Below, one piece after another: positions 1-36,426 of a DNA stretch of 36,426 nucleotides. The position numbers and the translations under genes are program-made. The DNA comes from Verrucomicrobium sp. BvORR106 (GTDB lineage Bacteria > Verrucomicrobiota > Verrucomicrobiia > Verrucomicrobiales > Verrucomicrobiaceae): NCBI RefSeq assembly GCF_000739655.1, contig NZ_BATR01000097.1:1-36426 (forward strand), read 5' to 3'. Each line of letters opens with the position of its first letter. The stretch's first letter is position 1. The notes beneath the pieces were generated by a model. The model was not told the origin of the DNA. It ran no database searches and saw only the letters and a list, made by a program, of their open reading frames with translations.

Positions 1-1
1 G

Positions 2-172
2 GAGAATCACCGCTTTGGGGAGTCCTGTGTGGAGCTGACTACCCAGAACTTTACCGGAGCCCGGAACTCGGTCGCAGCGGGCATCTAAAGGTTTGAGCCC
101 GTCACAAGGCCCTGCCAAAAGCGGCGATTCTCGCCGCACTCCCCAATCCTGTTTTGCAGGATCAGGGGGAGG
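2..172. repeat. Intergenic hairpin-repeat cluster
   Basis: No gene is visible in 1-303. GAGAATCACCGCTTTGG near position 3 recurs in inverted, slightly altered form at about 115-133. Positions 121-137 form a perfect 7-bp stem (GCGGCGA, loop TTC, TCGCCGC). Positions 139-171 form a nested stem, CTCCCC outside and ATCCTG/CAGGAT inside with loop TTTTG. On the minus strand the 121-137 hairpin is followed by TTTTGG, so it could end transcription of the gene stopping at 304. I read the cluster as a dispersed palindromic repeat that may double as a terminator. Confidence 0.5.
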
Positions 173-249
173 TCGTGCTGGCTAGGGGGTGATCTTCTTT
201 GCCTCCGACGTCACAGGCCGATCACCCCGCCGGAGCCCCAGCCCCTTAA

Positions 250-286
250 GTCTGACGTCTTCTGTCTCCCAGTCTTTTGTCTCCCG
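250..286 (-). repeat. Post-stop AGAC repeat, copy 1
   Basis: On the plus strand GTCT occurs at 250, 257, 264, 272 and 279, a spacing of 7, 7, 8, 7. Read in the direction of the adjacent minus-strand gene this is a series of AGAC words beginning about 20 nt after its stop codon at 304. The same spacing, and much of the same sequence, recurs after pyrC (21622-21655) and after the GYF_2 gene (3665-3692). Its function is unknown. Confidence 0.6.
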
Positions 287-303
287 CGCAGCGGGCTTGG
301 CCG

Positions 304-1698
304 CTACTTCTTCGCTGCAGTGGGGGCTGGTCCGCCAGAGGTTGAATTGTACTGGTCCCACCAGGCCTTGACGGCGGCGGGTTCAAACAGACGGGCGCGG
401 AAGCCGGTCATCTGTTCGAAGCTGAATGAGGCTTCCTTCACCACATCCAGATTCTGGTCTTCAAGAATCGCTTTTACCAGGGCGTCGCCCGCGTTCTTCG
501 AGCGGCGCAGGCCGATGAGGTTGGCAGCCTTCATGCGGACCTGCCAGGGATGCTTGGGATTGGCGAGGAGGGTGACGAGTTCGTCCTCCTTGAGCTGGCT
601 GTCCTTGAGGGCGGCAGAATCTGGGAAGTAGCTGGCCACCGGAATGTCATACGCGTCGAGGCGGGAGCCGCTGAGGTAGTAGTTCTGCACGCGCAGGATT
701 TCGGCACGGGCAGCGTGGACGAGACTGGCCAGGCGGGGATCGTCCAACGCTTCCCACAGGCGGTCATAGGGGGCACGGGCTCCCGTGGCGATCGCTTCGT
801 CGGCGTAACCTGCCAGACGATTGCGCTCCTTTAGCAACACCAGTTCGCCCTGGGTGCTGGGGCTGAGTGCGGGCGCTGCGGCGGCGCTTGCTGCGTTCCC
901 GGCGGCTCCGGATGCGTTGGGGGCGGAGGCGAGGGCACCGCGGTTCGCGGTGTTTTCCATGAGATCTTTCAGACTCTGGGTCTGCTGTTTGTTGAGCTGC
1001 TCTGCCTCTGAAAGACGCTTCTGCGTGGCCAGGAGCTGGGCCTGCACATCGGCCAGGCGGTTTTCCAGACGGCTCTCCACGACGCTCAGGTCATCCGATG
1101 CCGGGGGCGGGGCGCTTGGGGCACCGGTACTGGGAGTTCCGCCACCATGGGAGGGGGCGGCGTTCACGGAAGCCAGATCCGCCAGCCGGTTTTCGATGTC
1201 CGTGACCAGGAGATTGTAGATCCAGGCACCAGCGGCTGCGGTGATGAGGGTGCTCATCACCAGCAGGAGCAGGATGAGGCGGCCTATGCGCGGATTGCGT
1301 TTTGTGTTCGCCGGCCGCGTGGGATTCATGGAAATATAAGTGGTGGTCTGCGGAGGGGCGGACCGGTCGGGCAGACCGAGTTGGGAGGCCTTGTCCATGC
1401 TTTCGTTGAGGATGGCCTTGCGCTTGGGGGAGATGTACACTTTGGGGGCGTTGGGCTGATCCGGGCTCACCTGATCATGCACCGCCTGGGCAAAATGGTC
1501 GTGCGTATGGTACGGCTCCTGTTCAGCGGGGTGGTCGCCATGATCTTCTGGCCAGCCCCCGGGAGGGACCTCTGGCCACGCTGGGTCAGATCCCTGCGGA
1601 TCGGGAGCCGGGGTCGAAGCAAAGGTCCCGAAGTCCGGGACCGGCACCTGCTGAGCGTCATAGGACGGCGTCGGGGCGGAGGGAGGGCGGTTCTCCAT
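304..1698 (-). CDS. Single-pass membrane protein with Pro-rich N-terminus, coiled coil and HEAT-like C-terminus
   Basis: I do not recognise a named family. The 464-residue protein starts with a Pro/His/Asp-rich, probably cytoplasmic segment (about 1-135). One membrane segment follows (about 140-163), then a predicted coiled coil (about 203-250), an Ala/Ser/Pro linker (about 250-280) and an alpha-helical C-terminal region (about 285-450). That last region, with phrases such as HPWQVRMKAANLIGLRR, resembles HEAT-like repeats. The ATG at 1698 is preferred because the frame upstream to 1839 has poor composition and would run into the divergent promoter region. The gene is transcribed away from the exosortase gene. 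The architecture suggests an envelope scaffold facing the periplasm, but this is inference. Confidence 0.75.
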   Translation of the reverse strand: MENRPPSAPTPSYDAQQVPVPDFGTFASTPAPDPQGSDPAWPEVPPGGWPEDHGDHPAEQEPYHTHDHFAQAVHDQVSPDQPNAPKVYISPKRKAILNESMDKASQLGLPDRSAPPQTTTYISMNPTRPANTKRNPRIGRLILLLLVMSTLITAAAGAWIYNLLVTDIENRLADLASVNAAPSHGGGTPSTGAPSAPPPASDDLSVVESRLENRLADVQAQLLATQKRLSEAEQLNKQQTQSLKDLMENTANRGALASAPNASGAAGNAASAAAAPALSPSTQGELVLLKERNRLAGYADEAIATGARAPYDRLWEALDDPRLASLVHAARAEILRVQNYYLSGSRLDAYDIPVASYFPDSAALKDSQLKEDELVTLLANPKHPWQVRMKAANLIGLRRSKNAGDALVKAILEDQNLDVVKEASFSFEQMTGFRARLFEPAAVKAWWDQYNSTSGGPAPTAAKK

Positions 1699-1873
1699 GC
1701 GTGGGGGAAAGGGGTAGCGGGACGAAAGGGAGGAATCTGACAGCAACGCCGCAGGGGCGGGTTCCTGAGAGACCAGACCGGACGTAACCGGGATGAAAGA
1801 TAGGGAGTTCCCGCATTTTGGCGAGTTGAAAGTTGCCAATGTACCCCGGGTACCCGCATGTTATGCTTCCTCC
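1699..1873. promoter_or_regulatory. Divergent promoter region
   Basis: This 175-bp gap separates the start codons of the coiled-coil protein (minus) and the exosortase (plus). It must hold promoters for both if the chosen starts are right. I see no convincing -35/-10 pair and no strong Shine-Dalgarno sequence on either side. The assignment rests on geometry only. Confidence 0.35.
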
Positions 1874-3607
1874 ATGAACCCTGCCTCCACCACCCTTGAT
1901 ACCAAGCTCTCGCCCGCCGTGCCGCAGGGGCGTCGTGTGCCGTGGCTGGCTTTGGGCACAGGGGTGGGCGTGCTGATTGTGCTTTTCGCCATCTGGCCGT
2001 ACCAGCACTGGCAGTTTGCCCGGCGCGGGAGCGTGCTGGAGGGCTGGTACAAGGTGCTCACCCTGGCGGACAATGCCGAGTGGCAGTTCTGCTTGTTCGT
2101 GCCGTTCATCGTGGGTTTCCTGGTTTACCGCGTGCGGGAGACCTTGGCCCGCCTGCCGATTGCAGGCTCCTGGTCGGGCGCGGTCGTGCTGGGCCTGGCG
2201 GTGATCGCCTACTGGCTGGGATACAAGGTGGACACTGGGTACCTCGGCTTTGCCGCCCTTCAGTTGGCCGTCGCGGGCCTGGTGCTGCTTCTTGCGGGTA
2301 CTGCCTGGATGCGGGCCTTGTTCTTCCCCTGGCTATTCCTCGCCTTTGCCTGGCCCTTCTTCCCCTTGGACAGCCTGCTCGCGGCCAAGCTGAAGATCCC
2401 TACAGCCCAGATCGCCTGCCAGATCCTCTCGTGGACCGGGGTGGACGTGGTGCGGGAGGGCTCCACCGTTCAGTCGGCGGCGAACTTTGCCACCGGCCTC
2501 AAGCAGGGGGCGGCGTTCACCTTTGACGTTTCCGACTCTTGCAGCGGCATGCGTTCCCTTTACGCCCTGATGATGGTGGGGGTACTCTACGGTTACCTCA
2601 GCCTGCGCCGCACGGGTCCCCGGCTTTTGTTGGCCGCCAGCACCATCCCGCTCGCGGTGGCGGGAAATGTCTTCCGCCTGCTCATGCTTGCCGTGGGTTC
2701 GCTGTGGTTTGGTCAGGAGTTTGCCGTGGGCCGCCAGGTGGACGGAAAACAGGTGGATTCCGCCTTTCACCTTTTGGCGGGCTTCATGGTTTTCGGGGTC
2801 GCCTTGGCAGGCATGTTCGGCCTCGCGACACTGCTGGAAGGACGTCATTGGAATCGGCTGAGGCTCTGGGCAGGTTCAGAGGAAAATGCGGCGACTGGCG
2901 TCCGGTTGGAAGAGCGGTTCAATGCCGCCCTGGTGAAGTCTGGCGCAGCCGTCGCCCTGGCTCTGGCAGGGATCGTCCTCTGCTGGACCACTCCGACGGC
3001 TCCGACTCTCGCAGAGCCGGGCCTCAAGATGGAGCTGCCTGCCATGGTGGAAAGTTACCAGAGCATGCAGCTCACCATGACGGCCAAGGAGGCCTCCATT
3101 TTCGAGCCTGGCGTCAAGCTGGACCGCCGTGTGTACGGCAACGGCCAGCGACAGATCCTCGGTACGCTGGTCATGAGCGGTCCGGCCAAAAAGAGCCTGC
3201 ACCAGCCTGATATCTGTCTGCCAAATCAGGGCTGGATCATCGCCAGCACCCAGGAAGTCCCCATCGCCATGAAAGACGGCCGGTTCAAGAAAGTCACCCT
3301 CATGCGCGTCTTCCGCGATCAGGAGACTTCGCCTGGGGTTCGCGTCCGATCCTGGGGTCTCAACATCTTCTGGTATGAGGGCTCCAGCGGGGTCAGTACT
3401 CCCAGCTACCTGATGAGCAATTTCATCAGCTATCGCGACGCGATCCTCTTCAATCTCAACCACCGCTGGGGCATGGCCTCCTACTTCATGCGCCTGCCGG
3501 ACAAGGAGCTGGGTGTGGTGGACACGGACCCCTTGGGCGAGCTCCAAGCCATGGATGCTCTCATGCAATTCGTCTCCGCTTCGCTGCCCGCCATTGTGGT
3601 GGATTAG
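1874..3607 (+). CDS. Exosortase with fused C-terminal EpsI domain
   Basis: This 577-residue protein is a multi-pass exosortase. It cleaves C-terminal sorting signals of PEP-CTERM-like exported proteins at the inner membrane. The catalytic set is visible: Cys223 in DSCSGMRSL, Arg268 in GNVFRLL and His299 in FHLLAGF, each in or near a hydrophobic helix. About eight membrane segments fill residues 25-325. From about 355 there is another membrane segment and then an EpsI (DUF3485) domain with SLHQPDICLPNQGW at 441-454, matching the family's H-x-P-x-x-C-L-P-x-x-G-W signature. The ATG at 1874 is chosen over an upstream in-frame ATG at 1793, which would give a non-membrane extension. No substrate with a PEP-CTERM-like tail occurs in the window. 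The subtype is not settled; verrucomicrobial XrtC/XrtD types are candidates. Confidence 0.92.
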   Translation: MNPASTTLDTKLSPAVPQGRRVPWLALGTGVGVLIVLFAIWPYQHWQFARRGSVLEGWYKVLTLADNAEWQFCLFVPFIVGFLVYRVRETLARLPIAGSWSGAVVLGLAVIAYWLGYKVDTGYLGFAALQLAVAGLVLLLAGTAWMRALFFPWLFLAFAWPFFPLDSLLAAKLKIPTAQIACQILSWTGVDVVREGSTVQSAANFATGLKQGAAFTFDVSDSCSGMRSLYALMMVGVLYGYLSLRRTGPRLLLAASTIPLAVAGNVFRLLMLAVGSLWFGQEFAVGRQVDGKQVDSAFHLLAGFMVFGVALAGMFGLATLLEGRHWNRLRLWAGSEENAATGVRLEERFNAALVKSGAAVALALAGIVLCWTTPTAPTLAEPGLKMELPAMVESYQSMQLTMTAKEASIFEPGVKLDRRVYGNGQRQILGTLVMSGPAKKSLHQPDICLPNQGWIIASTQEVPIAMKDGRFKKVTLMRVFRDQETSPGVRVRSWGLNIFWYEGSSGVSTPSYLMSNFISYRDAILFNLNHRWGMASYFMRLPDKELGVVDTDPLGELQAMDALMQFVSASLPAIVVD

Positions 3608-3633
3608 GAGTCGGGGATGAGGAATCCGGGGCC

Positions 3634-3647
3634 GCAGACGTGTCTGC
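3634..3647. repeat. Small palindrome between convergent genes
   Basis: GCAGAC-GT-GTCTGC forms a perfect 6-bp inverted repeat 27 nt after the exosortase stop. No T-tract follows, so it is not a typical intrinsic terminator. It sits between the convergent exosortase and GYF_2 genes. Confidence 0.3.
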
Positions 3648-3664
3648 AATGACCGTTTGCCGCT

Positions 3665-3692
3665 GTCTTTTTTCTTCCAGTCTTTGGTCTCT
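3665..3692 (-). repeat. Post-stop AGAC repeat, copy 2 (degenerate)
   Basis: Plus-strand GTCT at 3665, 3680 and 3687, with a degenerate TTCT at 3672, gives the spacing 7, 8, 7. In the sense of the minus-strand GYF_2 gene, the series begins within a few bases of its stop at 3694. Read that way it aligns with copies 1 and 3 over AGAC-NNN-AGACTG. Confidence 0.55.
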
Positions 3693-3693
3693 C

Positions 3694-4008
3694 TTACAAC
3701 GCTGTGAGCCAGTAGGCCAGCACCGTCAGTAGCAGAACCCCAAGCACCAGCCAGATGAACACCTTGGTGCGTGGCGGTTGCTCCAACGCAGTCGGGTGGG
3801 GCACCGGACCCGCCGGCCGCGGTTTCGCCGAGGGAATCCAGTGTTCCAGCGTGCTCCATTCGTCAGATCCCTCATCCTTCATGGGCGTCTCAGCGGGGAA
3901 TGGATCCACCTGATGCATTTTCAGGATCTGCTGGAGCGAGTACGGTCCTTGCACTTCCGCCCCGTCGCGGCTCAGCCAGTACGAATTGGTCATCGGTGGC
4001 TTTTTCAT
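3694..4008 (-). CDS. GYF_2-domain protein with C-terminal membrane anchor
   Basis: This 104-residue protein has a GYF_2 (DUF4339)-like domain over about residues 8-60. The family pattern is visible as YWLSRDGAEVQGPYSLQQI, with the GP-(Y/F)-S core. A Pro-rich linker follows, then one C-terminal hydrophobic segment (about 82-104), giving a tail-anchored form. In this family the domain is thought to mediate protein contacts in envelope proteins of Planctomycetes, Verrucomicrobia and others. The start could also be the ATG at 3993 (99 residues). It converges on the exosortase gene and is divergent from purM. The specific role is unknown. Confidence 0.8.
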   Translation of the reverse strand: MKKPPMTNSYWLSRDGAEVQGPYSLQQILKMHQVDPFPAETPMKDEGSDEWSTLEHWIPSAKPRPAGPVPHPTALEQPPRTKVFIWLVLGVLLLTVLAYWLTAL

Positions 4009-4185
4009 GGGAGTGGTGCCCTGTTGGCAACTAAAGGCGCTCTTTCTATATTACGGCCTGTAACCCGCGCTGGATCAGGCAACCCCACCGAACTGGGCGC
4101 AGTAGGCACCTTGGCTTCGGGTCGGCAGCGTTCCTTTGATCCCGGCGGGTTCAGCTTGCAACCGTCTCACTGTGATATTATGCCT

Positions 4186-4191
4186 AGGTGA
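4186..4191 (+). promoter_or_regulatory. Ribosome binding site deciding the purM start
   Basis: AGGTGA lies just ahead of the ATG at 4194. The GTG at 4188 falls inside this element and would add only two residues, so the ATG is preferred. Most other genes in the window lack a recognisable Shine-Dalgarno sequence. Confidence 0.5.
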
Positions 4192-4193
4192 CC

Positions 4194-5243
4194 ATGTCCG
4201 ACGCCGCCTCGTTCTACACCTCTTCCTCCACCCACCAGTCCTCTGAGCCCCCGAAAGGGCACACGTATAAGCAGGCCGGGGTGGATATTCGCGAAGCGGC
4301 AGCCCTTGTGGGCGACATTGGCCAGCTCGTGAAGCGCACCCAGAAGCGTCGTCAGCTTGCCGGTGCCTTCGGCCTTTTCGCAGCAGCATATGACCTGAGC
4401 GCGTACAAGCACCCGGTGATCGTTACGGGCTGCGATGGTGTCGGCACCAAGCTGGAATTGCTCCTCAAGCACGACCTGCTGGAGAACGCTGGCAAGGACC
4501 TCGTGGCTATGAACGTCAATGACGTGCTGACCACCGGGGCAGATCCGATCCTTTTCCTGGACTATGTGGGCATTGGCCGCCTGGAAAAAGACAAGATCAC
4601 ACGCTGCATCGCGGGCATGGTGGAGTATCTGGAAGCCTGCGGATGCATTCTTGCTGGCGGGGAGACGGCTGAAATGCCTGGCATGGTGGCAGATGGTGTC
4701 GTGGAACTCAGCGGCTTTGCGATCGGTGCGGCCGAAAAAGGCAGCCTCATCGATCCCACCACCATTCAGCGTGGTGATGTGCTCGTTGGTTTCCCCAGCG
4801 CCGGTTTCCACGCCAACGGTTTCAGCCTTGTGCGCCGTGTGATCGAGGCCGAGAAGCTTGAGCTGACCGACGAAGAGTATCAAACCCTTCTGCTCCCGAC
4901 CAAGCTCTATCACGTTGAAGCTGAGGCTCTCCGCAAGAACGTTCCCTCCCTTCGAGCCATGTCCCACGTCACGGGCGGTGGTCTGCCGGAGAATTTGGGC
5001 CGCCTGCTTGTCTTTGGCGGTCACGGCACGCATCTGAAGGTGCCCACTTGGAACAACCCGGTGGTGCAGAAGGTCCTGGCTCACGTGGATCCCAAGGACG
5101 CTTTCGACACTTACAACATGGGCTTCGGCTGGGTGGCGATCGTGGCCAAGGAAGATGTGGACAAAGCGTTGGCCTGCGGCGAAGGCGCGGTTGTGCTCGG
5201 CGAAATTGACGGCAGCGGCGAAGTCACGGTGGAACTGGTTTGA
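4194..5243 (+). CDS. purM: Phosphoribosylformylglycinamidine cyclo-ligase (AIR synthetase)
   Basis: PurM closes the imidazole ring of purines: FGAM plus ATP gives AIR, ADP and phosphate, in the cytoplasm. The 349-residue length is normal for the family. Signatures include GCDGVGTKLE (79-88), MNVNDVL (106-112), GGETAEMPGM (155-164) and the later FPSAGFHANGFSLVRR and HVTGGGLPENLGR. The N-terminal 20 residues are Ser/Thr-rich and less conserved. It stands apart from the purF-purD-purE cluster 10 kb downstream, so its transcription is probably independent. No purine riboswitch or PurR-like operator is visible in the 185-bp upstream gap. Confidence 0.97.
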   Translation: MSDAASFYTSSSTHQSSEPPKGHTYKQAGVDIREAAALVGDIGQLVKRTQKRRQLAGAFGLFAAAYDLSAYKHPVIVTGCDGVGTKLELLLKHDLLENAGKDLVAMNVNDVLTTGADPILFLDYVGIGRLEKDKITRCIAGMVEYLEACGCILAGGETAEMPGMVADGVVELSGFAIGAAEKGSLIDPTTIQRGDVLVGFPSAGFHANGFSLVRRVIEAEKLELTDEEYQTLLLPTKLYHVEAEALRKNVPSLRAMSHVTGGGLPENLGRLLVFGGHGTHLKVPTWNNPVVQKVLAHVDPKDAFDTYNMGFGWVAIVAKEDVDKALACGEGAVVLGEIDGSGEVTVELV

Positions 5244-5399
5244 GGTACTGAGCGGCAACGGTTTCCGGGTGGCTCGCTCAAATAATTCGTGACAAGAAAA
5301 CGTCTTTCTGATCGTTATTAACCCGATGGTCCTCCGCCCATACCGGGGGGGAGGTCCGGCAGTCTCGTTATACGACCAACCGTCATATTCTTAAACCAC

Positions 5400-5609
5400 A
5401 TGAAAACTCTGCTCTCCGTTTTCGCCCTCTCCGTGGCCATGGCCGGCCTTTCCGTTGCTTCCGCAGCTGACTCCTGCCCTGTGAGTGGCAAGCCCACCAA
5501 GGCTGGTATCACCGCCAAGCACGAAGGCAAGGAATACGGCTTCTGCTGCAACAACTGCAAAGGCAAGTTCGAAAAAGAACCTGCCAAGTACCTCGGCAAG
5601 GCCAAGTAA
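5400..5609 (+). CDS. Secreted mini-YHS-type Cys protein, copy 1
   Basis: This 69-residue protein has a signal peptide (about 1-22, hydrophobic with an ASA cleavage motif) and a mature part of only about 46 residues. The mature part resembles a YHS/TRASH-like metal-binding module: Cys26 in CPVSGKP, a GKEYGFCCNNC core with Cys49, Cys50 and Cys53, then a short F-x(4)-PAKYL tail. Its paralogue follows 266 bp downstream. Each copy has its own intrinsic terminator, so they are separate transcripts. Cys placement suggests periplasmic binding of a soft or transition metal such as copper, but neither metal nor partner is known. The ATG at 5400 gives a clean signal peptide; no Shine-Dalgarno sequence is seen. 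Confidence 0.85.
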   Translation: MKTLLSVFALSVAMAGLSVASAADSCPVSGKPTKAGITAKHEGKEYGFCCNNCKGKFEKEPAKYLGKAK

Positions 5610-5646
5610 TCTCCCGGTCCCGCAAGGGACATAAGACCTCTCATTC

Positions 5647-5685
5647 GAAGCGGAGCTGGGAAACCGGCTCCGCTTCTTTATTTTT
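5647..5685 (+). terminator. Intrinsic terminator after mini-YHS copy 1
   Basis: A perfect 10-bp stem, GAAGCGGAGC with GCTCCGCTTC, extends inward by a G-U and two G-C pairs to a GAAA tetraloop. TTTATTTTT follows directly. It lies 37 nt after the stop codon. Confidence 0.9.
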
Positions 5686-5874
5686 CGGTGAATAGCCGGA
5701 GGGCACTGCCAGTCAGACTGTGCGCCCCTTTGAGACCCCCAAAAATCTCCGCGTTTTCTGCTCTCAATCACCAATTTCTTGCGATCTGGCGCGTTGTATC
5801 ATTAATTAATTCCCGTTCATGACCCTTTGGTCCCTGCCTACACACCAGGGACCCCACCTGCATACCTGACCTTG

Positions 5875-6081
5875 ATGAAAACTCTGCTTACCCTCGCCTT
5901 CGTTGCCATCGCTGGCCTCGCCTCCGCAGCCCCTGTCAACAAGACCTGCCCTGTCGGCGCCCGTCCGGCGCGTACAGACGTGACTTCCACCTACAACGGC
6001 AAGGAAATCGCCTTCTGCTGCAACAACTGCAAAAAGAAGTTCGATGCGGATCCTGCCAAGTACGCTGACAAGGTGAAGTAA
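5875..6081 (+). CDS. Secreted mini-YHS-type Cys protein, copy 2
   Basis: This 68-residue paralogue of the preceding gene opens with the same MKTLL. It has a signal peptide (about 1-19) and a mature part with Cys25 in TCPVGARP, then GKEIAFCCNNCKKKF (Cys48, Cys49, Cys52) and DPAKYADKVK. The CCNNCK core and the Cys spacing match copy 1, while linker residues have diverged, suggesting old tandem duplication with retained function. The ATG at 5875 is chosen because upstream in-frame codons give no signal peptide. It is followed by a strong terminator. A periplasmic metal-binding role is inferred from the Cys pattern only. Confidence 0.83.
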   Translation: MKTLLTLAFVAIAGLASAAPVNKTCPVGARPARTDVTSTYNGKEIAFCCNNCKKKFDADPAKYADKVK

Positions 6082-6140
6082 GGTCAGAGAGGCGCCGCCA
6101 CGCGGTTCCAGCAATCCAATTTTAGTTTCAGACTACTTTG

Positions 6141-6172
6141 AGACCGGGGAGCTTTCTCCCCGGTCTTTTTTT
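6141..6172 (+). terminator. Intrinsic terminator after mini-YHS copy 2
   Basis: A perfect 11-bp stem, AGACCGGGGAG with CTCCCCGGTCT around loop CTTT, is followed by a run of T. The T-run overlaps the stop codon of the convergent gene at 6171. Confidence 0.92.
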
Positions 6173-6503
6173 ATGCGCTGTGCTCCTGCTCTTCATCTTC
6201 TTCGAACTCGTTGGAGTAGAAAATAAAACCCTTCGTGTAGCTGCCAAACAAGTAGTTCCAGAGCGTGATCTGATCGACCTCTTGGATCTGGATTGCTGGG
6301 GTGCTTCCGTGGCTTCGGGCGTCACTCCGCAGCCACTCTACCTTCTCCTCCTGCTCAAGGCGATCCAGAGCCAATCGCTTTGCATCCCAAGAATCTGCTG
6401 CCCACACCCGACGCACGGTGTAAAATCCGATGAGAGGTTTGTCGCCTCCCTCTATATGGGTGTTGAATCCTGAACCGTGGAACGTGATCTGGTAAAACGG
6501 CAT
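6171..6503 (-). CDS. Small acidic-tailed protein of unknown function
   Basis: This 110-residue protein matches no family I can name. The N-terminus, MPFYQITFHGSGF, followed by GGDKPLIGFYTVRRVWA, looks like a compact alpha/beta fold. The C-terminus is strongly acidic (EFEEDEEQEHS). There is no signal peptide or membrane segment, so it is probably cytoplasmic. The ATG at 6503 is preferred: the longer frame to 6596 would overlap the upstream gene and adds atypical sequence. It follows the two-helix membrane protein in the same direction, so the two may be cotranscribed. Confidence 0.6.
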   Translation of the reverse strand: MPFYQITFHGSGFNTHIEGGDKPLIGFYTVRRVWAADSWDAKRLALDRLEQEEKVEWLRSDARSHGSTPAIQIQEVDQITLWNYLFGSYTKGFIFYSNEFEEDEEQEHSA

Positions 6504-6571
6504 GCGAAAGAGGAGGGGGCAAGGATGGTGCCCGATTCGATCACCAGAGGTTGTTAGACAACGGTAGCCTT

Positions 6572-6937
6572 TCAGCGTCCCAATCCGCTCTTCCATCCTT
6601 CCGCCGCGGCTTTGGCGACGGTCCTCACCGCCTCCTGGGTGCCCTGGGCGACGTCATGGGTGGCATCCACGATCACCGGAGTCTGCTCCGCCGCGACATA
6701 CCGCGATAGGGATCCAAGAAATCCCAAGGCTGTCATCGCGAATCCTACGAACACCAGCGGCGAGCCGACAAAAAAACACCAGAACAAGGTGGGCTCGTCG
6801 TGCATGTCTCCGAACGCTACGAAGAAGTCGATCAGCGAGGCGATGATGAATCCGATGCCAATCAGCAGGCTGGTCGGTCCGGCGATCCGCAAAATCGTGC
6901 GTACGGCCTGGTGTTGGGATGTCTGCAACCGGCTCAT
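6572..6937 (-). CDS. Small two-helix membrane protein of unknown function
   Basis: This 121-residue protein has two hydrophobic segments (about 18-40 and 51-74) joined by an acidic/aromatic loop (GDMHDEPTLFW). An amphipathic, Ala/Gly-rich C-terminal tail follows (about 85-121). I recognise no family. It is the first of two minus-strand genes ending at the terminator region near 6170. The gene-free stretch upstream (6938-7471) separates it from the next gene. Confidence 0.6.
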   Translation of the reverse strand: MSRLQTSQHQAVRTILRIAGPTSLLIGIGFIIASLIDFFVAFGDMHDEPTLFWCFFVGSPLVFVGFAMTALGFLGSLSRYVAAEQTPVIVDATHDVAQGTQEAVRTVAKAAAEGWKSGLGR

Positions 6938-7112
6938 AATTTTCTCTATAGGGGGATGCTAACTTGGGTGACTTTCGGTGACAAGGCGAAAGGGAGGGGC
7001 TGGCGAGGCCCCGATGGGGTTGGTGCTTACCGCAGTCCCCAATCCCGAACTGAAATGCACGATGCAGGACCCAAGCGGAGGTCGCCCCTGTGTCCTCAAA
7101 ACGGCCTCCTCC

Positions 7113-7209
7113 ACGCCAACGGCGTGATACATAAGAGCCCGGGGTCAGACCGCGAAGCGGTCGCCACCCCGGGTATCGATGGGCTGGCGATGGAACTCCA
7201 AGGGAGTTC
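7113..7209 (+). repeat. Three-hairpin element, left copy
   Basis: There is no gene in 6938-7471; this element and its inverted partner fill its centre. Hairpin 1 is ACGCC-AAC-GGCGT (7113-7125). Hairpin 2 is CCCGGGGT/ACCCCGGG (7138-7145 with 7166-7173), with an inner GACCGC-GAA-GCGGTC stem (7148-7162). Hairpin 3 is GAACTCC-AAG-GGAGTTC (7193-7209). All stems are perfect. The same three-hairpin order appears on the opposite strand at 7285-7383 and at 21822-21919 with different stem sequences. Confidence 0.75.
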
Positions 7210-7284
7210 TACAGACCGTCCAGATCACCTGGAGACGACTATCCTACATGCGGTGGAACATCAGGGAGGCGGTCATGGTTTGTA

Positions 7285-7383
7285 GAACTCACTTCGTAGT
7301 TCCGGTCCCCCGCCCAAGTACCCAGGGTGGCGGCTCGTGCCTCGCCTTACCCTGGGCTACTTTGTTTGACGCCCTTGGCGTCA
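7285..7383 (-). repeat. Three-hairpin element, right copy (inverted)
   Basis: Read on the minus strand, hairpin 1 is TGACGCC-AAG-GGCGTCA (7367-7383). Hairpin 2 pairs CCCAGGGT with ACCCTGGG (7349-7356 with 7320-7328). Hairpin 3 pairs GAACT with AGTTC (7285-7302). After hairpin 3, AGTTCTACA is shared with the left copy. Stem bases differ from the left copy in both arms, so pairing is kept by compensatory changes. The two copies face each other across about 75 bp. Confidence 0.72.
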
Positions 7384-7471
7384 GAACACTTGCGTTTGGA
7401 CCTTTAACCTGGGTGCGTATGCGCTTCGTGTGATCAGGGCGTAGGGGACGGGGAGTGAATTGGGTGTGGGT

Positions 7472-7681
7472 TCACCATCCGAACAAAAGATTGCGAACAA
7501 CCCATCGCAGTCGGCCCCACCTCCCAAGCGTGTCACGCTTCCATAGTGCTGACAGAATCAGCAAAGTGATGAAGAGCAACCCGGCCGCGAGTGGAGCAAA
7601 GTAGACCAAGGCGGCAATCGCTCCCGTCACCAGCAAAGTGAGGGTCAAGGCGATCCATTCGAGACGGTCTGGCCGTTTCAT
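7472..7681 (-). CDS. Small two-helix membrane protein
   Basis: This 69-residue protein has two closely spaced hydrophobic segments (about 8-24 and 26-43) and a basic, Trp-rich C-terminus (KRDTLGRWGRLRWVVRNLLFGW). I recognise no family. The ATG at 7681 is chosen because the frame upstream to 7834 would overlap the divergent gene and has atypical composition. It is divergent from the membrane protein at 7803, with a 121-bp gap. Confidence 0.5.
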   Translation of the reverse strand: MKRPDRLEWIALTLTLLVTGAIAALVYFAPLAAGLLFITLLILSALWKRDTLGRWGRLRWVVRNLLFGW

Positions 7682-7802
7682 GATTGAGAGGGGAGCAGCT
7701 GGGGACAGCTTGGGTAAGGTAGCGTCCCGGCGAAACTGTGTCAAAAAATCCGATGGAGCCCGATGAACATAGTCTTGATCGCGAAAGTCTGATTTTACGC
7801 CT

Positions 7803-8153
7803 ATGAGTGAGGTCGCCAAGATGCTGTTCACCATCGCCGCTCCGGCGGCCGCCTTGATCAGCTTCGTGGCGTATGACCGGTTTGTGAAGCGCTTTGCGGA
7901 GGAGCTTCCGGAGATCTGGCGACTGAAGAATTGTCCTTTGGGTTTCTTGTGGAGACCTGTAGAGGGCGGTTCATGGAAAGGGCATCAAGCAAGACAGACC
8001 TTTCTCGCGGAAGTAAGCTTTGGGGTGCCAAAATGGATGAGAGCGCATCCTGGAGTGGTGAAAGCCCTTCGGTTCTATCACGTGACCTATTGGTCGTTCT
8101 TGATTTTGAGCCTGCTCATTCTGCTGCTGATTATGTCCAGAAGTCTTCGGTAG
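7803..8153 (+). CDS. Small membrane protein of unknown function
   Basis: This 116-residue protein has an N-terminal hydrophobic segment (about 5-24), a soluble central part with WRLKNCPLGFLWRP, and a second hydrophobic segment near the C-terminus (about 94-112, rich in Leu and Ile). The layout suggests two membrane helices with a central loop. No named family is recognised. It converges on the DUF1552 gene, 140 bp away. Confidence 0.55.
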   Translation: MSEVAKMLFTIAAPAAALISFVAYDRFVKRFAEELPEIWRLKNCPLGFLWRPVEGGSWKGHQARQTFLAEVSFGVPKWMRAHPGVVKALRFYHVTYWSFLILSLLILLLIMSRSLR

Positions 8154-8263
8154 GGCCGCGTCGGGCGACCTGGCGCTTCAGGGCATTCAAGGCCGATTGC
8201 CAACTGCGATCCGCAGGCATGCAGTCAGCGGATGCTCGCCACCGGTGGAACGCCGGTGGAACG

Positions 8264-8282
8264 CACAGGCAGGATGCCTGTG
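8264..8282. repeat. Perfect hairpin repeat after the DUF1552 gene
   Basis: CACAGGCA-GGA-TGCCTGTG is a perfect 8-bp inverted repeat 12 nt beyond the stop of the DUF1552 gene (minus, 8294). No T-run follows on either strand. The adjoining CCGGTGGAACG is itself duplicated at 8242-8262. It is probably a dispersed palindrome; a role in 3'-end stability is possible. Confidence 0.45.
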
Positions 8283-8293
8283 TTACTTGCAGG

Positions 8294-9592
8294 CTACACG
8301 AGTTCGTTCATCACCCCGGTGCTGCTACCGAACTTGTCGGTCTCCACACCCATTTGTTGGAGGAGGGTGACGAAGAGATTGCAGAGGGGCGTGTTGTTGT
8401 CGTGCTTGAAGGCGTAGTGCTGGCCGTGCTTCAGGCCTCCGCCGCTGAGGATGATGGGGAGGTTGGTGTTGTCGTGCTTGTTGGCGTCGCCCATGTTGCT
8501 GCCAAAGAGGACCATGGTGCGGTCCAGCAGCCGGTCCGCGCCTTCGCGTTTGGAGGCGAGGTTCTGGATGAGGCTGTTCAGGATCACCATCTGTTGGCGG
8601 TCGGCATCGGCGAGCTGGCGGACCTTGTCTGGGGCCTGGCCGTGGTGGCTGAGTCCATGATAGCCCTCGGTGGTGTCGGCATCATCATGGATCTTGAAAG
8701 CCGGGGTGGCGAACGCGTCCACCATGAGCGTGACGATGCGGGTGGAGTCTGACTCAAAGGCGAGCTGGGCCATGCTGAGCATGAGTTCCAGTTTGTCGAA
8801 GATGAGCTTCTTGTCCTGAATGTCCGTGGGTTCGGGCAGGGCGGTGAGGGGCTTGGGCTTCAGCTCCCACTCGCGGGCGGTGACGAGGCGTTCCTCCACT
8901 TCCCGCACGGAGGTCAGGTACTGATCCAGTCGGGCACGATCCTCACTGCCGAGAGTGCGGTTGAGGCTGCCCATGTGGTCCCTGAGGGTGTCCAGGATGC
9001 TGCCTCGTTCATCCAGGCGGTTGAGCTGCTTTTTAACTGCCTCGGGATCGCCCTGGACGAACATGCGGCGGAAGAGGGCGGTGGCGCTGTCTTCGGCGGG
9101 GAGCAACACGCCATCGCGGGTCCAGGAGAGGCTGCGGTTGGCCTTGTCAATATTGACGCCGAGGTTCAGCGTGGGGAAGCGGGTGAGCTGGCCGAGCTTT
9201 TCCACGGCATGCTGGTCGAGCGAGATCTGGTTGCGGAAGCCGCTCTTCGTAGGCCCACGGGCGGCCGTGAGGAAACAATTCTCCGCGCTGTGGCCACCGT
9301 TCACATCCGGGTGGGAGATGCCGCTGAAGATGCTGAACTCGCTCCGCACATCGGCGAGAGGGGAGAGGGTGGGCGTTAGTTCATAGTCACGTCCCGTGGC
9401 GGTGGGGAAGAAGGGCTTGGGCAGGAAGCCGAGGTTGTTTGAGATGAGCAGCATGCGGCGGGGCGTCTTCGCTTCCACAGCCCGGCCGAAGACGGGCGTC
9501 ATGCATTCGAGCAGCGGCAGGGCCAGGGTGACCCCGGCGCTGCGAAGAAAGCGGCGGCGGGAGAAAGGCCTGGCGATGTAAGGGGAGTTCAT
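8294..9592 (-). CDS. DUF1552 family exported protein
   Basis: This 432-residue protein belongs to DUF1552, a family common in Planctomycetes, Verrucomicrobia and Myxobacteria and usually encoded next to DUF1592-type cytochromes. It has a Tat-type signal (SRRRFLRSAG at about 11-20, then a hydrophobic stretch), so it is probably exported folded. Downstream, phrases such as NNLGFLPKPFFP, SHPDVNGGHSAENCFLTAARGP and GYHGLSHHGQ are typical of the family; its His/Asp residues recall the distantly related sulfatase/alkaline-phosphatase-like DUF1501 proteins. The biochemical function is not established. It starts 33 nt after the cytochrome gene's stop, so the two form an operon and probably act together. 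Confidence 0.9.
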   Translation of the reverse strand: MNSPYIARPFSRRRFLRSAGVTLALPLLECMTPVFGRAVEAKTPRRMLLISNNLGFLPKPFFPTATGRDYELTPTLSPLADVRSEFSIFSGISHPDVNGGHSAENCFLTAARGPTKSGFRNQISLDQHAVEKLGQLTRFPTLNLGVNIDKANRSLSWTRDGVLLPAEDSATALFRRMFVQGDPEAVKKQLNRLDERGSILDTLRDHMGSLNRTLGSEDRARLDQYLTSVREVEERLVTAREWELKPKPLTALPEPTDIQDKKLIFDKLELMLSMAQLAFESDSTRIVTLMVDAFATPAFKIHDDADTTEGYHGLSHHGQAPDKVRQLADADRQQMVILNSLIQNLASKREGADRLLDRTMVLFGSNMGDANKHDNTNLPIILSGGGLKHGQHYAFKHDNNTPLCNLFVTLLQQMGVETDKFGSSTGVMNELV

Positions 9593-9625
9593 GAAATAAA
9601 GAAGGAAGGTGGCGCTCGAAGTTGA

Positions 9626-12190
9626 TCAAGGGTTGCCGCGGAAGATGCGGCTCTTCACCAGGACGAGCAGGAGGTCCTGCACGCGATAGCCGTTGGCGGC
9701 GCAGGCATCGAGCAGGGACTCGATCTCCGGGCGGTCAGAATAGCGGACCGGGGTGCCCGTGGCGTAGAGGGTAAACTGATGGAGGACATTCCGGCCGAGT
9801 TGGCGGGAATCGGAGGCAAGGATCTCCTTCAGTTCGCTCACGTCCTTGAAGGCGGGGCCGTTCAGGAGTTTGGCGCTGGCATCCACGGGACCCGCCAGCG
9901 TGTAGCTGAAGTCGTGTCCCGCCCGATCAATGCCGCTGATGGGCTCTCCCTCCTCCAGGCCGCGATAGCGGGCGCGCCAGCCACCCAGGATGTCAAAGTT
10001 CTCCAAGGCGAAACCCACGGGATCAAACCGGGCGTGACAGGCGGCGCAGGATTTGGATTTGGTATGAAGGTCCAGAAGAGCGCGAATGGTCTTCGCACCG
10101 CGGATGTCCGGCTCCACGGCTGCTACACTGGGCGGTGGTGGCGGGATGGGCTTGCCGATCAGACGCTCCGTGACCCAGGCGCCGCGGACGACGGGGGAGG
10201 TGGTGGTGCCATTGGAGCTGACTTTCAGCACCGCAGCCTGGGTCAGCAAGCCGCCAAAGGGGCTGTCGGCAGGCACGGCCACCTTCCGCATGGCGGAGCC
10301 AGTCATGGGAGGGAGATGGTAGTGGCGGGCAAGGCGATCGTTGGCAAAGACGAAGTCCGACTTCACCAGGGCGCTAGCAGGGAAGTTCTCGCGCACCATG
10401 GCGGTGAAGAAAGTGCGGGTCTCCCGCTCCATGCTCTCCACGAGGTACTCGTCAAAGCGATACTCAGGAAACAACCGGATGTCGGGGTCATCACGGCGAA
10501 TGTGCCGGAGGCTGAGCCAATAGTCGGTGAAGCTTTTCACGAAACGATCAAAGCCCGGCCCGCCGATGAGGCGTTGAGTTTCTTCTCGGAGAACCTTCGG
10601 ATCCTGCAGCTGGCCCTTCGCCGCGAGTTCGAGCAGGCGGGCGTCGGGACGGGAGTTGGTGAGGAAATGGGAGAGGCGGGACGCGATGGCGAAGGAGTCA
10701 GATGCGGCTCGGGGCTCGCGCAGAAAGATGAAATCGCCTGAAGCCAGGAACGCTTTGTAGCCTGCCAGCATGGCTTCGACAAAGGTGGCACCCTTGCCCA
10801 GCCGCTGCTGGATGAGGGCGTCAAACTGGGCGAGATCCTCCTCCGACACGGGTTCTCGTGCGGCGAAGGTGACAAAGCGGCGCAGGAGCCGTTTTGCTTC
10901 CTCGGGAGCGTTTGCGGGTTTCACCTCGATGCCGTAGTCATCAAACAGGACGTGGTGCGAGGCGGGAGGCCAGGTGGGCGGGGCGAGGGGGCCTTCGACC
11001 TCAAGCCACTGCACGGCGATGCCAGGTTGTCCTCCCTCTGGGAACGGGGGATATCGATAGGAGGGGGCAGATCCATTCGGGTTCCTCGCCAGGGGCATGG
11101 GCAGTCCCAGCAGGCTGTACTCAAACGACTCGCCCTCCCGCAAGCGAACGGTGGTTTCATAGACCTGTTGTTCGGGTTGGACGTCGATGATGCCTCCTTC
11201 AGCCCGCACCTCATTGATGATGTCGGCGCCGGCAGGTTTGCGGGTGCGGAAGGTCAGCGGGACGGAGGCCTTGGCCGGGATGATCACGTAGCCGGGCTGC
11301 TGGAGCACGGCGCGCGCAGAGATGCGCACCCGGTAGTGGCCGGAGTGTTTGGCGAGGATGTCTTTGGGGGTGCCGATGTAGGGCCAGCTCGCTGAGCGAA
11401 AGAGCGCCATCTCGATGCTCTCGTCCGTGGCCCCTTGTTTGATAGCGGCTCTCTCTGCGTCTTTGCCTTTGAATGCGCCCCAGTCGATGAACTTGCCATC
11501 GCGGGCGAAGAACATGGACTCGCGATTGCCAAAGGTGCCAGTTTCCGGAAAAAGACGTGTGCCGATCACCCGCCATTTGTTCACCGGGGGTGGGGCAGCT
11601 TCCGTCATCATCGCGGCCCGCAGGGCGGTCTCTGCCGCATCCAGATAAGCGGTGAGTTGCACGCGCGACATGTCGAGCATGGCAGTGGTCTTGTTGAAGT
11701 GGTGGCCTTCGCGGTCCTCGGGCAAAATGTCGCGTACCTCCAGATCCGGCAGATGCAGGACATCGCGCAGGTTCTGCTCGTACTCATCGCGATTCAGCCG
11801 CCGCACGGGACCTCGGCCGTGGGACTTCACATCGGCGAGGTCAATCTTTTGGAGTTCGTCACCCAGGGATGCGACGAGGGCCGCGCGATCGGCGGCGGGG
11901 AGGTCCTCCGCGTTGGGAGGCATCTCCCCCTTTTCCACCCGATCATGAATGCGCACCCAGCGCTCCCTCAATGAGCGGTCGGCGAGGTCGTAGGGGAGCG
12001 CAGTGAGATCGAGACCGCCTTTTTGCACATCCTTGTCGTGGCACTCGAGACAGGTCTGATTGATGCGCGAGGCAACCTGGTCGGTAGCCGAGGCGTGGCA
12101 GGGCAGAGTCGGTAACAGGGTGACCAACGCAAGCAGGCTGCTTGTGTGAAAATACTGAATCGGGGCTTGGCTGACAGGAAGGAACGGCAT
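9626..12190 (-). CDS. DUF1592-type planctomycete/verrucomicrobial c-type cytochrome (PSCyt/PSD protein)
   Basis: This 854-residue protein has the typical PSCyt/PSD arrangement. There is a signal peptide (about 1-35), then a heme c site CLECH (Cys47, Cys50, His51) followed by a GGLDL segment. The PSD3 (DUF1587) part carries RRLNRDEYEQNLRDVL. A beta-rich middle is followed by PSD5/PSD4 (DUF1595/DUF1592) sequence with SRLSHFLTNSRPD. A PSCyt3 (DUF1588) part has a second CXXCH, SCAACHARFDPVGFALENFD, and a C-terminal PSD2 (DUF1585) part follows. It probably carries two hemes in the periplasm. The ATG at 12190 gives a proper signal peptide; a GTG at 12289 would add 33 residues. It forms an operon with the DUF1552 gene. 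Family members have been suggested to be oxidoreductases acting on complex substrates; the substrate is unknown. Confidence 0.92.
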   Translation of the reverse strand: MPFLPVSQAPIQYFHTSSLLALVTLLPTLPCHASATDQVASRINQTCLECHDKDVQKGGLDLTALPYDLADRSLRERWVRIHDRVEKGEMPPNAEDLPAADRAALVASLGDELQKIDLADVKSHGRGPVRRLNRDEYEQNLRDVLHLPDLEVRDILPEDREGHHFNKTTAMLDMSRVQLTAYLDAAETALRAAMMTEAAPPPVNKWRVIGTRLFPETGTFGNRESMFFARDGKFIDWGAFKGKDAERAAIKQGATDESIEMALFRSASWPYIGTPKDILAKHSGHYRVRISARAVLQQPGYVIIPAKASVPLTFRTRKPAGADIINEVRAEGGIIDVQPEQQVYETTVRLREGESFEYSLLGLPMPLARNPNGSAPSYRYPPFPEGGQPGIAVQWLEVEGPLAPPTWPPASHHVLFDDYGIEVKPANAPEEAKRLLRRFVTFAAREPVSEEDLAQFDALIQQRLGKGATFVEAMLAGYKAFLASGDFIFLREPRAASDSFAIASRLSHFLTNSRPDARLLELAAKGQLQDPKVLREETQRLIGGPGFDRFVKSFTDYWLSLRHIRRDDPDIRLFPEYRFDEYLVESMERETRTFFTAMVRENFPASALVKSDFVFANDRLARHYHLPPMTGSAMRKVAVPADSPFGGLLTQAAVLKVSSNGTTTSPVVRGAWVTERLIGKPIPPPPPSVAAVEPDIRGAKTIRALLDLHTKSKSCAACHARFDPVGFALENFDILGGWRARYRGLEEGEPISGIDRAGHDFSYTLAGPVDASAKLLNGPAFKDVSELKEILASDSRQLGRNVLHQFTLYATGTPVRYSDRPEIESLLDACAANGYRVQDLLLVLVKSRIFRGNP

Positions 12191-12323
12191 GAAGGAAACG
12201 AGTGGCGGCTCCCAGTAATACGGGGGCAGGTGCTCGTTTTTGTCTGACGGTCCCAGCGGATAATCCACCAGGACCTCTCTGGAATCCACATGGGCGCTTC
12301 AAATGGCGGCTTGGATCCTGACG

Positions 12324-12929
12324 TCACTCCTGTGACTTTGCTGCGTCTGGCTCAAGTCGGATGAACTCGCCGTTGCGATACTGGAGGTGGGTCACATTCT
12401 GAAATCCACCGGTCCCGGAGATGTAGCCCGTGATCTTGATTACAGTGGGCCCTTCGCCGCCAGATGGCAAAGCTCGGGCGACCCAATTGTAGATTTCAGG
12501 CCCGCCATTGGAGAAGAAGATGGGAGTGCAGAGAACTGGGGCAGGGGTGCCGTCCCGCTGGCGAGCCAGGAGAAGGATGGTTTCAGCCCTGTCAAGCCCT
12601 TGATCAAGGCGCTTGTCGGACACGTACCGGATGCAGAGGATTTCATGTCCGCCAAGATGGCCGAGGGAGCTCATGGAGGCATGGCATCCGGCAATGGGAA
12701 CCCAGGAGAAGGTGGTTGGTTCATTGATGCGCATATCCCACTCCAGCTTGGCCATGTGGGTGAGATAATGTCGGAGCGGCTTGTCTGATCGAGGAATCTG
12801 GAAAATCGGCCCCCGTTCTGATTCCTTGGCATCAGGGACGCCGACGTAGGGGCCGCCGGAATCTGCATAGGCTGGCAGACAGACGACGGCTGCAAAGATA
12901 GCGCTGAGGAGGGTTCGATGAATCATCAT
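12324..12929 (-). CDS. Secreted protein of unknown function
   Basis: This 201-residue protein has a clear signal peptide (MMIHRTLLSAIFAAVVCLPAYA). The mature part contains several Gly-rich and aromatic phrases, such as FFSNGGPEIYNWVARALPSG and ITGYISGTGG, and three Cys residues (two in GCHAS and EILCIRY). No family is recognised. ATGs at 12929 and 12926 are adjacent; either is possible. It lies upstream of the cytochrome gene in the same direction with a gap of about 130 bp. Cotranscription is possible but not shown. Confidence 0.6.
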   Translation of the reverse strand: MMIHRTLLSAIFAAVVCLPAYADSGGPYVGVPDAKESERGPIFQIPRSDKPLRHYLTHMAKLEWDMRINEPTTFSWVPIAGCHASMSSLGHLGGHEILCIRYVSDKRLDQGLDRAETILLLARQRDGTPAPVLCTPIFFSNGGPEIYNWVARALPSGGEGPTVIKITGYISGTGGFQNVTHLQYRNGEFIRLEPDAAKSQE

Positions 12930-13068
12930 GGTGAGCTGAGGCTTCGAAAGTAAGACGCATCGTGAGTTCCGACCCTTGGCCTCAGTTGGCTGTTCTCGGA
13001 GCGCGGCCGCCAATGAGTGCAATCGACCGGAAGGTGGGGGCGCCCAAGGTCGCCTGCCTGCTTCGACG

Positions 13069-13563
13069 TCAAAGCCCCTTCTCCAATCGGGCGAGTTGAT
13101 CTCGCCTCTGGCCCATGATTTCGGGCTCCTTGCCAAGATGCACTCTACCCGTGTTGCGCGTTCTGAGCTTCCCTCCCTCCAGTTGCACCTGGGCGGTTTC
13201 GTCGGCAGCGGAGAACTGTAAACGGGTTGATTTCCCGACGGCTAGGAAGAAGGGCCAGCCAGTTCCCACGAAGTCCCCGGTAATGGGATCGAGTTCCAGA
13301 TGACCAGTAGCAAGGAGGAAGCGCCTGCCGTCCGGGAAGTGAAACTTTGCCAACACATCTCCTTCAAACGTCATCGTCCGCTTGCTGCCTCCGGCGGGTG
13401 GTCCTGTGCGGTTGGCGCTCAACTTTACAGAGCCCCATGAATAGCTTTGCTCCAGCGTGACTTTCTCAGCGGGACTGCGGAGAAGTGCTGACAATGCCGG
13501 GGCTGTGCTCAGCCCGGAAGTCATGGGCAGGGCGACAAAGACCAGAACGAGAAGCGATTTCAT
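13069..13563 (-). CDS. Secreted LptA-like or beta-rich protein of unknown function
   Basis: This 164-residue protein has a signal peptide (about 1-20, MKSLLVLVFVALPMTSG). The mature part shows alternating hydrophobic and polar residues typical of beta strands (FPDGRRFLLATGHLELDPITGDFVGTGWPFF). The phrase VLAKFHFPDGRRFLLATGHLEL, followed by a G-x-G turn, recalls LptA/OstA-like proteins, but similarity is too weak to name. AAAGGG lies just before the ATG at 13563. It follows the lipoprotein gene (stop at 13575) by 11 nt, so the two are very probably cotranscribed. Confidence 0.6.
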   Translation of the reverse strand: MKSLLVLVFVALPMTSGLSTAPALSALLRSPAEKVTLEQSYSWGSVKLSANRTGPPAGGSKRTMTFEGDVLAKFHFPDGRRFLLATGHLELDPITGDFVGTGWPFFLAVGKSTRLQFSAADETAQVQLEGGKLRTRNTGRVHLGKEPEIMGQRRDQLARLEKGL

Positions 13564-13574
13564 CCCTTTATAAA

Positions 13575-14138
13575 TCACAATGAGCCTAGCGAGACGCCAT
13601 CCCACTGAAGTTCCCTCGAGGTGGAGTCAGGGCCGGTGACATGGATTGAAGTGGAGTCGGGTGAAAACTTGACCGACGTAGCGCTTCTAGCCCATCGCGG
13701 CACGGTCTTCTCAGTGACATCGCTCCAACCTGCGTCGCTAGTGCGTTTAAGGATCTCCAAACAGGGTGGGGAGCCACTGTCCAGGGACATCCCTTCGCTG
13801 TACACGAGCAGGTGACGCTGATCGAGAAGCAGAAAATGTCGTGCGGGTGCCAGCCCGTCGCTGGGAAGGGCGAGATACTTGTTCTGCTCCGTCACGGGCT
13901 TGGGGGTGCCCTCCGCTAGGATGTGCTCGGCGAACTTCAGCCTCGTCATGGTGTACTCATAGTACCCAATGGGGAGGGAGAGGACAAAGTCACCCACACT
14001 GTACTGATAGCGGTCCGGGAAGAACACGTGCTGAGCGCTCTCCAGTGAGCTGGAGTCCTGAAGCAGGGGAGCCGTGGCGCAGCCAGTCGCAAGGAGCACC
14101 GGCAAGACGGGGAGGGCTTCTAAGAGACGTTGGAGCAT
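13575..14138 (-). CDS. Lipoprotein of unknown function
   Basis: This 187-residue protein begins MLQRLLEALPVLPVLLATGC, a lipoprotein signal whose last five residues (LATGC) form the lipobox. An in-frame ATG at 14168 would add 10 residues, including RR, and cannot be excluded. GGAGG lies 15 nt before the 14138 ATG, farther than usual. The mature part has no recognised domain; it contains phrases such as VGDFVLSLPIGYYEYTM and LLLDQRHLLVYSEG, suggesting beta structure. It sits 11 nt upstream of the secreted protein ending at 13069 and is divergent from a second lipoprotein at 14253. Confidence 0.62.
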   Translation of the reverse strand: MLQRLLEALPVLPVLLATGCATAPLLQDSSSLESAQHVFFPDRYQYSVGDFVLSLPIGYYEYTMTRLKFAEHILAEGTPKPVTEQNKYLALPSDGLAPARHFLLLDQRHLLVYSEGMSLDSGSPPCLEILKRTSDAGWSDVTEKTVPRWARSATSVKFSPDSTSIHVTGPDSTSRELQWDGVSLGSL

Positions 14139-14252
14139 GGTTCGTGGGAGGAGCCTCCATGCTACCATGGAGAAATGCAATCCTGGACTGGCCTGCGCAT
14201 TCGCCGAAATCCTTCCCTGTCTCGGACCGTTCCGTCTTGTCCACCCGATCTC

Positions 14253-14870
14253 ATGCACGCTTCCTCGTCTCTCCGTCGCACTCTCCAGCTTGTCTTTCCC
14301 TGTGCCGTCGCCATTTGCCTTCTGCCCTCTTGCAGCACCCCGGACCTTGTTTGGAATCCGGATGCCAAATCGATGACGAATTTGCGGTCTCTGCGGCTCA
14401 AGGGGGATCGCCCCAGTGTCACGCTGGACAAGGATGTCACGCTCTATGCGGACCGGATCGACTACCACGACAAACGTCGCCGGGTGGGGGAGGGGGTGGG
14501 TCGGGTCTATCTGGAAGTGGGCCCTGCGGGTCGCTATGGGTGGCTGGTGGAGCATGGGTATGCGGAACGGGCGGCGTTTGACCGGCGGGATCGATGGGTG
14601 GTGCTCCACGGTCACGCCATGCTGGAACGGGAGAAGATGACGCAGATCGCCACGGCTCCCTATACCGAGCTGGAGATCCGCTGGAACCATCTGGCCAGCG
14701 ACATCATCGTCCGCGGTCCGACCCGCACAGATTTCGCAAAGTCCAATCCCGTCCCTCCAGGCGTTACTGTTCACGACGCCACCGTGGGGGCCAGCACCCC
14801 GGAGGCCGCAGTACCGGGCAGGCTGTCGTCGCCCGCCCGGCGTTCCTCACCTTTCCCCGCCAAAAACTGA
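14253..14870 (+). CDS. Lipoprotein with LptA/OstA-like beta region
   Basis: This 205-residue protein has a lipoprotein signal (MHASSSLRRTLQLVFPCAVA and onward) ending in the lipobox LPSC. The region after about residue 50 (VTLYADRIDYHDKRRRVGEGVGRVYLEV) has the strand-turn-strand rhythm and the A-x-R-x-x-Y wording of LptA/OstA-like beta-jellyroll proteins. The C-terminus is Pro/Ser-rich. The identification is by eye and tentative. It is divergent from the lipoprotein at 14138 and lies 67 bp upstream of purF in the same direction, so it may share a promoter with the purine genes. Confidence 0.6.
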   Translation: MHASSSLRRTLQLVFPCAVAICLLPSCSTPDLVWNPDAKSMTNLRSLRLKGDRPSVTLDKDVTLYADRIDYHDKRRRVGEGVGRVYLEVGPAGRYGWLVEHGYAERAAFDRRDRWVVLHGHAMLEREKMTQIATAPYTELEIRWNHLASDIIVRGPTRTDFAKSNPVPPGVTVHDATVGASTPEAAVPGRLSSPARRSSPFPAKN

Positions 14871-14937
14871 AGAAAATGTTTCCCGCCTTGCCAACCGCTG
14901 GAATTCAGGCATAGGTTCTTTCCCCGAAATTCCAGGC

Positions 14938-16914
14938 ATGAGCGACCCCATTAGGCATGAGTGCGGCATCGCCGCGGTAAGGCTGCTGAAGCCTCTGGGC
15001 TACTACGAACATAAATATGGCAACGCACTCTGGGGGCTGGACCGCCTCCATGCGTTGATGATCAAGCAGCGCAACCGCGGCCAGGACGGCATGGGCGTGG
15101 GTTGTTGCAAGCTGGACATGCCTCCTGGGCTGCCGTACATGTTTCGCGTACGCTCCAGCAAGAATGACTCGCTCGAGGAGGTTTTCGGCGAGGTCATGGA
15201 CGACTTCAAAGACGTCGCCCGCAAGGCGAACAAGGAGCGCAAGCAGATCGCTCTGGAGCGGAACAAGGAGTACGTGAAGTTCGAGCACGACCCTGACGCG
15301 ATCAAAGAGCATTTCGAATTCGGCGGGGAGGTCCTCATGGGCCACCTGCGCTATGGCACCAGTGGCGGCTTCGGCAAGGCCTCGTGCCATCCCTACCTGC
15401 GCCGGAGCAACTGGCCCACGCGCAGCCTCATGGTCATGGGGAACTTCAACATGACCAACACACGGGAGCTCAATGACGTGATGCGCCGCCGTGGTCAGCA
15501 CCCGGTGGTGGACACGGACACCCAGACCGTGCTGGAGGAGATCGGTTTCCATCTGGATGAGGCCCACAACCGCCTCTACCACGAGCTGCGCGACGACGGC
15601 ATGGACGGCTTGGCCATCCCCGCCGAGATCAGCAAGCGCATGGATGTCACCCAGATCATCCGTGACTCCGCCGCGATCTGGGATGGTGGCTACGCCATCG
15701 CCGGGGTCATAGGCAACGGCGACATGTTCGTGATGCGCGATCCGAACGCCATCCGCCCCTGTTTCTACCTGCAGACGGATGAGTTCATTGCCTTCGCCAG
15801 TGAGCGCGCCGCCCTTCGCACCGTGTTTGAGGTGCGGGAGGAGGACACTCAGGTCATGCCTGCGGCTCACGTGGCCGTGGTGAAGAGCGACGGTCGCTTC
15901 AGCGTGGAACCTTTCACGCAAGTCCGCCCGCCCACGCCATGTGCGTTTGAGCGCATTTATTTCTCCCGAGGCAACGGTGCCACCATCTACACCCAGCGGA
16001 AAGCTCTGGGCGAGGCCCTCGTCCCGCAGCTGCTGGATGCCGTGGGCAACGACCTGGAAAACACCGTGGTCAGCTTCGTGCCGAACACGGCGGAGACCGC
16101 CTTCTACGGCTTCATGGACGGCCTGCGCAAGTCCCGCCGCTTTGAGGTGAAGAAGGCTCTCATGGAAATGCTCGCCTCGGGGAAACTGGACGAGTCCAAG
16201 GTGGACGACCTCATCCTGCGCAACTGGCCCCGGAGTGAGAAGATCGCCCACAAGGACATCAAGAGCCGCACCTTCATTTCCCAGGAGGAGGGGCGCGATG
16301 CCCTCGTCTCCAGCGTGTATGACATCACTTATGAAGTGGTGAAGCCCACGGACAATCTGGTCGTGCTGGATGACTCCATCGTCCGCGGTACCACGCTCAA
16401 GCAGAGCATTCTGCGCATCCTGGCACGCACGAACCCCAAGCGTATCATCGTCGTCTCGACCGCCCCGCAGATCCGTTACCCGGACTGCTACGGCATCGAC
16501 ATGAGCGAGCTCGGCAAGTTCATCGCCTTTCAGGCGGCCATTGCGCTGCTGAAGGATCGCAATCGCCGGGACCTCATCGACCAGACTTACGAGAACTGTC
16601 TGGCGGAACTCAAGAAGCCCGCGACGCAGCAGCGCAACGTGGTGCAAGACATTTACGCGCCTTTCACGGCGGAGGAAATTTCCGCCAAGGTCGCCGAGTT
16701 GGTGCGTCCCCAGACCACCGCTTGGAAGGGCGAGGTCCATGTGATCTACCAGACCATCCCTGACATGCGTCGCGCCCTGGAGCCGCATTGCGGCGACTGG
16801 TACTTCAGCGGCGACTATCCCACCCCAGGCGGCCATGTAGTCGCCAATGAGGCCTTCATCCGCTACTACCGCGGAAAGACCGGCCGTGCCTACGACATGT
16901 TGTTTGAGCCATGA
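14938..16914 (+). CDS. purF: Amidophosphoribosyltransferase, long form
   Basis: PurF starts purine synthesis by moving ammonia from glutamine to PRPP, giving phosphoribosylamine. The N-terminal glutaminase (Ntn) part begins MSDPIRHECGIAAV, so Cys9 would be freed as nucleophile after an eight-residue propeptide is cut. The conserved NRGQDGMGVG and GHLRYGTSG follow. The C-terminal phosphoribosyltransferase part has the PRPP loop VVLDDSIVRGTT (475-486). At 658 residues it is about 150-200 longer than the usual PurF, and its HECG...LLKPLGYYEHKYG opening resembles the longer Bacteroidetes form. Its stop overlaps the purD start by 4 nt (ATGA), so the two are translationally coupled. Confidence 0.93.
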   Translation: MSDPIRHECGIAAVRLLKPLGYYEHKYGNALWGLDRLHALMIKQRNRGQDGMGVGCCKLDMPPGLPYMFRVRSSKNDSLEEVFGEVMDDFKDVARKANKERKQIALERNKEYVKFEHDPDAIKEHFEFGGEVLMGHLRYGTSGGFGKASCHPYLRRSNWPTRSLMVMGNFNMTNTRELNDVMRRRGQHPVVDTDTQTVLEEIGFHLDEAHNRLYHELRDDGMDGLAIPAEISKRMDVTQIIRDSAAIWDGGYAIAGVIGNGDMFVMRDPNAIRPCFYLQTDEFIAFASERAALRTVFEVREEDTQVMPAAHVAVVKSDGRFSVEPFTQVRPPTPCAFERIYFSRGNGATIYTQRKALGEALVPQLLDAVGNDLENTVVSFVPNTAETAFYGFMDGLRKSRRFEVKKALMEMLASGKLDESKVDDLILRNWPRSEKIAHKDIKSRTFISQEEGRDALVSSVYDITYEVVKPTDNLVVLDDSIVRGTTLKQSILRILARTNPKRIIVVSTAPQIRYPDCYGIDMSELGKFIAFQAAIALLKDRNRRDLIDQTYENCLAELKKPATQQRNVVQDIYAPFTAEEISAKVAELVRPQTTAWKGEVHVIYQTIPDMRRALEPHCGDWYFSGDYPTPGGHVVANEAFIRYYRGKTGRAYDMLFEP

Positions 16915-18158
16915 AGATACTCGTCACTGGAAAAGGAGGACGCGAGCACGCCATCATCACCGCGCTCCGCGAAAGCGCCCCAGACCTAACCCTGTACGCT
17001 TACCCGGGCAGTGACGCCATTGCGGATCTCGCCACGCGGGTGGAGGCCAAGGACCTCTTGGACCTCATCGCCTTTATGCAGCGTGAGCAGGTGGACCTCT
17101 GCGTCGCAGGGGAGGAGGCCTATCTGGTAAAGGATCGCGGTCTGGCGAACCTCTGCGCAGAAGTGGGCATCCCTTGCTGGGGGCCCTTCAAAGAGGCCGC
17201 CCAGCTCGAGGCCAGCAAGGCCTTCGCAAAGAATTTCCTTCAGCGCCACAATATTCCCACGGCAGCCTTCAGCGTAGTGCATACCAAGCACGAAGCCCAG
17301 CGCGCCATTACCAAGTACCCGGTGGTGCTCAAGTTCGACGGCCTCGCTGCGGGCAAGGGCGTGGCCGTGTGCCAGGATGAAGCCGCCGCCACGGAGTTCC
17401 TGGATGAGGTCTTCACGAAGCGCTCCTTCGGCGAAGGGGACCTCATTGTCGAAGAGTGCCTGACCGGCCCGGAGATCTCCATTTTTGTGTCAGTTTGCGA
17501 GGATCAGTACCACATCCTCATGCCCGCCCGGGACTACAAGCGCATCGGCGATGGTGATGCGGGCCCCAACACCGGCGGTATGGGGGCAGTGGCCTCTCGC
17601 CAGATCATTTCGGCAGAACTCCTCGCTGAAATTGAGAAAAAGATGGTGAAGCCCACGGTTGCCGGTCTGCAGAAGGACGGCCTGAACTACCGCGGCTTCC
17701 TCTACTTTGGCATCATGCTCACGCCCACAGGCCCGCAGATGCTGGAGTACAATTGCCGCTTCGGCGATCCTGAGGCTGAGGCCGTCCTGCCCATGGTGCG
17801 CGGTGACTTCGCCGGGTATCTCTTCAGTGCTGCCAAGGGCGAGCTCAAGCCAGAGCTGGTCAGCTTCAACGAAGGCTGGAGCATCTGCGTCATCCTCGCG
17901 AGCGCAGGATATCCTGCCTCCTCCCGTAACGGGGATGTGATTGCTGGCTTGGACAGCGTCAATGGCTCCCGCGTGTTCCATTGCGGCACCCGCCGTGGTG
18001 ATGCGGGCTTTGAAACCAACGGCGGCCGCGTGCTGGCCGTCGTGGCCCAGGGCGATACCCGTCAGGAGGCCTGTGAGAAGGCCTACCAGAGCGCCAGTGG
18101 CATCACCTTCGATGGCCTTCAGCGGCGTTCCGATATCGGCCAGATGCACTTCGAGTAA
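16911..18158 (+). CDS. purD: Phosphoribosylamine-glycine ligase (GAR synthetase)
   Basis: PurD joins glycine to phosphoribosylamine using ATP, the step after PurF. The 415-residue protein opens MKILVTGKGGREHAI (N domain). The ATP-grasp part shows PVVLKFDGLAAGKGVAV, EECLTGPEISIFV, DGDAGPNTGGMGAV and the metal-binding EYNCRFGDPE, where most relatives have EYNVRFGDPE. A C-terminal domain with GRVLAVVAQGDT completes the fold. Its start overlaps the purF stop by 4 nt. The tight coupling suits channelling of the unstable product phosphoribosylamine. purE follows after 79 nt. Confidence 0.97.
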   Translation: MKILVTGKGGREHAIITALRESAPDLTLYAYPGSDAIADLATRVEAKDLLDLIAFMQREQVDLCVAGEEAYLVKDRGLANLCAEVGIPCWGPFKEAAQLEASKAFAKNFLQRHNIPTAAFSVVHTKHEAQRAITKYPVVLKFDGLAAGKGVAVCQDEAAATEFLDEVFTKRSFGEGDLIVEECLTGPEISIFVSVCEDQYHILMPARDYKRIGDGDAGPNTGGMGAVASRQIISAELLAEIEKKMVKPTVAGLQKDGLNYRGFLYFGIMLTPTGPQMLEYNCRFGDPEAEAVLPMVRGDFAGYLFSAAKGELKPELVSFNEGWSICVILASAGYPASSRNGDVIAGLDSVNGSRVFHCGTRRGDAGFETNGGRVLAVVAQGDTRQEACEKAYQSASGITFDGLQRRSDIGQMHFE

Positions 18159-18237
18159 ATCCGGCTACGCATCGCGCTGCGAATCCCATACTTTCCCCAT
18201 AGCTCCAACCCAAGACACCACACCCTACTCCCCACCC

Positions 18238-18645
18238 ATGAAAGCCATCATCATCTACGGAAGCGCCAATGACATGGCCTTCATGCAGCCCGGCCGTGAC
18301 TACCTCGACAAAGAGGCAGTCGCCTACGAGGAAAAAGTCCTCTCCGCCCACCGCAACCTTCCCGAGTTGCTGGCTTACCTTGAGGAGCTGAACAAGAGCG
18401 GTGAGAAGATCGTGATCCTCGCTGTGGCCGGCCTTTCCGCCGCCCTTCCTGGCGTGGTGGCTGTGGCCACGGAGTACCCGGTGATCGGTGTGCCGGTTCC
18501 TGGCGGCCCGCTCAATGGCATCGACGCCCTTCTGGCCATCTGCCAGGTGCCCGGACAGGTGCCGCTTGGCACCGTGGGGTTGCACAGCAAGGCCGGTCTG
18601 AACGCCTGCATGTTCGCCCACCGCATCCTCAAGCTGGGCGCCTAA
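18238..18645 (+). CDS. purE: N5-carboxyaminoimidazole ribonucleotide mutase-like PurE (variant)
   Basis: PurE places the carboxylate on AIR or rearranges N5-CAIR to CAIR. The 135-residue protein has the family core: GSANDM (8-13), LSAHRN (35-40), VAGLSAALPGVV (63-74), PVIGVPV (81-87) and NAC near the end. In class I enzymes such as E. coli PurE the third motif reads AAHLPG with a conserved His; here Ala69 occupies that place. Arg39 and Pro71 of class I are kept. No purK is visible, so the enzyme might act without the N5-CAIR synthase, as class II does, but it lacks the class II wording. A strong terminator follows, ending the purine unit. Confidence 0.85.
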   Translation: MKAIIIYGSANDMAFMQPGRDYLDKEAVAYEEKVLSAHRNLPELLAYLEELNKSGEKIVILAVAGLSAALPGVVAVATEYPVIGVPVPGGPLNGIDALLAICQVPGQVPLGTVGLHSKAGLNACMFAHRILKLGA

Positions 18646-18670
18646 GCTCCCGTCTGAGTCTGTATTTTCG

Positions 18671-18708
18671 ACCCCTCTCTCGCCCCCGGGCGGGAGCGGG
18701 GTTTTTTT
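18671..18708 (+). terminator. Intrinsic terminator between purine and pyrimidine genes
   Basis: CTCTCGCCC pairs with GGGCGGGAG (one G-U), and an outer CCCC/GGGG pairing surrounds a single mismatch. Seven T follow. It lies 25 nt after the purE stop and separates purF-purD-purE from pyrR-pyrB-pyrC. Confidence 0.9.
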
Positions 18709-18807
18709 GGGGGGGTTGGCGTCGGTCCGCCGCATTCCTTCCGGAAAAGGGGGGAGGGATCGCTTGCTTGCGGGTGAATTCTTTGCCACACTGCGGCACC
18801 ACCTCCC

Positions 18808-19350
18808 ATGCCGGACCTCGCGCCGATTCTCTCCAAACAAGACGTCACGCAGCGCATTGAGCGCATTGCCCAGGCCATTCAGGAACGTTTCCCTGGCAAA
18901 GACCTCGCCCTCGTGGGCATCTACCGCCGTGGCGTGCCCCTGGCAGAGCGGCTCTATACGCTGCTCAAGCCCCATTTCCCGGACCTGAACATTGGCCGGG
19001 TGGATATTTCCTTGTACCGCGATGACCTGAAGGCTCTGGAGATCATCCCCAAGCTCATTGGTTCGGAACTCTCCTTCGATCTCGACGGCAAGCATGTCAT
19101 CCTCTGCGACGAAGTGCTGCACACCGGGCGCACCGCCCGCGCCGCCCTGGATGAACTGCTTGAGTACGGCCGGCCGCAGAAAGTGGAGCTGGCCGTGCTG
19201 GTGGATCGTGAGGGGCGGGAGCTCCCCATCGCCGCCGACTACGTGGGAGAACGTGTGACCATCAAACCTGAAGAACGCATCGCTGTGAGATTTGTGGAAG
19301 TGGACGGCGAAGACGCCGTGTATGTGCAACAAGGAGGAGCCCGCCGATGA
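18808..19350 (+). CDS. pyrR: PyrR: pyrimidine regulator / uracil phosphoribosyltransferase
   Basis: PyrR proteins bind UMP/UTP and mRNA leaders to attenuate pyr transcription, and many also act as uracil phosphoribosyltransferase. The 180-residue protein has the PRTase fold: GIYRRGVPLAERL (37-49), DISLYRDDL (66-74) and the PRPP loop VILCDEVLHTGRT (97-109). The family's usual VDDVLYTGRT is changed to CDEVLHTGRT. The stop overlaps the pyrB start by 4 nt, so both are translated together. The leader (18709-18807) shows no clear PyrR-binding hairpin of the Bacillus type, so how it regulates here is open. The ATG at 18808 fits the N-terminus of the family. Confidence 0.93.
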   Translation: MPDLAPILSKQDVTQRIERIAQAIQERFPGKDLALVGIYRRGVPLAERLYTLLKPHFPDLNIGRVDISLYRDDLKALEIIPKLIGSELSFDLDGKHVILCDEVLHTGRTARAALDELLEYGRPQKVELAVLVDREGRELPIAADYVGERVTIKPEERIAVRFVEVDGEDAVYVQQGGARR

Positions 19351-20288
19351 CCCCCCGTAAAGACCTGCTGGACATCCAGAGCCTGACGGATGAGGAGCTC
19401 GAGTTCATCCTCTCCAACGCCGTCCCGTTTAAGAACCTCTTCAAGAGGTCGGTGAAGAAGGTGCCCACGCTCAAGGGGCGCACCGTGCTCACTCTCTTCT
19501 ACGAGCCCTCCACCCGCACGCGTTCCTCGTTTGAGATCGCCGCGAGCCGCCTCTCGGCCGACGTCACGAACTTCTCCGTGAGCACCTCCTCAGTGGTGAA
19601 GGGGGAGAGCGTGCTGGACACCGTGGCCACTCTGGAGGCCATGCGCACAGACTACGTGGTGGTGCGCCACAGCATGTCCGGAATCCCGAATCTGATCGCC
19701 AAGCACACGAACGCCTCTGTGATCAACGCGGGCGATGGCTTCCACGCGCACCCCACGCAGGGGCTGCTGGATGTCTTCACCCTGCGCGAGGTCTTCGGTG
19801 GCGATGTCCGCGGCGCTCGGGTGGCCTTCATCGGTGACATTCAGCACTCCCGGGTGGCCCGCTCCACGAATCTCCTCTGCCGCCGCATGGGCATGCAGAC
19901 GGCGATGCTAGCCCCGGGGTCTCTCATTCCGCGGGAGCTTCCTCAGGAGATCGCCGTCTTCCAGGACTGGAAGGAACTCTATGCCTGGAAGCCGGATGTC
20001 ATCTACCTCCTGCGCGTGCAGACGGAGCGGCAGAATGTGCCTTTCTTCCCCAGCATCGGCGAGTATCACCGCCTCTTCGGCCTCACGGATGAGCGTCTGA
20101 AGTGGGCCCGTGACAATGGCATCTGGGTCATGCACCCCGGTCCCGTGAATCGCGGTGTGGAGCTCACCGACTCCGTCATGGAGTATGAGCGCAGCCTCAT
20201 CGACCAGCAGGTGGAGAACGGCATCGCCGTGCGCATGAGCGTGCTCTACTGGCTCAAGCCCGGCAGCTCCACTGAAGACAAGCCCTGA
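19347..20288 (+). CDS. pyrB: Aspartate carbamoyltransferase catalytic subunit
   Basis: PyrB condenses carbamoyl phosphate with aspartate, the committed pyrimidine step, in the cytoplasm. The 313-residue length is normal. The carbamoyl phosphate motif FYEPSTRTRSSFE is at 51-63, and SVVKGESVLDT (around 85-95) carries the usual flexible-loop Ser and Lys. VINAGDGFHAHPTQGLLD and the late HPGPVNRGVEL complete the active site. The start overlaps pyrR by 4 nt and pyrC follows after 50 nt. No pyrI regulatory subunit is present in the window, so control probably comes from PyrR. Confidence 0.97.
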   Translation: MTPRKDLLDIQSLTDEELEFILSNAVPFKNLFKRSVKKVPTLKGRTVLTLFYEPSTRTRSSFEIAASRLSADVTNFSVSTSSVVKGESVLDTVATLEAMRTDYVVVRHSMSGIPNLIAKHTNASVINAGDGFHAHPTQGLLDVFTLREVFGGDVRGARVAFIGDIQHSRVARSTNLLCRRMGMQTAMLAPGSLIPRELPQEIAVFQDWKELYAWKPDVIYLLRVQTERQNVPFFPSIGEYHRLFGLTDERLKWARDNGIWVMHPGPVNRGVELTDSVMEYERSLIDQQVENGIAVRMSVLYWLKPGSSTEDKP

Positions 20289-20338
20289 GTCATCCTGTTC
20301 CAGATTTCGTTCCTGTTTCCTCTATCCGTTCCTCTCAC

Positions 20339-21613
20339 ATGAAGCGTCTGTTTAAAGGCGGCGAGATCGCCACCGAAGATTCCCCCAAGCTCACCCGTGC
20401 CGATGTCCTCGTGGAGGATGGCAAGATCGTGCAGGTCGCCCCCGGCATCGCCGCAGGGGAGGGGACCGAGGTGGTGGACTGCACCGGCAAGGTCATCCTG
20501 CCCGCCCTCTTTGACGTGCACGTGCATGCTCGTGAGCCCGGGCAGGAGCAAAAGGAGAACATCCTCACCTGCAGTGAGGCCGCCATCAACGGCGGTGTGG
20601 TCGGTTTTGTGATGATGCCCAACACCGCACCGGCCATCGATACCGCCGGCGTGGTGAAGACCGTGCTGGAGTCGGCCCGCAAGTGCCGCATCCCCCTTTA
20701 CACCACCGGAGCCATCACCAAGGGCCGTGAGGGCAAGGAACTCGCCGCCATCGGTGCCATGAAGGCCGCCGGCGCGGTGATGATCACGGATGACGGCTAC
20801 CCTGTGAGCAACCCCGTGGTGCTGCGCCGCGCCATGGAGTACGCGAAGAACTTCGATCTCATCCTGGCCAGCCACTGCGAGACCATGGAACTCAGCGGGA
20901 AGGGCTCCATGCACGAGGGCAAGGTTTCCTACAGCCTCGGTCTGGAAGGCATCCCCGCCATCAGCGAGGAGATCTGCCTGGACCGCGACATCCGCATCGC
21001 CCAGTACACCGGGGCGCACGTGCACATCCAGCACGTCACCACCGCCCGCGGCATGAACACCATCCGCCGGTTCAAGGAAGAAGGCGCGAAGGTGACCTGC
21101 GAAATCGCCCCGCACCACCTCATCTTCAACCACGAGGACATCCGGGACTACGATACCTCGTACAAGATGAACCCGCCCCTCCGCACGCCGGAGGACAATG
21201 CCCTGCTCCTGCAGGGACTCATCGACGGGGTCTTCGATGTCATCGCCACCGACCACGCTCCCCACACGGAGTTTGAGAAGAAGAACGACTTCCAGAGCGC
21301 GCCCTTCGGCATCACCGGTCTGGAAACCGCGCTGCCCTGCCTTTATGACCGCTTCATGAGCAAGGGTGTCTTCGGCTGGGACGTGATCGTGAAACGTTAT
21401 TCCGCCGAACCCCGCCGCATCATCAAGCTTCCTCCCGTCCCCGTGGTGGAAGGCGGCGTCGCGGAGTTCATCGTGTTTGACCCCAACGGCAGCACCACCT
21501 TCACCAAGGAGTTCATGAAGTCCAAGAGCAGCAACACGCCGTTCTTGAACCAGACCCTGAAAGGCAGCGTGGATGTGGTGGTATTGAAAGATGAAGTGCT
21601 GCTGAATCGGTAA
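20339..21613 (+). CDS. pyrC: Dihydroorotase
   Basis: PyrC cyclises carbamoyl aspartate to dihydroorotate. The 424-residue amidohydrolase has the metal ligands in order: HVH (His61, His63) in DVHVHAREPG, an Asp in MITDDGYPVSN, a His in ASHCETMELS, a His in HVTTARGM, and an Asp in ATDHAPHTEFEKK. This is the class I pattern with an HxH pair and no carboxylated Lys of class II. It is the third gene of pyrR-pyrB-pyrC, with a 50-nt gap after pyrB. An AGAC repeat (21622-21655) begins 9 nt after its stop. Confidence 0.97.
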   Translation: MKRLFKGGEIATEDSPKLTRADVLVEDGKIVQVAPGIAAGEGTEVVDCTGKVILPALFDVHVHAREPGQEQKENILTCSEAAINGGVVGFVMMPNTAPAIDTAGVVKTVLESARKCRIPLYTTGAITKGREGKELAAIGAMKAAGAVMITDDGYPVSNPVVLRRAMEYAKNFDLILASHCETMELSGKGSMHEGKVSYSLGLEGIPAISEEICLDRDIRIAQYTGAHVHIQHVTTARGMNTIRRFKEEGAKVTCEIAPHHLIFNHEDIRDYDTSYKMNPPLRTPEDNALLLQGLIDGVFDVIATDHAPHTEFEKKNDFQSAPFGITGLETALPCLYDRFMSKGVFGWDVIVKRYSAEPRRIIKLPPVPVVEGGVAEFIVFDPNGSTTFTKEFMKSKSSNTPFLNQTLKGSVDVVVLKDEVLLNR

Positions 21614-21621
21614 GCGGATCA

Positions 21622-21655
21622 AGACGCCAGACTGCCAGACACCAGACGTCAGACC
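21622..21655 (+). repeat. Post-stop AGAC repeat, copy 3
   Basis: AGAC occurs at 21622, 21629, 21637, 21644 and 21651, a spacing of 7, 8, 7, 7 in the sense of pyrC. It is the same series as copies 1 and 2: AGAC-NNN-AGACTG-NN-AGAC-NNN-AGACGTCAGAC. The start is 9 nt after the pyrC stop codon. Confidence 0.65.
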
Positions 21656-21821
21656 GGAGGCATCCGTGCTTCAGTTTGATGCTGCGTCTGGCGTAGTCCG
21701 GCTCTGTCTCAGCATCCCCGTGGTTCATCCGCCTCTATCATCTCCTTCCTTCCCTGACTCTCATCGGGAAGTTGGTCCGTTGATATTGATGATCTGATCG
21801 TGTCCCAGTCCGGGCTGCCCG

Positions 21822-21919
21822 ATGCCGAAGGCATGACATCCATTAGACGGAGGTTGAAGGAGCGTAGCGACTGACACCTCCGGAACCTCAACATGGGTAT
21901 TGCATCCCGGAGTGGATGC
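21822..21919 (+). repeat. Three-hairpin element, single copy
   Basis: Hairpin 1 is ATGCC-GAA-GGCAT (21822-21834). Hairpin 2 pairs CGGAGGT with ACCTCCG (21848-21854 with 21876-21882) around a loop with GCGTAGCG. Hairpin 3 is GCATCC-cggagt-GGATGC (21902-21919). The order and spacing match the pair at 7113-7383, but the stem sequences differ. The rest of 21656-21984 has no gene. Confidence 0.68.
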
Positions 21920-21984
21920 CAGCGAGGTCCCTTTGCCAGCGCACCTTGCGGTCACTCCTCCAAGCAACTTCCGACGACACTCCT

Positions 21985-22089
21985 CACCCGTTGACCTCAA
22001 CAAGGCCGAGGAAACTTTCCACGGCTGGCGAAAGCGGCGTCAAGCCGCCGGCACTCCAAGACGCTGGCGCGTTGTTCTTTGTGCCATCT
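21985..22089 (+). repeat. 105-bp direct repeat, left copy
   Basis: These 105 bases match 23701-23805 at all but three positions by eye and in the same orientation, framing the DUF4375 gene. Weaker similarity continues for about 35 bp. The core holds GCGAAAGCGGCGTCAAGCCGC, with GCGGC/GCCGC and GCGTC/GACGC pairings. A diverged core recurs at 31747-31791 and, inverted, at 31867-31904. Confidence 0.85.
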
Positions 22090-22199
22090 GCAGGCTCCCA
22101 TTTGCTCCCGTTCAACATCTTCAGGGCAATCTCTAGCTTTGAAGTGGAACAGCTGGATAGATGGCAATAGGGGCACCATGGGCATAGGGCCGCCCTAGT

Positions 22200-22223
22200 T
22201 GACAATTCGTGGAAAAATTGTCA
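22200..22223. promoter_or_regulatory. Possible operator upstream of the DUF4375 gene
   Basis: TGACAATT and AATTGTCA form a perfect 8-bp inverted repeat separated by 8 nt, 15 nt before the start codon at 22238. TTGACA at 22199-22204 also resembles a -35 box. The arrangement suits a dimeric repressor or a promoter element. No regulator is known for it. Confidence 0.4.
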
Positions 22224-22237
22224 CCGTCCGCTCTCTT

Positions 22238-23515
22238 ATGACCAAGTTTTCCGCCCGCCTGATCTATCCTCTCCTGATCGTCCTGATGCTGGTGGGGGGC
22301 GGGTGGGTATTCGCGCGGCGTCTGACCATCGGCACCGTTCATGGCAGGCCGGTGCGATTGTACGAGTGGTTCAACTCCAACACCCGCCTGCAGCTTCAAG
22401 TGGCAAAGTCGAATCAAAAATTAGAGGCCTGCCTGGAGCTTCCTTTGGAACAGCAGCTTTTCGCGTTGCTTCAGCTGGAGCAGAAATACGGAGAAGTCTT
22501 CCTTTCCGGGGACCGGATCAGGACCGCGATCGTCGCAACCGGTCAGGAGGGATCCCTGCCTGCGATCCGTCGATGGCTGAAGACTGAACCCCACCTAGGA
22601 CAACGAGCACTGATTCACGGAACCCGGGAAGCGCTGCGCTCTCGACGCGCGACCGATCGCTTCAAGGTGCAGGTGTTTCAGATTTTGCTCGCAGGTTTGG
22701 ATGGGCACGACGACTGGTCCGGAGACGCGATTCCCGCGCTTCTGCTCAAGCTTGATCCGGCCAGGGGGGAACGTGTCCTGAAGTCTCCCGAGTATCTGAA
22801 TCCGGACTACGAGTCCTTTGACGATATCCTTAATGCGTTCAGTGCCACCGGAGTGATCCTGCCTCGGAGCATGGTTGAATCATGGCTGCCTCGCTGGAAC
22901 AAAGCTGACCTCTCCTATGGCGAAGTAAAGACGGCAGTAGAGGTCCTCAAGGCTCTTGCTTTTCATGACGAGGCGGCGGCAGACGCTGGCCTTTACAAGC
23001 TCGTTCTTGCCAAGACGGAAGCCAGTTCGGTTGCCGCTGAGGTTCTTTTGGAAATGCGGGAACTGCCGCATCCCAGATTCCAACTCTCCGACAAGGCGGA
23101 GAAGAATGGCGGTGCTTCCCTCAACGCTCACGAGCGCGCCGCCTGGCTTGTGGAGCGCTACAACTATGCCATCGACTGTGGAGGACTGGTCACCTTTGAG
23201 CATGACGAGGTGGGCAATTTCCTTCCTGAGATCATTGCCGCTCTACGTGAGGTCCGAAGTGACTACAATGCCCGCCGTTTAGAAGCCTTCTGCGCTCTTT
23301 TCGGCCCTGGTGGCCCGCCCAGAGACCTCGCTTCCCGCAGCCAGTATGTCACAAGTCGCGGCGAGGACTGGATCGATGCTCGCGATGGGGTGCATGAAGC
23401 CTTTACGGAATTCGAAGACACTGAGTGGCTGCTCCTCAAGTACGTTCTCGACCATCCCAATCACTTTGACAAAGTGCCCCGGCGCGAAATTGAAAGCGAA
23501 GATGAAGCGGAATAG
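22238..23515 (+). CDS. Membrane-anchored protein with C-terminal DUF4375 (DMP19-like) domain
   Basis: This 425-residue protein has one N-terminal membrane segment (about 7-26, LIYPLLIVLMLVGGGWVFA). A long helical middle follows, with Leu-rich stretches and no recognised domain. The C-terminal part (about 290-425) matches the DUF4375/DMP19 pattern: ERYNYAIDCGGLVTFEHDEVGNF, then aromatic and acidic residues up to the end. The family is widespread, sometimes in toxin-immunity neighbourhoods, and of uncertain function. The ATG at 22238 is chosen since the frame before it is short and follows the TGACAATT palindrome. The gene stands alone, framed by 105-bp direct repeats. Transfer with these repeats is possible but unproven. 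Confidence 0.78.
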   Translation: MTKFSARLIYPLLIVLMLVGGGWVFARRLTIGTVHGRPVRLYEWFNSNTRLQLQVAKSNQKLEACLELPLEQQLFALLQLEQKYGEVFLSGDRIRTAIVATGQEGSLPAIRRWLKTEPHLGQRALIHGTREALRSRRATDRFKVQVFQILLAGLDGHDDWSGDAIPALLLKLDPARGERVLKSPEYLNPDYESFDDILNAFSATGVILPRSMVESWLPRWNKADLSYGEVKTAVEVLKALAFHDEAAADAGLYKLVLAKTEASSVAAEVLLEMRELPHPRFQLSDKAEKNGGASLNAHERAAWLVERYNYAIDCGGLVTFEHDEVGNFLPEIIAALREVRSDYNARRLEAFCALFGPGGPPRDLASRSQYVTSRGEDWIDARDGVHEAFTEFEDTEWLLLKYVLDHPNHFDKVPRREIESEDEAE

Positions 23516-23700
23516 TAAGGGGTTCGTTGAAGTTGCTGCGGGAGTAGTCCGGCTGTCCTCAGCCAGTGGTGGGAGCAGGGGGACGACACGACCCATTACC
23601 TTCTCACGGCTGGCCGCCCCCGACCCCAGTAGGGCGGGCACTTCGCCTGCCACGAGCGTCTCCTGAAGTTACCTCGTCTCGCTCTCCCGAGGGCAGGCCT

Positions 23701-23805
23701 CACCCGTTGACCTCAACAAGGTCGAGGAAACTTTCCACGGCTGGCGAAAGCGGCGTCAAGCCGCCAGCACTCCAAGACGCTGGCGCGTTGATCTTTGTGC
23801 CATCT
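23701..23805 (+). repeat. 105-bp direct repeat, right copy
   Basis: This near-identical partner of 21985-22089 has three differences: C/T, G/A and T/A. It lies 185 bp after the DUF4375 stop. Short open frames crossing it (containing ESGVKPPALQDAG) are shared by both copies and are judged spurious. The stretch 23516-23964 has no gene. Confidence 0.85.
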
Positions 23806-23904
23806 TCATGGATCCCATCTGTCCCAGTTCAATATCTCTCCAGATCGGTTCCCACATCGCGAAGCGTCTGGGCAGGTCTCTGGGCCACGGGTCAGTAAAA
23901 GGAG

Positions 23905-23945
23905 CGAGGGACATTCCTGTCCCGGTTCGAGGCCAGAGTCCCATG
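23905..23945. repeat. GGGACATTCCTGTCCC repeat, copy 1
   Basis: GGGACA-TTCC-TGTCCC is a perfect 6-bp hairpin at 23908-23923. The surrounding 40 bp, with a shared GTCCCATGA end, recurs at 26031-26072. No T-run follows. Confidence 0.6.
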
Positions 23946-23964
23946 ACGTCGCTTCTTCTGTCGC

Positions 23965-24660
23965 CTATTCGCCACCCCACACCCTCGGGCTCCGCGGGGT
24001 ATCCATCCGGTAGTCCGTGTATTTCCTGCTGAAGAACTCCCGGCCCATGCGCTCCGCCTGTTCCAGCGGCCCACCGGGATCCTCGGCCACCTCACCACGG
24101 CGGTTGCCGGCTCCTCGAACCACTCCGACGAACTCTGAGTACGTATACCGGGCGTACTCCTGGATCTGGTGTGCGATGCCGAGTGAGGCCCCCGGGTAGG
24201 TCTCCTCAGAGGCCAGCACGAGACCGATTCGCTTGCCGGACATCCTTCTCATGACTGCGGCTGAGTCCGGATGTGACGCAGCGTAGTAGCAGAAGGTGCG
24301 GTCAAAGAACGCCTTCATCTGGGCGGAGAGGCCGTACCAGTACACGGGAGAGCAGAACACGACACCATCTGCGGCCAGAAATTGTTCATAGAACAGTTCG
24401 CGGAAACGATCCTGGATGCCGCACTCGCCATCCGCCCGGCGGCACGTGCGGCAGTCGCGCAGAAAGCTGGTGATGTGGTCATCCACAAAGTGCAAGGCCA
24501 CCTGGATGCCAGCCTCCTCGGCCCCAAGCTTCACAGCCTGGGCCATGGTGGCGGAGTTGCCCTCGCGTCGTGGACTGCCCACGAGGATCAGGAGTTTTCT
24601 GAGAGAAAGGGCACCGCTGTTGGCGGTGGCGACGGCAGAAGTCGAGTCGATGGAATTCAT
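23965..24660 (-). CDS. NADPH-dependent FMN reductase / flavodoxin-like oxidoreductase
   Basis: This 231-residue protein has a flavodoxin-like fold. The P-loop for FMN phosphate is GSPRREGNSATM (about 28-39). A second flavin-contacting motif reads SPVYWYGLSAQMKAFFDRTF. A CRTCRRADGEC stretch with several Cys precedes it, as in iron-sulfur or multimeric flavodoxin relatives. The C-terminus is longer than typical and polar. It probably reduces quinones, azo compounds or metal ions with NAD(P)H. The gene is alone on the minus strand, and its 300-bp upstream gap has no clear promoter. The start ATG at 24660 is the first ahead of the conserved fold. Confidence 0.87.
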   Translation of the reverse strand: MNSIDSTSAVATANSGALSLRKLLILVGSPRREGNSATMAQAVKLGAEEAGIQVALHFVDDHITSFLRDCRTCRRADGECGIQDRFRELFYEQFLAADGVVFCSPVYWYGLSAQMKAFFDRTFCYYAASHPDSAAVMRRMSGKRIGLVLASEETYPGASLGIAHQIQEYARYTYSEFVGVVRGAGNRRGEVAEDPGGPLEQAERMGREFFSRKYTDYRMDTPRSPRVWGGE

Positions 24661-24962
24661 GGCAACAGGAAATGAGGGATGGGGTAGGGGGCAACTCGTC
24701 GAAACGGACGAATGGGGCCGACAGTCGCGTCACTCAGCTCTTGAACGGCGATATTCTGCCGTGCAGGAACGTCATGAATCCCCATGCAGGGGAAGGCTGT
24801 CAGACTGGCTTGCGGCTGGCTCCCGGGGGAGCTGCATTGCATTCTCAGTCACCCTCCGATAACGGCTGAGAGATCTGGACGGTTGCCGGGAAGAGCGAAA
24901 TCTTAAGCGTAGGGGACATCAAGGCTGTTGCCAGAACGTGAACTTTCGCGGTCTCGGACAAC
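24661..24962. other. Gene-free stretch
   Basis: No gene is supported here. The only structure noticed is CCCC-ATGCA-GGGG at 24780-24792, a short palindrome with no T-tract. The stretch separates the SMR transporter gene from the flavodoxin-like gene, both on the minus strand. Confidence 0.4.
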
Positions 24963-25304
24963 TCAGTGCGCAATCGACTTCGAAAAGCCATTCACAATCA
25001 CCACGCCGATGATGATGAAGGCGAGACCGATGATGGCGGGCGTATCCAGTTTCTGTTTGAAGAAGATCCATCCCACCGCTGCAATTAGCACGATGCCCAG
25101 ACCGCTCCAGATCGCATACGCAATACTCACTGGCAGAGTCTTGAGCGCAATGGAGAGGCAGTAAAAGGCCCCCGCGTACCCCAGGCCGGTAATCAAAGTG
25201 GGTACCAGCTTGGTGAACTGCTCTGTCTTCTGCAGAAAGGACGTAGCGATCACTTCCAGGACGATGGCGGCGAGGAGCGTGCTGTAAGTGATAAGCGAGG
25301 ACAT
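24963..25304 (-). CDS. Small multidrug resistance (SMR) family transporter
   Basis: This 113-residue protein has four membrane segments and the SMR signature. The proton/drug-binding Glu17 is in LAAIVLEVIATS of helix 1; Trp66 lies in AIWSGLGIV of helix 3. GYAGAFYCLSIALKTLPVSIAYAIW matches the family's helix 2-3 wording. SMR proteins exchange protons for cationic drugs (EmrE/Qac type), guanidinium (Gdx) or polyamines. The wording is closer to EmrE/Qac, but the substrate cannot be told by eye. Only one SMR gene is present, so it would act as a homodimer with dual topology. The ATG at 25304 gives the normal length. Confidence 0.93.
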   Translation of the reverse strand: MSSLITYSTLLAAIVLEVIATSFLQKTEQFTKLVPTLITGLGYAGAFYCLSIALKTLPVSIAYAIWSGLGIVLIAAVGWIFFKQKLDTPAIIGLAFIIIGVVIVNGFSKSIAH

Positions 25305-25521
25305 GGGCTGACGGGGGGCGGACGCTTGTACTGAAGTGAGAATCAAAGATGTACGTCCCCCACCTCGATCCAGCTCCTGGCAATGTGTTTCGTGCGAAAG
25401 TGAACGGTTGTTCCACTCCACTCTTTGAGCGTCCAGGCCGCTTCCCAGGCGGATTCGCGAAGATTTCCCCTGTAATAAAGAAGTACCCCTTTTGGCGTAA
25501 AGCCTTTCCGATTTTGACGCT

Positions 25522-25549
25522 GGACAATCTCGGTACAAAGTGTATAAAA
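25522..25549 (+). promoter_or_regulatory. Possible sigma-70-like promoter of the CheY-like gene
   Basis: TGGACA (25522-25527) and TATAAA (25544-25549) are separated by 16 bp. The predicted transcription start falls within about 8 nt of the ATG at 25562, so the message would be nearly leaderless. That fits the lack of a Shine-Dalgarno sequence. Confidence 0.45.
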
Positions 25550-25561
25550 ACCATATTAACC

Positions 25562-25981
25562 ATGCTGACTGCCGTTGAATCTCCTGCCTATCAGTCCGAA
25601 GTTCTCGTCGTCGATGACGACCAGAGCATTCGGTCCATCATGACCGCCCTGCTGAAGCGGGTGGGACTGAAGGTGAATCTGGCCATCGACGGTCTTGATG
25701 CCGTGGAGTGGCTGATGCGACCCGAGAATCACGCAGACCTCGTGATCCTGGATCTCGCCATGCCTCGCATGTCGGGGGCGGAGGCGCTGGAGCACATCCG
25801 GAGCATGCGGCCAGAGCTGGGCATCGTGCTTTGCAGTGGCTCCAAGACGGATCTTGCCACCACACAGGAGCAGGGGGGCGAGGCCGTGCTGTCCGCCTTC
25901 TCCAAGCCATTCGACATCGACGAGTTCTGCCGTGGTATTCTTGTCGCTCTCAGCCGCATGCGCGGTCGGCCGTTTCCGTGA
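25562..25981 (+). CDS. Single-domain response regulator (CheY-like)
   Basis: This 139-residue receiver domain has no output domain. The acidic pocket is Asp18-Asp19-Asp20 (VVDDDQS), the phosphoacceptor is Asp64 (VILDLAMPRMSG), the signalling Ser is Ser92 (CSGS) and the conserved Lys is Lys115 (FSKPF). The last about 20 residues are basic. No kinase lies next to it; the nearest is at 29188-30624 and has its own regulator. It probably relays phosphate or controls a partner by contact. A longer in-frame reading back to 25349 is rejected because it covers the promoter-like sequence. Confidence 0.9.
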   Translation: MLTAVESPAYQSEVLVVDDDQSIRSIMTALLKRVGLKVNLAIDGLDAVEWLMRPENHADLVILDLAMPRMSGAEALEHIRSMRPELGIVLCSGSKTDLATTQEQGGEAVLSAFSKPFDIDEFCRGILVALSRMRGRPFP

Positions 25982-26030
25982 AGAGTGATGACTCAATGGA
26001 AAGTACCGGTGCGCCAATCAGTAACAGGAA

Positions 26031-26072
26031 GGAGGGACATTCCTGTCCCGGTCCCCTGCGAGCGTCCCATGA
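26031..26072. repeat. GGGACATTCCTGTCCC repeat, copy 2
   Basis: This partner of 23905-23945 has the same palindrome at 26034-26049 and a shared GTCCCATGA end. It lies in the gene-free stretch 25982-26341 between the CheY-like gene and the HtrA gene, which converge. Confidence 0.6.
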
Positions 26073-26239
26073 GGCCCTTTCAAGCGAGTGCGTAGCGCAG
26101 TCGCTGTGCATTCATTAAATCAAGCAACGGTGATCAATCACCCATTGTCGTGCCGGAATGTGCAGCCGAATCCGGGACTGGAAAGTCCCTACCTCCGTTT
26201 GCTGACAGTCCCTGTCATCCGCCATATTCATAAGCCAAA

Positions 26240-26270
26240 CGCCCTCCGTCTCTTGCCGAAACGGAGGGCG
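26240..26270 (-). terminator. Possible terminator after the HtrA gene
   Basis: CGCCCTCCGT (26240-26249) pairs with ACGGAGGGCG (26261-26270), a perfect 10-bp stem with an 11-nt loop. On the minus strand TTTGGCTTA follows, a weak T-tract. It is 106 nt past the HtrA stop. Confidence 0.45.
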
Positions 26271-26341
26271 CCTTGGGGCTCAGCAAACAGGCTGAGAGTT
26301 AACTACAATACAATACCGTTCACATACTGACGACTGATCGA

Positions 26342-26389
26342 CTCAGTTGATTCACTGAATCATTGTTTTACTGAATTACTGATTCACTG
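26342..26389 (-). repeat. Octamer array across the HtrA stop codon
   Basis: On the minus strand six consecutive 8-nt words read CAGTGAAT, CAGTAATT, CAGTAAAA, CAATGATT, CAGTGAAT and CAACTGAG. The HtrA stop codon (TAA) lies in the second word, so the last codons are part of the array. Like other post-stop repeats in this window it lies in the sense of the gene. Confidence 0.6.
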
Positions 26390-28016
26390 CACCGCTGGTT
26401 TCATCCACGGTCACGAAGCGGCTGCCGCCGCGGCTCCACACTTTCACCAGGGTGTCGCCGTTGGGGGCGTCTTCGGTGAGTTTCACCGCTTCCTCAGCGT
26501 TGCTCACGCTCTTGCGGTTGATTTGCTGGATCACATCTCCGGGGCGCAGGCCGGCTTCCCAGGCGGGGCTGTCCTGTTCCACGTTGGTGATCACCGCGCC
26601 CTGCACATCGGAGGGGATGTTGTTTTCCTGGCGCAGCGCCCGGGTCAGGTCGGCCACACCCACGCCATTCAGCGTGCCTTCATTGTCGCGGCTGCCGCTG
26701 TGTTTGGCAGGGATGGCTTTGTCACTGCCGGGCTGGGGGGCCAACGTGGCGGTGAGGGTCTTCTCCACGCCTTCGCGCAGAACCTTCAGCTCGGCTTTGT
26801 CGCCCGGCTTCTCGCTGGCCACAGCCAGTTTCAAGCTGCGGGCATCTTTTACTGCCTTGCCGTCGAAGTGGGTGATCACGTCACCGCTTTCCAGGCCGGC
26901 CTTGGCGGCAGGGGACTTGGCAGGCACGTCGCCTACGAGAGCGCCCTTCGTATCGGCAGGCGCTTTGAACTGGCTGGCCAGGGAGGGCGTCAGGTCCTGG
27001 ATCATCACACCCAGATAGGCGCGGGTCACCTTGCCGTCGGTGATGAGGTCATTCATCACGCTGCGGACCATGTTGGCAGGGATGGCGAAGCCCACCCCGT
27101 CATTGCCGCCACCACGACTCACGATGGCCGTGTTGATGCCGATGAGGCGTCCTTGTGCGTCCACCAGGGCTCCGCCGGAGTTGCCAGGGTTGATGGCCGC
27201 ATCCGTCTGGATGAAGTCCTCATAGTCCAGGCCCATGGTCGCACGACCGGTGGCACTGATCATGCCCAGTGTGACGGATTCACCAAGTCCGAAGGGGTTG
27301 CCAGCGGCGAGCACCACGTCACCCACTTCCGCAGCACTGCTGTCGGCGAACGGGATGGCGGGCAGGTTCGAGGCATCAATCTTCACCACGGCCAGGTCCG
27401 ACTTGGGATCGGTGCCGACGACCTTGGCGGTGAAAGTGCGCCCGTCATGGAGGGTCACCTCCACCTTGTCGGCGCGGTCCACCACATGGTTGTTGGTCAG
27501 GACGTAGCCGTCGGCGGTGGCGATCACGCCACTGGCAGCGCCGTGTTCCCGAGGCATGCGCATTTGACCGCCCCGGTTGCTGCCGCCGCCTCCGTTGCCG
27601 CGACGTTCAAAGAACTGTCGGAGGTCGGGACTGCCGAAGTCGCCGAACGGGAGCTGCATGCCGGACCCACCGAGATCGACCGCAGGCTGGGCTTTGCCCA
27701 CCACTTCGATCTTCACCACTGAGGGGGTGACACGTTTGATCACGCTGGAGAAGCTCATGGGCAGGCCCGCGGCGCGATCGATGGGCTTTTCATCGAGGGT
27801 GATGGCCGGCGGAGTCCCGCTGTCTTTGTTGGGGAGAATCTTGGTCTCCAGGGCAAGGGCTGTGGCGACAATGGCACCGCCGCCCACGACGATGGCCGCG
27901 GTGCGGCCGAGGATGGTTTTGGGTGTTTTCATGGATTTGGCAGGAGGAGTTGGCTCCTCGATCGGAGCCGGGTGGATGTCAGGGGAATTGCGGGAAGTTT
28001 TCTGGTCAGGTTGCAT
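26376..28016 (-). CDS. HtrA/DegP-family periplasmic serine protease
   Basis: This 546-residue protease degrades or refolds damaged envelope proteins. A cytoplasmic N-tail and one membrane segment (about 35-56) anchor it. The catalytic triad is His177 (LTNNHVVD), Asp207 (DPKSDLAVVKID) and Ser280 (NPGNSGGALV). Two PDZ domains follow (about 325-425 and 445-535). A Gly/Arg-rich loop (130-155, FFERRGNGGGGSNRGG) precedes the protease core. The ATG at 28016 is used; an ATG at 27932 would drop the N-tail. A small membrane protein lies 17 nt upstream, and both follow a NarX/NarL-type pair in the same direction. Confidence 0.95.
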   Translation of the reverse strand: MQPDQKTSRNSPDIHPAPIEEPTPPAKSMKTPKTILGRTAAIVVGGGAIVATALALETKILPNKDSGTPPAITLDEKPIDRAAGLPMSFSSVIKRVTPSVVKIEVVGKAQPAVDLGGSGMQLPFGDFGSPDLRQFFERRGNGGGGSNRGGQMRMPREHGAASGVIATADGYVLTNNHVVDRADKVEVTLHDGRTFTAKVVGTDPKSDLAVVKIDASNLPAIPFADSSAAEVGDVVLAAGNPFGLGESVTLGMISATGRATMGLDYEDFIQTDAAINPGNSGGALVDAQGRLIGINTAIVSRGGGNDGVGFAIPANMVRSVMNDLITDGKVTRAYLGVMIQDLTPSLASQFKAPADTKGALVGDVPAKSPAAKAGLESGDVITHFDGKAVKDARSLKLAVASEKPGDKAELKVLREGVEKTLTATLAPQPGSDKAIPAKHSGSRDNEGTLNGVGVADLTRALRQENNIPSDVQGAVITNVEQDSPAWEAGLRPGDVIQQINRKSVSNAEEAVKLTEDAPNGDTLVKVWSRGGSRFVTVDETSGAVNQ

Positions 28017-28033
28017 GGTCGTTAGGGGATGGT

Positions 28034-28330
28034 TCAGGGGTTCTGAGTGGGGGTGAGGGGAAGGGGGGCATAGGCCGCCGGGTGTAGGGCATCACCCGGC
28101 TGGATCCGGCTGGTGCCGGAGTTCACGGGAACAGGAAGGGGGGCGTCTGCGGTGGCTGACAACCGGTCCCGATGAGCAGTGCACCAGGTCACCGCCAGCA
28201 GGCTGAGCCCACCGGCAATGACCAGGGCCGTGAGTACCGCGCCGCGTGCCACCCGCCGACCTGCACCGGGATGCAGCGCGGGGGATGCGCTGTCCGTGTC
28301 AGATGGGGTGGGTGATTTCCTGGCGTGCAT
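28034..28330 (-). CDS. Small single-pass membrane protein upstream of HtrA
   Basis: This 98-residue protein has a short polar N-terminus, one membrane segment (about 31-54, VARGAVLTALVIAGGLSLLAV) and a Pro-rich, probably periplasmic C-terminal tail. No family is recognised. Its stop is 17 nt before the HtrA start, so it is surely in the same transcript. A helper, anchor or regulator of the protease is possible, but this is inference. The ATG at 28330 is preferred over one seven codons upstream. Confidence 0.6.
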   Translation of the reverse strand: MHARKSPTPSDTDSASPALHPGAGRRVARGAVLTALVIAGGLSLLAVTWCTAHRDRLSATADAPLPVPVNSGTSRIQPGDALHPAAYAPLPLTPTQNP

Positions 28331-28458
28331 CACGACGCCATCTTCCCACATCCCGCCGTTCGCAAAATCGGACCCGGAACCGTCCCTCGTTAGGCAAAAT
28401 GCCTACCTCCGGTCACGAGCGGCTTCTGATCCGCCGCACTACTGCCCCAATCAAGCCT

Positions 28459-29127
28459 CTAGCCCTGGCTCTCGACATGTCGCACGGCCTGGCGGATCAT
28501 CTCGGCGCTGGTGGTGAAGCCCAGCTTTTCCTTGATGTGATCCCGGTGCACGGAAACGGTCTTGGGGCTCAGATTGAGCTGGGCGGCGATTTCCTTCGCT
28601 GTCTTGCCTTCACCAAAGAGGCGAAATACCTCGAACTCCCGGTCGCTCAGCTTCTCAATGGGAGAGCTGCTGCCACGGGGTTTGGACTGACCAAAGGACT
28701 CAAGCACACTGGCGGCCAGCCGGGCGCTCATGTACCGCTGACCCGCCAGCACCGTGCGCACGGCCGTGAGGAAGGTCGGGCCATCGGCGTCTTTCATCAC
28801 ATAACCGCGAGCTCCCGCTTGCAGGGTGCGGTTCGCCCACAGCATTTCATCATGCATGGAGCAGACCAGGATCTTTGTCTCTGGCGCCAGGGCCATGATG
28901 TCCTTGATCAGATCCAGCCCGCTCCGACCGCTCAGGGTGAGGTCCGTCACCACCAGGTCGGGACGTTCCTGCTCCAACAGTCCCAGGGCCTCTGCCGCAC
29001 TCACCGCCGTGGCGCACACCTCCAGATCAGGCTGGGCATTGAGCATGAAGCGATAGCCCTCAAGCACCATGCGGTGGTCATCCACCAGCAGGACGCGGGC
29101 TTTGGTGACAGGAGCGGGAGTTGGCAT
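28459..29127 (-). CDS. NarL/FixJ-family response regulator
   Basis: This 222-residue regulator has an N-terminal receiver with Asp16 and Asp17 (LLVDDHRM), phosphoacceptor Asp62 (VVTDLTLSGRSG) and the conserved Lys in GYVMKDAD. A LuxR-type helix-turn-helix follows at about 158-215, with LSDREFEVFRLFGEGKTAKE and then SPKTVSVHRDHIKEKL. It binds DNA as a dimer when phosphorylated. The partner kinase gene ends 60 nt upstream. The HtrA operon lies 128 nt downstream in the same direction and is a natural candidate target. Confidence 0.95.
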   Translation of the reverse strand: MPTPAPVTKARVLLVDDHRMVLEGYRFMLNAQPDLEVCATAVSAAEALGLLEQERPDLVVTDLTLSGRSGLDLIKDIMALAPETKILVCSMHDEMLWANRTLQAGARGYVMKDADGPTFLTAVRTVLAGQRYMSARLAASVLESFGQSKPRGSSSPIEKLSDREFEVFRLFGEGKTAKEIAAQLNLSPKTVSVHRDHIKEKLGFTTSAEMIRQAVRHVESQG

Positions 29128-29187
29128 GGGAGTCGGGAAAAGAGAGAGTCGAGATCGCGAGGATCTAGGAAATAGAGCGTTGTTTTG

Positions 29188-30624
29188 TCACCTCGCCGGG
29201 GCCACGCAGCGCACCCGGGTGCCGCCTGCAGGTGCAGGGCCAAACTCGACTTGGCCATCGATGAGTTGCGCCCGGTATCTCATCACTCGCAAGCCCAGGC
29301 CGTGGGCTTCGGAGTTTTCTCCGGGAGTGGTGGAAGTTTCTTCCAGGCCGACACCGTCATCGTCCACCTCCAGGATGACGTTGTCTCCCTGCACTTCCAG
29401 CCCGATGCGGATCTCCGAGGCGGAGGCGTGTTTCAGGGCATTGTTCACGGCCTCCTGGGCCATACGGAAGAGATGCGTGGCCGTTTCCACATTGGGCAGC
29501 AGGACCAGTTGGGGGCAGTCCAGCACACAGCGCACCTTCCCGCTGCGGGACACACTGGTGGCCAGTTCCTGCAGCGCTGCCATGAGACCGTCTGCCTCCA
29601 GGCTGACGGGAGCCAGGCCGTGAGAGAGGGATCGAGCCTCGGCAATCGCCTCGCGCAGTTGTTGCGCCACCAGCCCGCCATGAGCCGCCAGGGAGGGGGC
29701 CGTGTCTTTGAGTTGTTCCAGCATCGCATTGGCTGTCATGGAGGCGGCGGTGAGCCGTTGCCCCAGGCTGTCGTGCAAGTCGTGACCGATGCGTCGGCGC
29801 TCCCGCTCAGAAATGTTCAACACCTCCCGCTCCAGCCGCAGCTTGTCGATCTCCTGGGATTGCAGCCGGTCGGCCATGGTATTGAAGACTTCTGCGAGTC
29901 TGCCCACCTCGTCTCTGCCCCCCGGCATGTGATGACGGTCCCGACGTCCTGCGCCCCACTCCTGGATGCCTCCGGCCAATCTGGCGATGCGGCTGGCATA
30001 GCCATAGTGCAAAATGGCCCACAGCATGAAGCTCAGGAGCGCCATGGCCCCGGAGATCCAGTAGAACTGTGTCCTGGCATCCTCACGTGCACCGTTGATG
30101 GCCTGCTGCCGGTTCAGCTCTGCCAGCGCCCAGCCCACCCCGCCACGCGGCAGGGCGAAGGGGCTGGCGGCGTACACGCGTTCCGCATTTTCACCGATCT
30201 CGATCACCACCTTGTTCACCGGCCGGATCAGGGTGGCCGCTGGGGCCAGTGTCGTCCCTTGCACAGGAAACCCTGCCCACTGCCCGGAGGAGTCTGCCAG
30301 AATGATCCCCCGGCTGTCCACAATCCCCGCCGAGACCAGTTCCGGTACATCGAACATGCTGGTCAGCTCGAGCTTCACCACCCGCTGTAGATTGTCCGCC
30401 AGCAGGTGCTCGCTCATCGCCGCCAACCGAGCTGCCACGCCTCCGGCGCGTTGCCGTACGGACGAGAGATCCCTCGCCAGATTGGCATCCAGCGTAAGCG
30501 TGTAGTTCAGCCAGGTGGCCATCACTCCAAAGATCAGCACCAGCAGCGGAGCAGTCAGCCGCATGGGCAGGGAGATGTTCAGCGAACCTCCTTTGCCCGG
30601 TGTCTTGGAAGACGGCAAGCTCAT
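29188..30624 (-). CDS. NarX/DegS-type sensor histidine kinase
   Basis: This 478-residue kinase has two membrane segments (about 22-42 and 188-207) flanking a periplasmic sensor region of about 145 residues with no recognised fold. A HAMP domain (about 207-260) leads to a HisKA_3 dimerisation part, where ERRRIGHDLHDSLGQRL holds the probable phospho-His284. The ATP-binding part shows MAQEAVNNALKHA (N box), VDDDGVGL (G1) and HGLGLRVMRYRA (G2). It pairs with the regulator 60 nt downstream. The ligand is unknown. The ATG at 30624 is used; Met21 is an alternative start that would drop the N-tail. Confidence 0.94.
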   Translation of the reverse strand: MSLPSSKTPGKGGSLNISLPMRLTAPLLVLIFGVMATWLNYTLTLDANLARDLSSVRQRAGGVAARLAAMSEHLLADNLQRVVKLELTSMFDVPELVSAGIVDSRGIILADSSGQWAGFPVQGTTLAPAATLIRPVNKVVIEIGENAERVYAASPFALPRGGVGWALAELNRQQAINGAREDARTQFYWISGAMALLSFMLWAILHYGYASRIARLAGGIQEWGAGRRDRHHMPGGRDEVGRLAEVFNTMADRLQSQEIDKLRLEREVLNISERERRRIGHDLHDSLGQRLTAASMTANAMLEQLKDTAPSLAAHGGLVAQQLREAIAEARSLSHGLAPVSLEADGLMAALQELATSVSRSGKVRCVLDCPQLVLLPNVETATHLFRMAQEAVNNALKHASASEIRIGLEVQGDNVILEVDDDGVGLEETSTTPGENSEAHGLGLRVMRYRAQLIDGQVEFGPAPAGGTRVRCVAPAR

Positions 30625-30681
30625 CCTGAATCAACCGTTGTCCCTGCTGAATCGAAAGCAAATGGAAGGTGGGGGAAAGTT

Positions 30682-30750
30682 CAAATGCCAAACTTCAAAC
30701 TTCAAACTTCAAACTTCAAATGCCAAATGCCAAATGCCAAATGCCAAAGG
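30682..30750 (+). repeat. Perfect CAAANNN heptamer array
   Basis: Nine consecutive 7-nt units read CAAATGC, four CAAACTT, then four CAAATGC, from 30682 to 30744, ending in CAAAGG. The array is perfect in period. It is complementary in part to the array at 30799-30833, and TGGCTC/GAGCCA (30757-30773) forms a stem between them. Confidence 0.85.
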
Positions 30751-30798
30751 AATGGTTGGCTCTTCGTGAGCCAGTCTTGAAGTATGGGGGCGGCTGTC

Positions 30799-30833
30799 TT
30801 GAATATTGAATTTTGAGATTTGGATTTTGAAGT
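30799..30833 (-). repeat. Degenerate TTGNNNN heptamer array after the DUF1275 gene
   Basis: Five 7-nt units read TTGAATA, TTGAATT, TTGAGAT, TTGGATT and TTGAAGT on the plus strand. In the sense of the minus-strand DUF1275 gene they begin 8 nt after its stop at 30842. TTGAAGT is the reverse complement of the ACTTCAA word of the neighbouring array, so the two arrays can pair. Confidence 0.7.
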
Positions 30834-30841
30834 TTTCTATT

Positions 30842-31513
30842 CTACCCGCCCCTCTTCTCCCTCCTCAGCTTGTAAAGCCCGTATCCCAGCCCTGCCGCTC
30901 CGGTCACGGTTGCGGGAAAGTACAGGGCAGGGTAGGACCAGCGGTGGAAGGCCAGAGCTCCCGCGATGCCGCCGCAGAAGAATCCAGTGATGATGAGCAA
31001 TGCGATGCGAAGGCGTCGTCCGTCCACGGGAAGGCCTCGCACGGCGTGCCCCAGAAAGATGCCCAGATCCGTGAACATGCCGGAGAGGTGCGTGGTGCGG
31101 ATCACGGACCCGCTGTAGGTGGTGGCCATGGCATTCTGCAGTCCACAAGCACAGGAGGCCAGATAGGCGCCCGCATCGCGATGCGCCTGAAGCAGCGGCA
31201 CAGCCGCCGCCAGCATCAGAGCCTCCAGCACCAGCGCCACGCCGTACCGCCGACCGAGCTTCAGCGTGCTGTCCTGAATGATCATGCCGCTCAGCACCGC
31301 GCCCAGAAGAAATGAACCCGCCACCGCGGCCAGATGCAATGCCCCACTTGTGTTCCCCTCCGCGATTGCGGCGGCCAGCATGGAGGTAGTGCCGGTGAGG
31401 TGCGTCACCGCCTGATGCTCGAAGCTTAAGAACCCCACCACATTCACCATGCCAGCCACCATCGCCAGTGCCCATGCACCGGTGCCAACCCATCGCGGGA
31501 GCCGGGAGATCAT
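30842..31513 (-). CDS. DUF1275 (YoaK-like) membrane protein
   Basis: This 223-residue protein has six or so hydrophobic segments. The DUF1275 signature is visible: AGMVNVVGFLSF near the start, THLTGTTSMLA, then CGLQNAMATTYSGSVIRTTHLSGMFTDLG. The family is widespread in bacteria and of unknown function; transport has been suggested. The ATG at 31513 matches the family N-terminus (MISRLPRW), so longer upstream readings are not used. A gene-free stretch of about 490 bp with repeats lies upstream. Confidence 0.9.
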   Translation of the reverse strand: MISRLPRWVGTGAWALAMVAGMVNVVGFLSFEHQAVTHLTGTTSMLAAAIAEGNTSGALHLAAVAGSFLLGAVLSGMIIQDSTLKLGRRYGVALVLEALMLAAAVPLLQAHRDAGAYLASCACGLQNAMATTYSGSVIRTTHLSGMFTDLGIFLGHAVRGLPVDGRRLRIALLIITGFFCGGIAGALAFHRWSYPALYFPATVTGAAGLGYGLYKLRREKRGG

Positions 31514-31637
31514 GATTTCTAGATTGGAAAGATCGGTAAAGGAGGGGAGCGAGGAAAACGCTGCTTTAGGGGACGATAGAGAGGCCGGGAAAGGATGCAA
31601 GGCCGAGGCAGAAGCTGGGCCAGAAGGCCTGATTTGC

Positions 31638-31664
31638 CTCACACAAAGGCACGAAGGCACAAAG
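31638..31664. repeat. 27-bp dispersed repeat, copy 1
   Basis: The 27 bases here are identical to 35025-35051, containing ACAAAGGCACGAAGGCACAAAG-type wording (two AAGGCAC words 9 nt apart). It lies in the gene-free stretch upstream of the DUF1275 gene. Confidence 0.6.
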
Positions 31665-31746
31665 AGGAAGGAGCGGTCAGATAGCTTTGGGCGATGCCAG
31701 GTCTCTTACCCCTTGAATGATTTAAGATCTAGGAAATTACAATCGA

Positions 31747-31904
31747 CTGACGAAAGCCGTGTCAAGCGGCCAGCACTCCAAGACACTGGCGTGAATCAGG
31801 ACGGGCCTTGTCAAAATATCCATCTACGGCCTGCGTCGATCCTCCCACCGCATCCCGCTACGCGAAGCGTCTTGGAGTGCCGGTGGCTCGACACCGCTTT
31901 CGCC
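31747..31904. repeat. Inverted pair of the 105-bp repeat core
   Basis: 31747-31791 carries a diverged version of the 105-bp repeat core (GACGAAAGCCGTGTCAAG, then CAGCACTCCAAGACACTGG). 31867-31904 carries the same core on the opposite strand (GCGTCTTGGAGTGCCGG, then GACACCGCTTTCGCC). The stretch 31514-31999 has no gene; these copies and the 27-bp repeat are all that I see in it. Confidence 0.7.
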
Positions 31905-31999
31905 TGGTATGTCGGCAACTGGCGCTCAATGCCGCAAGGTCAGCGAGGAAGGCGCACCTACCTTAAATGACCATTTAATGGCGGCTTTAAAATGCTCCG

Positions 32000-32033
32000 C
32001 TCCTCCCTCAACCCTCCACTTTCCCTTCCTCCA
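32000..32033 (-). repeat. Purine-rich octamer-like repeat across a stop codon
   Basis: On the minus strand GTGGAGGA, AGGGAAA, GTGGAGGG, TTGAGGGA and GGAGCGGA follow one another, period about 8. The stop of the membrane protein gene at 32008 is inside the series. Degenerate, but of the same type and placement as other post-stop arrays here. Confidence 0.4.
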
Positions 32034-32496
32034 CCTTTGCGGGCACCTCCACCCGCAATTCCGGATGTCGAATCTGGCCACCCGCCCGGGCGATCCAGCC
32101 GCCTCCCAGCATGGCTGCCGCGCCCAGAGCCAGAGTGATGGCGGCCAGAGGCACTGCGCTTTTTGGCCAGCGCAGTGGCAGAAAGATGGCCGCCAGGCCC
32201 AGGGCTGCCGCGGCATAGTACACCGGGGCCACTAGCCCAGCCCTGCGGCTGTGCTCATCCAGCCACTCGGTGCCAGGGTCATCGGTCAGGGCGATCACCA
32301 CATCAAAAGCCTGGTTGCCCGTGTAGCTGACCAGCAGCACCATCGCCGAGCAGAAAACCGTCAGGGCCAGGGCGATCAATTGGGCAGGGCGTGACCGGAT
32401 CACCATCGCCCCTGCCAATGCGAGCAGGGCGATGGCCAGCCCATGGATGGGCAGGTGGTTGATCATCACGTGAACGTGCTCGAACGTGAGTTTCAT
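32008..32496 (-). CDS. Four-helix membrane protein with HVMINHLPIHG motif (DUF2231-like)
   Basis: This 162-residue protein has four membrane segments. It opens MKLTFEHVHVMINHLPIHG; NHLPIHG with its two His is typical of DUF2231-like membrane proteins, some of which may bind heme. A loop with DDPGTEWLDEHSRRA holds another conserved-looking His. The C-terminal tail is charged (VEVPAKVEEGKVEG). The ATG at 32496 gives this start; a longer reading to 32583 is less likely. Heme or metal binding is inferred from the His pattern only. Confidence 0.72.
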   Translation of the reverse strand: MKLTFEHVHVMINHLPIHGLAIALLALAGAMVIRSRPAQLIALALTVFCSAMVLLVSYTGNQAFDVVIALTDDPGTEWLDEHSRRAGLVAPVYYAAAALGLAAIFLPLRWPKSAVPLAAITLALGAAAMLGGGWIARAGGQIRHPELRVEVPAKVEEGKVEG

Positions 32497-32678
32497 GGCG
32501 GTGCTTGTGGAAGTTGAATTGTCCGGCCGGTTCGCTCTACACCTGAACCCGCCGGCAGGGCAGCAATCTGCCCTTGGACTCATGTTGGTGGCATTTTACC
32601 ACAGAGCCCACCCATTCGACCAGCGTCCGCTGGGTTGTTTGCTCCCCGGTACTTCCTGCACCGGTTGCACAATTTTGG

Positions 32679-32706
32679 TTGTCCTCCGCTCTGTTCCGGT
32701 TATTGT
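32679..32706 (+). promoter_or_regulatory. Possible promoter of tRNA-Thr
   Basis: TTGTCC (32679-32684) and TATTGT (32701-32706) are 16 bp apart, about 50 nt before the tRNA. The match to a sigma-70-like promoter is moderate. No other candidate is better in 32497-32758. Confidence 0.3.
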
Positions 32707-32758
32707 CCCAGTTCCACGCCCGAAAGGGCAGTTCTGGACCTTCCCGTCTGGAGAGAAA

Positions 32759-32831
32759 GCCGGTTTAGCTCAGTTGGTAGAGCAGCTGATTTGTAATCAG
32801 CAGGTCGTCGGTTCGAGTCCGACAACCGGCT
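32759..32831 (+). tRNA. tRNA-Thr (anticodon UGU)
   Basis: The 73-nt cloverleaf is complete. The acceptor stem pairs GCCGGTT with AACCGGC, the D arm is GCTC-AGTTGGTA-GAGC, the anticodon arm is GCTGA-TTTGTAA-TCAGC with TGT at 34-36, and the T arm is GTCGG-TTCGAGT-CCGAC. The discriminator base is T and no CCA is encoded. It reads ACA codons. Confidence 0.97.
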
Positions 32832-32838
32832 CTCTTTA

Positions 32839-32855
32839 GGAATTCAGAGAATTCC
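32839..32855. terminator. Possible hairpin after tRNA-Thr
   Basis: GGAATTC-AGA-GAATTCC is a perfect 7-bp stem 8 nt past the tRNA, flanked by CTCT and AGAG that can also pair. No T-run follows, so it may be a processing signal rather than a terminator. Confidence 0.35.
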
Positions 32856-32919
32856 GGAGAGCACATAGAATGCTCTCATCCGGCAGAAAGCAGACTCTTT
32901 GCGACCCTTTGTATTCACA

Positions 32920-32944
32920 CTCTGTGTTCTCTGTGACTCTGTGG
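32920..32944 (-). repeat. CTCTGTG repeat downstream of a stop codon
   Basis: CTCTGTG occurs at 32920, 32929 and 32937 on the plus strand, spacing 9 and 8. In the sense of the minus-strand gene ending at 32982 it reads CACAGAG and begins about 38 nt after the stop. Another example of a short-word, post-stop repeat. Confidence 0.5.
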
Positions 32945-32981
32945 TTGTTACCTCATTCCCAAGTCGCCACAAGGCCCCAGC

Positions 32982-34322
32982 TCACTTGATCGCCCGCCAC
33001 ACGGGACCCAGCATGGACCAGCTTGCACCGTCCCAGTAGAACAGGTGATACTTCATGCCCGCCTCTGCGCCGGGTTCGAGGAACTCCACCTCGAAGAACG
33101 TCACGCCGGGCTTGAGGATTCCGGCCTTCGCCAGATCCCGGGTGGCACCGGGAAACTCTGCAAACGCCACGGAACCCACGGCGTACTGGGCAATCTCCTC
33201 TGTGGTGGCTCCGTGCACTTCGACCATCGTTTGAGCGGGCTTGGCCGCCAGGAGTTTTGCCAGAGCCGCATCGTCGGTCTTTGGGAGTTGATCATGGAAC
33301 GCCTTGATCTTCGCCCAGATCTCTGGAGTGGCTCCTCCTCCAATGGCCGATTGAAGCCGGGTCTCATCCGGCAGCAGGTCTCGCACGATGAGTGCTGCCG
33401 TCGCCGCATCCTGAGTCATGAGAGCGGCATGGTACTTCTCGAAGAGTGCCTTGAGAGAATCTGCGTTCCCAGGGGAGGGGGCCACCTCTTTGGAGGTCGT
33501 ACGAGCTTGCGCTGCGGTTCCTGCCCAGGATCGGAGGGCTTCGGACGCGGATTTGGAGCCCTCACTTGATGGAGCATCCGCGACAGTGGTCACCGGCAGA
33601 AACTCCAGACTGTGGATCACTTTCTGGCTAAACCCCTTGGTCAGCAAATCTGCCTGCGTCTTGATCTCGCTAAGCTGCTTGTCTGCCATGAAGAAGGCCA
33701 TCACGCCGTTTTCAGAATTCGCTGGCATCACTCCCACCGTCTTCACCCAGTAGGCCTCGCCGCTACCCGGTTTCACCATTTCCGCCACCAGGCACACCGC
33801 ATCATTGCCCCGGATGCGGGTCACATAGAGGTCCAGCTGTCGCGCCTGCTCATAGTTGCTGGTGATCTGAGGGAGCGCCTTGGTGGCAAGCAGGTTCGCA
33901 CAAACTACCAAGCGATCTTCCGACGTGCGCTGAAGCGGGACGGTCATGGTCACAAAGCGAAGAATTTCCACCGCTTTCTTGTCTTCTGTGGCGATGCTCA
34001 ACCTCGCCAGCTCCGGCACCCCGGTTTTCTTGCCGCCCGGCAGGAAGTAGAGGTTGTTGTCCTTGGGCACGACCACCTTGAATGGTGCCTGCAGCGCGGG
34101 CAGGTCGTGCTTGGCAGCGTATGCTTCGTCCAGCACAAGGGGAGTGCCCATGAAGACGCTTTCCGCCTTGAAGCCTGGCCCCCGCACCACTCCCACGGTC
34201 TCTTCTTTGAACGCCAGCTTGCCTGGTCGGCCAACCTCCACCGCCGGATTTGACTGGCCGCAGACCTGTGAAAAAGGAAGGATCAGGCACACCAACAGGG
34301 AGCAGGTGACGGTTCGCTTCAT
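32982..34322 (-). CDS. Secreted protein of unknown function
   Basis: This 446-residue protein has a signal peptide (MKRTVTCSLLVCLILPFSQV and a few more). The N-terminal half has beta-rich phrases such as APFKVVVPKDNNLYFLPGG and GSGEAYWVKTVGVMP. A low-complexity Ser/Ala linker follows at about 250-290. The C-terminal half has a helical DSLKALFEKYHAALMTQDAATAALIV and ends with FYWDGASWSMLGPVWRAIK. The last part recalls NTF2-like domains but is not clear enough to name. The ATG at 34322 is chosen because the frame before it lacks coding character. It is divergent from the small secreted protein at 34591. Confidence 0.72.
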   Translation of the reverse strand: MKRTVTCSLLVCLILPFSQVCGQSNPAVEVGRPGKLAFKEETVGVVRGPGFKAESVFMGTPLVLDEAYAAKHDLPALQAPFKVVVPKDNNLYFLPGGKKTGVPELARLSIATEDKKAVEILRFVTMTVPLQRTSEDRLVVCANLLATKALPQITSNYEQARQLDLYVTRIRGNDAVCLVAEMVKPGSGEAYWVKTVGVMPANSENGVMAFFMADKQLSEIKTQADLLTKGFSQKVIHSLEFLPVTTVADAPSSEGSKSASEALRSWAGTAAQARTTSKEVAPSPGNADSLKALFEKYHAALMTQDAATAALIVRDLLPDETRLQSAIGGGATPEIWAKIKAFHDQLPKTDDAALAKLLAAKPAQTMVEVHGATTEEIAQYAVGSVAFAEFPGATRDLAKAGILKPGVTFFEVEFLEPGAEAGMKYHLFYWDGASWSMLGPVWRAIK

Positions 34323-34590
34323 GCCATAAAGTGTAGGATGGAAGCGCTTTTTTGCAACGCTCTGTGGTTGGGGGGGCGCGGAGTTGGGTGGAGGTGATGG
34401 CCCGCGATTTTGGGCCTCCGGCCACTTTTTGAAGAAAGTTGAATAACGATACAGCGCTCCCGTCTGATTGGCTGAAGCGCGAGTGATCCATCGGAGAAAT
34501 CGGCTCCCAACGGGGCCAACCGACCGGACCCGTGCGGCACAAAAAACCATTCTTTCAGCCACTCAGTCAACCGACCTCGCCCCCACTGCC

Positions 34591-34887
34591 ATGAAATCCA
34601 AATTCCTCTTCGCTTTCGCCGGGATTGCCCTCGCTCTTGGAGCCCTGGCCCCCACCACCGCCAAAGCCGACCACTACGACGGTGGCGGCTACTATGTGAG
34701 CCGGTTCGTCGGGTATGATCACTGCGGCCGCCCTGTTTACCAGCAGGTCTGGGTCCCCGTTTGCAGGCCTCGCCCGGTTTGCCCGCCCCCTGTCTGCAAT
34801 CCTCGCCCCATCTGCCCTCCGTCCTGGGGCGGTGGCAGCATCCACATTGACTTTGGTCATCGCAGGCACCACCACCACTGCCGCTAA
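34591..34887 (+). CDS. Small secreted Pro/Cys/His-rich protein
   Basis: This 98-residue protein has a signal peptide (about 1-26, MKSKFLFAFAGIALALGALA and APTTAKA). The mature part has two Gly/Tyr-rich stretches and a Cys-Pro-rich middle: VCRPRPVCPPPVCNPRPICPP. The end, HRRHHHHCR, is His-rich. The Cys and His pattern suggests metal binding or disulfide-linked wall material, but no family is recognised. It is the last gene before the copA gene, which converges on it. A strong terminator follows. Confidence 0.7.
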   Translation: MKSKFLFAFAGIALALGALAPTTAKADHYDGGGYYVSRFVGYDHCGRPVYQQVWVPVCRPRPVCPPPVCNPRPICPPSWGGGSIHIDFGHRRHHHHCR

Positions 34888-34930
34888 GGGCAGGGGGTGA
34901 GAATCGCCTCCTTGAAGGCAACTTGAAAAA

Positions 34931-34964
34931 AGGCCGCCAGCAACAGATGCTGGCGGCCTTTTGC
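34931..34964 (+). terminator. Intrinsic terminator after the small secreted protein
   Basis: AGGCCGCCAGC pairs with GCTGGCGGCCT around loop AACAGAT, a perfect 11-bp stem followed by TTTT. A run of A ahead of it means it can work on the minus strand too, where copA ends. Confidence 0.88.
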
Positions 34965-35024
34965 GGTCTCAAGATGATGATCGCTATCCGTGAAGACCAT
35001 CACGGGAAAGCTAATTTCCTAATC

Positions 35025-35051
35025 CTCACACAAAGGCACGAAGGCACAAAG
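35025..35051. repeat. 27-bp dispersed repeat, copy 2
   Basis: Identical to 31638-31664 over 27 bases. It lies in 34965-35173, a gene-free stretch between convergent genes. The same stretch also holds the post-stop repeat of copA. Confidence 0.6.
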
Positions 35052-35089
35052 CAAAATCGGTTCACCGCAAACTTCGCCACCCGTGAGTT

Positions 35090-35165
35090 CCACATCCCTC
35101 ATCCCAATCTTGTCAATCCATTCAAATCTTGTTAGTCCTGTCTCTAGAATCGTCCTCCTGTCCCT
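35090..35165 (-). repeat. Degenerate nonamer-like repeat after copA
   Basis: In the sense of copA, about 10 nt after its stop, words such as GACAGGA (twice), AACAAGATT and GACAAGATT recur with a period near 9-10. The array is degenerate. It is the eighth gene in this window with short repeats just after the stop. Confidence 0.45.
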
Positions 35166-35173
35166 GACTCCCA

Positions 35174-36426
35174 TCACAGCTTTGCCCGCCGCAATCGAAG
35201 GGCGTTGCTGATGACGGACACGGAGCTCAGGCTCATAGCCAGACCGGCCAGCATGGGGCTCAGCAGCAGGCCAAAGAAGGGGTAAAGCAAGCCTGCGGCT
35301 ACAGGTATGCCCAGGGCATTGTAGAGGAAGGCAAACACGAGGTTCTGCCGGATGTTTCGCATGGTGGCGCGGCTCAGGTGAACCGCCTTGGCGATGGCCC
35401 GCAGATCGCCCTTCACCAGGGTGACGTCGGCGCTCTGCATGGCCACATCCGTGCCGGTCCCCATAGCGATCCCCACATCTGCTGCCGCCAGGGCAGGAGC
35501 GTCATTCACGCCATCACCCGCCATGGCCACCGATTTGCCGGACCGCATCAGCTCGCTCACATGGGAGCTCTTGCCTTCGGGTTCCACCTCCGCATGAACC
35601 TTGTCCAGCCCGAGCTTCACGGCCACCGCAGCGGCGGTGCGCTGGTTGTCACCGGTCATCATGACGAGTTCGATTCCCAACGCGTGCAGCTCCTTGATCG
35701 CCTCTGGGGTGGTGGACTTGATCGGATCCGCCACGGCCACGAGGCCGGCGGCGCGATCGTCAATGGCCACGTACACTACGGTCTGGCCGTCTTCTTGGAG
35801 CTGGCGTGCGGCCTCCTCAAGTCGCGGCAGATCCTTGATGCCCTCGTCCTTCAGAAACGCAGGCTTGCCCACCAGCACCGGCTTGCCTGCCACGATGCCC
35901 GCTACGCCGCCACCCGTGGTCGAGCGAAAGCCCGAGACTTCCGGCACCGCCGCATTCTGGTTCTGATCCTTCCAGGCCTGCACCACCGCTGCCGCCAGCG
36001 GGTGCTCGCTGCCCTGTTCAAGTGCGGCCGCCAGGCGGAGCACTTCCTCTTCCGCGAACTCTGAGCCGGGCAATACCTGCACTTTGGTCAGACGGGGGCG
36101 GCCTTCTGTGAGCGTGCCCGTCTTGTCCACCACCAGGGTGGTGACCTTCTCCAGCCGCTCCAGCGCCTCGGCATTCTTCACCAGCACGCCTTCCTGGGCA
36201 CCCCGGCCGATTCCCACCATGATGGACATGGGCGTGGCCAGCCCCAAGGCGCAGGGGCAGGCGATGATGAGCACTGCCACGGCATTGATGATGGCGTGCG
36301 CCAGGCGCGGTTCGGGACCTAGGAAATACCAAGGGACAAAGGAGATCAAGGCCACCACCACCACGGCCGGGACGAAGATGGACGCCACCTTGTCCGCCAG
36401 TCCCTGGATGGGGGCGCGGCTGCGCT
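35174..36426 (-). CDS. copA: Copper-translocating P-type ATPase, C-terminal part
   Basis: The gene runs off the right edge; 417 codons of the C-terminal part are present. This ATPase pumps copper (Cu+) out of the cytoplasm. The membrane motif CPC is in IIACPCALGLATP, the phosphorylated Asp is in DKTGTLTEG, the nucleotide part has SEHPLAAAVV and MTGDNQRTA, and the hinge is GDGVNDAPALAAADVGIAMG. NALRLRRAKL is the C-terminus. The codon at 36388 is a GTG read as Val inside the protein, with the frame continuing to the edge, so it is not a start. N-terminal metal-binding domains would lie outside the window. Confidence 0.95.
   Translation of the reverse strand, partial: RSRAPIQGLADKVASIFVPAVVVVALISFVPWYFLGPEPRLAHAIINAVAVLIIACPCALGLATPMSIMVGIGRGAQEGVLVKNAEALERLEKVTTLVVDKTGTLTEGRPRLTKVQVLPGSEFAEEEVLRLAAALEQGSEHPLAAAVVQAWKDQNQNAAVPEVSGFRSTTGGGVAGIVAGKPVLVGKPAFLKDEGIKDLPRLEEAARQLQEDGQTVVYVAIDDRAAGLVAVADPIKSTTPEAIKELHALGIELVMMTGDNQRTAAAVAVKLGLDKVHAEVEPEGKSSHVSELMRSGKSVAMAGDGVNDAPALAAADVGIAMGTGTDVAMQSADVTLVKGDLRAIAKAVHLSRATMRNIRQNLVFAFLYNALGIPVAAGLLYPFFGLLLSPMLAGLAMSLSSVSVISNALRLRRAKL

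Follow-up and report, generated by a model that had tools for sequence, protein, structure and literature searches.

Inverted pairs of three-hairpin arms in a Verrucomicrobium genome as likely single-strand DNA substrates of a subclass 1.2 TnpA

The DNA analyzed here, which we call the window, is a stretch of 36,426 nucleotides from Verrucomicrobium sp. BvORR106 and makes up contig C113 of a genome assembly of 8,693,933 bases in 209 contigs. At positions 7112-7383 it contains an element that lies between two small open reading frames (6572-6937 and 7472-7834), for neither of which a Pfam match was found. The element consists of a left arm (L) and an inverted right arm (R), and each arm carries three hairpins in the order H1, H2 and H3, with H3 facing inward (Table 1). 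Two such facing copies had been described in a first-pass annotation made from the letters of the window, and their coordinates and stems proved to be right. Its statement that each stem still pairs holds for the stems that it reported but not for the right-arm H3', where one base breaks the sixth pair; most aligned R copies read GAACTC..GAGTTC at this place. The two compensatory changes that it had seen between the arms are present as well, namely C-G versus G-C at the outermost pair of H1 and G-C versus A-T in H2. The L and R arms of the window show 71% pairing over 63 nt, and a folded segment of 301 nt gave a z score of -6.8 (0 of 100 shuffles equal), with the fold dominated by L-R pairing.

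Table 1. Features of the element at 7112-7383 and related features of the window. R1 is a covariance model of window-family arms.
Feature	Position	Strand	Sequence or basis
Left arm L	7112..7218	+	R1 match 7111-7225, 121.9 bits
H1 of L, then linker to H2	7112-7117 / 7121-7126		CACGCC / GGCGTG
H2 of L, Y-shaped (7138-7173)	7138-7145 / 7166-7173		CCCGGGGT / ACCCCGGG
Inner hairpin within H2 of L	7148-7153 / 7157-7162		GACCGC / GCGGTC
H3 of L, after spacer (7193-7209)	7193-7199 / 7203-7209		GAACTCC / GGAGTTC
Foot motif of L, 3' of H3	7210-7217		TACAGACC
Central spacer between L and R	7219..7278	.	Own-genome copy lengths
Right arm R, inverted	7279..7383	-	R1 match 7269-7383, 107.9 bits
Foot of R and H3'	7285-7302 (H3')		TTTGTA (foot)
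H2' of R (7321-7356)	7321-7328 / 7349-7356		CCCAGGGT / ACCCTGGG
H1' of R (7368-7382)	7368-7373 / 7377-7382		GACGCC / GGCGTC
Possible degenerate outer TIR	7404..7424	.	TTAACCTGGGTGCGTATGCGC; by eye, one indel; weak
Single three-hairpin arm of another family (transposase gene L004)	21820..21934	+	76.7% identity to L004 upstream arm

Three copies had been counted in the window by the first-pass annotation; the third is real but belongs to the family of the transposase gene L004 described below, to whose arms it is 77% identical. Other features of the window include a repeat, GGCGAAAGCGGCGTCAAGCCGCCGGCACTCCAAGACGCTGGCG, found at 21968-22092, 23684-23808, 31724-31791 and 31866-31904 (about 79-97% alike, partly inverted), and a 64-nt repeat with two copies that are 80% alike (23892-23955 and 26018-26081) and a near-palindrome, GGGACATTCCTGTCCC; a string similar to the latter occurs in the flank of the locus L020. 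The Pfam-annotated stretches 1793-3607 and 8294-12289 hold an exosortase EpsH gene with DUF3485, and a DUF1552 gene adjoining a planctomycete-type cytochrome (PSCyt/PSD) gene.

When the left arm was used as the query of a DNA search, 46 matches were obtained in the same genome, the query included. The argument for selection on structure would have suffered if all copies were identical recent duplicates; 39 of the 45 non-query matches are 81-97% identical to the query and the remaining six, which are shorter or weaker, 73-83%, so that the copies are not all of that kind. The covariance-model search proposed in the first-pass annotation was run with R1, which we built from 41 window-family arms out of those fetched from this genome. 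With 150 of 5143 first-look candidates scored, it returned at least 105 matches at E<=0.01; 91 reached 75 bits or more, and 14 scored below 58 bits. In the R1 search across genomes, there were 97 matches in the BvORR106 genome, 62 and 35 in two near-complete congeners that are similar to it in size, and 2 in a third, fragmentary congener; at E<=0.001, 20 of the 38 genomes searched (BvORR106 included) had at least one match. Among 30 fetched loci of the BvORR106 genome, 26 have L with an inverted R (two with a partial R) and four have L only, and of the 24 copies with the right end located, 21 have an L-R length of 270-274 nt and three one of 280-292 nt. By approximate coordinates, 2 of 22 of the 26 composites overlap an ORF of at least 200 aa by more than 100 nt, compared with 62 of 110 random placements. 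The organization is thus REPIN-like: multi-copy inverted pairs that are intergenic.

The same genome has 18 matches to Y1_Tnp (PF01797), several of which are pieces of one frame, and seven matches to a profile of the protein type described here. Flanking repeats were scored for five of these genes (L001-L005), with two further profile-matching genes left out. L005, a 151-aa HUH/Y1 transposase gene on contig C106, lies between two inverted arms that belong to the window family, and each of L001-L004 has its own inverted three-hairpin repeat of other sequence (E 1e-19 to 5e-32). The paralogous genes are divergent, and they are far outnumbered by non-autonomous L-R pairs. Upstream of L002 (L002:550-1440), we also observed several apparent L002-family arms about 200 nt apart.

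All five proteins contain DHVH (DHAH in L002), WQ and YIxxQxxHH motifs and exceed the cut-off of NF033573 (NCBIfam IS200/IS605); for NF047646 (REP-associated, RAYT), the best of the five reached 29.1 bits versus a cut-off of 80. An AlphaFold2 model of L039 with 36 relatives had a pLDDT of 90.8, and a Foldseek search with this model placed the ISDra2 and IS608 TnpA proteins best and TnpAREP (4er8) 30th. A profile search of PDB sequences gave the same IS200/IS605 picture (E 6e-14). By NF033573, the PDB profile and the fold, the protein is an HUH/Y1 TnpA of IS200 type. Its motifs match those of subclass 1.2 of Quentin et al. 2018, which is characterized by DH[IV]H, WQ and YIKNQKEHH, a length of about 148 aa, low copy number and divergent paralogues (PMC6006769), with DHAH as the variant in one of the five. 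The nearest named relative of the transposase is in Verrucomicrobium sp. BvORR034, and a plasmid search for the gene matched 2 of 72,556 records.

At least 80 related genes were found in a scan of species genomes, many of whose records are metagenome bins with labels that can be wrong. The listed relatives and the five genes of BvORR106 make 85 loci, of which 82 could be evaluated, three with short flanks being left out. Among the matches listed, flanking inverted repeats were present at E<=1e-6 in 69 of these 82 loci (64 of 77 named) and lacking in 13, while in the controls this was so for 3 of 82 mismatched pairs and for 0 of 76 placements within the same locus; at E<=0.01, the numbers were 73 loci versus 11 mismatched pairs and three same-locus placements. 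By record title, the phyla are Verrucomicrobiota, Planctomycetota, Acidobacteriota, Bacteroidota, Deltaproteobacteria and Armatimonadota. The arms are about 85-120 nt long, and those listed share a common layout: H1 is followed by a linker (mostly 10-13 nt, usually ending in (T/C)AGCC), H2 of about 8 bp, a spacer, and H3 beside the gene. A three-hairpin filter (H1-H2 6-24 nt, H2-H3 12-45 nt) passed 72 arms from 47 of the 69 loci, and in these the H1-H2 spacer is 6-14 nt, the H2-H3 spacer mostly 18-29 nt, and H2 mostly 8 bp. Exactly three hairpins were found in 38 of the 69 upstream arms by a simple stem rule and in 30 of 69 by alifold; by automatic rules, the three-hairpin plan is common but not universal. 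The arm of the window hence belongs to a family of repeats, arms of this type flank HUH/Y1 genes with subclass 1.2 motifs, and the anatomy recurs across phyla. That such repeats flank HUH/Y1 genes, here and in distant bacteria, suggests what the substrate of this orphan enzyme may be.

The covariation noted in the window had been read as a sign of selection on structure, and the wider set of arms supports this reading well beyond the two changes in the window. Stems were predicted from the upstream arm alone and then examined in its downstream counterpart, where 955 pairs were unchanged and 91 were changed on both sides and still paired, while 27 were changed on one side and paired, 81 were broken by a change on one side and 10 by changes on both. 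At least one fully compensated pair was present in 44 of the 69 loci, and double changes made up 48% of all changes versus 14% in slid controls. In an alignment of 42 arms, which are those of the 72 with short H2 loops, 93.4% of cells pair, and there are 148 both-side-changed cells versus 44 in shuffled data, with 0 of 500 shuffles reaching the observed number. Inside the window family, the covariation comprises few events: 4 of 26 pairs covary, and three of these are L-versus-R differences. The outermost pair of H1 is C-G in 22 and G-C in 19 of 41 rows, and the changed pair of H2 is G-C in 21 and A-U in 19 of 41 rows; since both changes are nearly fixed between L and R, each amounts to about one event.

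We also compared the sequences at the feet of the hairpins. The match between the sequence 3' of H1 and that 3' of H3 in the same arm has a mean of 4.0 versus 2.55, the highest of 200 shuffle means being 2.85, and a foot score of at least 5 is reached by 33% of the 72 arms versus 4% of mismatched pairs, counts in which the two arms of a locus are not independent. The foot motifs differ by locus; the word of the window family is TACAAA, with TACAGA at H3 of the window left arm. On the complementary strand, the foot word sits 5' of each hairpin, and it may act there as a guide, since the guide of IS200/IS605 and REP is located 5' of the hairpin (PMC6006769).

The co-occurrence of arms and genes was examined in 115 genomes of the phylum with the protein profile and with R2, a generic model of the arm whose training set consisted of arms flanking such transposase genes. 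Both were found in 11 genomes, the arm only in six, the gene only in three and neither in 95 (Fisher 5e-9, or 3e-8 without the BvORR106 genome, in a test without control for genome size). The R2 search scored at most 38 candidates per genome under stricter filters, and its match numbers are lower bounds. Among the 113 matches listed from genomes other than BvORR106, inverted neighbors within 700 nt have the '+-' orientation (H3 inward) in 16 of 17 cases. The same polarity is seen in G003, a genome of the window's genus, where 45 of 47 close pairs have H3 inward and 38 of the 45 have exactly 32 nt between the model ends; this analysis used 122 of 144 matches, with two at 45.4 and 45.0 bits missing and two slightly lower ones kept.

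A relation to the replication strand was seen in G116, a complete genome of one 5.73-Mb contig. Here, 71 of 75 composites follow the GC skew, being '+' where the skew is positive and '-' where it is negative, and 0 of 300 label shuffles reach 71. The search had scored 150 of 3323 candidates, so its match numbers are lower bounds; 100 of its 148 matches were used (E<=5e-9), and 75 of these were selected by their length of 98-107 nt, most of them representing one asymmetric composite. The other 25 tend the opposite way (7 agree, 18 disagree). The switch points were fitted at 2.3 and 5.2 Mb, with a grid step of 100 kb for the data and 200 kb for the shuffles, and the skew measured in 20 sampled regions agrees with them. 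Near-identical copies are scattered round the chromosome, and the flanks of the fetched copies are of few, partly shared types; the mobile unit in G116 may therefore exceed the core, its ends are not fixed, and the independence of the insertions is uncertain. Of 37 fetched G116 copies, 32 have TTTTGA (21) or TTTTCA (11) before H1, but many of these have flanks in common. A reading of the G116 ends as sharp was dropped as confounded by the few partly shared flank types. In G003, the strand bias was not significant for either the window family (12 of 18 favored, p 0.32, for 18 of 24 places, without the six close to the putative origin) or the other family (27 of 44, p 0.22), so the replication-strand evidence does not extend to the window. 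For comparison, IS608 and ISDra2 target the lagging-strand template (PMC6006769).

The extent of the unit was examined in the flanks of the BvORR106 copies. An outer block ending in GCGCATGCGCGTCAGGTTAAC scores above shuffles in 16 of the 30 flanks on the left and in 10 of the 24 on the right. Conserved outer flanks were considered as the ends of the element itself and rejected, as they look like a TIR-bounded block that is present in part of the copies. A separate TIR-bounded repeat of about 230-400 bp has GCGCATGCGCGTCAGGTTAAC at both ends and differing cores (copies at C80:67098-67398 and C163:8271-8499; in the window, 7404-7424 may be its right end); some of its copies carry L-R, and one (L132) seems by eye to interrupt an L001-family arm. 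Because of the flanks with an outer block above shuffles, part of the spread of the element may be due to another transposase. The element could also be a conventional TIR-bounded MITE moved by a double-strand (DDE) transposase, with the outer GCGCATGCGCGTCAGGTTAAC as its real ends and the three-hairpin arms as passengers, as the outer block, the TIR pairs that also bound an unrelated core, and the possible degenerate right TIR seen by eye in the window would all suggest. In the window copy (L009), the right flank scores 18 for the outer block versus 16 in shuffles, and an ungapped scan did not report the outer TIR. We consider this origin improbable in view of eight copies without a clear outer block (L010, L012, L020, L022, L026, L027, L034 and L037), which are at or below shuffle level on both sides, except for a marginal L010 left (20 versus 18). 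These copies keep an L-R length of 270-291 nt and a common L-R core, while their flanks are similar in 0 of 28 pairs, so the core appears to form an independent unit, at times carried within another repeat. By eye, no such TIR was seen beside the arms of L005 either.

The vertical inheritance of the arms as immobile, strand-biased landmarks that organize the chromosome, with the transposase as a domesticated binder, would fit the strong strand bias in G116 and the several element sites common to the BvORR106 genome and its congeners. It is very improbable given the near-identical copies at dispersed G116 sites, the eight core copies with unlike flanks, the spread of 97, 62 and 35 matches over three genomes of similar size, and the absence of a significant bias in G003. 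A structured RNA or RNA regulatory element (an sRNA, a 3' UTR stabilizer or a bidirectional terminator) kept for its RNA fold would account for the stable stems and the intergenic location, and seven of the nine BvORR106 copies with a scored ORF on both sides lie between convergent ORFs. However, over the element no Rfam family reached its gathering score (four weak matches below the threshold, the best at E 0.53, were dismissed), such arms are inverted around transposase genes in distant phyla, and G-T occurs in 2 of about 586 paired cells, loop-closing pairs excluded. A near-absence of G-T wobble is unlike usual RNA and is expected for DNA hairpins; it could serve as a simple marker to tell selection on single-strand DNA from selection on RNA. 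Maintenance for an RNA fold is accordingly very improbable, although the element may later have been used as a terminator or stabilizer. The first-pass annotation had left the choice between a structured RNA and a single-stranded DNA transposition intermediate; a single-stranded DNA substrate is favored because the arms flank HUH/Y1 genes and their stems are nearly without G-T, and the RNA alternative is without support from Rfam.

A clean empty site was not found in the two congeners at the loci tried, because those intergenic stretches have turned over wholesale: the congeners G003 and G001 have other sequence in place of the window locus, and the C58 and C135 sites correspond to shared filled sites or have rearranged flanks. 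The G001 locus that replaces the window element (G001:C63, L173) contains an ORF that by eye resembles an HUH/Y1 RAYT-like protein with the motif NHVH.

We therefore propose that 7112-7383 is likely to be a non-autonomous, REPIN-like single-strand DNA element that is mobilized in trans by a subclass 1.2 TnpA. The earlier view that no formal family name applies needs changing accordingly, to a REP/REPIN-like partner of an IS200/IS605-type TnpA. In a single-stranded region, for example at a replication fork, each arm would fold into H1, the 8-bp H2 and H3. TnpA would recognize H1 and H3 via the short foot motif that the two hairpins tend to share, the complementary-strand motif 5' of each hairpin being guide-like as in IS200/IS605 and REP. 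H2 would act as a spacer, which might allow a TnpA dimer to bind H1 and H3 at once, one with each half. The L-R pair would mimic an H1-H2-H3-gene-H3-H2-H1 locus minus the gene and would be cut and pasted, or copied, in trans, and every one of the paralogous TnpA proteins would have an arm family of its own. In this scheme, we infer the exact ends, the target site and the binding of the TnpA dimer to H1 and H3. We give about even odds to a broader proposal, a pan-phylum system in which subclass 1.2 TnpA reads a bipartite single-stranded site, with the same locus-specific guide at H1 and H3 and an 8-bp H2 between them, and in which a genome holds several mutually specific TnpA/three-hairpin sets (five examined here), each spawning its own non-autonomous pairs. 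A three-hairpin partner makes the activity of subclass 1.2 directly testable and would explain a class of repeats in Verrucomicrobiota and neighboring phyla, and several parallel TnpA/arm pairs in one cell offer a chance to study shifts in the recognition of hairpin feet.

The system resembles REP/BIME/REPIN sequences and their RAYT (TnpAREP, class 2 Y1) in having high-copy, intergenic, palindromic inverted pairs related to repeats that flank HUH/Y1 genes, and on one strand the window-family H3 carries GTAG at its 5' foot, as REPs do. In contrast to a REP, which is one palindrome of 20-40 nt, the arm here comprises three hairpins in about 85-120 nt; the protein has Y---Q--HH and not the Y---NP of RAYT; and the GTAG foot (GTAG or GTGG in REP) is not general here because the feet differ by locus. 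With IS200/IS605 elements (IS608, ISDra2), the system shares the TnpA fold, the HUH/Y---Q motif, the guide-like placement of the foot and, in one genome, a strand bias. However, IS200/IS605 elements have one subterminal hairpin per end, whereas here there are three per end and the ends form an inverted repeat; in addition, the L-R pairs far outnumber the genes, and the paralogous genes are divergent. In IS200/IS605, insertion takes place 3' of a short target of fixed sequence, which is not duplicated.

Subclass 1.2 is treated in PMC6006769 as an HUH endonuclease group set apart as not sharing IS properties, generally without the typical terminal structures of IS200, and is listed there with 'no' for REP. 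The genes described here depart from that account, as far as the text cited goes, in having three-hairpin flanks, so that the description 'no REP-like structure' does not apply to them, and in their range: subclass 1.2 is assigned mostly to Cyanobacteria and Bacteroidetes (PMC6006769), and genes with its motifs occur also in Verrucomicrobiota, Planctomycetota, Acidobacteriota and others. Di Nocera et al. 2013 (PMC3733652) described long inverted repeats flanking tyrosine transposase genes under the names TIRtrons/TIRYT, and the presence of inverted repeats next to such genes is therefore not new as such. Some TIRtron repeats are partly or wholly self-complementary and some belong to repeated families; one sharp TIRYT group is acidobacterial, and GTAG REPs were reported in a verrucomicrobium (PMC3733652). 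The acidobacterial TIRYT group may overlap the genes described here, which differ from TIRtrons, as these are described in the text of that paper, by the three-hairpin ruler, the paired feet and the subclass assignment. In the open-access literature, with preprints and most subscription papers outside its range, we found no link of subclass 1.2 to hairpin repeats. The text cited from PMC6006769 and PMC3733652 contains neither the arrangement in three hairpins nor the paired feet, the connection with subclass 1.2 or the strand bias of these repeats. If the proposal holds, the bipartite system would be a third kind of Y1-mobilized repeat beside the ends of IS200 and the single-hairpin REPs.
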